Shown: piece by piece, positions 1 to 64,000 of the stretch
Layout of the letters: each line of letters begins with the position of its first letter
Position numbering within the stretch: the stretch's first letter is position 1
Program-made: the position numbers and the translations under genes
The notes under the pieces: generated by a model
The model's database searches: none
Told to the model about the DNA's origin: nothing
The model's input: only the letters and a program-made list of their open reading frames with translations
Assembly: GCF_012034175.1 (NCBI RefSeq)
Contig: NZ_JAATEJ010000012.1
Coordinates: 124,001-188,000 of the forward strand
Direction of reading: 5' to 3'
From: Actinacidiphila epipremni
GTDB taxonomy: Bacteria > Actinomycetota > Actinomycetes > Streptomycetales > Streptomycetaceae
DNA length: 64,000 nucleotides

Positions 1-786
1 GCGGGTGTTGTCGGTCAGCTGGTAGGTGCTGCCCGACAGCGTGGTGGTGATGTTCACCTGCCCGCTGTACTCGCTGTTGCCGACGCCGGTCTCGATGCCC
101 TGGTACTCGAAGAGCTCCTTGCCGGAGGTGGCGTCGGTGATGACGTGCAACTGGCTGGGCGTCCCGTCGTCCTGGAAGCCGCCGAGCACGGTCTCCCAGG
201 CCAGCACGGGGGTGCCGGCGGCGGCCCAGACGACCTTGCGGGTCGAGTCGACCGTGGCGGAGTCGTTGTGGACCGCCTTCATGCGCGAGAGGCTGTCGGC
301 CTTCACCTCGGCGGCGCTGAGCCGCGCGGTGGTGGAGGGCACGGCGATCGTCGCGCTGGTCGCCTTGTCCACGCCGGTGGTCGCGCCGAGCGCGCTGGAG
401 TGCACCACCAGGTCGCCGCCGAGCACCGGCAGGCCCTGGTACGTGCGCTCGTAGCGGGTGTGGGTGGTGCCGTCCGCGTCCTGGACCACGGACTTGACGA
501 CCAGTTTCTCCTGCGTGCCCAGGTGCAGCGACGCCGCGGTCTGCGCGGTGTGCGCCGCGGCCTGTGCGACCAGCGCCGACTGCTGCGCGGGCGTCAGCGC
601 GGCGGGCAGTGCGCCGGCCCTGGGCTGGGCGTGCGCGGCGGCGGCCTGCGCGGCGGCCGAGCCGGTCTGTGCGGCGGGGTCCGCCGCCGCGGTGCCGGCC
701 GGCAGCGTCACGGCGACCATCGCCACACCGGCGATCAGCGCACCGGCGGCTGCCGCCGTGCGGGCCGTACGGGGGGATCGTGCCAC
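1..786 (-). CDS. Secreted M4-family (thermolysin-like) metallopeptidase, N-terminal part, cut by window edge
   Basis: Reading the minus strand from a GTG at 786 gives 262 codons without a stop, running off the left edge. The start has AAGGAG 6 nt upstream. The product opens with an Arg-containing n-region and a hydrophobic Ala/Val core (signal peptide, about residues 1-35), then an Ala/Gln-rich stretch and a fungalysin/thermolysin-type propeptide containing YERTYQGLPVLGGDLVVH. The last residues visible (GVGNSEYSGQVNITTTL) look like the junction from propeptide to mature enzyme. M4 enzymes are exported zinc endopeptidases that mature by self-cleavage. The HExxH catalytic part lies outside the window, so the family call rests on the propeptide alone. 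Confidence 0.8.
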   Translation of the reverse strand, partial: MARSPRTARTAAAAGALIAGVAMVAVTLPAGTAAADPAAQTGSAAAQAAAAHAQPRAGALPAALTPAQQSALVAQAAAHTAQTAASLHLGTQEKLVVKSVVQDADGTTHTRYERTYQGLPVLGGDLVVHSSALGATTGVDKATSATIAVPSTTARLSAAEVKADSLSRMKAVHNDSATVDSTRKVVWAAAGTPVLAWETVLGGFQDDGTPSQLHVITDATSGKELFEYQGIETGVGNSEYSGQVNITTTLSGSTYQLTDNTR

Positions 787-1179
787 TCGTCACTCCTTCT
801 GCGGCGACCGCGGGTGCGCGGCCGGTGACAGGCCGGGCGGGTGGGGTTGGTGATCCGCCCGGATAGAGCTGTGGATGTGCTGTGGAACGGGGCACAGAGT
901 GGCACTCTTTACCTGTTCATGTCAGTCCCATGGTCTCAACTTGGCCGAAATTCGTTCGATGTCCGGGAGTGGGCGTCCGCATAGCGGGCGATTGTGTGAG
1001 CGGTGTTGCGCCCGCGAGAAATCTCGCACGCCCGCGACCGGGGCGGATCTGCGCAAAGGGGACGATACGGCGGGGGTGCGGGGCCGGTGGCGGTACGGCC
1101 GGCCGCCGGGACGCCGTACGAGGCGGCGGCCCGGCGGGCACGGTTCAGGCCAGCGTGCGGTGCCGGCGTGCCGGGCGGT
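787..1179. other. Intergenic region: M4 peptidase upstream region and 3' flank of the ABC exporter genes
   Basis: This 393-bp gap lies between the M4 gene start and the end of the ABC genes, both on the minus strand. I see no gene in it. A 7-bp inverted repeat (GTACGGC 1093-1099, GCCGTAC 1113-1119, 13-nt loop) is a weak terminator candidate for the ABC genes. A 13-bp direct repeat CGGTTCAGGCCAG occurs at 1141-1153 and 1177-1189, the second copy covering the ABC stop codon, which suggests a small duplication of the gene's 3' end. The stretch 860-960 is less GC-rich and probably holds the M4 promoter, but I cannot assign -35/-10 boxes. Confidence 0.4.
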
Positions 1180-3450
1180 TCAGGCCAGGCCGTCGCGCCA
1201 GGCGGCGTCCAGGCGGGCGTAGTGGCCCTGGCCGGCGATCAGGGCGGCGGGCGTGCCGTCCTCCACGATGCGGCCGTCGCTCATGACCAGGACCCGGTCG
1301 GCGATCGCCACCGTCGACAGCCGGTGCGCGATGACCACCGCCGTACGGCCGGTCAGGACGGTGCGCATGGCGTGCTGCACGGCCCGCTCGCCGGGGATGT
1401 CCAGCGACGACGTCGCCTCGTCGAGGATCAGCACCCCCGGGTCGGCCAGCAGCGCGCGGGCGAAGGCCACCAACTGGCGCTGGCCCGCCGAGATCCGGCC
1501 GCCGCGCTTGCGGACGTCGGTGTCGTAGCCGTCCGGCAGCGCCGCGATGAAGTCGTGCGCGCCGATCGCCCGGGCCGCCGCCTCGACCTCCTCGCGGGTC
1601 GCGTCGGGGCGGCCGATCGCGATGTTGTCCGCGACCGTGCCGGAGAACAGGAACGCCTCCTGCGTCACCATCACCACCCCGCGCCGCAGGTCCGCGAGCG
1701 CCAGGTCGGCCAGGTCCACCCCGTCCAGCAGCACCCGGCCGCCGCTCGGGTCGTAGAACCGGGCCAGCAGCTTGGCCAGCGTCGACTTGCCCGCGCCCGT
1801 CGCGCCCACCACCGCGACCGTCTGGCCGGCCGGCAGCCGCAGGTCGAACGCCGGCAGCACCTCGCCGCCGGTGCGGTAGCCGAAGCTCACCCGGTCGAAG
1901 ACCACCTCGCGGCCCGGCCGCCCCTGCGCGGCCGGCGGCAGCGGCACCGGGCGCTCCGGCTCCGGCACGCCCGGCGTCTGCGCCAGCAGGCCGGCGATCT
2001 TCTCCAGCGACGCGGCGGCGGACTGGTAGGAGTTCAGGAACATCCCGAGCCGGTCGATCGGGTCGTACAGCCGCCGCAGGTACAGCACGAAGGCCGCGAG
2101 CACGCCGAGCGCCATCGCGCCGCCCGCGACCCGGTAGGCGCCCCACACGACGATGCCGGCGACCGTGACGTTCGCGATCAGCCGCGAGCCGACGACGTAG
2201 CGGGCCATCTCCAGGATCGCGTCGCCGTTGGCCCGGTAGTGGCGGTGGTTCAGCTCCTCGAAGGCCGCGTCGTTGGGCACCTCGCGGCGGAAGGACTTCA
2301 CCGGGCGCACGCCGTTCATCGTCTCGGTGAACTTCACGATGACCGCGGCGATCGCCGTCGAGCGGCGCCGGTAGGCCACCATCGAGCGCCGCTGGTAGCC
2401 GCGGATCGCCACGTACAGCGGCCCGTACGACAGCAGCGTGACCAGGCCCAGGCGCCAGTCCAGCACGATGAGCAGCACCGAGATGTAGACGGTGCTCAGC
2501 ACGACGCCGAGCAGCTCCTCCAGGCCGTCGGTCAGCAGCTCCCTGATCGACTCGACGTCGGAGGTCGCCCGTGAGATCAGCCGGCCGGAGGTGTAGCGCT
2601 CGTGGAAGTCCAGGCTGAGCGTCTGCGCATGCCGGAACATCCGCGCCCGCAGGTCGATCAGCACGTCCTGGCTGACCCGGGCAGCCGCCCGGATGAAGCC
2701 GCGCTGCAGCAGCCCGGCGGCGATCCCGCACCCGAGATACCCGCACGCGACCGCGACCAGCGCCCCGTGCCGCCCGTCCCGCACCTGCGGGATGGCGTGG
2801 TCGATCGCATACGCGACCAGCAGCGGCCCCGCCTGCACCGCGGCCTGCTGCACGAGCAGCAGCACGGCCGCGAGCCACAACCGCGCGTGGTGCGGGCGCA
2901 GCAGCGACCGCAGCAGTGCCGACTGGGCGTCGGCGGGCGCGGGCAACACGTCCTGCGCGAACGCATCGCCCTCACCCGCCCCGGCCTCCGGGCCGGCGGC
3001 GGCCGGGGCCCCGTCGGCTGCCGCGCCGGCGACGGCCGGTGCCGCACCGGGGGCGGTCGATGCCGGGCCGGCTGCCGCGCCGGGGGCGGTTGCGCTTGTG
3101 GCTGTGGCTGTGGCTGTGGCTGCGGCTTCGGCGCTGGTAGCGGTTGCGCTCGTGGCTGCGGTGGCGGAGTCGGGTGGGCTCGCGCCTGCGGCTGCGGTGT
3201 CGGGGGCCGGCGGCTTCGCGCCGGCTGCCGTGTCGGGGGTGGTCGGGCTTGCGCCTGCCGTACCGGGGGCGGTTGCGCTTGTGGCTGTGGTGCCCGTGGC
3301 GGTTGCGCCCGCGCCTGCGGTGTTGGTGCCGGACCGGCTCGCGCCCGCGGTTGCGGTGTCGGGGGCGGTTGCGTTCGCGGCTGCGGTGGCGGAGTCGGGT
3401 GGGGTGGCGTCGTCGGGGTCGTGGAGGTGCTGGTCGGTGGCCGAGGTCAT
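1180..3450 (-). CDS. ABC exporter half-transporter (catalytically intact partner) with low-complexity N-terminal extension
   Basis: A 756-residue fused membrane/ATPase exporter subunit of the multidrug type. The six-helix membrane domain spans about residues 185-480 and the ATPase domain about 515-756: Walker A GATGAGKST at 549-557, Q-loop Gln 597, signature ISAGQ at 653-657 (Ala replaces the first Gly of LSGGQ), Walker B with catalytic Glu 678, H-loop His 709. The ATG at 3450 overlaps the stop of the upstream subunit (ATGA), so the two are probably co-translated and form a heterodimer. Residues 18-160 are an Ala/Thr/Pro/Ser-rich, presumably disordered cytoplasmic extension that is unusual for the family and makes the protein about 150 residues longer than its partner's core. 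Substrate is unknown. Confidence 0.9.
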   Translation of the reverse strand: MTSATDQHLHDPDDATPPDSATAAANATAPDTATAGASRSGTNTAGAGATATGTTATSATAPGTAGASPTTPDTAAGAKPPAPDTAAAGASPPDSATAATSATATSAEAAATATATATSATAPGAAAGPASTAPGAAPAVAGAAADGAPAAAGPEAGAGEGDAFAQDVLPAPADAQSALLRSLLRPHHARLWLAAVLLLVQQAAVQAGPLLVAYAIDHAIPQVRDGRHGALVAVACGYLGCGIAAGLLQRGFIRAAARVSQDVLIDLRARMFRHAQTLSLDFHERYTSGRLISRATSDVESIRELLTDGLEELLGVVLSTVYISVLLIVLDWRLGLVTLLSYGPLYVAIRGYQRRSMVAYRRRSTAIAAVIVKFTETMNGVRPVKSFRREVPNDAAFEELNHRHYRANGDAILEMARYVVGSRLIANVTVAGIVVWGAYRVAGGAMALGVLAAFVLYLRRLYDPIDRLGMFLNSYQSAAASLEKIAGLLAQTPGVPEPERPVPLPPAAQGRPGREVVFDRVSFGYRTGGEVLPAFDLRLPAGQTVAVVGATGAGKSTLAKLLARFYDPSGGRVLLDGVDLADLALADLRRGVVMVTQEAFLFSGTVADNIAIGRPDATREEVEAAARAIGAHDFIAALPDGYDTDVRKRGGRISAGQRQLVAFARALLADPGVLILDEATSSLDIPGERAVQHAMRTVLTGRTAVVIAHRLSTVAIADRVLVMSDGRIVEDGTPAALIAGQGHYARLDAAWRDGLA
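2960..3430. repeat. Low-complexity coding repeats in the ABC subunit N-terminus
   Basis: The DNA encoding the Ala/Thr/Pro extension is degenerate and internally repeated. A run of GCTGTG hexamers lies near 3100-3125. A block of about 39 bp recurs almost exactly at 3139-3178 and 3365-3403, differing at a few positions. Frame is kept throughout, as expected for slippage or unequal exchange under selection for an open frame. Confidence 0.7.
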
Positions 3451-5405
3451 CGGGCCTGGCTCCTTTCCAGCGGCGCGGTGGCGCCGGGGCCGTCGTCGGC
3501 GCCGGGGCCGAGGCCCGACATCAGGTGGCGGTATTCCGCGCTGCTGCGCAGCAACTCCGGGTGCGTGCCCACCGCGGTGATCCGGCCGCCGGACAGCAGC
3601 GCGACCCGGTCGGCGAGCTGCACGGTCGAGGGCCGGTGGGCCACGACCAGCGCGGTGGTCTCCCGCAGCACCTCGCGCAGCGCCGCCTCGACCAGCGCCT
3701 CGGTGTGCACGTCCAGCGCGGACAGCGGGTCGTCGAGGATCAGGAACCGCGGCCGGCCGACGACCGCGCGGGCCAGCGCGAGCCGCTGCCGCTGCCCGCC
3801 GGACAGGCTCAGCCCCTGCTCGCCGACCTGCGTCTCCAGCCCCTCGGGCAGCGCGTGCACGAAGCCGCACTGCGCGACCTCCAGCGCCCGCAGGACGTCC
3901 GCCTCGTCCGCGCCGCCGGGGCCGGCGCCCATCGCCACGTTCTCCCGCACGCTCGCGGAGAAGAGGGTGGGCTCCTCGAAGGCCACCGCGACGAGTTCCC
4001 GGAGCCGCGCCACCGGCAGCAGCGCGGTGTCCGCGCCGTCCAGCGTGATCCGCCCGGACGTCGGCACATGCAGCCGCGGCACGAGCGCGGTGAGCGTCGT
4101 CTTCCCGCTGCCGGTCGCCCCGACCAGCGCCATCGTCTCCCCGGCCCGGATGTGCAGGTCCACACCCGTGAGCAACGGCGGACTGTCCCCCGGCGCATCG
4201 GGGTAACGGAACCCGACGCCTTCCATCCGCAACCCCCCGCCGGCACCCGCGCCATCGGCCGGCGCGGAGCCGGTCGCGGCGGTGTTCGCCGGGGGGCGGG
4301 TGGCGGGCCGGAGGCCCGCACCGGGGTCGCCGTCCAGCGGCGCGGTGGCCGGAGGCACCGCGTCCTCCGGCGCGCCCCCGGAGGGTTCCGCCCCCGGCGT
4401 GTCCATCGGCTCGAAGTAGCGGTCCGCGGCCGTGGCCGCCTCGTTGCTCATGGCGAGGAGGAAGCCGATCGAGTCGACCGGCCAGCGCAGGGCCAGGGCC
4501 GTGGAGAGGAAAGCCACCAGCGTGCCTGCGGACAGCTTGCCGTCGGAGACCTGGAGCACGCCGATCACCAGCGCCGCGCCGATCGCGACCTCGGGCAGCG
4601 TCATGATCACCGCCCACAGGTCCGCCAGCAGCCGCGCCTTGTGCAGCTCGGTGCGGCGCAGCTCGCGGGCGCGGCCGTGGAAGGCCTGGGACTGCGAGCG
4701 GTGCCGGCCGAACGCCTTGATGATGCGGATGCCGAGCACCGATTCCTCGACCAGCGTCGCCAGGTCGCCCGCCTGGTCCTGCGCGCGGCGGGCGGCGAGC
4801 GCGTACTGCGACTCGAAGCGCGAGGACAGGATCATCAGCGGCACCGCGGGCCCGAGCAGCACCAGCGTCAGCAGCGGGCTCTGCGCCAGCAGGATGCCCA
4901 GGCCCAGCAAAATCGTCGTGCCGTTGACGAAGAGGAAGACCAGCGGGAAGGCCAGGAACATCCGCAGGATCATCAGATCGGTGGTCGCCCGGGACAGCAA
5001 CTGCCCGGACGCCCACCGGTCGTGGAAGGAGACCGGCAGCCGTTGCAGCCGCCGGTAGAGATCCGCGCGCATCGCCGCCTCGACGCCCGCGAGCGGCCGG
5101 GCCACCAGCCACCGCCGCAGCCCGAACAGGCCCGCCTCCGCGAGCCCGAGCAGCAGCACGAGCCCGCCGCCGAGCCACACCCCGGACGGGTCCCGGTCGC
5201 CGACCGGCCCGTCCACCAGCCACTTGAGCACCAGCGGGATGAGCAGCCCCATGCTGGAGGCGACCACGCCGATCACCGCGGACGCCGCGAGCCGGCCGCG
5301 GACCGGCCGGACGTACGGCCACAGCCGCAGCAGGGAGCGGAGCGAGGACCGCGGGCGGGCGGCGGGCGCGGGGTCAGGGGCGGCGGCAGACATCACTCCT
5401 GACAC
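3447..5405 (-). CDS. ABC exporter half-transporter (degenerate-site partner)
   Basis: A 652-residue exporter subunit, first gene of the pair. The membrane domain occupies about residues 35-330. A Pro/Ala/Gly linker (335-390) leads to the ATPase domain: Walker A GATGSGKTT at 429-437, signature LSGGQ at 533-537, Walker B FLILDDP at 554-560, H-loop His 590. The residue after the Walker B Asp is Asp 559 instead of the catalytic Glu, and the Q-loop position carries Glu (VAFEEPTLF near 477) instead of Gln. Such departures are typical of the non-hydrolysing half of heterodimeric exporters such as TM287/288. The ATG at 5405 precedes SGVMSAAAPDP. The stop overlaps the start of the next subunit by 4 bp. 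Confidence 0.9.
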   Translation of the reverse strand: MSGVMSAAAPDPAPAARPRSSLRSLLRLWPYVRPVRGRLAASAVIGVVASSMGLLIPLVLKWLVDGPVGDRDPSGVWLGGGLVLLLGLAEAGLFGLRRWLVARPLAGVEAAMRADLYRRLQRLPVSFHDRWASGQLLSRATTDLMILRMFLAFPLVFLFVNGTTILLGLGILLAQSPLLTLVLLGPAVPLMILSSRFESQYALAARRAQDQAGDLATLVEESVLGIRIIKAFGRHRSQSQAFHGRARELRRTELHKARLLADLWAVIMTLPEVAIGAALVIGVLQVSDGKLSAGTLVAFLSTALALRWPVDSIGFLLAMSNEAATAADRYFEPMDTPGAEPSGGAPEDAVPPATAPLDGDPGAGLRPATRPPANTAATGSAPADGAGAGGGLRMEGVGFRYPDAPGDSPPLLTGVDLHIRAGETMALVGATGSGKTTLTALVPRLHVPTSGRITLDGADTALLPVARLRELVAVAFEEPTLFSASVRENVAMGAGPGGADEADVLRALEVAQCGFVHALPEGLETQVGEQGLSLSGGQRQRLALARAVVGRPRFLILDDPLSALDVHTEALVEAALREVLRETTALVVAHRPSTVQLADRVALLSGGRITAVGTHPELLRSSAEYRHLMSGLGPGADDGPGATAPLERSQAR

Positions 5406-5492
5406 TACGGTCGCCCACTGACACTCTTCACCCCGTTTTCCGCCGCGCCGCGTGCCGGCACCGGACCGCGTGGGGCCGCACGGGCCCGGACA

Positions 5493-5519
5493 GGGGCCGG
5501 ACGGGTGACGCCCGGCCCC
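5493..5519 (-). terminator. Possible terminator after the SDR gene
   Basis: GGGGCCGG (5493-5500) and CCGGCCCC (5512-5519) form an 8-bp GC stem with an 11-nt loop just past the SDR stop. There is no T-run, which is usual in Streptomyces. The surrounding GC-rich repeats make this a weak call. Confidence 0.35.
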
Positions 5520-5549
5520 CGGCCCCGCCCGGCCCCGCCGGGCCCCGCG

Positions 5550-6296
5550 TCAGACCGTGAAGCCGCCGTCCGCGTGGACGACCGCGCCGGTCATGTACGA
5601 CGCCCCGCCCGACGCCAGATGCGCCACGACCTCGGCGATCTCCGCCGGCTCCGCGTACCGCCCGAGCGCGGTCAGGCCGCGTACGGTCTCCGCGAACGGG
5701 CCGTCCGCCGGATTGGCGTCGGTGTCGGTGGGGCCGGGGTGCAGCAGGTTGACGGTGATGCCGAGCGGGCCGAGATCGCGGGCCAGGCCCTTGGTCATAC
5801 CGGCGAGCGCGGACTTCGTCAGGGCGTAGAGGGTCAGGCCGGGGAAGGGGGTGCGCTCGGCGACGTTGCTGCCGATGCTGACGATCCGGCTGCCGGGCCG
5901 CATGTGCCGCACCGCCGCGCGGGCGGCGAGGTAGGGGCCGCGGACGTTGACGGCGACCGTGCGGTCGAACGCGTCCGGGCCCAGCTCGGTGACCGCGCCG
6001 GTGGTGTAGACGCCGGCGTTGCAGACCAGCACGTCCAGCCGCCCCCACTCCGCCGCCGTACGCTCGACCGCGCCCTCGACCTCGGCGGCGTCCCCGCTGT
6101 CGGCCCGCAGCGCCAGCGCCCGGCGGCCGAGGCCGCGGATGCGGGCCGCGACCTCCTCGGCCCGGTCCTTGCCCTGCTCGTACGTCAGCGCCACGTCCGC
6201 GCCGCCCGCCGCCAGGCGCAGCGCGACGGCCGCGCCGATACCGCGGGCGCCCCCGGTGACCAGCGCCGTTCTCCCTCGGAATTCGGTGGTGTCCAT
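5550..6296 (-). CDS. SDR-family NAD(P)-dependent oxidoreductase
   Basis: A 248-residue classical short-chain dehydrogenase/reductase with the expected motifs: cofactor-binding TGGARGIG at 14-21, NAG at 93-95, active-site Ser in SIGSN (140-144), and YALTK with Tyr 157 and Lys 161. The C-terminus (GASYMTGAVVHADGGFTV) resembles 3-oxoacyl-ACP reductase-like members, but the substrate cannot be read from sequence. The start has AGGA 9 nt upstream. It follows the MFS gene on the same strand after 60 bp, so the two may be one transcript controlled from the inverted repeat at 7656-7689. Confidence 0.88.
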   Translation of the reverse strand: MDTTEFRGRTALVTGGARGIGAAVALRLAAGGADVALTYEQGKDRAEEVAARIRGLGRRALALRADSGDAAEVEGAVERTAAEWGRLDVLVCNAGVYTTGAVTELGPDAFDRTVAVNVRGPYLAARAAVRHMRPGSRIVSIGSNVAERTPFPGLTLYALTKSALAGMTKGLARDLGPLGITVNLLHPGPTDTDANPADGPFAETVRGLTALGRYAEPAEIAEVVAHLASGGASYMTGAVVHADGGFTV

Positions 6297-6356
6297 GGCT
6301 CACGATCCTGGTGCGCGGCCCCGCCGGGGTCTGGCGGTAATCGGCCGTCGAAACCG

Positions 6357-7655
6357 TCAGCGCGCCCGGCGCAGGCCCCGTACCGCGGGGATGCACAGCA
6401 GCGCGGTGCCGGTGCAGACGGCGACCACCGCGCCGGCCTGGAGGACGTGCCGGGTGCCGAAGGCCGCCGCCGCGGGGCCGGCGAGGGCCTGGCCGACCGG
6501 GAACATCGCGACGGAGCCGGCGACTTCGTAGGCGTGGATGCGGTTGAGGATGTCGCCGGGCACCTGGGTCTGCACGCTGGTCGCCCAGTTGATGCTCCAC
6601 ACCGCGCCGCCGACGCCCGCGACGAACACGCACGCGCACACCCACGGCACCGGCAGGTCCAGGCCCACCGAGAGCGGCATCAGCGCCATCGCGAAGATCC
6701 CGAAACTGCCCGCCCGCAGGGGGTGTTCGGCCCGCACGCGCATCGCGGTCAGCGCGCCCACCGCGGTGCCCGCGCCCAGCGCGGAGTTGACCAGGCCGTA
6801 CGCGCCCGCGCCGTGCGCGGGGATGATCCGGCCCGCGGCCAGCGGCGTGAACGGGCCCATGACGCACATCGTGTAGAGCGTCCAGACCAGGATGACCGCC
6901 CACATCCACGTCCGGGCCCGGAACTCCCGCCAGCCCTCGGCGAGATCGGCCCGGAAGCTGCCCGGCCGCCGCTCCCCGGTGCCGGCCTTCGCGCCCTCAG
7001 GCCGCTTGACCGGCGCGAGCCGCAGCGTCAGCAGGCACAGCGCGCTGGTCAGATACGTCGCCGCGTGCACCGCGAACACCGCGCCGGCGGAGGTGAACCC
7101 GACCAGGACGCCGGCCAGCGCCGGTCCGGCCAGCGTCGCCCCGGACTCCGCGGTCCTGGTCACGGCGTTGGCGCCCTGCACATCCCGCGCGACCCGCACG
7201 AGGGTGCTGGCCACGCCCGGCTGGAAGGTCGCCGCGCACGTGCCGTTGACCATCCCGACCACGACCACCTCCCACAACCGCACGCTGTGGGTGAGGAAGA
7301 GCACCGCGACGGCCGACTGCGTGCACACCCGCACCAGGTCCGCGCCGATCATCATCCGGCGGGCGTCGAACCGGTCCGCGACGACCCCGCCGAATATGAC
7401 GAAGCCGGCGAAGCACGCGGTGGTCGCGGCCATGGCCAGGCCGATGTCACCCGCGGAGTAGCCGTACGACAGCAGCCCGGCCGACAGCGCGACCGGCAGC
7501 ATCGTGTCGCCGAGCATCGCGACGGAGCGGGCGGTGAAGTAGAGCCGGAAGTTGCGGGACCAGATCGCGGGGCCGGCCGCCGGCAGCGACGGCGCGCCGG
7601 ACAGTGAGTCTGCTGCGGGCCCGGAGCGGGGTGCGGAGGAGGTCACTGGGCACAT
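6357..7655 (-). CDS. MFS transporter (EntS/MFS_3-like)
   Basis: A permease of about 432 residues with roughly 12 hydrophobic segments. It begins with a polar Ser/Pro/Ala leader, then NFRLYFTARSVAMLGDTMLP, the typical first helix of the MFS_3 (enterobactin-exporter-like) group. The Asp-containing loop after helix 2 (GGVVADRFDARR) fits MFS motif A. The ATG at 7655 has no Shine-Dalgarno sequence. An in-frame GTG three codons later (7646) is a possible leaderless start, preceded by CAATAT 7 nt upstream. A 34-bp inverted repeat begins directly before the start and is a likely operator. The substrate is unknown. Confidence 0.85.
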   Translation of the reverse strand: MCPVTSSAPRSGPAADSLSGAPSLPAAGPAIWSRNFRLYFTARSVAMLGDTMLPVALSAGLLSYGYSAGDIGLAMAATTACFAGFVIFGGVVADRFDARRMMIGADLVRVCTQSAVAVLFLTHSVRLWEVVVVGMVNGTCAATFQPGVASTLVRVARDVQGANAVTRTAESGATLAGPALAGVLVGFTSAGAVFAVHAATYLTSALCLLTLRLAPVKRPEGAKAGTGERRPGSFRADLAEGWREFRARTWMWAVILVWTLYTMCVMGPFTPLAAGRIIPAHGAGAYGLVNSALGAGTAVGALTAMRVRAEHPLRAGSFGIFAMALMPLSVGLDLPVPWVCACVFVAGVGGAVWSINWATSVQTQVPGDILNRIHAYEVAGSVAMFPVGQALAGPAAAAFGTRHVLQAGAVVAVCTGTALLCIPAVRGLRRAR

Positions 7656-7689
7656 ATTGGACTGGACCATTGCCCGCGTCCAGTGCAAT
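7656..7689. promoter_or_regulatory. Large inverted repeat upstream of the MFS gene (GntR/DasR-like operator candidate)
   Basis: Two 12-bp arms (7656-7667 and 7678-7689) pair at 11 of 12 positions around a 10-bp centre, immediately upstream of the MFS start. The left arm extends into ATTGGACTGGACCATT (7656-7671), which matches 12 of 16 positions of the DasR-type site ACTGGTCTAGACCAGT as I remember it. Its position would let a bound repressor block the promoter. The identity of the regulator is inference. Confidence 0.55.
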
Positions 7690-7719
7690 TCCGCTCCCCG
7701 GGCGGCGCCGGGATGGACC

Positions 7720-10050
<2,331 letters not shown>

Positions 10051-10236
10051 GTAGGTCCTCCCGCGGCTCGGACCCGGCCTCGGCCTCGCCTGGGCGTCCC
10101 GTGCCCGGCGGCCCGCCGTGTCCCTGCCCCTTACCTTCCCCTCCCGGGACCCGGTTTCACACCGCGGGGCGCGCGCCCGCCGCACGTGCGCGCCCCGGTG
10201 GCGTTTCCCCGGCCGCGGTGGCGTCGTTGACGGGGC
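10051..10236. other. Divergent intergenic region between glgX and the first L,D-transpeptidase gene
   Basis: This 186-bp gap must carry both promoters. I see no clear consensus boxes or long palindrome. It is very GC-rich, and no gene is supported. Confidence 0.4.
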
Positions 10237-11490
10237 GTGAGGAATGCGGTGAGGCGCGCGTGGCGTGCGGGTGCGGGTGCGGTGCTGTGTGCGGCGCTGG
10301 TCGCCGGCTGCGGCGGCGCGGCGGACGGCGGCGGGGGTGGCGGTACGGGCGGCGGTGCGGGCGGCGGCAGCGGCCCGGACGGGAAACCGGGGGCCGGCAC
10401 CGCGGCGGACCGCCGGCTGTCCGGCGCGGTGATCACCGTCGCGCCCGGCGACGGCGCCAAGGACGTCGCCCCCGACGGCGCCCCCGTGGTGAGCGTCACC
10501 CACGGCACCCTCACCGGCGTCCGGCTGCAGGCCGCCGACGGCACGGCGGTGCCGGGCGCGCTCGCCGCCGACCGCCGCAGCTGGCGCCCGGCGCGGCGGC
10601 TCGCACTCGCCACGCAGTACACCGTGGACGCCCTCGCGACCGATACGCACGGCCGGGAGGCCGCCCGGCACACCGTCTTCACCACCTTCGTCCCGCAGCA
10701 CACCGTCATCGGCTTCTTCAGCCCCGAGGACGGCACCACCGTCGGCGACGGCATGATCGTCTCGCTCGACTTCAGCCGCCCGGTCGCCGACCGGGCCGCC
10801 GTGGAGCGCGCCGTGACCGTCACCGCCGAGCCCGCCGTCCCCGTCGTCGGCCACTGGTTCGGCGACCAGCGCCTGGACCTGCGCCCCGCCGCGTACTGGC
10901 GGCCCGGCAGCCGCGTCACCCTGCACCTGCGGCTGCGCGACGTGCAGGCCGCCCCCGGCGTCTACGGCACGCAGTCCAAGGACGTGCACTTCACCATCGG
11001 GCGCGACCAGCGCTCCACCGTCGACGCCGCCGCGCACACCCTGACCGTCCGGCGCGGCGGCCGGGTCGTCCGCAGCCTGGACGTTTCCACCGGCGCGCCC
11101 GGCCACACCACGTACAACGGCGTGATGGTCATCGCCCAGAAGTTCGCCGTGACCCGGATGGACAGCCGCACCGTCGGCTTCGGCGGCGAGTACGACATCC
11201 CCGACGTCCCGCACGCGATGCGCCTGACCCGCTCGGGCACCTTCGTGCACGGCAACTACTGGTCCGCGCCCGACGTGTTCGGCCGCACCAACGTCAGCCA
11301 CGGCTGCATCGGCCTGTTCGACACCAAGGGCGGCGGCGCCGACACCCCGGCCGGCTGGTTCTATGACCACTCGCTCGTCGGTGACCCGATCCGGGTGGTG
11401 AATTCACACGACGTCACCGTCGCGCCCGACAACGGAATGAGCGGCTGGAATCTCTCCTGGGCGCAATGGGTCGCCGGTTCGGCACTGTGA
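10237..11490 (+). CDS. Lipoprotein L,D-transpeptidase (YkuD), first of a tandem pair
   Basis: A protein of 417 residues (413 if the GTG at 10249 is used, which has GAGGA 5 nt upstream). An Arg-rich n-region and hydrophobic core end in the lipobox LVAGC (Cys 25). A Gly-rich linker follows, then two Ig-like domains as in mycobacterial LdtMt2 (about 65-260), and a C-terminal YkuD catalytic domain with HGNYW...SHGCIG, nucleophile Cys 357. L,D-transpeptidases make 3-3 cross-links in peptidoglycan outside the membrane. The C-terminal Trp-rich tail (MSGWNLSWAQW) is shared with the downstream paralogue. Both are probably anchored to the outer face of the membrane. Confidence 0.92.
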   Translation: MRNAVRRAWRAGAGAVLCAALVAGCGGAADGGGGGGTGGGAGGGSGPDGKPGAGTAADRRLSGAVITVAPGDGAKDVAPDGAPVVSVTHGTLTGVRLQAADGTAVPGALAADRRSWRPARRLALATQYTVDALATDTHGREAARHTVFTTFVPQHTVIGFFSPEDGTTVGDGMIVSLDFSRPVADRAAVERAVTVTAEPAVPVVGHWFGDQRLDLRPAAYWRPGSRVTLHLRLRDVQAAPGVYGTQSKDVHFTIGRDQRSTVDAAAHTLTVRRGGRVVRSLDVSTGAPGHTTYNGVMVIAQKFAVTRMDSRTVGFGGEYDIPDVPHAMRLTRSGTFVHGNYWSAPDVFGRTNVSHGCIGLFDTKGGGADTPAGWFYDHSLVGDPIRVVNSHDVTVAPDNGMSGWNLSWAQWVAGSAL

Positions 11491-11686
11491 GTGGCGAAAT
11501 TGACGTCAACTCCGTGGCGGAGCTGTGAAAAGTCGCGGTAATGCTGTGAACTCCCTTGAGAGGGAACCGAATCGCCTCGCTGTGCGTCGATCTTGACGAC
11601 CGCGCGTCGGAACCGCACTCCTGTGCGGCGCGCCGCCGCGCCCAGGTCGGAACGTCTGCACGACAGCACAGCAAGGAGTGAGGCCC

Positions 11687-11782
11687 ATGTCCTGCTCGAA
11701 CCCGGACTGCCGGAAAATGGGATGCGGCACCGAACCGGCGCCGCGACCTTCACAGCCCCGCGGACCGCGCACGGCCACCTGA
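11687..11782 (+). CDS. Possible 31-residue Cys-rich peptide
   Basis: An ATG at 11687 with AAGGAG 8 nt upstream opens a 31-codon frame ending in TGA. The product starts MSCSNPDCRKMGCG, with three Cys at residues 3, 8 and 13 spaced five apart, and continues as a Pro/Arg-rich tail. The ribosome-binding site is among the best in this window, and the Cys spacing suggests metal binding or a redox role, but I do not recognise the family. It could equally be a leader peptide or chance. Lack of homologues with the same Cys spacing would argue against it. Confidence 0.4.
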   Translation: MSCSNPDCRKMGCGTEPAPRPSQPRGPRTAT

Positions 11783-11814
11783 GCCGGTCCCGCCGTCCCG
11801 CCATCCGCCGCGCC

Positions 11815-11857
11815 CGTTGCGCACATCGCGCTCGTTTCGCTCGTTGCGCGCATCGCG
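11815..11857. repeat. 16-bp direct repeat upstream of the second L,D-transpeptidase gene
   Basis: CGTTGCGCACATCGCG (11815-11830) recurs with one change at 11842-11857, 27 bp start to start. The repeats lie 130-172 bp before the GTG at 11987 and could be regulator sites or a small duplication. Confidence 0.5.
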
Positions 11858-11986
11858 TTCTCAGTGATCTGGGACGCAATGGTGACATTCCTGGGAGCCC
11901 CGGCACGCCGAAGGTGTGGTTTTCTTGCGCCAGCCGGGGGTGTCCAGGGCGTTGGGTGCGGGAAGCGGGCAAGGGGAGTAGCGGAC

Positions 11987-13222
11987 GTGAAGCCGATAGG
12001 CGTTGCGCCTGGTGTCAGGAGGAAGGCGTCGGCGTTCGCGCTCGGCGCGGTGCTGCTGCTGGTGGCGGCATGCGGCGGCGGGGGCGGCGGCGATTCCGCG
12101 TCCGGTGACCACAAGGCGCCGCCCGGTGCCTCGGCGCCGGCGACGACCGACACGGTCGCCTCGACCGCGGTCGTCACCATCGCGCCCGAGGACGGCGCGG
12201 ACGGTGTCGCGACGACGGGCGCGCTGAAGGTCGGCGCGACCGGCGGCAAGCTGTCCAGCGTCGTGGTCAAGGACGACAAGGGCACCGTCGTGCCCGGCGA
12301 CATCAGCGCGGACGGCACCGGCTGGACGCCCAGCGGCCACCTGGACACCTCCACGCAGTACACCGTCGACGCGACCGCGAAGGACGCCGCGGGCCGCGAG
12401 TCCGACAAGCACGCGACCTTCACCACCGTGACCCCCAAGGACACCTTCGTCGGCTACTTCACGCCCGAGGACGGCTCCACGGTCGGGGTCGGCATGGAGG
12501 TCTACCTGCGGTTCAGCCGCCCGATCAGCAACAAGAAGGCCGTCGAGGACGGGGTGCGGGTCAGCGCCGCCCCGTCCGTGCCGGTCGCCGCGAAGTGGAA
12601 CGGCAGCCAGGAGCTCTACATCCGCCCGGCCGACTACTGGACGCCCGGCACCAAGGTCACGCTGAGCCTGGACCTCAAGGGCGTCGAGGGCGCCCCCGGC
12701 GTCTACGGCAAGCAGCAGAAGTCCGTGCACTTCACCATCGGTCGCCGCCAGGTGAGCATCGTGGACGCCTCGAAGCACACGATGACCGTCTACCGCGACA
12801 ACAAGGCGGTCAGGACCATCCCGATCTCCGCCGGCGGCCCGACGCACACCACGTACAACGGCAAGATGGTGATCTCCGAGAAGTACGTCACCACCCGGAT
12901 GAACGGCGACACCGTCGGATTCGGCGGCGAGTACGACATCAAGGACGTGCCGCACGCGATGCGCCTGACGACGTCCGGCACCTTCATCCACGGCAACTAC
13001 TGGGCGGGGCCCTCGGTCTTCGGCCACAGCAACACCAGCCACGGCTGCGTGGGCCTGCACGACGTGCGCGGCGCGCACGACCCCGACACCCCGGCCGCGT
13101 GGTTCTACAACAGCTCGATGATCGGCGACGTCGTCGAGGTCGTGCACTCCAAGGACAAGACCGTGCAGTGGTACAACGGCCTCAACGGCTGGAACCTCAG
13201 CTGGAACGACTGGACCGCGTGA
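11987..13222 (+). CDS. Lipoprotein L,D-transpeptidase (YkuD), second of a tandem pair
   Basis: A 411-residue paralogue of the preceding transpeptidase. The GTG at 11987 was chosen for AGGGGAG 8 nt upstream and because the signal peptide then starts at once: charged start, hydrophobic core, lipobox LVAAC with Cys 29, then a Gly run. Ig-like domains (about 60-255) precede the YkuD domain with HGNYW and SHGCVG, nucleophile Cys 354. The family cross-links meso-DAP residues of peptidoglycan stems. The two copies differ in the N-terminal linker and in many surface positions but share the catalytic core and the C-terminal NGWNLSW motif, which points to an old duplication. The enoyl-CoA hydratase gene begins 17 bp after the stop. 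Confidence 0.92.
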   Translation: MKPIGVAPGVRRKASAFALGAVLLLVAACGGGGGGDSASGDHKAPPGASAPATTDTVASTAVVTIAPEDGADGVATTGALKVGATGGKLSSVVVKDDKGTVVPGDISADGTGWTPSGHLDTSTQYTVDATAKDAAGRESDKHATFTTVTPKDTFVGYFTPEDGSTVGVGMEVYLRFSRPISNKKAVEDGVRVSAAPSVPVAAKWNGSQELYIRPADYWTPGTKVTLSLDLKGVEGAPGVYGKQQKSVHFTIGRRQVSIVDASKHTMTVYRDNKAVRTIPISAGGPTHTTYNGKMVISEKYVTTRMNGDTVGFGGEYDIKDVPHAMRLTTSGTFIHGNYWAGPSVFGHSNTSHGCVGLHDVRGAHDPDTPAAWFYNSSMIGDVVEVVHSKDKTVQWYNGLNGWNLSWNDWTA

Positions 13223-13227
13223 CGCCG

Positions 13228-13233
13228 TAGTCT
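13228..13233 (+). promoter_or_regulatory. -10 element of a probable leaderless promoter for the enoyl-CoA hydratase gene
   Basis: TAGTCT lies exactly 6 nt before the ATG at 13240, with no Shine-Dalgarno sequence between. In actinomycetes this spacing places the transcription start at the A of the start codon. Confidence 0.5.
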
Positions 13234-13239
13234 CGCCGC

Positions 13240-14007
13240 ATGACTGTGACCCTCGAAGTCGACGACGGCGTCGGCACCGTGACGCTCGCCAGGCCGCCGA
13301 TGAACGCGCTGGACAGCGCCATGCAGGACCGGCTCACGCAGCTCGCCCGGGAGATCGGGACGCGGCCCGACGTGCGGGCGGTGGTGCTGTGGGGCGGCGA
13401 GAAGGTCTTTGCGGCCGGCGCGGACATCAAGGAGATGCAGGCCATGTCCTACGAGGACATGGCGCTGCGCTCCGGCCCGCTGCAGGAGGCCTTCACCGCG
13501 ATCGCCCGCATCCCCAAGCCGGTGGTGGCCGCGGTGACCGGGTACGCGCTCGGCGGCGGCTGCGAGCTGGCGCTGTGCGCGGACTTCCGGATCGCCGCGG
13601 AGGACGCCCGGCTCGGCCAGCCGGAGATCCTGCTCGGGCTGATCCCGGGCGCCGGCGGCACGCAGCGGCTGGCCCGGCTCGTCGGTCCGTCCCGCGCCAA
13701 GGACCTGATCTTCACCGGGCGCATGGTCGGCGCGGCGGAGGCGCTCTCGCTCGGGCTGGTCGACAAGGTGGTGCCGGCCGCGGAGGTGTACGACGCCGCG
13801 CGGGAGTGGGCCGGGCGGCTCGCGCGGGGGCCGGCGCTGGCGCTGCGGGCCGCCAAGCAGGCGGTGGACGGCGGTATTGAGACCGACCTCGACAGCGGGC
13901 TCGCGCTGGAACGCGCGCTGTTCGCCGGGCTGTTCGCGACCGCCGACCGCGAGACCGGAATGCGCAGCTTCGTGGAGCAGGGCCCGGGCAAAGCCGAATT
14001 CCGCTGA
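13240..14007 (+). CDS. Enoyl-CoA hydratase/isomerase family protein
   Basis: A 255-residue crotonase. The oxyanion-hole region FAAGADIKEM (57-66) is followed by GGGCELAL with Glu 109 and QPEILLGLIPGAGGTQRL with Glu 129. Both Glu residues that catalyse water addition in enoyl-CoA hydratases are present, so hydration of 2-enoyl-CoA in fatty-acid beta-oxidation or a related route is likely, though the exact substrate is unknown. It stands alone, with no thiolase or acyl-CoA dehydrogenase gene next to it. TAGTCT 6 nt before the ATG indicates its own leaderless transcript instead of read-through from the transpeptidase gene. Confidence 0.9.
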   Translation: MTVTLEVDDGVGTVTLARPPMNALDSAMQDRLTQLAREIGTRPDVRAVVLWGGEKVFAAGADIKEMQAMSYEDMALRSGPLQEAFTAIARIPKPVVAAVTGYALGGGCELALCADFRIAAEDARLGQPEILLGLIPGAGGTQRLARLVGPSRAKDLIFTGRMVGAAEALSLGLVDKVVPAAEVYDAAREWAGRLARGPALALRAAKQAVDGGIETDLDSGLALERALFAGLFATADRETGMRSFVEQGPGKAEFR

Positions 14008-14044
14008 GGCGGGAACGGCGGCCGGTGGCGGGCTCTTGAGTTCT

Positions 14045-14127
14045 GTACGAATTTCGTACATGCTCTCGAACAGTGGTCGCCCGCCGGTGGCGGCATACCT
14101 TAAGGCGGCCTTAGCGCGACCTTAAGG
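14045..14127. promoter_or_regulatory. Palindrome plus 11-bp-phased CCTTA repeats upstream of the ATP-binding protein gene
   Basis: GTACGAATTTCGTAC (14045-14059) is a perfect 7+1+7 palindrome. Downstream, CCTTAAGG at 14098-14105, CCTTA at 14109-14113 and CCTTAAGG at 14120-14127 start exactly 11 bp apart. Heptamer-like units repeated every 11 bp are the known site architecture of OmpR/PhoP-type and SARP regulators. The region is also less GC-rich than its surroundings. The binding protein is unknown. Confidence 0.5.
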
Positions 14128-14311
14128 AATTTCGTGCCGCCACCGATCACCGGGATGGTTGGCTTCGCCAACACTGCAGGTGGGAGCGGTCGCTCCGAGC
14201 TGTTTCATGCCAGTGGAATATGCCTGGACGCAGGTGCGGAACCCCTCATTCCCCCGCGTCAATTCCGCCGGTTGGCACCCGGAGCCGGGTGCTTGCGGCC
14301 ATGATGAACCC

Positions 14312-14839
14312 ATGGCGGGCCGGGGTGGATCTGAGCAGTCGCAGCGGGCGGAGTCCGGTCCCGCGGTGGGCGCCTTACCTTTACTCACCGGGGAAGGCGC
14401 TGTCACGGACGGGGCGGCGGAGGTTGCCGAGGGCGGTGTGCTGGAGCGGCTGGGCGATCCCTCGATCGCCGAGGTCCTGTTGATCTCGCAGCCCGAATCG
14501 GCAGGCAGAGCCCGCCAGATGGTGGTGGCGGTGATGCACAAATGGGCGCTCGCGCCCTACGGCGAGACCGTGGAGCTGCTGACGTCGGAGCTGGTGGGCA
14601 ACGCCGTGCGGCACACCGGCGCCCTCAGCATCGGGCTGCGGACACGGCGCCAGCGCGGCTGGATCAGGGTCGAGGTGCGCGACCCCTCGCGGGCGCTGCC
14701 CTGCCTGCTGCCGGTGCGCGAGCTGGACGTCACCGGGCGCGGCCTGTTCCTGGTCGACCACTTCTCCGACCGCTGGGGCGTCAACCTCCAGTCGCGCGGC
14801 AAGACCACCTGGTTCGAGCTGCGGGTCCAGGACCGCTGA
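14312..14839 (+). CDS. RsbW-like ATP-binding protein (HATPase_c_2)
   Basis: A 175-residue protein with a GHKL ATPase fold in its C-terminal two thirds: N-box TSELVGNAVRHTG (91-103), EVRDPS with Asp 124, TGRGLFLVD (141-149) and GKTTWFEL (163-170). Streptomyces have dozens of such proteins, acting as anti-sigma factor/anti-anti-sigma kinases or as conservon partners. The first 60 residues are polar and variable. The start is uncertain: the ATG at 14312 has CATGAT 6 nt upstream (leaderless spacing) but no Shine-Dalgarno; an in-frame ATG at 14207 would add 35 residues. The sigma factor gene on the opposite strand ends 28 bp downstream, so a functional link is possible but unproven. Confidence 0.75.
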   Translation: MAGRGGSEQSQRAESGPAVGALPLLTGEGAVTDGAAEVAEGGVLERLGDPSIAEVLLISQPESAGRARQMVVAVMHKWALAPYGETVELLTSELVGNAVRHTGALSIGLRTRRQRGWIRVEVRDPSRALPCLLPVRELDVTGRGLFLVDHFSDRWGVNLQSRGKTTWFELRVQDR

Positions 14840-14866
14840 GGCCGGCCCCGGCCGGCGCGCGAGGCG

Positions 14867-15841
14867 TCAGGCCGCCGTCCAGTGGCGCAGCTTCTCCGGA
14901 TTGCGCACCACCCAGATACGGGTGATCCGGTCGCCGTCGACGTCGAAGGCGAAGACCGTCACGACGGTGCCGTCCTGCTCGGCCACCAGCCCCGGCTGCC
15001 CGTTGACCGTACGCTCCAGGAACGTCATGCCGGCCGGCCTGCGGCGGGCGATCTCCGCCCAGGCGTACGCGATCGCCTCGCCGCCCGCGATGGGCTCCAC
15101 GAACGTCACGGCCAGGCCCCCGCCGTCGGCGACCGCCGTGGCGCCGGGGTCCAGCAGCGCGATCAGGGCGGCGATGTCCTGGGCCTCCCACGCGTGCCGG
15201 AACTTGCGGACCACGCCCGCGCGCTGCGCCGCCGGCGTGGCCGAGGGCCGCGCGTCGCGGACCCGGCGGCGGGCGGAGGAGGCCAGCTGGCGGCAGGCCG
15301 CGGGGCTGCGGCCGAGGACCTCGGCGACCTCGGCGAAGGTGTGGCAGAAGACATCGTGCAGGACGAACGCGACACGTTCGGCCGGCGTCATCGATTCCAG
15401 GACGACGAGCAGCGCGAGGCTGACCGACTCGTCCAGCGTGACCCGGTCGGCCGGATCGGCGCCGCCCGCGCCCGGCCGCCCGCCGCCCCACTGCGCGCCC
15501 TCGGGCAGCGGCTCGGGGATCCACTCGCCCACATAGGTCTCCCGCCGGGCGCGGGCCGAGCCGAGCACGTTCAGGCACACCCGGCTGGTGACCGTCGTGA
15601 GCCACGCGGCGGGCGAGGCGACGGCCTGCCGCGCCGGCGGGGACATCGCGTACCAGCGGGCGTACGCCTCCTGGACGGCGTCCTCGGCCTCGGCGAGCGA
15701 CCCCAGCAGCCGGTAGGCGACGTTGATCAGCCGGCGCCGCTCACCGGGACCGGCGTCCGGGCCGGCGTCCGGGCCGGCGTCCGGGCCGGCGTCCGGGCCG
15801 GCGTCCGCGCCACGTGCGGACCCGGCGGATGGGGTGGTCAT
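14867..15841 (-). CDS. ECF41-family sigma factor (SigJ type) with SnoaL-like C-terminal domain
   Basis: A 324-residue extracytoplasmic-function sigma factor. Region 2 is about 33-100, region 4 about 135-200 (MTPAERVAFVLHDVF, then the helix-turn-helix EVAEVLGRSPAACRQLASSARRR), and a SnoaL-like C-terminal domain covers 205-324. ECF41 hallmarks are present: WIPEP at 107-111, DGGG at 239-242 and NPEKL at 314-318. In this family the C-terminal domain both supports and restrains activity, replacing a separate anti-sigma factor. The ATG at 15841 has AAGGAG 10 nt upstream. Residues 13-33 are five tandem DAGP repeats, absent from the family core. It diverges from a LUD-domain gene instead of the usual carboxymuconolactone decarboxylase or oxidoreductase partner. 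Confidence 0.9.
   Translation of the reverse strand: MTTPSAGSARGADAGPDAGPDAGPDAGPDAGPGERRRLINVAYRLLGSLAEAEDAVQEAYARWYAMSPPARQAVASPAAWLTTVTSRVCLNVLGSARARRETYVGEWIPEPLPEGAQWGGGRPGAGGADPADRVTLDESVSLALLVVLESMTPAERVAFVLHDVFCHTFAEVAEVLGRSPAACRQLASSARRRVRDARPSATPAAQRAGVVRKFRHAWEAQDIAALIALLDPGATAVADGGGLAVTFVEPIAGGEAIAYAWAEIARRRPAGMTFLERTVNGQPGLVAEQDGTVVTVFAFDVDGDRITRIWVVRNPEKLRHWTAA
15751..15810. repeat. Five 12-bp tandem repeats coding (DAGP)5 in the sigma factor
   Basis: CGGCGTCCGGGC is repeated at 15751, 15763, 15775, 15787 and 15799, the last copy with one change. Each unit codes four residues on the minus strand, so copy-number changes keep the frame. Confidence 0.85.
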
Positions 15842-16020
15842 GGCGCGGACGCTCCTTCGCTCGTTGTGCTGCCCCTCACCCATATGACAAGGCAGCCGGC
15901 CGGAACGTGAGGCCGGCCCCGCGGCCCGCGCACCCGCCAGCGCCGCCGCCTCACATCCGCGGCAGCTGCGTTGTCGAACCGCTGGAACATCATCCAGCCA
16001 GCAGAAAGCCCGGGACCACC
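15842..16020. promoter_or_regulatory. Divergent promoter region between the ECF41 sigma factor and LUD genes
   Basis: ECF41 factors are reported to recognise TGTCACA at -35 and CGTC at -10. On the minus strand TGTCATA (15883-15889) lies about 40 bp upstream of the sigma factor ATG, matching 6 of 7 positions. Toward the LUD gene, CTCACA followed 17 nt later by GTCG is a weaker match. Either could be the sigma factor's own target, but neither has both boxes intact. Confidence 0.3.
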
Positions 16021-16650
16021 ATGACCACCCGCACACCGGCCCGCCCCTTCGCCGACCCGGCCCCCGCCGACCGCCTGGAGCGGGCAGCCGCCGCGCTGAC
16101 CGTCCACGGCTTCACCGTGGAGATCCTCGACGACCTCGCCGCCGCCCGCTCCCGCGTCGCGGAGCTGATACCGCCCGGCGCCGCCGTCTTCACCGCGGCC
16201 AGCGAGACGCTGCGCCTGTCCGGCATCGAGCAGGACGTCAACGCCGGCGAGACGTACGAGGCGATCAGGCCGCAGGTCCTGGCCCTCGACCGGGCCACCG
16301 GCGCCGACCGGATCCGCAAGCTGCTGGCGAGCCCCGACGTCGCCGTGGGCAGCGTCGCCGCGGTCACCGAGACCGGTTCGCTGGTGATCGCCTCGGGCAG
16401 CGGCAGCCAGCTGCCCGCGTACGCCGGTGGCGCCGCCCGGGCGATCTGGGTCGTCGGGGCGCAGAAGATCGTGCCCGACCTGGAGACCGCGCTGCGGCGG
16501 GTCGAGGAGCACTGCCTGCCGCTGGAGACCGCCCGTACGATGGCGGCCCACGGGTGGCCGAGTGCCGTCAACCGGCTGCTGGTCCTCAACGCGGAGTTCG
16601 TGCCCGGGCGCGGCACGGTCCTGCTGCTGCGGAAGGCCGTCGGCTTCTGA
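16021..16650 (+). CDS. LUD-domain (LutC-like, DUF162) protein
   Basis: A 209-residue LUD-domain protein. The domain begins with RLERAAAALTVHGFTVEILDDLAAARSRVAELIPPGAAV and contains the family's Asp/Gly-rich core VGSVAAVTETGSLVIASGSGSQLPAYAGG and the HIWVVGAQKIVPDLE-like segment (here AIWVVGAQKIVPDLE). LutC-type proteins take part in lactate oxidation with LutA and LutB, but stand-alone LUD proteins of this size, without iron-sulfur domains, have no settled role. No lutA/lutB genes are near. The ATG at 16021 lacks a clear Shine-Dalgarno sequence. It diverges from the ECF41 sigma factor gene and is the likeliest local target. Confidence 0.82.
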   Translation: MTTRTPARPFADPAPADRLERAAAALTVHGFTVEILDDLAAARSRVAELIPPGAAVFTAASETLRLSGIEQDVNAGETYEAIRPQVLALDRATGADRIRKLLASPDVAVGSVAAVTETGSLVIASGSGSQLPAYAGGAARAIWVVGAQKIVPDLETALRRVEEHCLPLETARTMAAHGWPSAVNRLLVLNAEFVPGRGTVLLLRKAVGF

Positions 16651-16686
16651 GCCCGGGCGGCCCCGCGGCAGCCGCCGGGAACAAGT

Positions 16687-16733
16687 GAAGAGGCCCTTCG
16701 CGTCGGGGTGCCGACTGCGTGAAGGGCCTCTTC
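16687..16733 (+). terminator. Strong hairpin terminator after the LUD gene
   Basis: GAAGAGGCCCTTC (16687-16699) pairs perfectly with GAAGGGCCTCTTC (16721-16733). The inner TCGG/CCGA adds four more pairs. No T-run follows, which is normal for Streptomyces terminators. Confidence 0.8.
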
Positions 16734-17054
16734 ATGACCGCCGCGGAGCAGGGGGGTGTGGTCCGCGGCGCTTGGGGAACGGCCGGGCTCGGGTCAGGCG
16801 GCCGTTGGTACGACTGTCGCACGGGCGGTACGGCAGAGCAAACGTCTCTATGCGGCATAGCGGGCAAAAGGGACAATATGCCGAGTGTTCAGCGGGTGAT
16901 GTGCGCCACCCGCCTTGTAAACGACGGAAAATTCTTCTGCCGGTCTTCCAATGTTCTGATGATCTCATTTCCCAGGCGGCCACTACCCGGGACGGCCAGG
17001 ATGGAGGCGACGGTGCTGTCCCGGCACCACCGACGCATACGAGGACTGTGCGAC
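16734..17054. other. AT-richer intergenic region upstream of the quinone oxidoreductase gene
   Basis: This 321-bp stretch has no supported gene. Positions 16840-16980 are visibly less GC-rich than the surroundings. It contains a palindrome TATGCGGCATA (16849-16859) and TATGCC (16877-16882), which pairs with GGCATA (16854-16859). It probably carries the promoter and operator of the gene at 17055, but I cannot place -35/-10 boxes with confidence. Confidence 0.4.
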
Positions 17055-17987
17055 ATGACCCAGACCAAGGCCATCGCCTTCACCGAGTTCGGCTCCGCGG
17101 ACGTCCTGCACCCGGTGGACGTCGACATCCCCGAGCCCGGCCCCGGGCAGGTGCGGATCGAGGTGCGCGCGGCGGGCGTGAACCCGCTCGACCACAAGAT
17201 CAGGTCCGGTGCGATGAACGACGCCTTCCCCGTGGAGCTGCCGCACGTCCCCGGTGTCGAGGCGGCCGGCGTGGTCGAGGCCGTGGGCGAGGGCGTCACC
17301 GGGCTGATGGCCGGCGAGCCGGTCTTCGGCCGCACCCTGACCGGGGCGTACGCGCGGCTCGCGCTCGCCGACGCCGGCAGGCTGGTGATCAAGCCGGACA
17401 CCCTCGGCTTCGCGGAGGCCGCCGCGCTGCCGGTCGCCGGCGAGACCTCCTACCGGGTCTTCGAGGCGCTCGCCCTGCGCACCGGCGAGACGCTGCTCGT
17501 CCACGGCGCGGCCGGCGGCGTCGGCAGCCTCGCGGTGCAGATGGCCGCCGGCCGCGGGGTGCGGGTCATCGGCACCGCGAGCCCGGCCAACCACGCGTAC
17601 CTGCGGGCGCTCGGCGCCGAACCCGTCGCGTACGGCGAAGGGCTCGTGGAGCGGGTGCGGGAGCTGGCCCCGGACGGGGTGGACGCCGTCCTGGACACCA
17701 CCGGCCTGGAGGAGTCCATCGCCGCCTCGGTCGCCCTGGCCCCCGCCGAGCGGGTGGTGACCATCGGCAGCCCGGTCGCCGCCGGGAAGTACGGGGTGGC
17801 CTTCAGCAGCGGCGGCGGCCGGGGCGCCGACCGCGGCGGGCCCGCCGCCGAGGAGCTGCTGGCGCTGCACGCGGCCGGCCGGCTCCAAATCGCCGTGCAC
17901 CGCGCCTACCCGCTGGAGCAGGCCGCGGACGCGCACCGGGAGAGCGAGGCCGGGCACCTGGCCGGCAAGATCGTGCTGGAGCCCTGA
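17055..17987 (+). CDS. Zinc-independent quinone oxidoreductase (MDR family)
   Basis: A 310-residue medium-chain dehydrogenase/reductase of the NADPH:quinone reductase group. It has the N-terminal GroES-like fold (about 10-115, with GVNPLDHKIRSG), the Rossmann fold with LVHGAAGGVGSLAVQMA, and the C-terminal AHRESEAGHLAGKIVL element. The Cys/His zinc ligands of alcohol dehydrogenases are missing, as expected for this group. It probably reduces quinones or enones with NADPH in the cytoplasm. The ATG at 17055 has GAGGA 9 nt upstream. It is a single-gene unit, ending at a hairpin shared with the convergent GH16 gene. Confidence 0.88.
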   Translation: MTQTKAIAFTEFGSADVLHPVDVDIPEPGPGQVRIEVRAAGVNPLDHKIRSGAMNDAFPVELPHVPGVEAAGVVEAVGEGVTGLMAGEPVFGRTLTGAYARLALADAGRLVIKPDTLGFAEAAALPVAGETSYRVFEALALRTGETLLVHGAAGGVGSLAVQMAAGRGVRVIGTASPANHAYLRALGAEPVAYGEGLVERVRELAPDGVDAVLDTTGLEESIAASVALAPAERVVTIGSPVAAGKYGVAFSSGGGRGADRGGPAAEELLALHAAGRLQIAVHRAYPLEQAADAHRESEAGHLAGKIVLEP

Positions 17988-18002
17988 GGCCCGGACGACG
18001 GC

Positions 18003-18036
18003 GGGGTGGACCGGACCCGGCGGCCCGGCCCACCCC
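18003..18036. terminator. Terminator-like hairpin between the convergent oxidoreductase and GH16 genes
   Basis: The 12-nt arms 18003-18014 and 18025-18036 pair with one mismatch around a 10-nt loop, followed by TTTC on the plus strand. It sits between two convergent stops and may serve both. Confidence 0.5.
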
Positions 18037-18089
18037 TTTCCTCACGTCCTTGCGCCGTGCGCCCTCATGCCCTTACGTCCCTGCGCCGG

Positions 18090-19538
18090 CTAGCTGCCGA
18101 ACACCTGGAACTCGTAGAGCGAATAGCCGTACTGCGTGGCGCGTTGCGTGCCGTACATCCGCACATAGCGCCCGCTGCCCGACACGTTGAGCGTCTGGTT
18201 GCCGCCGGTGCCGGCCGTCGTGGAGTAGATCGTCGTCCAGTTCGTGCCGTCGTTGGACGTCTGGATCTGGAAGGCCTTGGCGTACGCCGCCTCCCAGTTG
18301 AGCTTCACCTGGCTGATGGTGTGGCTCGCGCCGAGGTCCACCTGGAGCCACTGCGGGTCGCTGAACGCGCTCGACCAGCGGGTGCCGGTGTTGCCGTCCA
18401 CCGCGTTGGGCGCGGTGAAGCTGCCGTTCTCCGTCGAGGACGCGGTCGCGGTCCTGCCCTGCGACAGGTTGCCGCCGGCCGGCGGCGGAGTGGTGCTGCC
18501 CGGGCCCTTGTTGTAGACGGCCACGTAGTCGATGTTCATCTGGCCGCCGGAGACGGTCGCGGCGTTCGGGCCGCCGCCGAAGGCGTCGGGGAAGCCGCCG
18601 CCCATCGCCAGGTCGTAGATGATGAAGAACGGGTGGTCCACCGCGTCCGCCCACGTCTGGGCGTCCACCTGCGTGGAGTTGACGGTGAAGTAGTTGTTGC
18701 CGTCCAGGTACCAGCGGATCTGCTCGGGCGAGACCGAGCGGTCGATCTGCACCGCGTACGTGTGGTAGGCGGTCTGGCAGCCGGAGCAGGCCCGCTCACC
18801 GCTGCCGATGCCCGTCGTCTCGTGGCACGGGCCGCCGGAGCCGGTGCCGCAGTGCAGGGTGCCGAAGACGGAGCTGCGGGAGTTGATGTCCTCCAGGATG
18901 TCGATCTCGCCGGACTTCGGCCAGCCCACGCCGCTGCGCAGCGTCGAGCCCAGCATCCAGAACGCCGGCCAGTAGCCGGCGCCGTTGGCCGTGGTGAGGT
19001 TCGGCTGCTGGATCGAGGACTGCATCATCACCACGCCGCCGGCCGGCGCGCCGAACGTCGCGGCCTGCGTCTCGACCCGGCCCGAGGTCCAGCCCGAGCG
19101 CGGGTCGCTGCCGCTGTGCAGCGCCTTGAGCACCAGGTGGCCGTTGCCGTCCTGGTAGACGTTGGAGGTGCTGTTGGTCATCGTCTCGATCTCGCCGGTG
19201 CCGAAGCTGCTGCCCGGGCCGGTGTCGTACTTCCAGGTGCCGGTGTTCAGGCCGGTGCCGGCCGCGCCGCTGAAGTCGTCGCTCCAGGTGGTGGTGAATC
19301 CGGCGGGCGGCGCCGGCACGGCGTTCGGCGCAGCCGCGGGGGCCGCCTGCGCCGCGTGGGCCGCCGGGGCGGCGGCCGGGGTGGCCGCGCCGCCGGGCGC
19401 CGCGGCGACGGTCAGCCCCGCGAGGCTGAGCGCGCCGACGGTGAAGGCGGCGAGCGTGAGCCGCGCCTTCGTCCGGGTCCTGCGGTGGCCGGTGGGGCGG
19501 CCTTCCGCCGGCGGTGTTGCTGCGTGTCCGTAGGACAT
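18090..19538 (-). CDS. Secreted GH16 family glycosyl hydrolase with C-terminal CBM32 (F5/8 type C) domain
   Basis: A 482-residue exported beta-glucanase-type enzyme. An Arg-rich signal peptide (about 1-48, SIGNAL RRTRTKAR then a hydrophobic core) could use the Tat route. The GH16 jelly-roll (about 78-335) contains GEIDILED, with EIDILE at 211-216 providing nucleophile and acid/base. A Thr/Pro linker leads to an F5/8C carbohydrate-binding domain (about 352-482: ENGSFTAPNAVDGNTGTRW). It probably degrades laminarin-like or mixed-linked beta-glucans. The ATG at 19538 has AGGAG 8 nt upstream. Its promoter carries a LacI-type palindrome, so induction by a sugar is likely. Confidence 0.92.
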   Translation of the reverse strand: MSYGHAATPPAEGRPTGHRRTRTKARLTLAAFTVGALSLAGLTVAAAPGGAATPAAAPAAHAAQAAPAAAPNAVPAPPAGFTTTWSDDFSGAAGTGLNTGTWKYDTGPGSSFGTGEIETMTNSTSNVYQDGNGHLVLKALHSGSDPRSGWTSGRVETQAATFGAPAGGVVMMQSSIQQPNLTTANGAGYWPAFWMLGSTLRSGVGWPKSGEIDILEDINSRSSVFGTLHCGTGSGGPCHETTGIGSGERACSGCQTAYHTYAVQIDRSVSPEQIRWYLDGNNYFTVNSTQVDAQTWADAVDHPFFIIYDLAMGGGFPDAFGGGPNAATVSGGQMNIDYVAVYNKGPGSTTPPPAGGNLSQGRTATASSTENGSFTAPNAVDGNTGTRWSSAFSDPQWLQVDLGASHTISQVKLNWEAAYAKAFQIQTSNDGTNWTTIYSTTAGTGGNQTLNVSGSGRYVRMYGTQRATQYGYSLYEFQVFGS

Positions 19539-19628
19539 GCGTGGGTCTCCTGTCCCGAGGTGCCCAAAGGTGGGGGGTGCGCACGGGGACGCAAGCAAGT
19601 AACCGCTTCCGTCCCCGTAGGTCGGGCT

Positions 19629-19682
19629 GAGAGCGCTCTCTTGACCAGAGAGTTGTCTAATACCCCGCCAATCCGGCGTCAA
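19629..19682 (-). promoter_or_regulatory. GH16 promoter with overlapping LacI-type operator
   Basis: On the minus strand a -35 TTGACG (19677-19682) is followed after 17 nt by a -10 TAGACA (19654-19659), a good housekeeping sigma match. A perfect 12-bp palindrome GAGAGCGCTCTC (19629-19640) begins about 14 bp past the -10, over the expected transcription start. It is close to the CebR site core (GGGAGCGCTCCC), differing at one symmetric position. Confidence 0.7.
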
Positions 19683-19812
19683 GATGTTGCGCACGATACG
19701 CACGTGACACTTCGGCGGGCCGTCCGGCCCGAAAGCCCTTACCCGCGGGCCGGCCTGCACACCTCGCGGAGCCCGGCGCTCCGCTCCCGCGGGCGGGCCG
19801 CCCGGGGCCGCC

Positions 19813-20511
19813 TCAGCGGGACATGACGAAGTCCAGCGCGTCGCCCTGCGCGGTGGTCCAGTACGTGACGCGGGCGCCCTCGTCGAAGGAGGCCACCGCG
19901 GGCAGCTCGAACGGCACCGGGTCGCCCGTGGTGGAGCCCGGGTCGCGGTCCTGCAGCAGCAGCGCGATCGCCTTGGTCTCGTACGCGTCCGTCCTCCCGC
20001 CCCCCACCAGCAGGGCCGCGTACGCCTGTGCGCCGGGCGCGAGGGTGACCGTGCCCCGCGGGGCGCTGTCCTCGATCGCCGGGACCGGCGAGCGGGAGTA
20101 CGTGCCGAGCCGGACGTAGGGGTAGCGGTAGAGGGTGCACGGCTTGTCGCCCGCGTTGGTGAGCGTGAGCAGCAGATGGCGCGGGTCCCGGCCCTCGCCG
20201 TCCTCGTTCGTCGCGGCCGGCGAGACGGCGTCCGGCTTGCAGGCGTCGGCGGCTCTGCCCGCGTCGCCGGAGTCGCCGGAGTCGGCCGAGTCGCCGGAAC
20301 CGGCCGGTGTCGCCGGGGCGCCCGAGCCGGCGCCCGCCCCCGCGCCGCCCGCCGCTCCCGCCGCGGCCGGGCTCGGCGGGTGCGACGCCTTCCCGCCGTG
20401 CGAGCCCGCGCCGCACCCGGTGACCGCGAGCACCGCGGCGAGCGCCGCGGCCCCCAGGGCGTACCCGGTGGCGCGCCGGACGGCGTGGTCGGTGACGGCA
20501 GAAATTCTCAC
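19813..20511 (-). CDS. DUF4232-domain lipoprotein
   Basis: A 232-residue probable lipoprotein. The signal peptide ends in a lipobox (AVLAVTGC, Cys near 33), followed by a Gly/Ala/Ser/Pro-rich linker (about 35-90) and a C-terminal DUF4232 domain (about 90-232: LLLTLTNAGDKPCTLYRYPYVRLG, then TLAPGAQAYAALLVGG). Such proteins are abundant in Streptomyces and presumed to work at the outer face of the membrane; their function is unknown. The GTG at 20511 follows a G-rich but poor Shine-Dalgarno sequence. The upstream 216 bp contain no gene. Confidence 0.8.
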   Translation of the reverse strand: MRISAVTDHAVRRATGYALGAAALAAVLAVTGCGAGSHGGKASHPPSPAAAGAAGGAGAGAGSGAPATPAGSGDSADSGDSGDAGRAADACKPDAVSPAATNEDGEGRDPRHLLLTLTNAGDKPCTLYRYPYVRLGTYSRSPVPAIEDSAPRGTVTLAPGAQAYAALLVGGGRTDAYETKAIALLLQDRDPGSTTGDPVPFELPAVASFDEGARVTYWTTAQGDALDFVMSR

Positions 20512-20727
20512 GGTTTTCCCCCCGTTGGCCTGCCGGAAGCCCCCTCGTGCATTTCCGGTACGGGGCGAGTATGCGACAACCCTCCGACACTGCTTGCGGG
20601 GGCCATTGATCTGTTACCGACCGCGTACAGGGAGGGATCGGCTCCGCCGAAACCGGCCACCGGACGCGGTTCATCCGCCGGCGCCTTACCGCCCGCGGTG
20701 CACTCGCCGCGGTTCACCGGCCGCGGC

Positions 20728-21165
20728 TCACCGGCCCGCGGCGACCTGCTCGCGCACCCACCGCGGGTCGGGGTTGGTGTACGCCCGGCCCGCCACCACG
20801 ACGGTCGGCACGGTCTCGTCGCCGTCGTTGGCCGCCCGCACCGCCGCCGCGCCCTGCGGGTCGCGCCAGATGTCGACCCAGTGCAGCCGGCGGCCACCGC
20901 GGCCGAGCCGCAGCCGCAGCCGCAGGCAGTACGCGCAGCCGGGCCGCCAGTAGACGACCGGCCGGCCGTCGGCCGCGCTGCGGCGCTGCGCCTCGGCGGC
21001 GCCGACCGGGCGCGGGAAGAGCAGCGGCGAGGTCAGCCACGCCAGCGCCGCGAACACCACCGCCTCGGCCGCGGCGAGCGCCGGGTTCCCGCCGGCGGCC
21101 GACCCGCCGGCGACGACCGCGCCGCACGCGACGAGCGCCACCGGCATCCTCCACGCGCGCATCAT
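20728..21165 (-). CDS. Membrane-anchored glutaredoxin/mycoredoxin-like protein
   Basis: A 145-residue protein with two predicted membrane segments (about 8-24 and 30-50) followed by a small glutaredoxin fold: VVYWRPGCAYCLRLR with the redox pair Cys 77 and Cys 80, VDIWRDPQGAAAVRAANDGDETVPTVVV with the cis-Pro loop TVP, and a C-terminal helix. Actinobacterial mycoredoxins are soluble proteins of about 80 residues that use mycothiol, so the fused membrane anchor is distinctive. The start is an ATGATG at 21165 with a weak GGGG upstream. The nuclease gene upstream on the same strand is separated by a terminator, so it is probably transcribed alone. Confidence 0.82.
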   Translation of the reverse strand: MMRAWRMPVALVACGAVVAGGSAAGGNPALAAAEAVVFAALAWLTSPLLFPRPVGAAEAQRRSAADGRPVVYWRPGCAYCLRLRLRLGRGGRRLHWVDIWRDPQGAAAVRAANDGDETVPTVVVAGRAYTNPDPRWVREQVAAGR

Positions 21166-21240
21166 GAGGCCCCAGGCTACCGGCGCACCCAACCACCCGC
21201 CCCGGCACGGCCGGTGGCCGCAACCCGCCCCGGCAACGCC

Positions 21241-21280
21241 GAGGGGGTGGGCCCGCCCCGCCGGGCAGGCCCACCCCCTC
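21241..21280 (-). terminator. Terminator of the extracellular nuclease gene
   Basis: GAGGGGGTGGGCC (21241-21253) and GGCCCACCCCCTC (21268-21280) form a perfect 13-bp stem with a 14-nt loop just beyond the nuclease stop. It separates that gene from the glutaredoxin gene. Confidence 0.85.
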
Positions 21281-21293
21281 GTGCCGCGGCTGG

Positions 21294-23783
21294 CTACGGG
21301 CGCAGCCGGACGACCTGCGGGTCGTGGTCGCTGGTCTGCGCGGAGAACTCCGCGTTGATGTGGACGACGTCGTAGGCGACGCGGTTGTCCAGGTTGGGGG
21401 AGACCAGAATGTGGTCGAGGACCTGGGAGTTGCCCTCGTAGACGTAGGAGTAGCGCTCCTTGACCGGGAGCGTGTTGACCAGGTCGGTCAGGGCGGAGCC
21501 GTTGCCGGTCAGGCTCTGGACGGCCGGCGAGAACTGGTAGTCGTTCAGGTCGCCCAGGACGACCACGTCCGCCTTCTTGTCGGCGGTCTCCAGCTGCTGC
21601 ACGAAGTCGTGCTCCAGGATCGCCTGCCGCACCCGCTGCACCTCCGAGCTGCGCACCGGCGGCTGGAAGCGGGAGTCGATGCCCTGGTCGCCGCCCTTGC
21701 TGTCGAAGTGGTTGGCGATGACGAACAGCTTCTTGCCGCGGAAGGTGAACTGGCCCACCAGCGGCTTGCGGCTGGTGTTCCACGCCTGGTCGTTCGGGGC
21801 GATACGGCCCGGCGAGGCGGTCAGCGACGTCGCGTCGCCGGTGCCCTTGATGCCGACCGCGGTGGTCGAGTCGCCGCCGGCGATGTCGGTGAAGCCGACC
21901 CGCTGGGCGTTGAACAGGAACACCTGGCGGATGTTGCCGCCGGGCTCGCCGCCGTCCTTGTCGTTGACCGGGTCGATCTCCCGCCACTGGTAGCGCGGGC
22001 CGCCGGCCGCCACGATCGCGTCCGTCAGCTTGGTGAGCGTCTGGTCCGCGGCCACCGTGCCGTCGTCGGTGGCGCCGTTGTTGTCCTGGATCTCCTCCAG
22101 GGCGACGATGTCGGGCGCCCGCAGGTTGTGCACCAGCCCCTGCGCGAGCGCGTCGAACTTCGACTGGGGGTTGCCCGGCGCCAGGTTCTCCACGTTGTAG
22201 GTGGCCACGGTCACCTGGTCGCCGGCCGCCTTCGCCGTGACCTCGGGCTTGAGGCCGCCGCTCTTGACGGTGCCGATCTGCCGGGCCTGGACGGCGTACG
22301 TACCGGCGAACTGGTTGTAGTCCAGCGGCCCGGTGGTCGTGCCGCGCAAGGTGTCGCCGACGTTGGCGACCGGGAAGGGCGAGGTCGCGGTCGGGATGAG
22401 CGACTGGACCATCAGCCGGCCGGAGTTGGGCTGGTCGTAGCCGGTGTAGAGGGTGCCGCCGCTCTTGGTCGGATTCTGCTTGGGCTTGACGGTGACCCAC
22501 AGCTCGCCGTACGTGTCGGTCGCGCCGACCACCCGGGTGTCCTTGACCTGGACGTTCATGCCCTCCAGCGAGGCGTACAGGTCGAGGGCGTACTCGGTCG
22601 GCCGCAGCGGCAGGTCCTCGATGCTGCCGCCGCCCGCGCTCGGCGCGAACGCGCCCGGCACGTCCTTGTCGTCGAGCACGACGGGGGCGGGCAGCGCGTT
22701 GCCGGCCGAGAGCTTGGTCACGACCGGCTTGGTGATCTCGGTGACCGCCTGGACACCGGTGTCGGCGCCGCCCGGGTAGTACTGCGAGACCGTGCCGGCG
22801 ACCGAGACGCCGTCGCCGACCGCGACGGTCGGGCTGGAGCTGGTGTAGACGAAAATGCCCTCGCTGGTGCGGGGGTTGGCGTCCGGCGTCGGGTCCTGCA
22901 TCCAGAAGCCGCGCGAGGAGCCGTAGTCGCGCACGCCCGTGACGACGCCGGTGACGTCCTTGACGGCCTTGCCGGCGAGCGGGGAGTTGCGGGTGTCGCC
23001 CTGGATGTCGTGGATCCGCGCCGACACACCGCTGACCGGCGGGGTCGTCGGGGGCGTGGTGGGCGGGGTGGTGGGCGGCTGGGTCGGGCCCGAGCCGCCG
23101 GAATTCTGCGGGGTCGGGTCGCCGGCGGTGAAGTCCGCCGCGTTGTCGTCGGTGTCGGCGAGCGAGCTCGCGCGGGCCACGGAGGCGGAGTTGCTCGCGC
23201 CGGCCGCGGCGCCGCCGCCCTCGTGCACCAGCGCGGTGCCGAAGCCGACCAGGTCCTTGACCCGCGGGTCGGCGGCGCAGTCCGCGGCCGTCAGGCAGGT
23301 GAGCGGGTCGGCACCGGTGACCAGGGCGACCGTGCCGCTGGTGCCGGACATGTTGATCGCGCCGGTGGCGTCGGGCGCGGGCAGCGGGGTGCTGCCGCCG
23401 GTGCCCGCGGCCTCCTGGACCAGGTAGCGCGCGCCGCCGGCGAGCGAGCCGGTCAGCGGGGTGGCCTGCCACTTGGAGGACGCGGTGGGCGCGCCGGGCA
23501 GGTACTGCACGCTGTAGGCGCCCAGGTCCACCGGCGCGGCACCGGCGTTGGCCAGCTCCACGAAGTCGTTGGTGTACGTGGCCCCGGAGTTGCCGCCGCC
23601 GCCGTACACCTCGGAGATGAGGGCGTCGGCGGACGGCGCGGCGAAGGCGGCGTGCACGCCCACCATCCCGGCCAGCACCATGGCGCCGGCTATGCCGATC
23701 GGCAGGAACCGCTTGCGGAGCCCGGCGGGCGGCTGCGCGGCGGGGCGTGGTGGGGCGTCCGTGGCCTCAGAGGGGTGCGACAC
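21294..23783 (-). CDS. Secreted ExeM/NucH-type nuclease (LTD + endonuclease/exonuclease/phosphatase domains)
   Basis: An 829-residue extracellular DNase-like protein. A signal peptide (about 22-49) is followed by a lamin-tail domain (about 50-205: ALISEVYGGGGNSGATYTNDFVEL), a Thr/Pro linker, an OB-fold region (about 245-480) and the C-terminal EEP domain (about 500-829) with its metal and catalytic motifs: ATYNVENL, IVALEEIQD, ANHFDSKGG, VVLGDLNDYQ and SDHDPQVV. ExeM/NucH-like enzymes degrade extracellular DNA for nutrient recovery or biofilm turnover. The GTG at 23783 has GAAGGAG 10 nt upstream. It stands alone, with a clear terminator downstream and a palindrome at 23817-23833 upstream. Confidence 0.92.
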   Translation of the reverse strand: MSHPSEATDAPPRPAAQPPAGLRKRFLPIGIAGAMVLAGMVGVHAAFAAPSADALISEVYGGGGNSGATYTNDFVELANAGAAPVDLGAYSVQYLPGAPTASSKWQATPLTGSLAGGARYLVQEAAGTGGSTPLPAPDATGAINMSGTSGTVALVTGADPLTCLTAADCAADPRVKDLVGFGTALVHEGGGAAAGASNSASVARASSLADTDDNAADFTAGDPTPQNSGGSGPTQPPTTPPTTPPTTPPVSGVSARIHDIQGDTRNSPLAGKAVKDVTGVVTGVRDYGSSRGFWMQDPTPDANPRTSEGIFVYTSSSPTVAVGDGVSVAGTVSQYYPGGADTGVQAVTEITKPVVTKLSAGNALPAPVVLDDKDVPGAFAPSAGGGSIEDLPLRPTEYALDLYASLEGMNVQVKDTRVVGATDTYGELWVTVKPKQNPTKSGGTLYTGYDQPNSGRLMVQSLIPTATSPFPVANVGDTLRGTTTGPLDYNQFAGTYAVQARQIGTVKSGGLKPEVTAKAAGDQVTVATYNVENLAPGNPQSKFDALAQGLVHNLRAPDIVALEEIQDNNGATDDGTVAADQTLTKLTDAIVAAGGPRYQWREIDPVNDKDGGEPGGNIRQVFLFNAQRVGFTDIAGGDSTTAVGIKGTGDATSLTASPGRIAPNDQAWNTSRKPLVGQFTFRGKKLFVIANHFDSKGGDQGIDSRFQPPVRSSEVQRVRQAILEHDFVQQLETADKKADVVVLGDLNDYQFSPAVQSLTGNGSALTDLVNTLPVKERYSYVYEGNSQVLDHILVSPNLDNRVAYDVVHINAEFSAQTSDHDPQVVRLRP

Positions 23784-23816
23784 CGGAGGGTTTCTCCTTC
23801 GTGCGGGGCAGATGGC

Positions 23817-23833
23817 GGTGACGGCGCGTCACC
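23817..23833. promoter_or_regulatory. Palindrome GGTGACG-N3-CGTCACC upstream of the nuclease gene
   Basis: Perfect 7-bp arms with a 3-bp centre lie 34 bp before the nuclease GTG. The GTGA...TCACC spacing resembles BldD sites, which I recall as AGTGA and TCACC half-sites. A hairpin in the mRNA leader is the alternative reading. Confidence 0.4.
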
Positions 23834-24082
23834 CCGCATGGGGCGGCGCACGATCGGGCCTCAAGATACGCGCGTAGACCGGCCCGTGAAGGGGCTTTCC
23901 GGTGAATTCTGGGTGCCGCGGGCGACGGCTGCGGCTTATGCTCCGATACATCCCGATCGTGCAGGTGACATGCAGTCACGTACGGCCCTGGGGTACGGGG
24001 GTGTACGCAACGGGGTGCGCGGGTGCGGCGGCGGGCGTACGGCGGGCGTACGAGGGGTGTACCGGGGGCGTACGGCGGCGGC

Positions 24083-24760
24083 TCAGTGGCCCGCGGCGGC
24101 GGCCTCCGCGCGGGCGGCGTCGCGTATGCCGGTCACGACCATGTCCACCCCGCGGTCGAAGTACAACTCCGGGTCCGAGCACGCCGCGAGGGTGTCCGCG
24201 GCGGCGACGATGTGCGGATAGCGGCGCGGCGACAGCGCGAGCAGCGTCGCGCGCTTGGCGCGCACCTCGTCCTCGCGCGCCTCCGGGTCGGGGCCGGGCA
24301 GCGGCACGGGCGCCGCGAGGGCGAGCGCGACCAGCGAGCCCAGGATCTGGCTCGCGCACTCGGCGCTGCGCTCGGCCGACATACCGCCCTGCGCCATCAG
24401 CTCCAGCGACCGCTCGGTGACGGCCAGGCCCGGCTCGGTGGTGACCATGCCCTGGAAGACCAGCAGCGCGGCGTTCGGGTGCGGGCGCAGCGCGTCGACG
24501 AAGTTGCCGAGCAGGTCGCGCAGTTGCTCGTACCAGGGCCGGTCGTCCGGCGCGGGCAGCACGGTGCCGGCCAGCAGCCGCTCGGCGATCGCGAGCAGCA
24601 GCCCGTCCTTGTCCTCGAAGTGCCGGTAGAGGGCCATCGGGGTGACGCCGTGCAGCTGCGCGACCCGGCGGACGGTGACCGCGTCCAGCCCCTCGGCGTC
24701 CGCGACGGCCAGTGCGGTGGTGACCAGGTCGTCGCGGTTCAAACGCTTCTGCGCCGCCAT
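24083..24760 (-). CDS. TetR-family repressor of the divergent DHA2 efflux gene
   Basis: A 225-residue TetR-type regulator. The N-terminal helix-turn-helix (about 8-55) reads DLVTTALAVADAEGLDAVTVRRVAQLHGVTPMALYRHFEDKDGLL. The C-terminal part resembles TetR_C (tetracycline repressor class) and would bind a small-molecule inducer. The ATG at 24760 is followed by AAQKRLNR. It diverges from an MFS drug exporter gene with 136 bp between them, the classic repressor/pump layout, and the gap contains at least three 15-bp operator-like sites. Autoregulation together with repression of the pump is therefore likely. Confidence 0.9.
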   Translation of the reverse strand: MAAQKRLNRDDLVTTALAVADAEGLDAVTVRRVAQLHGVTPMALYRHFEDKDGLLLAIAERLLAGTVLPAPDDRPWYEQLRDLLGNFVDALRPHPNAALLVFQGMVTTEPGLAVTERSLELMAQGGMSAERSAECASQILGSLVALALAAPVPLPGPDPEAREDEVRAKRATLLALSPRRYPHIVAAADTLAACSDPELYFDRGVDMVVTGIRDAARAEAAAAGH

Positions 24761-24801
24761 CTGCGCCCACCTTCTCCCTGTCCGCCGCCGCCCCCACCGG
24801 G

Positions 24802-24881
24802 GTCTACAGCGTACACAGGCGGCGGAGGTTTACATCGTAAGCTCTGCCTGTATGGTTGCGCTGTAAGCATACGCTGTAAAC
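24802..24881. promoter_or_regulatory. Array of TetR-type operators on a 13-bp grid
   Basis: Four 15-bp copies of a GTTTAC-N3-GTAAAC-like palindrome lie between tetR and the efflux gene: GTCTACAGCGTACAC (24802-24816), GTTTACATCGTAAGC (24828-24842), a weaker one read on the minus strand at 24854-24868 (GCTTACAGCGCAACC), and GTTTACAGCGTATGC on the minus strand at 24867-24881. Starts are 26, 26 and 13 bp apart. They cover the region where both promoters must lie, so TetR binding would silence both genes. Confidence 0.75.
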
Positions 24882-24896
24882 ACCGTTGAGGTTGCT

Positions 24897-26324
24897 ATGC
24901 GACGCAGTCCCTGGGCCACGCTCACCGTGCTGGCCCTCGCCCAGTTCATCGTGGTGCTCGACGTGACGATCGTGAACGTCGCGCTGCCCCACATCCAGAC
25001 CGACCTCGGCTTCACCCCCGACGGCCTGCAATGGGTCATCAGCGCCTACACCCTGGTCTTCGGCGGCTTCCTGCTGCTCGGCGGGCGGGCCGCCGACCTG
25101 CTCGGGCCGCGCCGCGTCTTCGTCGCCGGCCTGGTGCTGTTCGGCGTGACCTCGCTCGCCGGGGGCCTGGCCGGCTCACCCGGGCTGCTGATCGCCGCCC
25201 GTACCGTGCAGGGCCTCGGCGGCGCCCTGCTCTCGCCCGCCGCGCTCGGCATCCTCACCGTGACCTTCCCGCGCGGCCGCGAGCGCAACATCGCCATGAG
25301 CGTGTGGGGCGGCCTGGCCGGCCTCGGCGGCACCCTCGGCGTCGTCGCCGGCGGCTTCCTCGTGGACTCGCTGAGCTGGCGCTGGGTCTTCATCGTCAAC
25401 GTGCCGATCGTCGTCGCGCTGGTCGCCGTCACCCCGCTGCTCGTCCCGCACATCAAGCCGCACGCGGGCAACCGCTCCTTCGACCTGCTGGGCGCGCTGC
25501 TGGCCACCGGCGGGCTGCTCGCCGTCGTCTACGCGGTCGTGCGCGCCGAACCGCTCGGCTGGTCCTCCGCCGAGGTCGTCGGCTGCCTGGCCGGCGGGGT
25601 GCTGCTGCTCGTCGCCTTCGTCCTCGTCGAGACCCGCACCGACGCGCCGCTGGTGCCGATGCGGCTGCTGCGCTCGCGCGCCCTGAGCAGCTCGGGCGGC
25701 GCCATCGCGCTGACCGGCGCGGGCTTCCTGTCGATGTTCTACCTGACCGCGATCTTCCTGCAGCAGGTGCGCGGCGACAGCGCGCTGCGGGCCGGCGTGG
25801 AATTCCTGCCGATGGGCGGCGCGGCCATCGCCTCCGCGGTGCTCGCCACCCCGCTCATCCACCGCTTCGGCACCCGCCCGGTGCAGACCGCCGGCACCCT
25901 GCTCGGCGCCGCGGGGCTGCTGCTGCTCTCCCGGGCCGACGCCACCGGCGCGTACGCGAGCCAGATCCTGCCCGGCACGGTGCTGTTCGGCATCGGCATC
26001 ATCGCGGTGTCCGTGCCGGCGCAGATCGCCGCCGTCGTCGAGGTCAAGGACACCGACGCGGGCGCCGCCTCCGGGGTCTTCACCGCCTTCCAGCAGGTCG
26101 GCGGCGCGGTCGGCCTTGCCGTCGTCACCACGCTCGCCACCTCCCGCACCACCCACGCCCTGACCACCGGCGCCACGCAGTCCGACGCCCTGGTCGCCGG
26201 CTTCCACCGCGGCCTGCTGATCGCGGCGGCCTTCTGCGCCGGCACCTTCCTGGTCACCCTCTTCTTCTCCCCGCGGCTCGCCCCGACCGCCGACCAGATC
26301 GCCGGCGCGGCGGCAGCGGCGTAA
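24897..26324 (+). CDS. DHA2-family MFS drug exporter (EmrB/QacA type)
   Basis: A 475-residue, 14-helix proton-driven multidrug exporter. Helix 1 has the DHA2 signature FIVVLDVTIVNVALPHIQTDL; motif A is GGRAADLLGPRRV, and the motif C-like segment is near GGLAGLGGTLGVVAGGFL. The ATG at 24897 has TTGAGG 5 nt upstream. Expression is probably held off by the divergent TetR until a substrate binds it. The transcript ends at the hairpin at 26326-26369. The substrate cannot be inferred; antibiotics and dyes are typical of the family. Confidence 0.92.
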   Translation: MRRSPWATLTVLALAQFIVVLDVTIVNVALPHIQTDLGFTPDGLQWVISAYTLVFGGFLLLGGRAADLLGPRRVFVAGLVLFGVTSLAGGLAGSPGLLIAARTVQGLGGALLSPAALGILTVTFPRGRERNIAMSVWGGLAGLGGTLGVVAGGFLVDSLSWRWVFIVNVPIVVALVAVTPLLVPHIKPHAGNRSFDLLGALLATGGLLAVVYAVVRAEPLGWSSAEVVGCLAGGVLLLVAFVLVETRTDAPLVPMRLLRSRALSSSGGAIALTGAGFLSMFYLTAIFLQQVRGDSALRAGVEFLPMGGAAIASAVLATPLIHRFGTRPVQTAGTLLGAAGLLLLSRADATGAYASQILPGTVLFGIGIIAVSVPAQIAAVVEVKDTDAGAASGVFTAFQQVGGAVGLAVVTTLATSRTTHALTTGATQSDALVAGFHRGLLIAAAFCAGTFLVTLFFSPRLAPTADQIAGAAAAA

Positions 26325-26325
26325 C

Positions 26326-26369
26326 ACCCGAAGGAGCCGGGCCCGCCTCGACGGGCCCGGCTCCCGGGT
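26326..26369. terminator. Bidirectional terminator between the DHA2 exporter and GH3 genes
   Basis: Arms 26333-26345 and 26352-26364 pair perfectly over 13 bp with a 6-nt loop. ACCCG (26326-26330) and CGGGT (26365-26369) extend the stem past a 2-nt bulge. It lies between convergent stops. Confidence 0.85.
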
Positions 26370-26386
26370 GGGTTGCGGCGGACGTG

Positions 26387-28687
26387 CTACGACGCGGTGC
26401 ACACCGGGACGGGCAGCGGTGAGCCGGGGGCGCCGTTGGCGGTGAAGCCGAAGGAGACCGAGGCGCCCGGCGAAACGGCGCCGTTGTAGGGGGCGTTGGT
26501 GACCGTCACCGACGAACCGCTCTGTGAGAGCGTGCCGTTCCACAGGCTGGTGATGGTCGCGCCCGGCTGCGACCACGTGACCTTCCAGCCGCCGAGCGCG
26601 GACGTACCCGGGTTGGCGACGGCGACATCCGCCTGGAAGCCGCCGGACCAGGAGTTGGTCACCGTCAGCGTCGCCGTGCAGCCGCTCGCGGGCGGCGTGG
26701 TCGGCGGCGGGGTGGTGGGCGGCGGCGTCGTCGGGGGCGGGGTCGTGGGCGGGGGAGTGGTCGGCGGCGGCGTCGTCGGCGGGGGAGTGGTCGGCGGCGG
26801 GCTGGTCGGCGGGGTCGTGCCGCCGTACGTCAGGCCGTAACCGTACGCGAACAGCGGCGTCTTGCCGTCACCGTCGTTGATCGGCTCCTGCGACACGCTC
26901 TGCATCCACGACACCGGCAGCTTGCCCGTCGGCGCGTAGTCCCCGAAGAGCACGTCCGAGACGCCGTTGCCCTCGGTGCCGGGCAGCCAGGCCGCCAGCA
27001 GCGCCTTCCAGTCCGGGAGTTGGGCGGCGATGTCCAGCGGGCGGCCGGACACCAGCACCGTCACGACCGGCACACCGCTCGCCTTGAGCTTGGCCAGCAC
27101 GCCCAGGTCCGTCTGGTCCAGGCCCATCGACCCGGTCCGGTCGCCCTGGCCCTCCGCGTACGGCGTCTCGCCGATCACCGCGACGGCGACGTCGTACGAC
27201 GAGCTGATCCCGTCGCCGGTCTTGCTGTACGTCACCTGCGAGGAGTTGGCCACCGCGGACCTGATGCCCTGCAGGATCGACGTGCCCGGCGTGGTGTTGC
27301 CGCTCGCGCCCTGCCAGCTGATCGTCCAGCCGCCGCTCTGGTTGCCGATGTCGTCGGCCGACTTGCCGGCCACGAAGATCTTCGCCGACTTCGACAGCGG
27401 CAGCACATTGCCGTCGTTCTTCAGCAGCACCTGCGACTCGCGCACCGCCTGCCGGGCGATCGCCCGGTGGTCGGCGGAGCCCACCGTGGCGGTGTACGAG
27501 CGGTCGGTCAGCGGGTGCTCGAACAGCCCGAGCTGGAACTTCTTGGTCAGGATGCGGCGGTTGGCGTCGTCGATCCTGGCCGTGGTGACCGTGCCGCTGC
27601 TCACGTCGCTCTTCAGGTCGGCGATGAAGGACTTGTAGTCCGTCGGCACCATCACCATGTCGATACCGGCGTTGACCGCCGTCGCGACCTCCGCCGCGGT
27701 GAAGCCCTGCCGCCCGTCGATCTGGTCGATGCCCGCCCAGTCCGACACCACGAAGCCGGAGAAGCCGAGTTCGCCCTTGAGCAGGTCGGTGAGGAGGTAG
27801 TGGTTGGAGTGGTCCTTGACGCCGTTCCAGCTGCTGTACGACACCATGACCGCGCCGACCCCGCGGTCCACGGCCGCCTTGAAGGGGGGCAGGTGGATCG
27901 CCCGCAGGTCCGCCTCCGACAGCGTGGCGTTGCCCTCGTTGACACCGCCGTCCGTGCCGCCGTCGCCGATGTAGTGCTTGGCGGTGGCCAGCACCGATGC
28001 CGGGCCGCCGAGCGTCTCGCCCTGGAGGCCGGTGATCTCGGTGGTCATCTGCGTGGGCAGGTCGGGCGTCTCGCCGAACGACTCGTACGTACGGCCCCAG
28101 CGGTCGTTGCGCGCCACGCACAGGCAGGGCGCGAAGTCCCAGTCGATGCCGGTGCCCGACACCTCCTCGGCGGTCGCCCGGCCGATCTTCTGCACCAGCG
28201 CCGGGTCGCGCGTCGCGCCGAGGCCGATGTCGTGCGGGAAGATCGTGGCGCCGTAGACGTTGTTGTCGCCGTGCACCGCGTCGATGCCGTAGACCATCGG
28301 GATGGCCAGCGGCGTACTGAGCGCGGTGCGCTGGAAGTTGTCGTACATGTCGGCCCAGGAGCCGGCGTTGTTGGGGCTCGGCGCCGAGCCGCCGCCGGAC
28401 AGGACCGAGCCGATCCGGTACGTGGCCAGGTCGTTGGGGGCGGAGGTCAGCGCGGTCCTGTCGACCTGCGTCATCTGCCCGATCTTCTCGTCGAGCGACA
28501 TGCGCGAGAGCAGGTCGTCGACGCGCTGCGCGACCGGCAGCGAGGGGTCCTGGTACGGCAGCCCGGCCGCCTGGGCGCCGGGCTGCGAGGTCGCGGCGGT
28601 CGCGTGGACCGCCGCGTTCGTGAGGGAGAGCATCGCGAGGACGGCGCCTAGGGCGACGCCCGCTCTGCGGTACGTACGTCTGGACAT
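26387..28687 (-). CDS. Secreted GH3 beta-glucosidase with C-terminal CBM2
   Basis: A 766-residue exported glycoside hydrolase family 3 enzyme. Signal peptide about 1-33; (beta/alpha)8 domain about 45-400 with ATAKHYIGDGG (Lys-His 237-238) and FVVSDWAGI, nucleophile Asp 316; second GH3 domain about 415-640; a PPPTT repeat linker; and a CBM2 cellulose-binding module (about 680-766: GCTATLTVTNSWSGGFQADVAVANPG). It probably releases glucose from cello-oligosaccharides at the substrate surface. The ATG at 28687 has GGAG 5 nt upstream. A perfect CebR-type box lies 43 bp upstream of the start, linking it to cellobiose induction. Confidence 0.93.
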   Translation of the reverse strand: MSRRTYRRAGVALGAVLAMLSLTNAAVHATAATSQPGAQAAGLPYQDPSLPVAQRVDDLLSRMSLDEKIGQMTQVDRTALTSAPNDLATYRIGSVLSGGGSAPSPNNAGSWADMYDNFQRTALSTPLAIPMVYGIDAVHGDNNVYGATIFPHDIGLGATRDPALVQKIGRATAEEVSGTGIDWDFAPCLCVARNDRWGRTYESFGETPDLPTQMTTEITGLQGETLGGPASVLATAKHYIGDGGTDGGVNEGNATLSEADLRAIHLPPFKAAVDRGVGAVMVSYSSWNGVKDHSNHYLLTDLLKGELGFSGFVVSDWAGIDQIDGRQGFTAAEVATAVNAGIDMVMVPTDYKSFIADLKSDVSSGTVTTARIDDANRRILTKKFQLGLFEHPLTDRSYTATVGSADHRAIARQAVRESQVLLKNDGNVLPLSKSAKIFVAGKSADDIGNQSGGWTISWQGASGNTTPGTSILQGIRSAVANSSQVTYSKTGDGISSSYDVAVAVIGETPYAEGQGDRTGSMGLDQTDLGVLAKLKASGVPVVTVLVSGRPLDIAAQLPDWKALLAAWLPGTEGNGVSDVLFGDYAPTGKLPVSWMQSVSQEPINDGDGKTPLFAYGYGLTYGGTTPPTSPPPTTPPPTTPPPTTPPPTTPPPTTPPPTTPPPTTPPASGCTATLTVTNSWSGGFQADVAVANPGTSALGGWKVTWSQPGATITSLWNGTLSQSGSSVTVTNAPYNGAVSPGASVSFGFTANGAPGSPLPVPVCTAS
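26691..26818. repeat. 15-bp repeats coding the Pro/Thr linker of the GH3 enzyme
   Basis: About eight variants of a 15-bp unit code PPPTT on the minus strand. Repetitive Pro/Thr linkers between a catalytic domain and CBM2 are common in actinobacterial cellulases and are often glycosylated. Confidence 0.75.
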
Positions 28688-28727
28688 GACGACTCCGGGT
28701 GGGGGGAGGCCGTGGGGGGCCCTGGAG

Positions 28728-28745
28728 TATGGGAGCGCTCCCATA
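28728..28745. promoter_or_regulatory. CebR-type operator upstream of the GH3 gene
   Basis: A perfect 18-bp palindrome TATGGGAGCGCTCCCATA contains TGGGAGCGCTCCCA (28730-28743), the binding site of the cellobiose repressor CebR as I know it from Streptomyces. A TTGACA -35-like hexamer on the minus strand (28771-28776) lies upstream; a -10 at normal spacing is not obvious. Confidence 0.8.
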
Positions 28746-28877
28746 GATGAGGCCAGCGCGCACGATCCGCTGTCAAGGGCGCGTACGGGTCTGGCGCGCC
28801 GGGTTTCTGCTCAGGCGCTCGTCGGTCGCTTTGTCGGTCGTCCCTCAGCCGCTCTTCAGCCGCTCTTCGGCTGCCCT

Positions 28878-29636
28878 TCAGTGGCCCTCGGCCTGGCGGA
28901 TCCGCCGGTCGGCGTCGGCGGGTGCGAGCTGCGCGTCCTGGAACTGCCGGGTCGTCGGCAGGTTCAGGTGCAGCTCGGAGGCGGTGCTGATCTCGGCGGT
29001 GCCGTGCGCGAGGCGGAAGTCCAGCGCGTGGCCGCCGCGGCGCCGCTCGTCGTCGAGGAAGTGCAGGTGGTAGCCGGCGACCGAGACGCCCTGCTCGAAG
29101 GCGGGGGTGCGAAAGCCCGCGAGCGTGCCGGCGGCGTCGCGGACCACGCTCTCCCGCTGCCCGGCCGTCGCCTCGTTCAGCGGCGGGTAGGGCGGTTGCT
29201 GCTCGCGTACGGTCCGGGTGTGCACGGCCTCGAAGGTGCCCGTGACGCGGACGGCGTGGATGAGGTTGGCGCTGCCCGCGATGGCCTCGTCGAGCTGCCG
29301 TAGCAGGTCGCGGCGGTCGCAGGGTGCGGTGAGCGGCACCCGGAGGTCGGGTGCGAAGCGGGTGACGGCGGCGAAGGGCGTCCGCTCGTCGCCGGCCGCG
29401 AGGGCGACGCTGCCGTCGGCGTGCAGGTGGTGGCAGGTGCCGTCGAGGACCAGCATCTCGCCGTCGAGCCGGTTGAAGGTGCCGAGGCCGAAGTCGCCGT
29501 GCTCCAGCAGTTCGGCGACGGTGACGTCGCCGTCGTAGACGCCGTCGAGCAGGGCGCCCATCGTGGAGGTCTGGTACACCTCGCCGGTTGGGGTGGGCGC
29601 GCCGGGCGCGGGGGTGTCGTCGGGGGTGGGGGTCAT
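28878..29636 (-). CDS. budA: Acetolactate decarboxylase
   Basis: A 252-residue alpha-acetolactate decarboxylase (AlsD/BudA family), converting (S)-2-acetolactate to acetoin. It begins with a polar Pro/Thr leader, then VYQTSTMGALLDGVYDGDVTVAELLEHGDFGLGTFNRLDGEM, typical of the family. GYHLHFLDDERRRGGHALDF carries the zinc ligands (His 190, His 192, His 203). GTCHHLHADG near 67-75 is the other conserved block. The ATG at 29636 has GGAGG about 12 nt upstream. No acetolactate synthase or acetoin reductase gene is adjacent, so its acetolactate must come from branched-chain amino-acid synthesis or another locus. A 9-bp tandem repeat GGGCTTTAC lies at 29675-29692 upstream. Confidence 0.9.
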   Translation of the reverse strand: MTPTPDDTPAPGAPTPTGEVYQTSTMGALLDGVYDGDVTVAELLEHGDFGLGTFNRLDGEMLVLDGTCHHLHADGSVALAAGDERTPFAAVTRFAPDLRVPLTAPCDRRDLLRQLDEAIAGSANLIHAVRVTGTFEAVHTRTVREQQPPYPPLNEATAGQRESVVRDAAGTLAGFRTPAFEQGVSVAGYHLHFLDDERRRGGHALDFRLAHGTAEISTASELHLNLPTTRQFQDAQLAPADADRRIRQAEGH

Positions 29637-29861
29637 GGTCGGCCGCTCCCTCCTGTGGGGTGCGGGGCTCTTCTGGGCTTTACGGGCTTTACGGGCCTGG
29701 GGCTCGCTCGCCGTGCCTGCTGTCGAGTGTGCGCGCGGGCGGGGCGGGGCGGCGAATCCCCTGGCCCGGGCCGGTGGGGCGGGGCGGGAAAACCTGTCCG
29801 CCCGTTTTCCGCCTTTCGGGCGTAGCCTGAAGGGACTGTGCCCGGCTGCGGGGAGGTCCGC

Positions 29862-30050
29862 GTGTTCAACATCCTCGAAGGTTTGTTCGCGCCCTCGCGT
29901 AAGCACACCGACGACGAGCGCAACCGCCTGGAGCTCTTCCGCGAGGAGGAGGGCAACGGCGATCCGGCCCGCGGGCCGATAGACCTCTCGTCGGGGAAGG
30001 TCGTGATGCGCGCGACCCCGCGTACGTCGCCCGAGGCGACGGGCGCCTGA
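29862..30050 (+). CDS. Small DUF6191-type protein
   Basis: A 62-residue acidic/basic mixed protein: FNILEGLFAPSRKHTDDERNRLELFREEEGNGDPARGPIDLSSGKVV. I recognise the pattern from short Streptomyces proteins assigned to DUF6191, whose function is unknown. The GTG at 29862 has a perfect GGGAGG 5 nt upstream, which decides the start over an ATG-like frame opening 24 bp earlier. TAGCCT at 29822-29827 may be its -10. It stands between divergent acetolactate decarboxylase and convergent SMP-30 genes. There is no signal peptide or membrane segment. Confidence 0.75.
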   Translation: MFNILEGLFAPSRKHTDDERNRLELFREEEGNGDPARGPIDLSSGKVVMRATPRTSPEATGA

Positions 30051-30119
30051 GCTTATCTCGCACGGCCGGGTACGCCGGGTAGGTATCCGGCCGGCCGCTG
30101 CGGTGTTTCTACGGCCTGC

Positions 30120-30995
30120 TCAGCCGGCGCGGAGGTGCGCCGGCCGCCCCGGGGTGTCCGCCCGGCGCCGCAGCACCGCGCCGGACAGCGGCCACCGCCG
30201 CAGCTGCTCCTCGGTGAGGCCGCGGGAGGCCGTGGTGACGTACATGGTGCGCAGGTCTGGGCCGCCGAAGGCGATGCTCGTCGGGCGCGGCGCGGGCACG
30301 TCGAGCCGCTCGCGCACCGAGCCGTCCGGCGCGAAGCGCGTGAGGTGGGCGCCGTCCCAGAAGGCGCACCACACGTCGCCGGCCGCGTCCACCCGCAGCC
30401 CGTCGGGCATGCCGTCCAGGGCCGAGGTGTCGGCGAAGACCTCGCGCTCGCCGAGGGTGCCCGAGGCCGCGTCGAAGGGGTAGCGGTGGATGCGGTCGGC
30501 GAGGGTGTCCACGAGGTACATGTGCCGGCCGTCCGGCGACCAGTCGATGCCGTTGGGGCACGCGAAGCCCTCGTCGGCGGTCGCGTACGTGCCGTCGCCG
30601 CGCAGCGCGTAGAGCCGCCCGCGCGGGCGGTGCGCGTCGTCGTCCAGCGAGCCGCTCCAGAAGCGCCCGGCCGGGTCGACGGCGCCGTCGTTGAAGCGGT
30701 ACGACGGCCGGGCGGCCTCCGGGTCGGCCAGGGGCCGCGCTGCCCCGGTGCGCAGGTCCACCAGGTGCCAGCCGCCGCGCATCCCGGCGACCAGCACGTC
30801 CGGCTCCGCGGTGAGCCCCAGGCACCCGACCTCCGCCCCGACCGCCACCACCCGGGCCCGGGCCCGGGTCCCGTCCTCGGCCCGGCGCCATATTTCGCCG
30901 GCGGGGATGTCGACCCAGTGCAGCGTCGCCGTCCGGGCGTCCCACAGCGGGCCTTCGCCGAGCTGGTGGCGCCCGGGCGAGAAGACGTCGAACAC
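30120..30995 (-). CDS. SMP-30/gluconolactonase family protein
   Basis: A 291-residue six-bladed beta-propeller sugar lactonase. Expected metal-site blocks are present: LGEGPLWDARTATLHWVDI (Glu 14 region), RFNDGAVDPAGRFWSGS, GFACPNGIDWSPDG and LDGMPDGLRVDAAGDVWCAFW. These contain the Glu, Asn, Asn and Asp metal ligands of the family. It probably hydrolyses aldonolactones in the cytoplasm. The GTG at 30995 has GAGGAG 9 nt upstream. No sugar dehydrogenase or transporter gene is nearby to suggest the pathway. Confidence 0.88.
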   Translation of the reverse strand: MFDVFSPGRHQLGEGPLWDARTATLHWVDIPAGEIWRRAEDGTRARARVVAVGAEVGCLGLTAEPDVLVAGMRGGWHLVDLRTGAARPLADPEAARPSYRFNDGAVDPAGRFWSGSLDDDAHRPRGRLYALRGDGTYATADEGFACPNGIDWSPDGRHMYLVDTLADRIHRYPFDAASGTLGEREVFADTSALDGMPDGLRVDAAGDVWCAFWDGAHLTRFAPDGSVRERLDVPAPRPTSIAFGGPDLRTMYVTTASRGLTEEQLRRWPLSGAVLRRRADTPGRPAHLRAG

Positions 30996-31179
30996 GGCGC
31001 GGCTCTCCTCTGCCGGGGGCGGTCGCGTCCACCCCGTACGGGTGGAGTCTGCCGTACGGGGTGGGGCGGGGGCGCGGGGGCGCCGGTTGGGGCGCGGGCT
31101 GGCGTGCTGACCTGGGCGCGGGCCCGGGCGCGGGTCGGGTTGCCGGCGAGGGCGCCGGCCGGGGCGTCGGGTGGTGGGG

Positions 31180-32304
31180 TCAGGCGATGGTGGTGGCGCC
31201 GCCCAGCGGGAGGGCCACCTCGAAGCGGCAGCCGCCGGGGACGTTGCGGACCTCGGCGCGGCCCGCGTGCGCCTCGACGATGCCGCGGACGATCGCCAGC
31301 CCCAGCCCGGCGCCGGAGGGCGGGGTGCGGGCCTGGCTGCCGCGCCACCCGGTGTCGAAGACACGCGGCAGGTCCTGCTCCGGTATGCCGCCGCACGCGT
31401 CGGTCACCGCCAGCAGGGCCGTGTCGTCGCGGCAGCTCACCGAGACCGCGACCGTACCGTCCGGCGGGGTGTGGCGGATGGCGTTGCTCAGCAGATTGGT
31501 GAGCACCCGGGCCATCTCCTTGCCGTCGACCTCGACGGGCACATGCGCGATGCCGTTGCCCACCAGGCGCACCCCGCGCTCGCGGGCGAGCGGGTCGGCG
31601 CCGAGCATCGCGTCCGCGGCGAGGTCGCGCAGCGAGACCCGGCTCGGGGACAGCGCGAGGGCGCCGGCGTGGATGCGGGACAGCTCGAAGAGGTCGCCGA
31701 CCATGCCGTTGAGCCGCTCGACCTCGGTACGGATCCGCCGGTGGTAGCGGCCGGGGTCGTCGGCCACGCCGTCCTCCAGCGCCTCGGCCATGGCCCGCAG
31801 GCCGGCCAGCGGGGTGCGCAGGTCGTGCGAGATCCAGGCGACCAGCTCCCGGCGTGAGGTCTCCAAGGTGCGCTCGCGCTCCCGCGAGGCGGCGAGCCGG
31901 TCGCTGGTGGCGGCCAACTCGCGTGTGAGGTCGGCGAGTTCGGCGGTCGCCGCGACGGGCGGCGGGGCGAAGCTGCCGCCGTCCCCGAAGGCGCGGGCCG
32001 CGAGCGCGAGGGCGCGGCTGCGGGCGACCACCCAGCGGCCCATGACCAGCGCGGTCGCGAGCGAAACGACCGCGGCGATGGCCGCGACGAGCGTGACGAC
32101 CCGCAGGTCGTGCGGCGACAGGAACATCGCCCACGCCACCGTGAGGGTCCCGCCGAGCATCGCGGTGACGGCGACCCCCGCGACGACCGCGAGCGACACG
32201 GCGACGGAACGGTGCCGCAACAGCCACAACGCCCCGGCCCCGACCACCCCGGCACACCCGGCTCCCCCGAGCGCGAGCAACGCGATGACAATTAGCCCCC
32301 TCAC
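31180..32304 (-). CDS. Two-component sensor histidine kinase
   Basis: A 374-residue membrane histidine kinase. Three hydrophobic segments (about 4-28, 37-61, 68-88) with no large external domain suggest sensing within the membrane. A HAMP-like/coiled segment (about 89-150) leads to the H-box [10 protein letters not shown] with His 160, the N-box [12 protein letters not shown]1 VTDACGGI and G2 [13 protein letters not shown]. The GTG at 32304 overlaps the response regulator stop (GTGA), so production is coupled to the regulator. The stimulus is unknown; neighbours give no clue. Confidence 0.9.
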
Positions 32305-33638
32305 GCGATCCCCCCGGGGGCCGCGGCGCCGCCCGCGAGGCGGCCGGGAACGCCCTCGGGGCTTGCAAACTCGCCCCCGGGGTTTGCGCTGGCGCCTTCC
32401 GGCCGCCCACCGCCGGGTGAGGTACCGTCCGCCCCGTGGCTCGGGCCCCTCTCGGTGCCTGGGGCGGGGCCTTCCGGCCGCCCACCGCCGGGCGGGGTGC
32501 CGTCCGCCCCGTGGCTCGGGCCCCTCTCGGTGCCTGGGGCGGGGCCTTCCGGCCGCCCACCGCCGGGTGAGGTGCCGTCCGCCCCGTGGCTCGGGCCCCT
32601 CTCGGTGCCTGGGGCGGGGCCTTCCGGCCGCCCACCGCCGGGTGAGGTGCCGTCCGCCCCGTGGCTCGGGCCCCCCTCGGAGCCTGGGGCGGGGCCTTCC
32701 GGCAGCCCACCGCCGGGCGTTGCGGTGCCGTCCGCGGGGCGGCCGGTGCCGCCTCCCGGCCCTGCAGCGCCGTCTTCGCGTCGGCCGGGGCTGTCAGCCG
32801 GTCGGCCGCGGTCGCCCTCAGGCCGCCCGCCGCCCGGCGGTGCGGGTGCGGCCGGCGGCGCGGTGGGGGTGGGTGCGGCGGGCGCGTCCGACGCGACCGG
32901 GGCGGCGGCGTGGGCGTCCCGCTCCACGTCGCCCGGGTCGAAGCGGTAGCCGACGCCCCACACCGTACGGATCAGCCGCGGCGCGGCCGGGTCGTCCTCG
33001 ATCTTCGAGCGCAGCCGGCGGACGTGCACGGTCACGGTCGACAGGTCGCCGAACTCCCAGCCCCACACCGCCCGCATCAGCTCCTCGCGGCTGTGCGCGC
33101 GGCCGGGGTGGGCCAGGAACCAGGCGAGCAGCTCGAACTCCCGCAGGGTGAGCGTCAGCTCCCGCCCGCCCTTGGCCGCCTGCCGGGCCCCCGTGTCCAG
33201 GACGAGCCCCGCCGCCCGCAGCACCTTGGCCGGGCCGGCCGCCGCCGCGTTCCCGGCGCGGCTGCGGCGCAGCACGGAGTCCACCCGCAGCGTCAGCTCC
33301 CGCGGGCTGAAGGGCTTGGTGACGTAGTCGTCCGCGCCGACTTCCAGGCCGGTGATCCGGTCCTCCTCCTCACCCCGCGCGCTGAGCATGATCACCGGCA
33401 GCGGGAGGCCTGTGGCGCGCAGCCGGCGGCACACCTCCAGCCCGTCGATGCCGGGCAGCATGAGGTCCAGCACCACCAGGTCCACCGCCCCGTCCGCGGC
33501 CTGCGCGAGCGCGGAGAAGCCGTCCGCCGCGTGCAGGGCGATGTGGCCGGCCCGGCGCAGGTAGCCGGTGACGACCTCCGCGACGGTCGGGTCGTCCTCG
33601 ACCACCAGGATCCGGGCGGGCGCTGCTGGCGTACTCAT
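32301..33638 (-). CDS. OmpR-family response regulator with a long repeat-built C-terminal tail
   Basis: A 445-residue protein, nearly twice the usual 230-240. The receiver domain (about 8-122) has the acidic pair Glu-Asp-Asp near 14-16, phosphoacceptor Asp 58 in VVLDLMLPG, and KPFSPREL. The winged-helix DNA-binding domain (about 145-240) ends with [17 protein letters not shown]...VWGVGYRF. Beyond about 245 is a Pro/Gly/Ala-rich tail of 200 residues containing four full copies of a 25-residue unit ([20 protein letters not shown]...). The ATG at 33638 has GACGCT 6 nt upstream, suggesting a leaderless mRNA. The histidine kinase gene follows with a 4-bp overlap. Confidence 0.9.
32396..32735. repeat. 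75-bp tandem repeat coding the response regulator tail
   Basis: Copies start at 32396, 32471, 32546 and 32621, exactly 75 bp apart, with a partial fifth from 32696. The full copies differ at only a few bases, and each codes 25 residues on the minus strand. Flanking tail sequence (PGGG...RP...) looks like older, diverged versions of the same unit. Confidence 0.9.
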
Positions 33639-33721
33639 CCTCACAGCGTCGCACCACGCGCCCCCGAACGTCCCGGCCCGCCCCCCGCCGAGCCGACCCC
33701 GTCCCCATTCCGTAAGGTCCG

Positions 33722-34216
33722 TCACACGGTGACGACGGAGAACGTCGCCGGCCCCAGCGCGAGCGCGCCGTCGGTGAGCGGGGTGCAGCGGACCCCGCCC
33801 TTGCCGCGCAGGGCGCGCTGCGCGCCCGGGCCGATCACCGCGTCCATCCACGCGCACGGCCGCGCGGGGCGCCGTACGGCCAGCACGACACTGCCGCCCT
33901 CGCCCTCCAGCGCCACCGTCTCGCCGACGTGCGCGTCGATGTCGACGCCCCGCAGCAGCACATTGCGCCGGGTCTGCCGCAGGTCCGCGCGGGGGTCGAT
34001 GTCGTGCGGCAGATTCTCCGCGGCCATGAGCGTGATCGACGCATTGCGGTGCGCGGGCTGGTTGAAATACCGGTCCCCGACGATCCCGAGCCCGCCCCTC
34101 ACCACGATCCGCCCCACCAACTCCCCCTCACCCCCCGGCACCGGCCCGTCCGCAGGCCGCCCCTCATACCGGTGCACCGGCGACACCAGCAACTGCACGA
34201 CCTCCACCGCGATCAC
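33722..34216 (-). CDS. MOSC-domain protein
   Basis: A protein of about 164 residues of the MOSC group (beta-strand domain also found at the C-terminus of molybdenum cofactor sulfurases). Features are VVQLLVSPVHRYEGRPADGP, GLGIVGDRYFNQPAHRNASITLMAAE, TRRNVLLRGVDI and the conserved Cys in RRPARPCAWMD. Such proteins may carry sulfur or a pterin-type ligand; the target is unknown. Several in-frame GTGs are possible. I prefer 34216 because TATCGT lies 7 nt upstream (leaderless spacing); 34207 and 34225 are alternatives. It is divergent from the SUFU gene. Confidence 0.8.
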   Translation of the reverse strand: MIAVEVVQLLVSPVHRYEGRPADGPVPGGEGELVGRIVVRGGLGIVGDRYFNQPAHRNASITLMAAENLPHDIDPRADLRQTRRNVLLRGVDIDAHVGETVALEGEGGSVVLAVRRPARPCAWMDAVIGPGAQRALRGKGGVRCTPLTDGALALGPATFSVVTV

Positions 34217-34290
34217 CCACCCCACGATACGGCGCCGCCTTTCTTCCGCAGCCGCTGCGGCCGGCCGCGTCGATGAGGGATGATCCCGCG

Positions 34291-34869
34291 GTGAGCGAGG
34301 CGAGGGTGCAGGCGGCGCAGGCCGTCGAATCACATGTCCGGGCGTACTTCGAGGGCCATCTCGTGGAGGCCGTCGCCTACGACCCCGGCGAGGCACGGCG
34401 CGCGGTGCTGCCCGACCTGCGCGTCCTCGTCGCGGGCCCCGGCCCCCGCAGCGACACCTGGGCCTACGTGACCGCCGGCTGCTGGGCCGCGACGGCGGAG
34501 GACGGCCACGGACTGGAGTTCGTCATGACCGCCCACGTCCGCGACCAGCGGTTCATCGACCTCATGGCGATGATCGCCTACTACCACTGCGGCGGGCACC
34601 GGCTCGACCTGGAGCACAGCATGCCGATCGGCGAACCATGGGTGCCGGGCTCGACCTGCGACCACCTCCTGATCAGCCTGCCCTACCTCCACGGCCCCGC
34701 GCTGGAACACTGCCCCCTCCCAGGCGGCCACGCCCGCATCCTGTGGACCCTCCCCGTGACCTCAACCGAGATCGCCTTCCGCCGGCACCACGGCCACGAG
34801 GCCCTGGAACGCCTCTTCGACGCCGCGCACATCATCCCCACCGACCCCTTCCGCCCCTCGGTCATCTGA
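34291..34869 (+). CDS. SUFU (suppressor of fused)-domain protein
   Basis: A protein of 192 residues (198 from the ATG at 34273). Sequence such as RSDTWAYVTAGCWAATAEDGHGLEFVMTA and LLISLPYLHGPALEHCPLPGG...LWTLPVTSTEIAFRRHHGHEALERLFD fits the bacterial SUFU-like family, often found as immunity proteins of polymorphic toxin loci but also as lone genes. No toxin gene is adjacent here, so immunity is only a possibility. The GTG at 34291 is preferred because GATGAT lies exactly 6 nt upstream; the ATG at 34273 has no Shine-Dalgarno sequence. Confidence 0.75.
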   Translation: MSEARVQAAQAVESHVRAYFEGHLVEAVAYDPGEARRAVLPDLRVLVAGPGPRSDTWAYVTAGCWAATAEDGHGLEFVMTAHVRDQRFIDLMAMIAYYHCGGHRLDLEHSMPIGEPWVPGSTCDHLLISLPYLHGPALEHCPLPGGHARILWTLPVTSTEIAFRRHHGHEALERLFDAAHIIPTDPFRPSVI

Positions 34870-34896
34870 GACCGACGCGCACTCGGGGGCTGGAGG

Positions 34897-36264
34897 TCAG
34901 CACTCGATGACGTTGACCGCGAGGCCGCCGCGGGCGGTTTCTTTGTATTTGACCTTCATGTCCGCTCCGGTCTGCTTCATCGTCGTGATGACCTTGTCGA
35001 GGGAGACATGGTGGCGGCCGTCGCCGCGCATCGCCATCTTCGCCGCGGTCACCGCCTTGACCGCCGCCATGCCGTTGCGCTCGATGCAGGGGATCTGGAC
35101 GAGGCCGCCGACCGGGTCGCAGGTCAGGCCCAGGTTGTGCTCCATGCCGATCTCCGCGGCGTTCTCGACCTGTTCGGGGGTGCCGCCGAGGATCTCGGCG
35201 AGGCCGCCGGCGGCCATGGAGCAGGCGGAGCCGACCTCGCCCTGGCAGCCGACCTCGGCGCCGGAGATCGAGGCGTTCTCCTTGAAGAGCATGCCGATCG
35301 CGCCGGCGGCGAGCAGGAAGCGGACGATGCCGTCGTCGTCGGCGCCGGGGACGAAGTTCGTGTAGTAGTGCAGGACGGCCGGGATGATGCCGGCCGCGCC
35401 GTTGGTGGGGGCGGTGACGACCCGGCCGCCCGCCGCGTTCTCCTCGTTGACCGCCATCGCGTAGAGGGTGAGCCACTCGGTGGCGTGCGCCGCCGCGTCG
35501 CCCTCGGCGCGCAGCTGGCGGGCTGAGACCGCGGCCCTGCGGCGGACCTTGAGGCCGCCGGGCAGGATGCCCTCGCGGGACATGCCGCGCTCCACGCACT
35601 CCCGCATCACCTGCCAGATCTCCAGCAGCCCGGCCCGGATCTCCGCCTCGGAGCGCCACGCCTTCTCGTTCTCCAGCATGAGCGCCGAGATCGACAGACC
35701 CGTCTCCCGGGCCAGCCGCAGCAACTCGTCGCCGGTGCGGAACGGATGGCGCAGCACCGTGTCGTCCAGCTTGATGCGGTCCGCGCCCACCGCGTCCTCG
35801 TCCACGACGAAGCCGCCGCCGACGCTGTAGTACGTCTTCGCCAGCAGCACCGCGCCGTCCGGCCCGTACGCCGTCAGCGTCATGCCGTTGGCGTGGTACG
35901 GCAGCGCCCGGCGGCGGTGCAGCACCAGGTCGGCGGCCGGGTCGAAGGGCACCTCGTGCGCGCCCAGCAGCAACAGGCGGCGCGAGCGGTGCACCGCGGC
36001 CACCTCGGCGTCGGCCGCCTCGACGTCCACCGTGCGCGGGGAGTGCCCGGCCAGGCCCAGCAGCACCGCCTTGGGGGTGCCGTGGCCGTGCCCGGTCGCG
36101 CCCAGCGAGCCGAACAGCTCGGCCTTCACGCCCGCGGTGGCGGTGAGCAGGTCCTCGGTCTTCAGCCGCTGCGCGAACATCCGGGCAGCCCGCATCGGCC
36201 CCACGGTGTGGGACGAGGACGGGCCTATGCCGATGGAGAAGAGGTCGAACACGGAGATTGCCAT
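34897..36264 (-). CDS. sdaA: L-serine ammonia-lyase (iron-sulfur, single chain)
   Basis: A 455-residue L-serine dehydratase converting serine to pyruvate and ammonia with a [4Fe-4S] cluster. The N-terminal beta domain starts with [24 protein letters not shown]; the C-terminal alpha domain carries the cluster Cys in [16 protein letters not shown] and [18 protein letters not shown]. It is the last gene of gcvT-gcvH-glyA-sdaA, so glycine sensed by the riboswitch may control serine removal as well, if transcription passes the hairpin downstream of glyA. The ATG at 36264 has GGGAG 10 nt upstream. Length is normal for the single-chain type. Confidence 0.95.
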
Positions 36265-36331
36265 GGGTTCACTGCTCCCGGGTCTCCGCGGACGCCGTTG
36301 TCCGCGGGATATTGCTAGGTGGTGCGCGGAG

Positions 36332-36368
36332 GGCGACCGCGCGGCGGGGGATATGCCCCGCGGTCGCC
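36332..36368 (-). terminator. Hairpin between glyA and sdaA
   Basis: GGCGACCGCG (36332-36341) pairs with CGCGGTCGCC (36359-36368) over 10 bp, just past the glyA stop. It could end or attenuate the gcv-glyA transcript before sdaA. Confidence 0.6.
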
Positions 36369-36377
36369 CCGAAGGGG

Positions 36378-37643
36378 TCAGGGCGCGAGCGTCGGATACA
36401 GCGGGTACCGCTCGGCCAGCGCCGTGACGCGGGCCCGCAGCGCGTCCGCGTCGAAGACCGGCAGCAGCGCGGCGGCGATGACGTCGGCGACCTCGCGGAA
36501 GGCGTCGGTGTCGAAGCCGCGGGTGGCCAGCGCCGGCGTCCCGATCCGCAGGCCCGACGTCACCATCGGCGGGCGCGGGTCGTTCGGCACCGCGTTGCGG
36601 TTCACGGTGATGCCGATGTCGTGCAGCCGGTCCTCGGCCTGCTGCCCGTCCAGCGCGGAGTCGCGCAGGTCGACCAGCACCAGGTGGACGTCCGTGCCGC
36701 CGGAGAGCACCTTCACGCCGGCCGCCGCCAGATCCTCACCGCCCAGCCGCTCGGCGAGCACCGCCGCGCCCTCCAGCGTCCTGGCCTGGCGCTCCCGGAA
36801 CTCCTCGGTCATCGCCGCCTTGAAGGCGACCGCCTTGCCGGCGATCACATGCTCCAGCGGCCCGCCCTGCTGGCCGGGGAAGACCGCCGAGTTGATCTTC
36901 TTCGCCATCTCCGCGGTGGACAGGATCACCCCGCCGCGCGGGCCGCCCAGCGTCTTGTGCGTCGTCGTGGTGACCACATGTGCGTGCGGCACCGGCGAGG
37001 GGTGCAGCCCCGCCGCGACCAGGCCCGCGAAATGCGCCATGTCGACCATCAGATACGCGCCGACCTCGTCCGCGATCCGCCGGAACTCCGCGAAGTCCAG
37101 CTGCCGCGGATACGCCGACCAGCCCGCGATGACCAGCTTCGGGCGGTGCTCCTTGGCCAGCCGCTCCACCTCCGCCATGTCGACCAGGCCGGTGTCGGCG
37201 TCGACATGGTAGGCGGCGACCCTGTACAGCTTCCCGGAGAAGTTGATCTTCATGCCGTGCGTCAGGTGCCCGCCGTGCGCCAGGTCCAGGCCCAGGATCG
37301 TGTCGCCCGGCTTGAGCAGCGCGAACATCGCCGCCGCGTTCGCCTGGGCGCCCGAGTGCGGCTGGACGTTCGCGGCCTCGGCGCCGAACAGCGCCTTGAC
37401 CCGGTCGACGGCCAGCTGCTCGATCACGTCGACGTGCTCGCAGCCGCCGTAGTAGCGGCGCCCGGGGTAGCCCTCGGCGTACTTGTTGGTGAGCACCGAG
37501 CCCTGGGCCTGCAGGACCGCGACCGGCGCGAAATTCTCCGACGCGATCATCTCCAGGGTGGACTGCTGGCGGCGCAGCTCGGCGTCGACCTCGGCGGCGA
37601 CCTCCGGGTCGAAGTCGTGCAGTGACTGGTTCAGGAGCGACAT
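36378..37643 (-). CDS. glyA: Serine hydroxymethyltransferase
   Basis: A 421-residue PLP enzyme interconverting serine and glycine with tetrahydrofolate. PLP-binding Lys 230 lies in [14 protein letters not shown]; other blocks are YYGGCEHVD (64-72), [11 protein letters not shown] and the N-terminal IASENF. It supplies one-carbon units together with the glycine cleavage proteins encoded upstream. The ATG at 37643 begins 34 bp after the gcvH stop, fitting one transcript. Streptomyces usually has a second glyA elsewhere; this copy is the one tied to the glycine system. Confidence 0.96.
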
Positions 37644-37677
37644 GGGATCTTCCCTCGGGTACGGGGGCGGGGCGGGC

Positions 37678-38058
37678 TCAGCCGGCGATGAAGGCGTCGT
37701 ACTCGGCCGCGGTCAGCAGCTCCGCGTCCTCCCCCGCCACCTTCACCCGGAACAGCCAGCCGTCCTCGAAAGGCGCGGAGTTGACCAGCGACGGATCGTC
37801 GTTCACGTCCTGGTTGACCTCGGTGACCTCGCCGGAGACCGGGGCGTACAGCTCGCTGACGGACTTGGTGGACTCCAACTCGCCGCAGCTCTCGCCCGCG
37901 GTCACCGACGCGCCGACCTCGGGGAGCTGGACGAAGACGACGTCACCGAGCGCGTCGGCGGCGTGCGAGGTGATGCCGACCGTGCTGACACCGTCCTCGG
38001 GGGCGCCGACCCACTCGTGTTCCTTGCTGTAGCGCAGCTGCTCAGGATTGATGCTCAT
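37678..38058 (-). CDS. gcvH: Glycine cleavage system H protein
   Basis: A 126-residue lipoyl carrier that shuttles the aminomethyl group between the P, T and L proteins. The lipoyl-lysine is Lys 65 in [12 protein letters not shown]. The fold blocks YSKEHEWV and DGWLFRVKV are in place. The ATG at 38058 has GGGAG upstream. It lies 112 bp after gcvT. The gene for the P protein is not in this window and must be elsewhere. Confidence 0.97.
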
Positions 38059-38170
38059 GACGGAATTCTCCCGGATGCGAAGAGGTGATGTCGGGGACGG
38101 CGCGGCGGCCTGTGGAAAACCCGGCGTCCGCGCCGCCGCCCCAAGGGACCTGTGGAAAACTTCCGCGGGC

Positions 38171-39310
38171 TCAGCGCTCGCGGTGGTAGAAGGGCAGCGC
38201 CACGACGCGGTACGGCTCCCGGCTGCCCCGGATGTCGACCGCGACGCCCGGCGTCCCCGGCTGCGCGACGGACCCGTCGACGTACGCCATCGCGATCGGC
38301 ACCCCGAGGGTCGGCGACGGCGCGCCCGAGGTGACCTCGCCGACGACCGTGCCGTCCGGGCCGGTCACGGCGAAGCCCGCCCGCGGCACCCGGCGCCCCT
38401 CGGCGACCAGCCCGACCAGCGTGCGCGGCGGCTGCTCGGCGGCCCGCGCCGCGGCGGCCTCCAGGGCGGCGCGGCCGACGAAGTCGCCCGGCTTGTCGAA
38501 CTTCACGACCCGCCCGAGGCCCGCGTCGAACGGCGTCACGTTCGCGGTCAGCTCGTGCCCGTACAGCGGCATGCCCGCCTCCAGCCGCAGCGTGTCGCGG
38601 CACGACAGCCCGCACGGCACCAGCCCGGCGTCCGCGCCGGCCGCCAGCAGCGCCTCCCACAGCCGCTCGGCGTCCCCGGGCGCCACGAACAGCTCGAAGC
38701 CGTCCTCACCGGTGTAGCCGGTCCTGGCGATCAGCGCCGGGACGCCCGCGACGGTCCCCGGCAGCCCGGCGTAGTAGCGCAGGCCCGCCAGGTCCGCGTC
38801 GGTGAGCGCGGCCACGATGCCGGGCGCCTGCGGGCCCTGCACGGCCAGCAGCGCGTAGCCGTCCCGGTCGTCGGTGACGGCCGCGTCGAAGTCCGTCGCC
38901 CGCAGCGCGACGGTGTCCAGCACCGTCTGGGCGTTGGAGGCGTTGGCGACGATCAGGAAGCGCTCGTCGGCCAGCCGGTAGACGATCAGGTCGTCGAGGA
39001 TGCCGCCGTCCGGCGCGCAGATCATCGTGTAGCGGGCCCGGCCGACGGCGAGCGCCGACAGATGGCCCACCAGGGCGTAGTCCAGCGCCTGCCCGGCCTG
39101 CGGCCCGGTCACGGTGATCTCGCCCATGTGGGACAGGTCGAACAGCCCGGCCCTGGTGCGGACGGCCTGGTGCTCCTCGCGCTCGCTGCCGTAGCGCAGC
39201 GGCATGTCCCAGCCGGCGAAGTCGGTCATGGTCGCGCCGAGGGCGCGGTGCACCGCGTCGAGTGCGGTACGGCGCGGGGACGCGGCGGGCGGGGCGCTGG
39301 GCTGTGTCAT
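38171..39310 (-). CDS. gcvT: Aminomethyltransferase (glycine cleavage system T protein)
   Basis: A 379-residue folate-dependent T protein that moves the methylene unit from the H protein to tetrahydrofolate and releases ammonia. Blocks include [75 protein letters not shown], and a GCV_T C-terminal domain. The ATG at 39310 has GGGAG 8 nt upstream, partly masked by a small hairpin. It is the first gene behind the glycine riboswitch. Confidence 0.96.
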
Positions 39311-39374
39311 CGGAGGTGCTCCCGGGGGCGGCGGACGGCGGACGTGGATCTGCGGGCCGGGACGTCTGCCCCGG

Positions 39375-39585
39375 CCTCCCCATCTGTCATCGGAACCTGA
39401 GAGGTTCACCGTGACCCTGCGGGCCGCGGTTTGCACCTTGGGTGGGGTGGGACCGGTGACGCCGGGCCGCCCGCTTTTCAGATCTGCCTCGCCCGCGCGG
39501 TATCTGTGCCTGAGAGATTCAAGGGAGGACTTGCTCCTTCGGCGCCCGCCCCCGTCGGTCATGGGGCCGGAACTCTCCCGCGCGG
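39375..39585 (-). promoter_or_regulatory. Tandem glycine riboswitch upstream of gcvT
   Basis: The minus-strand leader contains the first aptamer core (CGCCGAAGGAGCAAG, then AATCTCTCAGGCAC and GAGGCAGATCTGAAAAG) and a second, more diverged core (CACCCAAGGTGCAAAC, then AACCTCTCAGGTTCCGATGA). This is the classic glycine-sensing pair that turns on glycine cleavage genes in many bacteria. A 7-bp stem (GGCCGGG 39355-39361, CCCGGCC 39370-39376) follows the second aptamer and overlaps its end by a few bases, and the gcvT Shine-Dalgarno sequence can pair locally (39311-39324); either may be the expression platform. Confidence 0.93.
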
Positions 39586-39737
39586 CCTCCAACGGCCGGT
39601 ATGCGATTTGTCGTGGTGTGGCGTTGCTGACTTGCGCCGCCATCATTGCATGCCCGGGCGTGCCGGGCGCGCAGCCGCTAGTGTTTCCGGGCAGGACACG
39701 GGCCCCGACAGTGGCACAAGCGCGGACAAGGGTGGAC

Positions 39738-40490
39738 ATGGAGAATCCGGCACCGTACATATGGCCGGCCAACGAGCTGGAGGAGGTCCTCGCCGCCAGC
39801 CTCGGCAACCCCTCGGCGACGCCGCGGCTGCTGGAGGTCCTGGGCCGCTCCCATGTGTGGGTGCCGCTGCCGGGCGGCGGCTCGCCGGAGTCCACCGAGC
39901 TCGACCTGCCCACCATGGAGCTGAACGGCGCGCCCTATGTGCCGGTCTTCAGCTCCGAGCAGCAGTTCCGCCGCGGCGCCGAGGGCATGTCCTGCACGGT
40001 CGCCCCGGTACGCGAGTTCGCCCGCGGCCTGCCCCCGATGGTCGGCATCGCCGTCAACCCCGGCGGGGCTGTCGGCGTACCGCTGCCGCCGGGCGCCGTG
40101 GCGGAGCTGTGCCGCGGCGAGGGGCGGCTCGGCCCGTACGGCGAGCAGGGCCCCGGCGGGGCCAGGGTCCGGCTGTGGGAGCCCTCGCCGGACGAGGAGC
40201 CGGTGGACTTCCTCGCGGTCGCCGCCGCCGAATACGCCGTCACCCCGGTCGTGCTGAGCGCCCGCCGCGCCATGGCCGCCGTCGAGGAGGACCCGCCGGC
40301 GCTCTACATCGGCGTGGAACTCGACCGCTGGCAGGAACCCGACCGCGCCGTCGCCATGGACGCGCTCGGCCGCGCACTGGGCGCGGTGCCGCTGCCCTGG
40401 CCGGTCCACCTGATCCTGCTCGACATCGCCCAGGACCCGGTCAGCGACTGGATGCTGGAGGCCGTGCGTCCCTTCTACGCCAGGGACTGA
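39738..40490 (+). CDS. SseB-domain protein, first of two
   Basis: A 250-residue protein of the enhanced-serine-sensitivity SseB family: N-terminal SseB domain (about 8-125, containing RLLEVLGRSHVWVPLPGG and YVPVFSSEQQFRRG...FARGLPPMVGIAVNPGGAVGVPLPPGAV) and a C-terminal SseB-C-like domain (about 130-250, DWMLEAVRPFYARD). E. coli SseB was found by an effect on serine sensitivity; the biochemical role is unknown. The ATG at 39738 has GGTGG close upstream. TAGTGT near 39680 may be the -10. It diverges from the riboswitch-controlled glycine genes, a suggestive context. Confidence 0.85.
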   Translation: MENPAPYIWPANELEEVLAASLGNPSATPRLLEVLGRSHVWVPLPGGGSPESTELDLPTMELNGAPYVPVFSSEQQFRRGAEGMSCTVAPVREFARGLPPMVGIAVNPGGAVGVPLPPGAVAELCRGEGRLGPYGEQGPGGARVRLWEPSPDEEPVDFLAVAAAEYAVTPVVLSARRAMAAVEEDPPALYIGVELDRWQEPDRAVAMDALGRALGAVPLPWPVHLILLDIAQDPVSDWMLEAVRPFYARD

Positions 40491-40513
40491 CCGGCCCGGC
40501 GCCCGGACGGCGG

Positions 40514-40532
40514 CGTATACGCGTCGTATACG
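40514..40532. promoter_or_regulatory. Two CGTATACG palindromes 11 bp apart
   Basis: CGTATACG occurs at 40514-40521 and 40525-40532, between the two SseB genes and just upstream of the second gene's likely promoter. Paired 8-bp palindromes one helical turn apart suggest a cooperative binding site. Confidence 0.45.
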
Positions 40533-40552
40533 CGGCATATAGCCGGCGCCGC

Positions 40553-40582
40553 TTGAGTCGGTCACCGTTCCACCGGTAACAG
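40553..40582 (+). promoter_or_regulatory. Promoter of the second SseB-like gene
   Basis: TTGAGT (40553-40558), 18 nt, then TAACAG (40577-40582) is a fair housekeeping match about 50 bp before the GTG at 40634. Confidence 0.5.
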
Positions 40583-40633
40583 CCGACCTGATTTGATGGC
40601 GGAAGACGTACGAGGGGAAAGGGGCGGTCCGAC

Positions 40634-41404
40634 GTGATCGCGGGCGCGCACGGCGGCGCGGCGGCCGGCCATGTGGAGCAGATGCTGCTCCAGGTGGCGC
40701 CGGGCCGCTACGACGCATACGAGAACCTGCTCGCGTCGCTGGCCGACGGCCAGGTCTGGATGCTGCTGTGGCAGGGCGCGCCCGGCGGGCCCGACGCGCA
40801 GTACGCCGCGATGGAGGTCGCCGGGCACCGCTACGCGCCGTGCTGCACCTCCCCCCGGGAGCTGGCCGCCAGCGGCTGGAACCGCGCGCACGAGATCGTC
40901 TCGGGCCGCGACATCGCCCTGACGCTCTTCCCCGACCACTGCGGCCTGTGGCTCAACCCGCACGCCCCCGGCGGCGGGGTCGGCATCCCCTGGCCCGACC
41001 TGCGCCGCGTCGCCGCCGGCCTGGACCTGCTGCCCGCGGGCCCGCTCCAGATCGGTGAGCCGTCGCTGCAGATCCCGCAGTTCTACGCGCTGCTGGCCAC
41101 CGCTGCGCAACGCACCCCCGCGGTGCGCGCCCTGCGCCAGGCATGGGTGCAGCCGGCGCTGGGGGAGCCGTACCTGGCCATAGGCGTCGAGGTCTACGAC
41201 TCCTCGCCGCAGGCGGTGGAAGCGGTGCGGCTGATGATGCAGCAGGCGGTCGCGGGCGTGCCCGAGGGCCTGCCCGTCTCGACGGTCGCGATGGCCGACG
41301 TCCACGACCCGGTGGCGATGTGGCTGCGCGCCAACACCCACCCATTCTTCGACCGCGACGCCTTCTCCAACCCCCCGTCCTGGGGCCCGCCCCCGCGCTA
41401 CTGA
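40634..41404 (+). CDS. SseB-domain protein, second of two
   Basis: A 256-residue relative of the preceding protein. The N-terminal domain (about 15-125, including NLLASLADGQVWMLLWQGAPGG and GWNRAHEIVSGRDIALTLFPDHCGLWLNPHAPGGGVGIPWPDL) and C-terminal domain (about 135-240) keep the SseB layout but have diverged well beyond recent duplication. The tail ends Pro-rich. The GTG at 40634 has AGGGG 9 nt upstream. It has its own promoter candidate, so the pair need not be one transcript. The gene is convergent with the DUF885 gene, with only 4 bp between the stops. Confidence 0.78.
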   Translation: MIAGAHGGAAAGHVEQMLLQVAPGRYDAYENLLASLADGQVWMLLWQGAPGGPDAQYAAMEVAGHRYAPCCTSPRELAASGWNRAHEIVSGRDIALTLFPDHCGLWLNPHAPGGGVGIPWPDLRRVAAGLDLLPAGPLQIGEPSLQIPQFYALLATAAQRTPAVRALRQAWVQPALGEPYLAIGVEVYDSSPQAVEAVRLMMQQAVAGVPEGLPVSTVAMADVHDPVAMWLRANTHPFFDRDAFSNPPSWGPPPRY

Positions 41405-41408
41405 GCGG

Positions 41409-42905
41409 CTACGGCAGCAGGCCCAGCGGCGGCGCGCCCAGCGCCAGCAGCCCGGCGTGGAAGGACGGCACACTGAACCCCGGCGAGCGCTGCGCGCGGT
41501 CCCGGGCGCGCCGGATCTCCAGCTTGCCCCAGGTGTAGCGGCCGTAGCCCGCGTCGAAGGTGCCCCGGCGGGCCTCGGAGGAGGCGCCCGCGGGCGCGAG
41601 GTGGGCGTCCCGCACGAACAGGCGGGTGGCCTCGGCCACGTCCATTGCGCCGGTGTGCAGCCCGATCGCGCATGTCAGCCGGGTCACCCGGACCAGCGCC
41701 TCCAGGGCCACGCCGATCGCGAAGCGCGGGTCGCGGGCGCGGAAGCCCTCGTCGAGGCAGACCTCCTCGACGTAGTGTGCCCAGCCTTCGCAGAAGGCGA
41801 GGCTGTGCAGGACCCGCCGGACCGGGCTGGAGGCCCGCCGCAGGGCGCGGCCATGGGCGAAGTGTCCGGGCGCGACCTCGTGCACGGTGATCGACGGCAG
41901 ACTGGTGCGGCTGAAGACCGTCAGCCACTCCTCCCGCTCCTGGGCCGGCCAGTCCGGCTCGGGCGGCGTGACGTGGTACCAGGACGGCGTCTCCGGCTCG
42001 CCCGGGCCCGCCCACGTCATCATCGCCATGGCCCAGCGGCGTGACGGCGGCGCCGGGCCGACCAGGCACTCGCCGTCCAGATACGGGGCGAGCCGCCGCT
42101 CGCGGGTGAAGGCGATGACCTCCTCGGTGAGCCGGGCGGCCTCCGGGATGACGCCCTCGGCGCCCGGATGGTCGGCCAGCAGCTCCGGGATGAGGTCGTC
42201 GACCGCGCGGCGCGGGTCCAGGGCGCGGCAGGAGTCGGCGAGCAGCTGGCCGAGCCGTACGCGCTCCTTGCCGGCCGCGTCGGCCAGCGCCGTCAGGTCC
42301 ACCCGCAAGCCCTCCTGGGAGCCCATCAGCGCGGCCAGGGCGGGCCCGCCGAGCCGCGGGTCGGGGTCGCCGTGCTCGGCGGCGTCCTCCAGGTGCGCCA
42401 TGAGCCGGGCGTGCGCGCCCAGGGCCGCCGCCTCGACGGGGCCCTGCCCGGGGTCCAGGTCCGCCGCCAGGCCCTGCGCCGAGCCCAGCAGCGCCGCGGC
42501 GACCGGGGAGCTGACCCGGTCCAGCGAGGCGATCGCCGCGTCCACGGCGTCCGGCCACTGCGCCAGGTGGTTGCGGCGGGCCGCGGCCCGCTCCTTGCGC
42601 GGCGCGTACTCCCGGTCGTAGCAGGCCAGTTCCAGGTTGGACAGATGCGGGTACGGGTCGCGCCGGTGCAGCTCCAGCTCGCCGTACTGCACCCGCAGCG
42701 CGTCCTCGAAGACCCGCAGGTGCGCCTCGTCGTGCGGGTCCTCAAGGCGCGGCGTATTGCGCCGGGCCGTGTTGACGGCGGCGAGGGCCCGGCGTATTCC
42801 GTCGGGGGACAGGTCCTGCACGCGGCCGTCGTACTCGTGCAGCCCGGCCATCTCGCGGACGGTGGGCATCATCAGGTCGCAGACCGCGCGGAGCCGATCA
42901 TCCAT
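41409..42905 (-). CDS. DUF885 protein (predicted metallopeptidase-like)
   Basis: A 498-residue soluble, mostly helical protein of DUF885. The diagnostic blocks are HEVAPGHFAHG (HExxPGH at 342-348) and EGWAHYVEE (373-381), which resemble zinc-peptidase motifs; a carboxypeptidase or aminopeptidase activity is presumed but not proven for the family. There is no signal peptide. The ATG at 42905 has TACGGT exactly 6 nt upstream and no Shine-Dalgarno sequence, so a leaderless transcript is likely. It is a single gene between the SseB genes and the cysteine desulfurase gene. Confidence 0.85.
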   Translation of the reverse strand: MDDRLRAVCDLMMPTVREMAGLHEYDGRVQDLSPDGIRRALAAVNTARRNTPRLEDPHDEAHLRVFEDALRVQYGELELHRRDPYPHLSNLELACYDREYAPRKERAAARRNHLAQWPDAVDAAIASLDRVSSPVAAALLGSAQGLAADLDPGQGPVEAAALGAHARLMAHLEDAAEHGDPDPRLGGPALAALMGSQEGLRVDLTALADAAGKERVRLGQLLADSCRALDPRRAVDDLIPELLADHPGAEGVIPEAARLTEEVIAFTRERRLAPYLDGECLVGPAPPSRRWAMAMMTWAGPGEPETPSWYHVTPPEPDWPAQEREEWLTVFSRTSLPSITVHEVAPGHFAHGRALRRASSPVRRVLHSLAFCEGWAHYVEEVCLDEGFRARDPRFAIGVALEALVRVTRLTCAIGLHTGAMDVAEATRLFVRDAHLAPAGASSEARRGTFDAGYGRYTWGKLEIRRARDRAQRSPGFSVPSFHAGLLALGAPPLGLLP

Positions 42906-42911
42906 TCCACG

Positions 42912-42917
42912 ACCGTA
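42912..42917 (-). promoter_or_regulatory. -10 element of a probable leaderless promoter for the DUF885 gene
   Basis: TACGGT on the minus strand lies 6 nt before the ATG at 42905. No ribosome-binding site is visible. Confidence 0.5.
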
Positions 42918-43043
42918 GCGTTGCCGCCGCCGCGCGTCTGCCCGGGGCACCGGGCGAGTCGGCACGGCGTGTCATGGCGCCATGGGCGGGGCGGAATTCA
43001 CCCGGCCGGACCTCTGACGTCCGCCCGCCCCCGGCGTCCGGCG

Positions 43044-44210
43044 TCAGGTCTGCCCGGCGGTCCTGGCGCGGGCGACGGCCGGCCCGATGGCCCGGACGAG
43101 CTCGGCGACCTCGTCGGCGGTCGTCGTGTGGCCGAGGGAGAAGCGCAGCGTGGCGCGCGCGTGCGGGGCCGGCTGGCCCATGGCGAGCAGTACATGGCTG
43201 GGCTGTGCCACGCCCGCAGTACATGCCGAGCCGGTGGAGCAGGCGATGCCCTGGGCGTCCAGCAGCAGCAGAAGGGCGTCGCCCTCGCAGCCGGGGAAGG
43301 TGAAGTGCGCGTGCGTGGCGAGCCGGCCGCCGGGCGCCGGGTCGCCGTTGAGGACCGCGTCGGGGACCGCGTCCAACACCCCGCGTGCCAGCTCGTCCCG
43401 CAGCCGCCCGACGTGCGCGGTGAACTGCTCGCGCCGCTCGGCCGCGAGCGTGCCCGCGGCGGCGAACGCGGCGATGGCCGGCACGTCGAGCGTGCCGGAG
43501 CGGCTGCGCTCCTGCTCGCCGCCGTGCAGCAGCGGCACCGGGGTGTCGTCGCGGCGCAGCAGCAGGGCGCCGACGCCGTACGGGCCGCCCACCTTGTGCC
43601 CGGTCACGGTCATCGCGTCCAGGCCGCTCGCGGCGAAGTCCAGCTCCTCCTGGCCGAAGGCCTGCACCGCGTCGGAGTGCATCGGGACGCCGAACTCGGC
43701 GCATACGGCCGCGAGATCGGCGACGGGCAGGATCGTGCCGACCTCGTTGTTGGCCCACATCGCGGTGACCAGGGCCACGTCGTCCGGGTTCGCCGCGAGC
43801 GCCGCGCGCAGGGTGTCCGGCCCGACCCTGCCGTAGGCGTCGACCGGCAGCCATTCCACGACGGCGCCCTCGTGGTCGGCGAGCCAGTGCACCGCGTCCA
43901 GGACCGCGTGGTGCTCCACCGGGCTGGACAGGACGCGCACCCGGCGCGGGTCGGCGGCCCGGCGGGCCCAGAACAGGCCCTTGACGGCCAGGTTGTCCGA
44001 CTCCGTGCCGCCGCCGGTGAAGACGACCTCGCTGGGCCGTGCGCCCAATGCCGCGGCAAGGGCCTCGCGCGCCTCCTCCACCGTCCGCCGGGCCCGGCGG
44101 CCCGCTGCGTGCAGGGCCGACGCGTTCCCCGTCACCGTCAGGTGCGCGGTCATCGCCTCGACCGCCTCCGGGAGCATGGGCGTGGTGGCGGCGTGATCGA
44201 AGTAGGCCAT
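43044..44210 (-). CDS. Cysteine desulfurase (NifS/IscS-like)
   Basis: A 388-residue PLP enzyme that takes sulfur from cysteine onto a Cys persulfide. PLP-Lys 206 lies in [12 protein letters not shown]; the catalytic Cys is Cys 330 in [20 protein letters not shown] and GGTESDNLA are standard. It is a class I (IscS/NifS) enzyme. The mnmA gene nearby (opposite strand, about 1.2 kb away) suggests it feeds sulfur to tRNA 2-thiouridine; general iron-sulfur supply in actinomycetes is usually SufS-based. The ATG at 44210 has TAGAAT 9 nt upstream, so the leader is very short. Confidence 0.93.
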
Positions 44211-44271
44211 GATTTTCCGATTCTACGGTCCGCCCGGCCCGGCTCGCCCCGCCCGTCCGCCGCCGGCACCC

Positions 44272-44311
44272 CGCAGCCCATTGCGCCGCGGCGCGCAGCC
44301 CATTGCGCCGC
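44272..44311. repeat. 18-bp direct repeat upstream of the cysteine desulfurase gene
   Basis: CGCAGCCCATTGCGCCGC occurs at 44272-44289 and again at 44294-44311, 22 bp start to start, in the 116-bp gap before the desulfurase start. It could be a two-site operator or a duplication. Confidence 0.55.
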
Positions 44312-44326
44312 CGCGGCCGGCGGCCG

Positions 44327-45187
44327 TCAGGGGCGCGGCGCGCGGGCCAGTTGCCGGGACTGCGCCACCAGGCGGTCCTTGCTGTCCCAGACCTGCGCGT
44401 CCTCCTCCAGCAGCCCGCCCGCCAGGTTGCGGGTCGTCAGGGCCACCCGGACCGGTCCCGGCGCCGGCTGCGCCCGCAGATGGACGGTCAGTTCGAGGGT
44501 CGGCACCCATCCCGCGAGGCCCAGGTCGAAGGCGGTCGGCGGCAGCGCGTCGACGGCCAGCAGCAGCGACAGCGCGTCGTGGTCGCGCCCGTCGGCCAGG
44601 CCCAGCCAGCCGCGCATGTCCCCGGCGCCGGAGGGCGCGCCCACCGCCCAGCCGGCCGTCGCCGGGTCCAGGCGCAGGTCGAGCCGCTTGAGGATCTCGG
44701 TGGAGCCGGTGACCGGACCGCCCTCGGGCGCGTCGTCGGAGCCGACGCAGTCCTCGTACGGGGGCATCTCCGGCGGTCGCGCCGCGGTGCGTACGTCGTC
44801 GGGCAGCGCGGCGAGGTCGCCGTACGCGGCGATGACCCGGATCCGCTCCACCTCGCGGCCCTCGGCGTCCCGCTGGAAGAGCGACGCCTGGCCGGTGGAC
44901 ATGCTGCGCCCGGCGCGTACGGTCTCGGTCCTGATCACCGCGGGGCCCGGCTCCGAGGCGGTCAGGTAGTGCGCGGTGACGGTCAGCGGGTCGGGGTGGG
45001 GGAGCGCGGCACGCAGCGCGCGGCCCACGACGGCCAGCAGATAGCCGCCGTTGACGGCCCTGATGATCGTCCAGCCCGCCGAGAGGCCCGCGTCGTACAA
45101 GCCGGGCTCGCCGGGGCGCGCGGCCACGGCGGTGTCGCGGTCGAACTCGCTGTCCCCGAGGGCCGCACGGGCCGATGCATATGCCAT
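44327..45187 (-). CDS. Acyl-CoA thioesterase (double hot-dog, TesB/4HBT_3-like)
   Basis: A 286-residue protein with two hot-dog halves: N-terminal about 25-135 (FDRDTAVAARPGEPGLYDAGLSAGWTIIRAVNGGYLLAVVGRALRAALPHPDPLTVTAHYLTASEPGPA) and C-terminal about 165-286 (ending GGLLEEDAQVWDSKDRLVAQSRQLA). Family members hydrolyse acyl-CoA thioesters in the cytoplasm; the chain-length preference is unknown. The ATG at 45187 has TAACAT 6 nt upstream and no Shine-Dalgarno sequence. It diverges from mnmA with about 200 bp between. Confidence 0.85.
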   Translation of the reverse strand: MAYASARAALGDSEFDRDTAVAARPGEPGLYDAGLSAGWTIIRAVNGGYLLAVVGRALRAALPHPDPLTVTAHYLTASEPGPAVIRTETVRAGRSMSTGQASLFQRDAEGREVERIRVIAAYGDLAALPDDVRTAARPPEMPPYEDCVGSDDAPEGGPVTGSTEILKRLDLRLDPATAGWAVGAPSGAGDMRGWLGLADGRDHDALSLLLAVDALPPTAFDLGLAGWVPTLELTVHLRAQPAPGPVRVALTTRNLAGGLLEEDAQVWDSKDRLVAQSRQLARAPRP

Positions 45188-45193
45188 GAGTCG

Positions 45194-45199
45194 ATGTTA
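45194..45199 (-). promoter_or_regulatory. -10 element of a probable leaderless promoter for the thioesterase gene
   Basis: TAACAT on the minus strand lies exactly 6 nt before the ATG at 45187. Confidence 0.5.
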
Positions 45200-45374
45200 C
45201 CCGTCAGTAGTCGCCGGTTGTCCAGCCCCGGCGGTGCCCGTCAGCCCCGGGCGTGCACCGGCCGGTCCCGCTAGGCCCCGCTCGCCCCTGTCCGCCCCCA
45301 CGATGCCCGGCCGCTCCCGGCCGCCGGCCACCGCCCCCTGTGGATAACCCCGAGGGCCGCCGCGGCCGGGCCGT

Positions 45375-45380
45375 TACCCT
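45375..45380 (+). promoter_or_regulatory. -10 element of a probable leaderless promoter for mnmA
   Basis: TACCCT lies exactly 6 nt before the GTG at 45387; the same hexamer and spacing precede the MetE-like gene at 47838. Confidence 0.5.
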
Positions 45381-45386
45381 GGACCG

Positions 45387-46559
45387 GTGAACGACTTCTC
45401 CCCGCCCGCCGCGCCCAAGAGGCTGCGCGTGCTCGCCGCGATGAGCGGCGGTGTCGACTCCGCGGTGGCCGCCGCCCGCGCTGCGGAGGCCGGGCATGAC
45501 GTCACCGGCGTCCACCTGGCCCTGTCCGCCAACCCGCAGAGCTTCAGGACCGGCGCCCGCGGCTGCTGCACCGTCGAGGACTCCCGCGACGCCCGCCGCG
45601 CCGCCGACGTCATCGGCATCCCCTTCTACGTGTGGGATCTCGCCGAGCGCTTCCGCGAGGACGTGGTGGCCGACTTCGTCGCCGAATACGCCGCCGGCCG
45701 CACCCCCAACCCGTGCCTGCGGTGCAACGAGAAGATCAAGTTCGCCGCGCTGCTCGACAAGGCACTCGCCCTCGGCTTCGACGCGGTGTGCACCGGCCAC
45801 TACGCCACGATCGTCACCCGCGACGACGGCACCCGCGAGCTGCACCGTGCCAGCGACGCGGCCAAGGACCAGTCCTACGTCCTCGGCGTGCTCGACGAGC
45901 GGCAGTTGGCGCACGCGATGTTCCCGCTCGGCGACACCCTCACCACCAAGGACGAGATCCGCGCCGAGGCCGAGCGCCGGGGCCTGGCCGTCGCCAAGAA
46001 GCCCGACAGCCACGACATCTGCTTCATCGCCGACGGCGACACCCAGGGCTTCCTCGCCCGGTCCCTCGGCAGCGCCGAGGGCGCGATCGTCGACGAGGCC
46101 GGCCGCCGGGTCGGCACCCACCAGGGCGCGTACGGCTTCACCATCGGCCAGCGCAAGGGCCTTCGGCTCGGCGTGCCCGCCGACGACGGCAAGCCCCGCT
46201 ATGTGCTGGACATCTCACCGGTCGACAACACCGTCACCGTCGGCCCCGCCGAAGCCCTCGACGTGACCGCGCTCACCGCCATACGCCCCCGCTGGTGCGG
46301 CACCCCGCCCACCGGCCCCGCCGCGTACACCGCGCAGCTGCGCGCCCACGGCGAGGACGTGCCCGTGACCGCCGAGCTGACCGGCGGCGAGCTGCGGGTC
46401 GGCTTCGCCGAGCCGGTGCGCGGCGTCGCCCCCGGCCAGGCCGTGGTCCTCTACGACGGCACCCGCGTCGTCGGCTCCGCCACCATCGCCACCACCGACC
46501 GCGCCGCCATCGACCGCGCCACCACCGCGCACGAGCAGAAGCCCCCGGTGACCGTATGA
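45387..46559 (+). CDS. mnmA: tRNA-specific 2-thiouridylase MnmA
   Basis: A 390-residue enzyme that activates U34 of Lys, Glu and Gln tRNAs with ATP and inserts sulfur. PP-loop SGGVDS is at 20-25; catalytic Cys residues lie in [14 protein letters not shown] and [10 protein letters not shown]; the C-terminal domains contain [13 protein letters not shown] and [19 protein letters not shown]. The GTG at 45387 carries no Shine-Dalgarno sequence but has TACCCT 6 nt upstream. Its stop overlaps the LOG gene start (ATGA), so these genes are translated together. The cysteine desulfurase gene upstream is the likely sulfur source. Confidence 0.95.
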
Positions 46560-47086
46560 ACATCGGCGTGTTCCTGTCCGCCGCGGACCTGTCGGAGCAG
46601 TACACCGAGCCGGCCCGCGAGTTCGGCAAACTGCTCGGCGCCGGCGGCCACACCCTGGTGTGGGGCGGCTCCGACGTCGGCCTGATGAAGGTGCTCGCCG
46701 ACAGCGTCCAGGAAGCCGGCGGGCGGCTCGTCGGCGTCTCGGTGGAATTCCTCCAGGCCAAGGCGCGGGCCGGCGCCGACGAGATGATCGTCACGCCCGA
46801 CCTCGCCCGACGCAAGGCCGAACTGCTGCGGCTGAGCGACGCCCTGGTCGTCATGGTCGGCGGCACCGGCACCCTGGACGAGGCCACCGAGATCCTGGAG
46901 CTGAAGAAGCACGGCCTGCACGCCAAACCGGTGGTGCTGCTCAACAGCGCCGGTTTCTACGACGGCCTGGAGCTGCAACTGCGCAGGATGGACGCCGAGG
47001 GCTTCCTGCCCCTGCCGCTGTCCCAGCTCGTGTACGTGGCCCAGGACGGCGCCGACGCACTGGCCTACCTCCAGGAGCAGCTGTGA
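46556..47086 (+). CDS. LOG-family protein (cytokinin-activating phosphoribohydrolase-like)
   Basis: A 176-residue Rossmann-type protein of the Lonely Guy family. Motifs are the nucleotide-binding [14 protein letters not shown] and [14 protein letters not shown], the latter replacing the usual PGGxGTxxE with a Val for the Pro. LOG enzymes cleave nucleoside 5'-monophosphates to base and ribose 5-phosphate; in bacteria the physiological substrate is often unclear. The ATG at 46556 overlaps the mnmA stop by 4 bp, and its own stop overlaps the next gene by 4 bp (GTGA). This tight chain suggests fixed stoichiometry. Confidence 0.87.
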
Positions 47087-47781
47087 GCGACCCGCGCATC
47101 CACCTGGTCACCGGTGCCGGGTCCGGTATCGGCAGCGCCGTCGCCGCCCGGCTGCTGGAGCGCGGCGACGAGGTCTGGCTGCTGGCCAGGGACGCCGCGC
47201 GGGCGAAGGAGCTGGCCGCGCGGCACGAGGGCGCCCGCACCCTGGTCGGGGATCTCGCCGAGCCCGCCCGGCTGTCGTGGGCGCTCGGCCACCAGGCGCC
47301 GCCGGACCGCCTCGACTCGCTGCTGCACATCGCCGGCACCGTCGAGCTCGGCCTGGTCGGCGACCTCACGCCGAAGATCTGGCAGGAGACCCTCGCCGTC
47401 AACCTGCTGGGCCCGGCCGAGCTCACCCGCCTGCTGCTGCCCCAACTGCGGCTGTCCCGCGGCCACGTCGTCTTCGTCAACTCCACCTCGGGCCTGGCCG
47501 TCAGCGCCGAGTGGAGCGCCTACGGGGCCAGCAAGTCCGGCCTGCGCGCCCTCGCCGACGCGCTGCGCGCCGAGGAGCACCCCGCCGGGGTGCGGGTGAC
47601 GTCGGTCTACCCCAGCCGCACCGCGACGCCGATGCAGCGCAAGGTCCACCAGCAGGAGGGCAAGCCCTACGACCCGGCGCGCTGGATCGCCCCCGAGTCG
47701 GTCGCCGCGACCGTGCTCGCGGCCCTGGACCTGCCGCGGGACGCCGAGCTGACCGACGTCACCGTCCGCCCCGGCCGATAA
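47083..47781 (+). CDS. SDR-family oxidoreductase
   Basis: A 232-residue short-chain dehydrogenase: cofactor motif TGAGSGIG (about 10-17), HIAGTVELG in place of the usual NAG, NSTSG with the catalytic Ser, YGASK with Tyr and Lys, and a C-terminal YPSRTATPMQRKVHQQEGKPY. The GTG at 47083 overlaps the LOG stop (GTGA). It is the third gene of the mnmA unit. The substrate is unknown; its conserved-looking coupling to a tRNA-modifying enzyme may be operon convenience, not pathway. Confidence 0.87.
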   Translation: MSDPRIHLVTGAGSGIGSAVAARLLERGDEVWLLARDAARAKELAARHEGARTLVGDLAEPARLSWALGHQAPPDRLDSLLHIAGTVELGLVGDLTPKIWQETLAVNLLGPAELTRLLLPQLRLSRGHVVFVNSTSGLAVSAEWSAYGASKSGLRALADALRAEEHPAGVRVTSVYPSRTATPMQRKVHQQEGKPYDPARWIAPESVAATVLAALDLPRDAELTDVTVRPGR

Positions 47782-47825
47782 GCCCGGTGGCGGCCCGCCC
47801 GCCCGGGCGCCCCACGCCGGCGGGC

Positions 47826-47831
47826 TACCCT
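47826..47831 (+). promoter_or_regulatory. -10 element of a probable leaderless promoter for the MetE-like gene
   Basis: TACCCT lies 6 nt before the GTG at 47838, identical to the mnmA arrangement. Confidence 0.5.
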
Positions 47832-47837
47832 TCCGGC

Positions 47838-48842
47838 GTGAGCAACGACCTGCACCTTCCCCCGGCCACCGGCACCGGCGTCGGCTCGATGCCCGGCACC
47901 GACGCCCGCGAGGCCGCCCGCGTCGCCACCGAGGCCCCGCAGGGCATCGCCTTCCTGCCCGAGCTGCCCGCCCGCGGCCCCGGCGCGGACATGACCGGCC
48001 GCACCCTCGGCCTGCTGGTGGAGCTCTACGCCCAGCTGGAGCCCAGCGGCTGGCGCTTCGCCGACCGGCCCGGCCGCGACACCCGCAGGGCCAGGTCGTG
48101 GCTGGGCGAGGACCTGGACGCCGTCGAGGAGTTCACGCAAGGCTACGCGGGCCACCTCAAGGTCCAGGCCGTCGGCCCGTGGACGCTCGCCGCCGCCGTG
48201 CAGACCCGGCAGGGCGAGGCGGCGCTGCGCGACCCGGGCGCCTGCCGCGACCTCGCCGGCTCGCTCACCGAGGGCCTGGCCGCCCACCTCGCGGACGTGG
48301 CCCGGCGGGTGCCCGGCGCACAGGTCGTGCTCCAGCTCGACGAGCCGTCCCTGACGGCGGTGCTGCGCGGGCAGGTCCGCACCGCCAGCGGCTACCGCAC
48401 CTACCGGGCGGTGGACCGCGCGGTCGTCGAGTCGGTGCTGCGCGACGTGGTCGCCGCGGTGGACGTGCCGGTCGTCGTCCACTCCTGCGCCCCCGAGGTG
48501 CCGTTCGCGCTGCTGCGCGCCGCGGGCGCGGCGGGGGTGTCCTTCGACTTCGGGCTGCTCACCGAGCGTGACTGGGACGCCATCGGCGAGGCGGCCGAGG
48601 CGGGCACCGCGCTGTTCGCCGGTGTCGTGCCGGGCACCGACGCCCCGTTGTCGGACCCTCCCGGTAGCGTGAGTGGTGTTCGGGCGCTGTGGCGCAGGTT
48701 GGGGCTGGCACCGGGGGCACTGGGTTCCTCCGTCGCCGTCACCCCGTCCTGCGGCCTGGCGGGGGCCACACCGGCCTACGCCCGGGCCGCTCTCGCGCAC
48801 TGCGCGAAGGCGGCACGGTCGCTCGTCGACAACCCTGAGTAG
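47838..48842 (+). CDS. MetE-like (cobalamin-independent methionine synthase C-terminal domain) protein
   Basis: A 334-residue protein matching the catalytic half of cobalamin-independent methionine synthases and UROD-like barrels: GTGVGSMPGTDAREAARV at the start, VVLQLDEPSLTAVL, VVVHSCAPEVPFALL and VTPSCGLAGATPAYAR at the end. The His/Cys pair in HSCA and the Cys in TPSCG fit zinc ligands that activate a thiol. Full MetE is over 700 residues, so this is the short, single-domain group, whose methyl donor and acceptor are uncertain. The GTG at 47838 is preceded by TACCCT at leaderless spacing. ligA follows 84 bp later. Confidence 0.82.
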   Translation: MSNDLHLPPATGTGVGSMPGTDAREAARVATEAPQGIAFLPELPARGPGADMTGRTLGLLVELYAQLEPSGWRFADRPGRDTRRARSWLGEDLDAVEEFTQGYAGHLKVQAVGPWTLAAAVQTRQGEAALRDPGACRDLAGSLTEGLAAHLADVARRVPGAQVVLQLDEPSLTAVLRGQVRTASGYRTYRAVDRAVVESVLRDVVAAVDVPVVVHSCAPEVPFALLRAAGAAGVSFDFGLLTERDWDAIGEAAEAGTALFAGVVPGTDAPLSDPPGSVSGVRALWRRLGLAPGALGSSVAVTPSCGLAGATPAYARAALAHCAKAARSLVDNPE

Positions 48843-51161
<2,319 letters not shown>

Positions 51162-51382
51162 ATGGCCCGGGGATGTCACCCCATCGGCCTATATCAGAAT
51201 ACGTCGATGTGCCTGGTCGCATTCGGGCAACCCCGGTCGATCGGTGCCCGGGACGGCACCGGCGGGCCTAGTGTTGAGACGCGCCACCGCCGCGGAGATA
51301 CGTTCCGGCACCCGACGGAACTCGCCAACGGGCAGGGCGCGGTGAGACCTGCTTGCTTCACCGGGCTGTGAGAGGGACGGGC

Positions 51383-53674
51383 ATGCATTCGACGGAGAGT
51401 GCCGCAGCGACGCCGCTGCCTGCCGCCGCCGCGCCCGTCACCGCCCCGCCGCCCCCGGCGCCGTCCCTGTCCCGGTCCGTGGTGCGCACGCTGGCGCCGC
51501 CGGCCGCCGCGGCCTGCCTGGTCGCCGGCGTCGTCCGGGTGCTCGGCCACGGCCACGCGCTCTTCCCCGGCGGCACCGGCGGCTGGGGGTTCGCGATCCT
51601 GACCGGCATCATCGTCGGCCACCTGGTGGCGATGGGCCGCGACCGCTGGTGGGGCGGCACCGGATCCGGTGCCGCCCTCACGCTCGCCATGCTGCTCGTC
51701 CACGGCTGGGTGGCCGCCCTGCTGGTCAGCCTCGCCGTGGTCACCCTCGTCGGCGCCGCCCGCCGGCACCGCTGGCGGCAGGCCGTGCTCTACGGCTCCA
51801 TCGACGTCCTCGGCATCAGCGCCGGCGCCGCCGTGCTGGGCCTGTGCGGCGTCCACCCGTGCGTCGAGCAGCCCTGGGACCCGCACGACTGGACGATGAC
51901 CGCCGTGCCGATCGTCGCCCTCACCGCGCTGACGTACATGGCCGCGACCCGCGCCCTGCTGTGGTTCGCCTTCGCGCCGCGCGGCGACGGCCTGCCCACC
52001 GTCACCAAGGCCGCCCTCGTCCGGCAGGGCATGCTCGGCGGCGCGCTGCTCGGCATCTCCCCGCTGATCCTCGTCGTCGGCTGCGCCAAGCCCGCCCTGC
52101 TGCCGCTGTTCTCCGTGCCCCTCATCGCGCTGGACTCCACCTTGTGGATCGCCCACGCCCGCGCCGAGGAGCAGTTGCGCGACCCGCTCACCGGGCTGCC
52201 CAACCGGCAGTGGCTGCTGGAGCGCGCCTGGGCCGCGCTGGACGAGGGGCTGGAGGACTGCGAGCGCGCCGAGCCCGGCTTCCTCGCCGCGTCCGGCGGC
52301 GCCGGCTGCCACCCGCCCGAAGGGTGCGGCCGGGTCGGGCTCATCCTGATCGACCTCGACAAGTTCCGCTCCGTCAACGACACCCTCGGCCACCTCGCCG
52401 GCGACCGGCTGCTGCTCCAGGTCGCCGACCGGCTGCGGATGGCGCTGCCGCGCGGCGCGGAGGCGGCCCGGCTCGGCGGCGACGAGTTCGCCGTGCTGCT
52501 GCCCGGCTGCGACTCCGCGACCCGCGCCCAGCGCATCGCCCGCACCCTGGTCGCCGCCCTCGCCTCGCCGCTCAGCCTCGACGGGCTGTCCCTGGTGCTG
52601 GAGGCCAGCGCCGGCGTCGCCGTCTTCCCCGACCACGCGCTGGACGCCGAGGGGCTGCTGCGCCGCGCCGACGTCGCGATGTACCAGGCCAAGCGGGACA
52701 ACAGCGGCGTCGAGGTCTACGAGGCCACCCGGGACGGCAACACCCCCGACCGGCTCGGCCTGCTCGGCGATCTGCGCCGGGCGCTGGACTCCGGCGACGT
52801 CGAGCTGCACTACCAGCCCAAGGTGCGTTTCGACGGCCGGGTGGCCGGCCTGGAGGCGCTGGTCCGCTGGGAGCACCCCGAGCGCGGCCGGGTCAGCCCC
52901 GAGGAGTTCATCACCATGGCGGAGACGTCGGGGCTGATGCCGCTGCTCACCGAGTACGTCCTGGACACCGCGCTCAGCCAGGTCGCGCAGTGGCGGGAGA
53001 TGGGCCTGGACGTGCCCGTCGCCGTCAACGTCTCGCCGCGCGACGTCCACAGCCCCGGCTTCGCCGGCCTGGTCGCCGCCCGGCTGGCCCGCCACCAGGT
53101 GCCGCCCGGCTCGCTCCAGCTGGAGATAACCGAGCACGTCCTGCTGGAGGACCCGCAGCGCGCCGCCGACACCCTGCACGGGCTGACCGGCCACGGCGTG
53201 AAGATGTCGCTGGACGACTTCGGCACCGGCTACTCCTCGCTGGTGCACCTGCGGCGGCTGCCCGTCAGCGAGCTGAAGATCGACCGCTCGTTCGTGGCAA
53301 GGCTCGTCGTCGACACCGAGGACGCGGAGATCGTGCGCTGCACCGTCGACCTCGCGCACTCGCTGGGCCTGATGGTCGTCGCGGAGGGCGTCGAGGACGA
53401 CGAGACCTGGGAGCGGCTGCGCGACCTGCACTGCGACGCCGTGCAGGGCTGGCTGGTCGCGGCGGCGATGCCGCCGGCCGAGGCGACGAAGTGGCTGCTG
53501 GCCCGGGGCGAGCGCGGGGCGCTCCCGCCGGGCGCCCGCAAGCTCCCGGCGCTGCCCGCCGCCGAGGGCGCCCCTTCTGCCCCCTCTGCCCCGCCCGCTC
53601 CGTCCGCCGCGCCTGCCGCGTCCGCCCCGGCCGCTCCTTCCACTCCGCCCGCCGCGGCGGTCGAACGGGCCTGA
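51383..53674 (+). CDS. rmdB: Membrane GGDEF-EAL c-di-GMP enzyme (RmdB-like)
   Basis: A 763-residue protein. An N-terminal membrane part with six or more hydrophobic segments (about 35-255) is followed by GGDEF (motif intact at 365-369 in [11 protein letters not shown]) and EAL (motif intact at 491-493 in [11 protein letters not shown], with [11 protein letters not shown] and ELKIDRSFV). The RxxD inhibition site before GGDEF is missing, and the GGDEF domain carries a Cys/Gly insert (about 291-318). A Pro/Ala tail ends the protein. Its place directly after ligA and before gatC matches my memory of S. coelicolor RmdB, a phosphodiesterase affecting aerial development. The ATG at 51383 has GAGAGGGA upstream. 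Confidence 0.88.
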
Positions 53675-53789
53675 GGCCGGCGCACCCCCGGGAGTTATCC
53701 ACAGGGACGGGGAACGGCTGCGCGGCGCGGTGTCCGCGCCCCATAGGATTGGGGCTCACACCGTAGACGTCTCACCCGCAGAGGATCGT

Positions 53790-54083
53790 ATGAGCATCAC
53801 GCGCGAGGAGGTCGCCCACCTCGGCCGGCTGGCACGGCTGGAGCTGTCCGGCGACGAGCTGGACCACTTCGCCGGGCAGCTTGACGACATCATCGGCGCG
53901 GTCGCCCGCGTCTCCGAGGTCGCCGCCGAGGACGTACCGCCGACCTCGCACCCGCTGCCGCTGACGAACGTGATGCGGGCGGACACCGTGCGCCCGTCGC
54001 TCACGCCGCAGCAGGCGCTGTCGGGCGCGCCGGCGCAGGAGCAGCAGCGCTTCAAGGTGCCGCAGATCCTCGGGGAGGACTGA
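53790..54083 (+). CDS. gatC: Asp-tRNA(Asn)/Glu-tRNA(Gln) amidotransferase subunit C
   Basis: A 97-residue small subunit that wraps GatA and GatB and stabilises the complex. It starts [40 protein letters not shown], the family signature. The ATG at 53790 has GAGGA 4 nt upstream. It is the first gene of gatC-gatA-(small)-gatB; gatA begins 5 bp after its stop. Confidence 0.96.
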
Positions 54084-54088
54084 TCGCG

Positions 54089-55578
<1,490 letters not shown>

Positions 55579-55582
<4 letters not shown>

Positions 55583-55833
55583 GCAAGAAGAGCGACACCA
55601 AGAGCGACACGAGCACCAAGGGCAAGAAGAAGGGCACGGCCGGTACGTACCTGGCCATCGGCAGCACGCTGTTCGCGGCGTTCAGCAACGCCAAGAAGGT
55701 CCGCAGCGCCCGCCACGAGGACGACACCCTGCAACTGGTCGACGGTCTGATCCGGATCGCCGCCGTCGCCACCGGCGTCGCCCTGCTGGTGCGCGAACTG
55801 CGCCGGCCGGACGACGACGTGCTGGCCGGCTGA
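55579..55833 (+). CDS. Small conserved hypothetical protein between gatA and gatB
   Basis: An 84-residue protein. A Lys/Ser/Thr-rich start ([18 protein letters not shown]) precedes a moderately hydrophobic stretch (about 21-36) and a stronger one (about 57-72, [18 protein letters not shown]), suggesting membrane association. I do not know its function; I recall a similar small gene in this position in other Streptomyces. The ATG overlaps the gatA stop by 4 bp and gatB starts 43 bp later, so it is made with the amidotransferase. It could be an accessory factor or merely a passenger. Confidence 0.75.
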
Positions 55834-55875
55834 CGGACCGGCGATGCCAGCAGGAAGCCAGGAGGAAGAACGACT

Positions 55876-57384
55876 GTGACCGTCACGGAACTGCTGTCCT
55901 ACGAGGACGCGCTCGCCGCCTACGACCCGGTGATGGGTCTTGAGGTCCATGTGGAGCTGGGCACCCGTACGAAGATGTTCTGCGGCTGCTCCACCGAGCT
56001 CGGCGCCGAGCCCAACTCGCAGGTCTGCCCCACCTGCCTGGGCCTGCCCGGCTCGCTGCCGGTGGTGAACCGGACCGGCGTGGAGTCCGCGATCAAGATC
56101 GGTCTTGCGCTGAACTGCGAGATCGCGCAGTGGTGCCGCTTCGCCCGGAAGAACTACTTCTACCCGGACATGCCGAAGAACTTCCAGACGTCGCAGTACG
56201 ACGAGCCGATCGCGTACAACGGCTACCTGGACGTCGCGCTGGAGGACGGCGAGGTCTTCCGGGTGGAGATCGAGCGCGCCCACATGGAGGAGGACACCGG
56301 CAAGTCCACCCATGTGGGTGGCGCGACCGGCCGCATCCACGGCGCCTCGCACTCCCTGCTGGACTACAACCGGGCCGGCATCCCGCTCATCGAGATTGTC
56401 ACCAAGCCCATCGAGGGCGCCGGCGCCCGCGCCCCCGAGGTGGCGCGGGCCTATGTGGCGGAGCTGCGCGAGCTCATCAAGGCGCTCGGGGTGTCCGAGG
56501 CCCGGATGGAGATGGGCCAGATGCGCTGCGACGTCAACTTGTCGCTGCGCCCGCACGGCCAGAAGACGTTCGGCACCCGCAGCGAGACCAAGAACGTCAA
56601 CTCGCTGCGCAGCGTCGAGCGCGCCGCCCGGTTCGAGGTGCAGCGGCATGCCGCGGTGCTCTCCTCCGGCGGCACGATCGTGCAGGAGACCCGGCACTTC
56701 CACGAGGAGGACGGTTCCACCACCTCCGGGCGCATCAAGGAGGAGGCGGAGGACTACCGCTACTTCCCCGAGCCCGACCTGGTGCCGGTCGCCCCGCCCC
56801 GCGAGTGGGTCGAGGAACTGCGCGCGGGCCTGCCGGAGCTGCCGCGGCTGCGCCGCAAGCGGCTCCAGGAGGAGTGGGGCATCGCCGACCACGAGATGCA
56901 GTCGGTGCTCAACGCCGGCGCGCTCGACCTGATCCTCGCGACCATCGCGGAGGGCGCGGACGCCACCGCGGCCCGCAAGTGGTGGATGGGCGAGCTGGCG
57001 CGGCACGCCAACGAGTCCGGCGTGGAGCTGGCCGCGGTGCCCATCACCCCGGCGCAGGTCGCCCGGGTGGCGGCGCTGGTCGCGGCGGGCGACCTCAACG
57101 ACAAGCTGGCCCGCCAGGTCATCGAGGGCGTGCTGGCCGGCGAGGGCGGGCCGGACGAGGTCGTGGACGCGCGCGGCCTGAAGGTGGTCTCCGACGAGGG
57201 CGCGCTCGGCGCGGCGGTGGACGACGCCATCGCGGCGAACGGCGCGATCGCCGACAAGATCCGCGGCGGCAACCTCGCGGCGGCCGGCGCGCTGATCGGC
57301 GCGGTCATGAAGGCCACCCGCGGCCAGGCGGACGCCAAGCGGGTGCGCGAGCTGGTCCTGGAAAAGCTCGGCGTCCAGGGCTGA
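55876..57384 (+). CDS. gatB: Asp-tRNA(Asn)/Glu-tRNA(Gln) amidotransferase subunit B
   Basis: A 502-residue kinase/tRNA-binding subunit. N-terminal cradle: [19 protein letters not shown] with zinc Cys, [34 protein letters not shown] and [24 protein letters not shown]. The C-terminal YqeY-like tail ends [28 protein letters not shown]. The GTG at 55876 has GGAGG 10 nt upstream. It is the last gene of the gat unit, followed by a strong terminator. Confidence 0.97.
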
Positions 57385-57481
57385 GTCCGGCCCGCCGCCG
57401 AGCCGGCCGGGCACACCGGACGGGCGCACCGACAGGGCGCACCGGCCGCCGCCCGAACCGGCCCGGCGCATAAGGCAGTTG

Positions 57482-57526
57482 TAAGGACGGCACCCCTCCC
57501 CGGGGTGCCGTCCTTATCTGCTTTTT
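57482..57526 (+). terminator. Strong intrinsic terminator after gatB
   Basis: A perfect 15-bp stem (57482-57496 with 57502-57516, 5-nt loop) is followed by TTTTT at 57522-57526. This is the only hairpin in the window with a proper T-run. Confidence 0.92.
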
Positions 57527-57618
57527 ACCCCTTGTGAGGAACGGCACGAAAGTCCCAAAGGATCATTTCCTCCTGGCAGAGTGAAGCGGACGTTCGAGCA
57601 CACAGGAGCAGCTGGTTC

Positions 57619-59913
57619 ATGGCCGCACTCGCACGGTGGTGTCTGCACCGCCGCCTCCCCACCGTGCTGCTGTGGCTCGTGGCTCTCGCGGGCCTGACCG
57701 CCGCGGCCGGCGTCGCCGGCTCCGCGTACTCCCGCCACTACGAGGCGTCCGGCACCGAGTCAGGCCACGCCGCCGCACTGCTGCGCGACGCCTTCCCGGC
57801 GCAGGCCGGCGACACCGACACCATCGTCTGGCACACCTCGGGCCACGGCACCGTACGCGCCGCCGACGTACGCGCGCAGATGACCCAGGTCCTCGGGAAG
57901 GTCCGGCACCTGCCCGGCGTCGCCGCCGTCGACAGCCCCTACGCCCCCGCCGGCGGCGCGCAGATCAGCGCCGACGGCCGCACCGCGTACGCCTCGGTCA
58001 CCTTCACGCAGGACGCCGACGACATCCCCGCCGCCCAGGCGCGGGCCCTGGTCGACACCGCCAAGGCCGCCCAGCACGGCAACCTGCGGGTGGAACTCGG
58101 CGGGCAGGCCGTCGGCAGCACCGAGAGCGCCGGCGCCCACCTCAGCGAGGTCGTCGGCGTCGCCGTCGCGGCCGTCGTGCTGCTCATCGCCTTCGGCTCC
58201 TTCGCCGCGATGCTGCTGCCCATCGCGACCGCGCTCGTCGGCTGCGGGACCGCGTACATGGCGATCGTGCTGCTAGGCCACGCCATGACCGTCGCGGACT
58301 TCGCGCCCATGCTGGGCATGCTCATCGGGCTGGGCGTCGGCATCGACTACGCCCTCTTCATCGTCAGCCGGCACCGCAGGGGCCTGCGGCGCGGGCTGAC
58401 GGTCGCCGAGGCCGCGCAGGAGGCGGTCGCCACCACCGGGCGGGCGGTGGTCTTCGCCGGCGGCACGGTGTGCGTGGCGCTGCTCGGCATGCTCGTGCTG
58501 CGGCTGGGCTTCCTCAACGGCGTCGCCGTCGCCTCCGTGCTCACCGTCCTGCTCACCGTCGCCGCGTCCATCACGCTGCTGCCCGCGCTGCTCGGCCTCA
58601 TCGGCATGCGCGCCCTCAGCCGCCGCGAACGCCGGGCGCTCGCCGAGCACGGCCCGCGCCCCGAGGCACCCGGCTCCTTCGCCGCCCGCTGGTCGGCCTT
58701 CGTCGAGCGCCACCCGCGGCTGCTCGGCGTGCTCGCGGCCGTCGTCATGGCCGTCCTGGCGCTGCCCGCGCTCACCTTGCACCTCGGCACCTCCGACCAG
58801 GGCAACGGCCCCGCGAAGGCCACCACCCGGCAGGCGTACGACCTGCTCGGCGCGGCCTTCGGGCCCGGCAGCAACGGCCCGCTCACCCTCGTCGCGACCA
58901 CCGACGGCGCCCAGGCCCGGGTCGCCCTGGACCACCTGCCCGCCGTCCTGCGCGACACCCCCGGCGTCGCCTCCGCCGGCCCCGTGGAGCTGTCCGGCGG
59001 CACCGGCGTCATCACCGTCGTGCCCGACAGCGCCCCGCAGTCCCGCGACACCTCCCAGCTCGTCCACCGGCTGCGGCACGACGTGCTGCCCGCCGCGGAG
59101 CGGGGCAGCGGGCTGCGCGTCTACGTCGGCGGCCCCACCGCCAGCTACGACGACTTCGCCGGCGTCGTCGTCGGCAAGCTCCCGCTGTTCGTCGGCAGCG
59201 TCGTGGGCCTGGGCTGCGTCCTGCTGCTGGTCGCCTTCCGCTCGGTCGGCATCCCGCTCAAGGCCGCCGCCATGAACGTCGCCGCCGTCGCGTCGTCCTT
59301 CGGCGTGGTGACGGCGATCTTCCAGCGGGGGTGGGGCAGCGAGTGGCTGGGCCTGGGCAGGGCGGGCCCGATCGAGCCGTTCCTGCCGGTCATCATGGTC
59401 TCGGTGCTGTTCGGGCTGTCCATGGACTACCAGGTCTTCCTCGTCAGCCGGATGTACGAGGAGTGGCGCGAGACCGGTGACAACTGCCGGGCGGTACGGG
59501 TCGGGCTCGCCGAGACCAGCCGGGTGATCACCTCGGCGGCGGTGATCATGATCGCGGTCTTCCTGGCGTTCGTCCTCAGCGGCGACCGGGTCATCGCGAT
59601 GTTCGGCATCGGACTGGCCGCGGCCGTCGCGCTGGACGCGTTCGTGCTGCGTACGCTGCTGGTCCCGGCGCTCATGCATGTGCTGGGCGACGCGAACTGG
59701 TGGCTGCCGGGCTGGCTGGACCGCAGGCTGCCGCGGATCAGCATCGAGGCGCCCGCGGTACGGCCGCCGCGGCCGGCCGCCGCGCCGGTCCTGGTGCCTC
59801 AGGGGGTCAGCGTCGGGTTGCCCAGCACGCCGATCGGGCAGGAGGAGTCCTGGTCGTCCGAGAGCCACTCCACGCGCAGCCGCAGCACCCCGGAGACGTC
59901 CAGGCTCGGCTGA
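57619..59913 (+). CDS. MMPL/RND-family transporter
   Basis: A 764-residue membrane protein with two repeats of one helix, an external domain, and five helices: external domains about 35-175 and 400-520, helix bundles about 180-380 and 525-700. RND-type motifs are LGVGIDYALFIVSRHR and LFGLSMDYQVFLVSRM, both with the Asp-Tyr pair implicated in proton transfer. MMPL proteins export lipids or pigments, or act in drug efflux. The ATG at 57619 has AGGAG 10 nt upstream. The last 38 residues (VPQGVSVGLP...) are Ser/Thr-rich and read through the 3' end of the kinase gene on the other strand. Confidence 0.9.
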   Translation: MAALARWCLHRRLPTVLLWLVALAGLTAAAGVAGSAYSRHYEASGTESGHAAALLRDAFPAQAGDTDTIVWHTSGHGTVRAADVRAQMTQVLGKVRHLPGVAAVDSPYAPAGGAQISADGRTAYASVTFTQDADDIPAAQARALVDTAKAAQHGNLRVELGGQAVGSTESAGAHLSEVVGVAVAAVVLLIAFGSFAAMLLPIATALVGCGTAYMAIVLLGHAMTVADFAPMLGMLIGLGVGIDYALFIVSRHRRGLRRGLTVAEAAQEAVATTGRAVVFAGGTVCVALLGMLVLRLGFLNGVAVASVLTVLLTVAASITLLPALLGLIGMRALSRRERRALAEHGPRPEAPGSFAARWSAFVERHPRLLGVLAAVVMAVLALPALTLHLGTSDQGNGPAKATTRQAYDLLGAAFGPGSNGPLTLVATTDGAQARVALDHLPAVLRDTPGVASAGPVELSGGTGVITVVPDSAPQSRDTSQLVHRLRHDVLPAAERGSGLRVYVGGPTASYDDFAGVVVGKLPLFVGSVVGLGCVLLLVAFRSVGIPLKAAAMNVAAVASSFGVVTAIFQRGWGSEWLGLGRAGPIEPFLPVIMVSVLFGLSMDYQVFLVSRMYEEWRETGDNCRAVRVGLAETSRVITSAAVIMIAVFLAFVLSGDRVIAMFGIGLAAAVALDAFVLRTLLVPALMHVLGDANWWLPGWLDRRLPRISIEAPAVRPPRPAAAPVLVPQGVSVGLPSTPIGQEESWSSESHSTRSRSTPETSRLG

Positions 59914-61601
59914 GCCGGGTGGCCGACCGTGACCCGCTGGCGGAACAGCCGCTTGCCGTCCGCGAGGACGGTGAAGGTCTTGCCGGTGTCGGGGCTGTTG
60001 TCGTCCAGGCCGACCGTGAAGGTGAGCTTCTTGTAGGACCGGCCGAGGTTGTACTCGGCGAAGCCGTCGTAGCCGGCGGTGGCCCCGTAGCAGTACGTCG
60101 TCTTCAGGGCGTCGTCGTAACGCACGCCGTCGACGGAGGCGGTGCCGCGCTCCAGGGTGAACAGGCTCTCGTCGGTGGGCTTGAGGTCGGCGAGCGACGT
60201 CTCGCCGGCGGGCGCGTCGCCCTGGTCGCCGGCGGTGCTGCCGGAGGTGTCCCCGGTGGAGTCGCCGGAGGCGCCGGTGCCGTCCCCGGTGCCGTCGCCG
60301 GCGGAGTCCTGCGCGCTCGGCCGCGGCGCCGTGGGGCTGTGCGACGCGGACCCCGAGGCCGGGGCGTCCCCCGCGGCGGGGTCGCCCTTGCCGCCGCCGA
60401 GGGCCACGCCCAGGGCGACCCCGCCGCCGAGCAGGGCCACCGCCACGACGGCGGCCAGCGCCACCCGCAGCCCCCGCCCCCTGCGCGCCACGGGGGCCGG
60501 CGCGGGCTGCGGCGGCGGCGTCAGGAACACCGGCTGCGGCGCGTGCCCGGGCGGCGGCGGTACGGGCGCCGCGGCGGGCGCCGGCGGTACGGCGGGCGGG
60601 GCCGGCGCCTGCTCGGGGCGGGTCAGCGGCGGGCCGGCCAGCGGAGGTCGGGCGGCCGGAGGACCTGCGAGCGGCGCGCCGGCGAGCGGCGGGTTGGCCA
60701 CCGGCGGGCGGGTCGCCGAGACCACGTACGAGCGCAGCTCGCGCACCCACCCGGTCAGCGACGCGGGACGGGCCCGCGGGTCCACCGCGAAGACCGCCGC
60801 GATGCGCGCGGCCTGCTCCGGGCCGGCGCCGGACAGCTCCGGCAGGGCAAGCAGCGCCGCCCGCAGCGTCTCCGGTACGGGCGCGGGGGCGTTGCCGCTG
60901 AGCAGGAAGTAGGCGATGGCACCGAAGGCGTACCGGTCGGTCGCCGGGCTCCTGATGCCGTCGAAGACCTCGGGCGCGGCGAAGCCGGGGGTGAACCACA
61001 CCTCGGCCGTGCGGTGCTCGGCGGCGAGCTTGCTCAGGCCGAAGTCGACCAGGGTGGCCTGGCCGTGGCCGTCGACCATCACATTGCCGGGGGAGAGGTC
61101 GCCGTGCACGACCTGGCGGCCCGAGGGGGTGGCCGCGCCGCTGTGCAGCCAGTCCAGCACCTCGGCCAGCTGCTCCAGGCAGCGCACCGCCTCCCGGCGT
61201 TCTGCCGGGGACTCCAGGGTGCGCTCGGCGCGCCAGTCGCGCAGGTCCAGGCCCTCGACGTGGTTCATCACGAGGTAGAGGGCCCGGCCGCCGGGGGCGG
61301 GTAACTGCCCGCCCGGATGCGCGGAGGGCCCCTCGAAGTGTTCCCTGATCCCGACCACGCCCGGGCGGTGCACGAACCGCAGCAGCTCGGCCTGCTCGCG
61401 CCACTTCGCGCTGACCCGCGCGAAGAGGTCGGGGGCGAGGGTGTGCCGGGCGTCCAGCATCTTGACCACGACCGGCTCGGTCGCGCCCCCCAGCTCCAGC
61501 TCGGCCAGATACAGCACGGCCTCCCCGCCGCGCCCGATCGACCTCAGCAGCCGGTACCGGTCCGGCTCCCCGTCGGGCCCGATGAACAGACCACCGTCCA
61601 C
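59799..61601 (-). CDS. Membrane Ser/Thr protein kinase with extracellular NPCBM-type domain
   Basis: A 600-residue kinase. Cytoplasmic kinase domain (about 14-290): Gly loop SIGRGGEAVLYL, Lys 47 in VVVKML, catalytic loop HGDLSPGNV (166-174, Gly in place of Arg of HRD), DFG at 186-188, APE at 209-211. A Pro/Ala linker, a transmembrane helix (about 379-402) and an external Gly/Asp/Ser/Thr linker lead to a C-terminal NPCBM/NEW2-like domain (about 470-600, YDDALKTTYCYGATAGYDGFAEYNLG), a fold linked to glycan binding. It may sense cell-wall or other glycans. The GTG at 61601 has GGAGGAGG just upstream. Its 3' end overlaps the MMPL gene by 115 bp. Confidence 0.88.
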   Translation of the reverse strand: MDGGLFIGPDGEPDRYRLLRSIGRGGEAVLYLAELELGGATEPVVVKMLDARHTLAPDLFARVSAKWREQAELLRFVHRPGVVGIREHFEGPSAHPGGQLPAPGGRALYLVMNHVEGLDLRDWRAERTLESPAERREAVRCLEQLAEVLDWLHSGAATPSGRQVVHGDLSPGNVMVDGHGQATLVDFGLSKLAAEHRTAEVWFTPGFAAPEVFDGIRSPATDRYAFGAIAYFLLSGNAPAPVPETLRAALLALPELSGAGPEQAARIAAVFAVDPRARPASLTGWVRELRSYVVSATRPPVANPPLAGAPLAGPPAARPPLAGPPLTRPEQAPAPPAVPPAPAAAPVPPPPGHAPQPVFLTPPPQPAPAPVARRGRGLRVALAAVVAVALLGGGVALGVALGGGKGDPAAGDAPASGSASHSPTAPRPSAQDSAGDGTGDGTGASGDSTGDTSGSTAGDQGDAPAGETSLADLKPTDESLFTLERGTASVDGVRYDDALKTTYCYGATAGYDGFAEYNLGRSYKKLTFTVGLDDNSPDTGKTFTVLADGKRLFRQRVTVGHPAQPSLDVSGVLRLRVEWLSDDQDSSCPIGVLGNPTLTP

Positions 61602-61914
61602 GACCCCCTCCTCCCCGACCGCCGACTCCCCACCACCCGCGCGATTCTTTCTCTTCCCCGACCCCTCGGCAAACCTCGGCGGCCCCCGGGAACCCCGGCA
61701 GACCTCCGCGCCCCGGGCCGCTAGGGCGCGGGCCTTAGACCGCCCGTGCGGGGCGCGCGGGCATAAGGCGGGGCCGGCGGGCCCTAAGGCATCCCGCGGC
61801 GCGGATAGGTACCGCGCGGGCGGGGAGTTCGGGAAGGTGCCCGATGCGGGGCGGGGGCCTGGGAGACGAAGCTTGAGGACGTCAAGAGAAGTCCAACCCC
61901 AAGGAGCAGACCCC
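61602..61914. other. Intergenic region between the kinase gene and the small gene at 61915
   Basis: This 313-bp divergent gap holds no supported gene. It contains TAAGGC at 61764-61769 and 61785-61790 (21 bp apart) and the reverse-oriented GCCTTA at 61732-61737, similar in core to the CCTTA units at 14098-14127. These could be shared regulator sites, though such short matches may be chance. Confidence 0.35.
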
Positions 61915-62130
61915 GTGTTCGCCTACGAACTCCAGGAAGCCCACCGCGCCGACCTCCAGAAGCGCGCCGACGAGTGGCGGCTGGCCCAGCAGGCGCGGGC
62001 GGCCCGCGCCGAGCGCCGGGCGGCCGGGCGGCGCGCCGTCGCCAGGCCCGCCGTACGCACCGATCAGGAGGGCGCGGAAAGTCCCGCGCCCTCCCGCCGC
62101 GCCGCGCTGCGCCCGCACCGCGCGTCATGA
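61915..62130 (+). CDS. Small Arg/Ala-rich hypothetical protein
   Basis: A 71-residue basic, helical protein: FAYELQEAHRADLQKRADEWRLAQQARAARAERRAAGRR, then a Pro/Arg tail. I recall similar short proteins (often starting FAYELH) in Streptomyces, function unknown. The GTG at 61915 has AAGGAG 8 nt upstream, one of the clearest ribosome sites in the window. Its stop overlaps an ATG that opens the AAA-ATPase frame (ATGA), so it may be translated together with that regulator. Coiled-coil character in residues 5-40 is plausible. Confidence 0.7.
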   Translation: MFAYELQEAHRADLQKRADEWRLAQQARAARAERRAAGRRAVARPAVRTDQEGAESPAPSRRAALRPHRAS

Positions 62131-64000
62131 CGACCGCGCCGCAGGCCCCGGCCCGCCGGCCCGCCGCGCCGCACCCGAGCGCGGTGGATCCGGCGGGCCC
62201 GTCGCGCACCCGCCCCAAAAGCGGCGGGCGGGAAGAATTCGGTGTCGCCCGGGACGCCCGGCGTGACATGCTCGCAAGCGTGCAGACCCAGTCACTCAGC
62301 CCCGTGTTCATCGGCCGGCACGCCGAGCTGGCGCGGCTCGCCTCGGTGCTGGGGTCGGCGGACGCGGGGGAGTCGCAGGCCGTGCTCATCGGCGGCGAGG
62401 CGGGGGTCGGCAAGACCCGGCTGACGGAAGAGTTCCTGGCCGCGGCCCGCGCGGCGGGGGCCGTGACCGCGCTGGGCAGCTGCGTCGAGATCGGCGCGGA
62501 GGGGCTGCCGTTCACCCCGGTGTCCGCGGCGCTGCGCGACCTCTACCGCACGCTCGGCCCCGAGCTGACCGCCGCCGCCGGCGGCCAGCAGGCCGAGCTG
62601 GCCCGGCTGCTGCCCGAGCTCGGCAGCCCCGACGGCGTCCCCCGCGAGGCGCACGACGAGGACGGCAGGGCGCGGCTGTTCGAGCTGACCACCCGGCTGC
62701 TGGAGCGCCTGGGCGCCGACCGGACGATCGTCGTCGTCGTGGAGGACCTGCACTGGGCCGACCGCTCCACCCGCGAGCTGCTCGCGTACCTCTTCCGCTC
62801 GCTGCAGCGCTGCCGGGTGGTCGTCGCGGCCACGTACCGCAGCGACGACATCCACCGGCGGCACCCCTTGCGGCCCTTCCTCGCCGAGACCGACCGGCTG
62901 CGCCGGGTGGAGCGCTTCGAGCTGTCGCGGTTCAGCCGCGACGAGGTCCGCAGCCAGCTCGGCTCGATCCTGCCGGAGCAGCCGGACGAGGCGTTCGTCG
63001 ACCAGGTCTTCGCCCGCTCGGACGGCAACCCGTTCTTCGTCGAGGAGCTGGCCTGCACGCTGAGCAGCGGCTGCGCGAGCAGCGGGCTGAGCGATTCGCT
63101 GCGCGATCTGCTGCTGGTGCGCGTCGAGGCGCTGTCCGAGGACGCCCAGCGGGTCGCGAAGTTCGTCGCCGAGGGCGGCAGTACGGTCGCGTACCCGCTG
63201 CTCGCCGCGGTCACCGGGCTGCCCGAGGACGACCTGCTGGACGCGTTGCGCACCGCCGTCGGCGCCAATCTGCTGCTGCCCACCGACAGCGGCGAGGGCT
63301 ACCGCTTCCGGCACTCCCTGGTACGGGAGGCCGTCGGCGACGACCTGCTGCCCGGCGAGCGCAGCCGGATCAACCGGCGGTACGCGCAGGCCGTCGAGGC
63401 CGACCCGACGCTGGTGCCCGCCGACGAGCGGGCCGCCCGGCTCGCCAACTACTGGTACGCCGCCCACGACACCGGCCGCGCGCTGCCCGCCGTGCTGAGC
63501 GCCGCCGTCGTGGCCCGCCGCCGGCACGCCTACGCCGAGCAGTACCGGCTGCTGGAACGCGCCCTGGAGCTGTGGGACGACGCCCCCGCCGATGTACGGG
63601 CCGGACTGCGGCCCGCGGACTACACCGACGCGTACCCCCCGTGCGACTGCCCCGAGGACACCCCGCTCGACCTGGTCGACCTGCTCGCCGAGATCACCGT
63701 GGCCGCCCGGCTGAGCGGCGAGCAGGAGCGCTCGTACGCGATGGCCAAGCGCGCGCTGCGGCTGCTGGAGCGCAGCGGCGGGCAGGACCCGCTGCGGGCC
63801 GCCTGGTTCTGGGCGCAGCGCTCCCGGTCGACCGAGAGCCTGGGCCGCGGCGACGGCTGGGAGGAGCTGTCCCGGGCCCGTGAGCTGGTACGGGGCCTGC
63901 CGCCGTCGGCGACGCACGCCGAGGTGCTGGTACGGATCGCCGGCTGGATCATGGTCCACAAGTCCGGCGCGGAAGGCGCCGCGATCGCCCGGCAGGCCGC
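62127..64000 (+). CDS. AAA-ATPase (LuxR/LAL-type) regulator, N-terminal part, cut by window edge
   Basis: An open frame of 624 complete codons runs off the right edge. It contains an AAA_16-type ATPase: SPVFIGRHAELARL, Walker A GGEAGVGKTR (about 89-98), Walker B TIVVVVEDLHWAD, then helical repeats. Large ATP-binding LuxR (LAL/MalT-like) regulators have this layout, with a LuxR helix-turn-helix at the far C-terminus, which is not visible here; the alternative is an ATPase without it. The ATG at 62127 overlaps the preceding stop (ATGA). An in-frame ATG at 62268, just before the conserved LASVQTQSLSPVF, is equally possible; neither has a Shine-Dalgarno sequence. Confidence 0.8.
   Translation, partial: MTTAPQAPARRPAAPHPSAVDPAGPSRTRPKSGGREEFGVARDARRDMLASVQTQSLSPVFIGRHAELARLASVLGSADAGESQAVLIGGEAGVGKTRLTEEFLAAARAAGAVTALGSCVEIGAEGLPFTPVSAALRDLYRTLGPELTAAAGGQQAELARLLPELGSPDGVPREAHDEDGRARLFELTTRLLERLGADRTIVVVVEDLHWADRSTRELLAYLFRSLQRCRVVVAATYRSDDIHRRHPLRPFLAETDRLRRVERFELSRFSRDEVRSQLGSILPEQPDEAFVDQVFARSDGNPFFVEELACTLSSGCASSGLSDSLRDLLLVRVEALSEDAQRVAKFVAEGGSTVAYPLLAAVTGLPEDDLLDALRTAVGANLLLPTDSGEGYRFRHSLVREAVGDDLLPGERSRINRRYAQAVEADPTLVPADERAARLANYWYAAHDTGRALPAVLSAAVVARRRHAYAEQYRLLERALELWDDAPADVRAGLRPADYTDAYPPCDCPEDTPLDLVDLLAEITVAARLSGEQERSYAMAKRALRLLERSGGQDPLRAAWFWAQRSRSTESLGRGDGWEELSRARELVRGLPPSATHAEVLVRIAGWIMVHKSGAEGAAIARQA

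Follow-up and report, generated by a model that had tools for sequence, protein, structure and literature searches.

A ladder of operator half-sites with a 13-bp pitch spans the predicted promoter of an efflux-type pump in Actinacidiphila epipremni, and it recurs across much of the genus beside the same divergent pair of tetR and pump genes. Within the window (the whole stretch of DNA that was analyzed, 64,000 nucleotides), the ladder occupies 54 bp (24828..24881, plus strand) of the 136-bp region between the two genes, which also holds a palindromic site nearer to tetR. From the sequence, we assign a probability of roughly 0.6 to the reading that the regulator is an autorepressor whose dimers would lie side by side every 13 bp on the pump promoter and would bind a separate site on the tetR side.

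The regulator, encoded on the minus strand at 24083..24760, is a 225-aa protein that scores above the cut-offs for both TetR_N (PF00440, 40.8 bits against 24) and TetR_C_1 (PF02909, 38.2 bits against 21). Its N-terminal HTH and TetR_C_1 core, together with its fold matches, place it in the TetR family (TetR_C_1 type). It is not the tetracycline repressor TetR proper, reaching 61.2 bits against a cut-off of 265 on the NCBIfam equivalog NF010319. An AlphaFold2 model of the regulator, based on an alignment of 23 regulators from which L005, L012, and L063 were excluded, has a pLDDT of 91.1, and its nearest folds include ActR (2opt/3b6a/3b6c) at ranks 1 to 6 and SCO7222 at rank 8. The gene on the other side of the intergenic region, at 24897..26324 on the plus strand, encodes an MFS efflux-type transporter (PF07690) of the DHA2/EmrB subfamily (TIGR00711, 236.3 bits; cut-off, 230.2), which is the predicted pump. 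The locus thus has the layout of a divergent TetR-pump pair with palindromic sites in between.

The sequence-only reading had described four TetR operators on a 13-bp grid, and re-matching the consensus GTTTACNNNGTAAAC reproduced their coordinates and their offsets of 26, 26, and 13 bp exactly, as well as the overlap of the last two by two bases (24867-24868). The sites at 24802, 24828, 24854, and 24867 differ from the consensus by two, one, three, and two mismatches, respectively. At up to three mismatches the 64-kb window holds eight matches against 1.64 expected, a number equaled in none of 100 shuffles; at up to two mismatches it holds only those at 24802, 24828, and 24867, and none of 2,000 shuffles put three such matches into the 136-bp intergenic region. 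Across the organism's own genome, GTNTACRNCGTANNC has four matches, three of which are these sites. Site 1 (GTCTACAGCGTACAC, 24802..24816, plus strand) is a predicted operator proximal to tetR, 41 bp ahead of its start codon. Site 2 (GTTTACATCGTAAGC, 24828..24842, plus strand), also a predicted operator, carries a -35-like hexamer inside its left half. This hexamer (24829-24834) and a -10 box (24851-24856) make up the predicted pump promoter, TTTACA-16-TATGGT (24829..24856, plus strand), the one promoter found in a consensus scan in which 0.1 were expected. Site 4 (GCATACGCTGTAAAC, 24867..24881, plus strand) is a third predicted operator, located downstream of the -10 box.

Between sites 2 and 4 the candidate dyads are weaker. 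Site 3 (24854..24868, plus strand) has a conserved right half, GTAAGC, and a poor left half, GGTTGC, that overlaps the -10 box; it falls below the 6-bit threshold of the position weight matrix (PWM) in the window and is at most a weak candidate. Of the four operators originally proposed, then, three are strong, but the one at 24854 is not. Overlooked in the sequence-only reading was a further right half-site, GTATGG (24850..24855, plus strand), which is in register inside the -10 box and inseparable from the -10 itself. With it, the ladder of right half-sites is complete, with GTA at 24837, 24850, 24863, and 24876, while two of the four possible dyads in the 54 bp are weak. All five plus-strand GTAs of the intergenic region, including the one at 24811 that belongs to site 1, share a single phase modulo 13, an arrangement reached in none of 5,000 shuffles. 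The remark that this spacing runs out of phase with the helix is correct as arithmetic, 13, 26, and 39 bp corresponding to 86, 171, and 257 degrees.

Conservation of the sites was followed through a survey of 35 genomes of the genus, the organism's own included. At E<=1e-60, tetR is present in 20 of them, and the pump adjoins it in 18 of these 20. Among 28 related loci retrieved, L031-L035, whose intergenic regions equal those of L002, L006, L008, L011, and L012, were left out of the counts, and the remaining 23 were unused. Sites in each region were scored with a PWM derived from the remaining ones, for which shuffles gave means of 0.04 to 0.18 hits per region; since the orthologues are related, the counts below are not independent of one another. 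The tetR-side site 1, site 2, and site 4 were found in all 18 pump-linked regions, the weakest being site 1 of L011 (8.9 bits), site 4 of L012 (9.2 bits), and site 2 of L008 (9.7 bits). A site of at least 6 bits in the position of site 3 or close to it occurs in 8 of 18; in L019 this site is located two units ahead of site 4. Split into halves, site 3 exceeds the 95% background on the right in 17 of 18 regions and on the left in 7, and its triplet is GTA in 15. The left partner of the half-site in the -10 box exceeds that background in none of the 18.

The promoter box TGTATGGT, an anchor picked after the sequences had been read, is present in 16 of the 18 pump-linked regions, with one-base variants in L009 and L019. 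(In L009 the start of the pump copy, or its sequence, is uncertain: an ATA aligns with the pump ATG, and the tblastn match is split between residues 1-86 and 241-463.) Downstream, a column count of 13 orthologues, which excluded L011, L012, L014, L019, and L020, showed no variation in the 11 bases GTAAGCATACG (24863-24873), with flanks 0.42 and 0.29 identical. The same 11 bases are present in 15 of 18 regions when L011 and L019, which carry them in shifted positions, are included. In L012, CAACGCTTATC replaces them despite a 39-bp spacing, and L014 and L020 have GAA in place of the site 3 GTA, with GTAs at -13/-14, +1, and +28 that form no clean ladder.

Distances between sites separate the pump-promoter block from site 1. 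From site 2 to site 4 the distance is 39 bp in 14 of 18 regions, 40 in L011, 41 in L014, 42 in L020, and 54 in L019; these departures reflect a change beside the -10 box or an extra 13-bp unit, with the 13-bp step between the final two units preserved. In L019, the interval from the -10 box to site 4 is longer by 13 bp, and that ahead of the -10 by 2 bp. L011 and L012 have an additional site 13 bp past site 4, scoring 14.4 and 9.8 bits. From site 1 to site 2, by comparison, 7 of the 18 regions, those of the closest relatives, have 26 bp, and the others 34 to 111 bp. The 13-bp grid that had been proposed for all four sites is therefore supported for the block at 24828-24881 but not for site 1, which lies anywhere between 26 and 111 bp from site 2. 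The ladder also goes where the gene pair goes: in G019 (L013) and G026 (L015), where no pump was detected at E<=1e-100 in the assemblies searched, tetR is kept and the promoter box and full ladder are gone. L013 retains two strong sites, one with a partial site 13 bp on, and L015 a single weak one. By eye, the gene downstream in L013 resembles a small multidrug-resistance-type transporter.

The period can be read from these regions in several ways. With the -10 box as the anchor, right half-sites score above zero on average at -12, +1, +14, and +27; a further positive position, -21, corresponds to the second arm of site 2. Of 173 pairs of GTAs between -25 and +50 of the anchor in the 18 orthologues, 98 are in 13-bp phase, and the other moduli tried (8-12 and 14-20) account for 0 to 12. 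A motif-free lag scan of 20 regions (the 18 pump-linked ones plus L013 and L015, with L013, L015, L017, and L018 cut at 250 bases) gave its highest mean excess self-similarity at lags 13 (3.93), 26 (3.66), and 39 (3.30), the next being 1.14. The signal in single regions is uneven. Region by region, lag 13 gives p >= 0.05 for six of the 18 (L012, L014, L017, L018, L019, and L020), as well as for L013 and L015, and when judged against any lag from 6 to 45, p <= 0.05 is reached in only 5 of 18 (L001, L003, L009, L011, and L016). The plainest ladder is that of L009, with four successive units and scores of 19, 13, and 12 at lags 39, 26, and 13.

Beyond these orthologues, the 13-bp period was found upstream in three of five more distant relatives examined, L059, L063, and L060, whose regulators are 48, 47, and 39% identical to that of the window. 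None of 300 shuffles matched lag 13 in any of the three, and p over any lag from 6 to 45 was 0.00, 0.03, and 0.17, respectively. By eye, the units of L059 and L063 start with GAAC-like half-sites, not TAC. A pitch that stays the same while the half-sites differ suggests selection on the spacing. No pump match was found within the 3.6-kb locus of L059; L063 is a second tetR-pump pair of G007 (G007:C12), with a pump 74% identical to that of the window. The lag test gave no 13-bp period in L061 and L062 (regulators 34 to 36% identical), and inspection by eye revealed no evident array in L064 and L108. L061 and L062 have GAACNNNGTTC-like sites upstream of the related regulators, with self-similarity peaks at lags 18, 19, and 37. 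Such relatives are sparse: among 394 family genomes, 24 had the tetR at E<=1e-24, and 4 of those 24 belong to other genera. A query with the L059 protein recovered 2 of the 295 genomes in the L059 genus at E<=1e-35, its source genome among them.

From this arrangement, we infer binding by the TetR-family protein, side-by-side occupancy, repression, and induction. The protein would repress both its own gene and the pump. One dimer would bind at site 1 near tetR, and others would occupy two strong dyads, one covering the -35 element (site 2) and one immediately past the -10 box (site 4). One or two weaker dimers may sit between these, each on a single good half-site, GTATGG within the -10 box or the GTAAGC that belongs to site 3, with contacts to neighbors helping to hold them. 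Adjacent sites would have two base pairs in common at their edges and be turned by about 86 degrees around the helix, such that the dimers jointly cover the -35, the -10, and the start region. A ligand, probably a pump substrate, would release them. The ordered multi-dimer complex suggested in the sequence-only reading is the likeliest account of the pump-promoter block, although the data do not support a complete operator at 24854. The chief uncertainty concerns the half-site in the -10 box and the left half of site 3: these may be bound, or three separate operators may suffice. We further speculate, more tentatively, that TetR-family dimers can form an extensible row of touching units at a constant step of 13 bp (86 degrees). 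The core promoter, including its -10 box, would serve as one rung, and the pitch would be set by protein contacts and kept as half-sites change among relatives; we regard this general form as possible but doubtful.

The usual picture of a TetR-family repressor has one dimer, or two, bound to isolated palindromes. Regulation by TetR proteins from multiple operators is already known, and published accounts offer several partial parallels. EthR of Mycobacterium tuberculosis is described as binding a 55-bp operator with repeats as a cooperative homo-octamer (PMC9210681). It resembles the present case in the length and repeats of its operator, and 55 bp for four dimers is, by division, 13.75 bp per dimer; however, its operator consists of two direct and two inverted repeats, and the portion of the account consulted includes no promoter-spanning 13-bp ladder (PMC9210681). 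DarR of Rhodococcus and Mycobacterium, in which two touching dimers bind overlapping palindromes with one subunit on a poor half-site, provides a structural precedent for a weak half-site held by a neighboring dimer, but it is described there with a 20-bp site, two dimers only, and the operator ATACT-N4-AGTAT (PMC10636190). ActR and SCO7222 of Streptomyces coelicolor, among the nearest folds of the regulator model, each form three protein-DNA complexes on a divergent intergenic region, and the neighbor of ActR, ActA, is an MFS pump; their operator sequences are other than those of the window (PMC3511530). The tetracycline-resistance TetR likewise belongs to a divergent regulator-pump pair and represses both promoters from its operators, which are two in number and form no contiguous array (PMC3511530). 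QacR, CgmR, and RolR also place more than one dimer on an operator, but on sites of 28 to 32 bp with two dimers, as summarized in the EthR source (PMC9210681).

A search of the open-licence literature found no tandem or 13-bp TetR systems and none with four operators, and the titles and abstract openings available there for Actinacidiphila and TetR contained nothing on this system. Nor did we find in that literature a description of a promoter-embedded 13-bp ladder that extends across much of a genus, gains units, and is echoed in relatives with other half-sites. If the side-by-side reading is true, a 13-bp pitch held across the genus and in some distant relatives with other half-sites would make dimer-dimer contacts a selected part of repression. 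The pitch would also provide a simple handle for finding such operators in genomes, and the compact repeat could be used for building steep switches. Under the same condition, the packing of eight EthR subunits on 55 bp would become approachable in a harmless soil actinomycete system.

A more conventional explanation is that the region holds three ordinary, independent TetR operators, the promoter fixing site 2 (through the -35) and the -10 box, and site 4 having settled 39 bp on by chance. Sites 1, 2, and 4 are indeed the only strong dyads, a -35-like hexamer does lie within site 2, GTATGG could resemble a half-site by chance, and multi-operator systems have precedent. Nevertheless, promoters do not usually contain an element such as GTAAGC at 24863, yet 15 of 18 regions preserve its GTA; the further 13-bp units of L011, L012, and L019 and the period in relatives with other half-sites also count against independent operators, and we consider this explanation unlikely, if far from negligible. 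The ladder might instead have been left behind by tandem duplication of a 13-bp unit, only some copies now being under selection; unit number varies (L011, L012, and L019), and a 13-bp direct repeat (CGCTGTAAGCATA / CGCTGTAAACACC) is readable in the window, where lag 13 ranks first. Unselected copies, on the other hand, should drift out of register, and the 13-bp step persists in most orthologues, even at protein identities as low as about 53%, which makes a mere relic improbable. Repeated duplication, which the sequence-only reading had offered as one of two explanations, may be how the units originated, an origin compatible with present use; the constancy of pitch under changing half-sites is what would point beyond it to selection for spacing.

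It is more improbable still that a regulator other than this TetR binds the block. The same operator adjoins tetR as site 1, three of the four operator matches in the organism's own genome are here, and the intact ladder accompanies the tetR-pump pair. What favors another regulator is that pairs of TACNNNGTA at this pitch are not specific to this TetR: exact pairs occur 13 bp apart in 173 of 297 family genomes, including one in the organism's own genome before a PadR-like gene, and 14 bp apart in 101 of 297. We tried the 13-bp pitch pattern as a genome-wide identifier and rejected it as non-discriminating. Because such pairs are widespread in the family, the pattern alone is insufficient to identify the system, and the evidence for the pitch therefore rests on the orthologues and near relatives. 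Among the 13-bp matches listed, many, spread over many family genomes, share a TACTCGGTATACATACTGAGTA-like sequence and for that reason are probably the sites of another regulator, and the only orthologous locus is L011 (G007), since at the others the left half of site 3 is incomplete. Several of the 14-bp matches listed are 7-bp tandem repeats. The 13-bp pair in the organism's own genome, TACTCGGTATACATACTGAGTA (L069 1501-1522; G000:C25:315313-315334), lies right before the start of a gene that we take, by eye, to be PadR-like. A 14-bp pair, TACGGTGTATAGTTTACGGTGTA (L097 1501-1523; G000:C24:53026-53048), is located between genes that by eye are ABC-ATPase-like and alpha/beta-hydrolase-like, and several members of the genus have 14-bp pairs like it among the matches listed.
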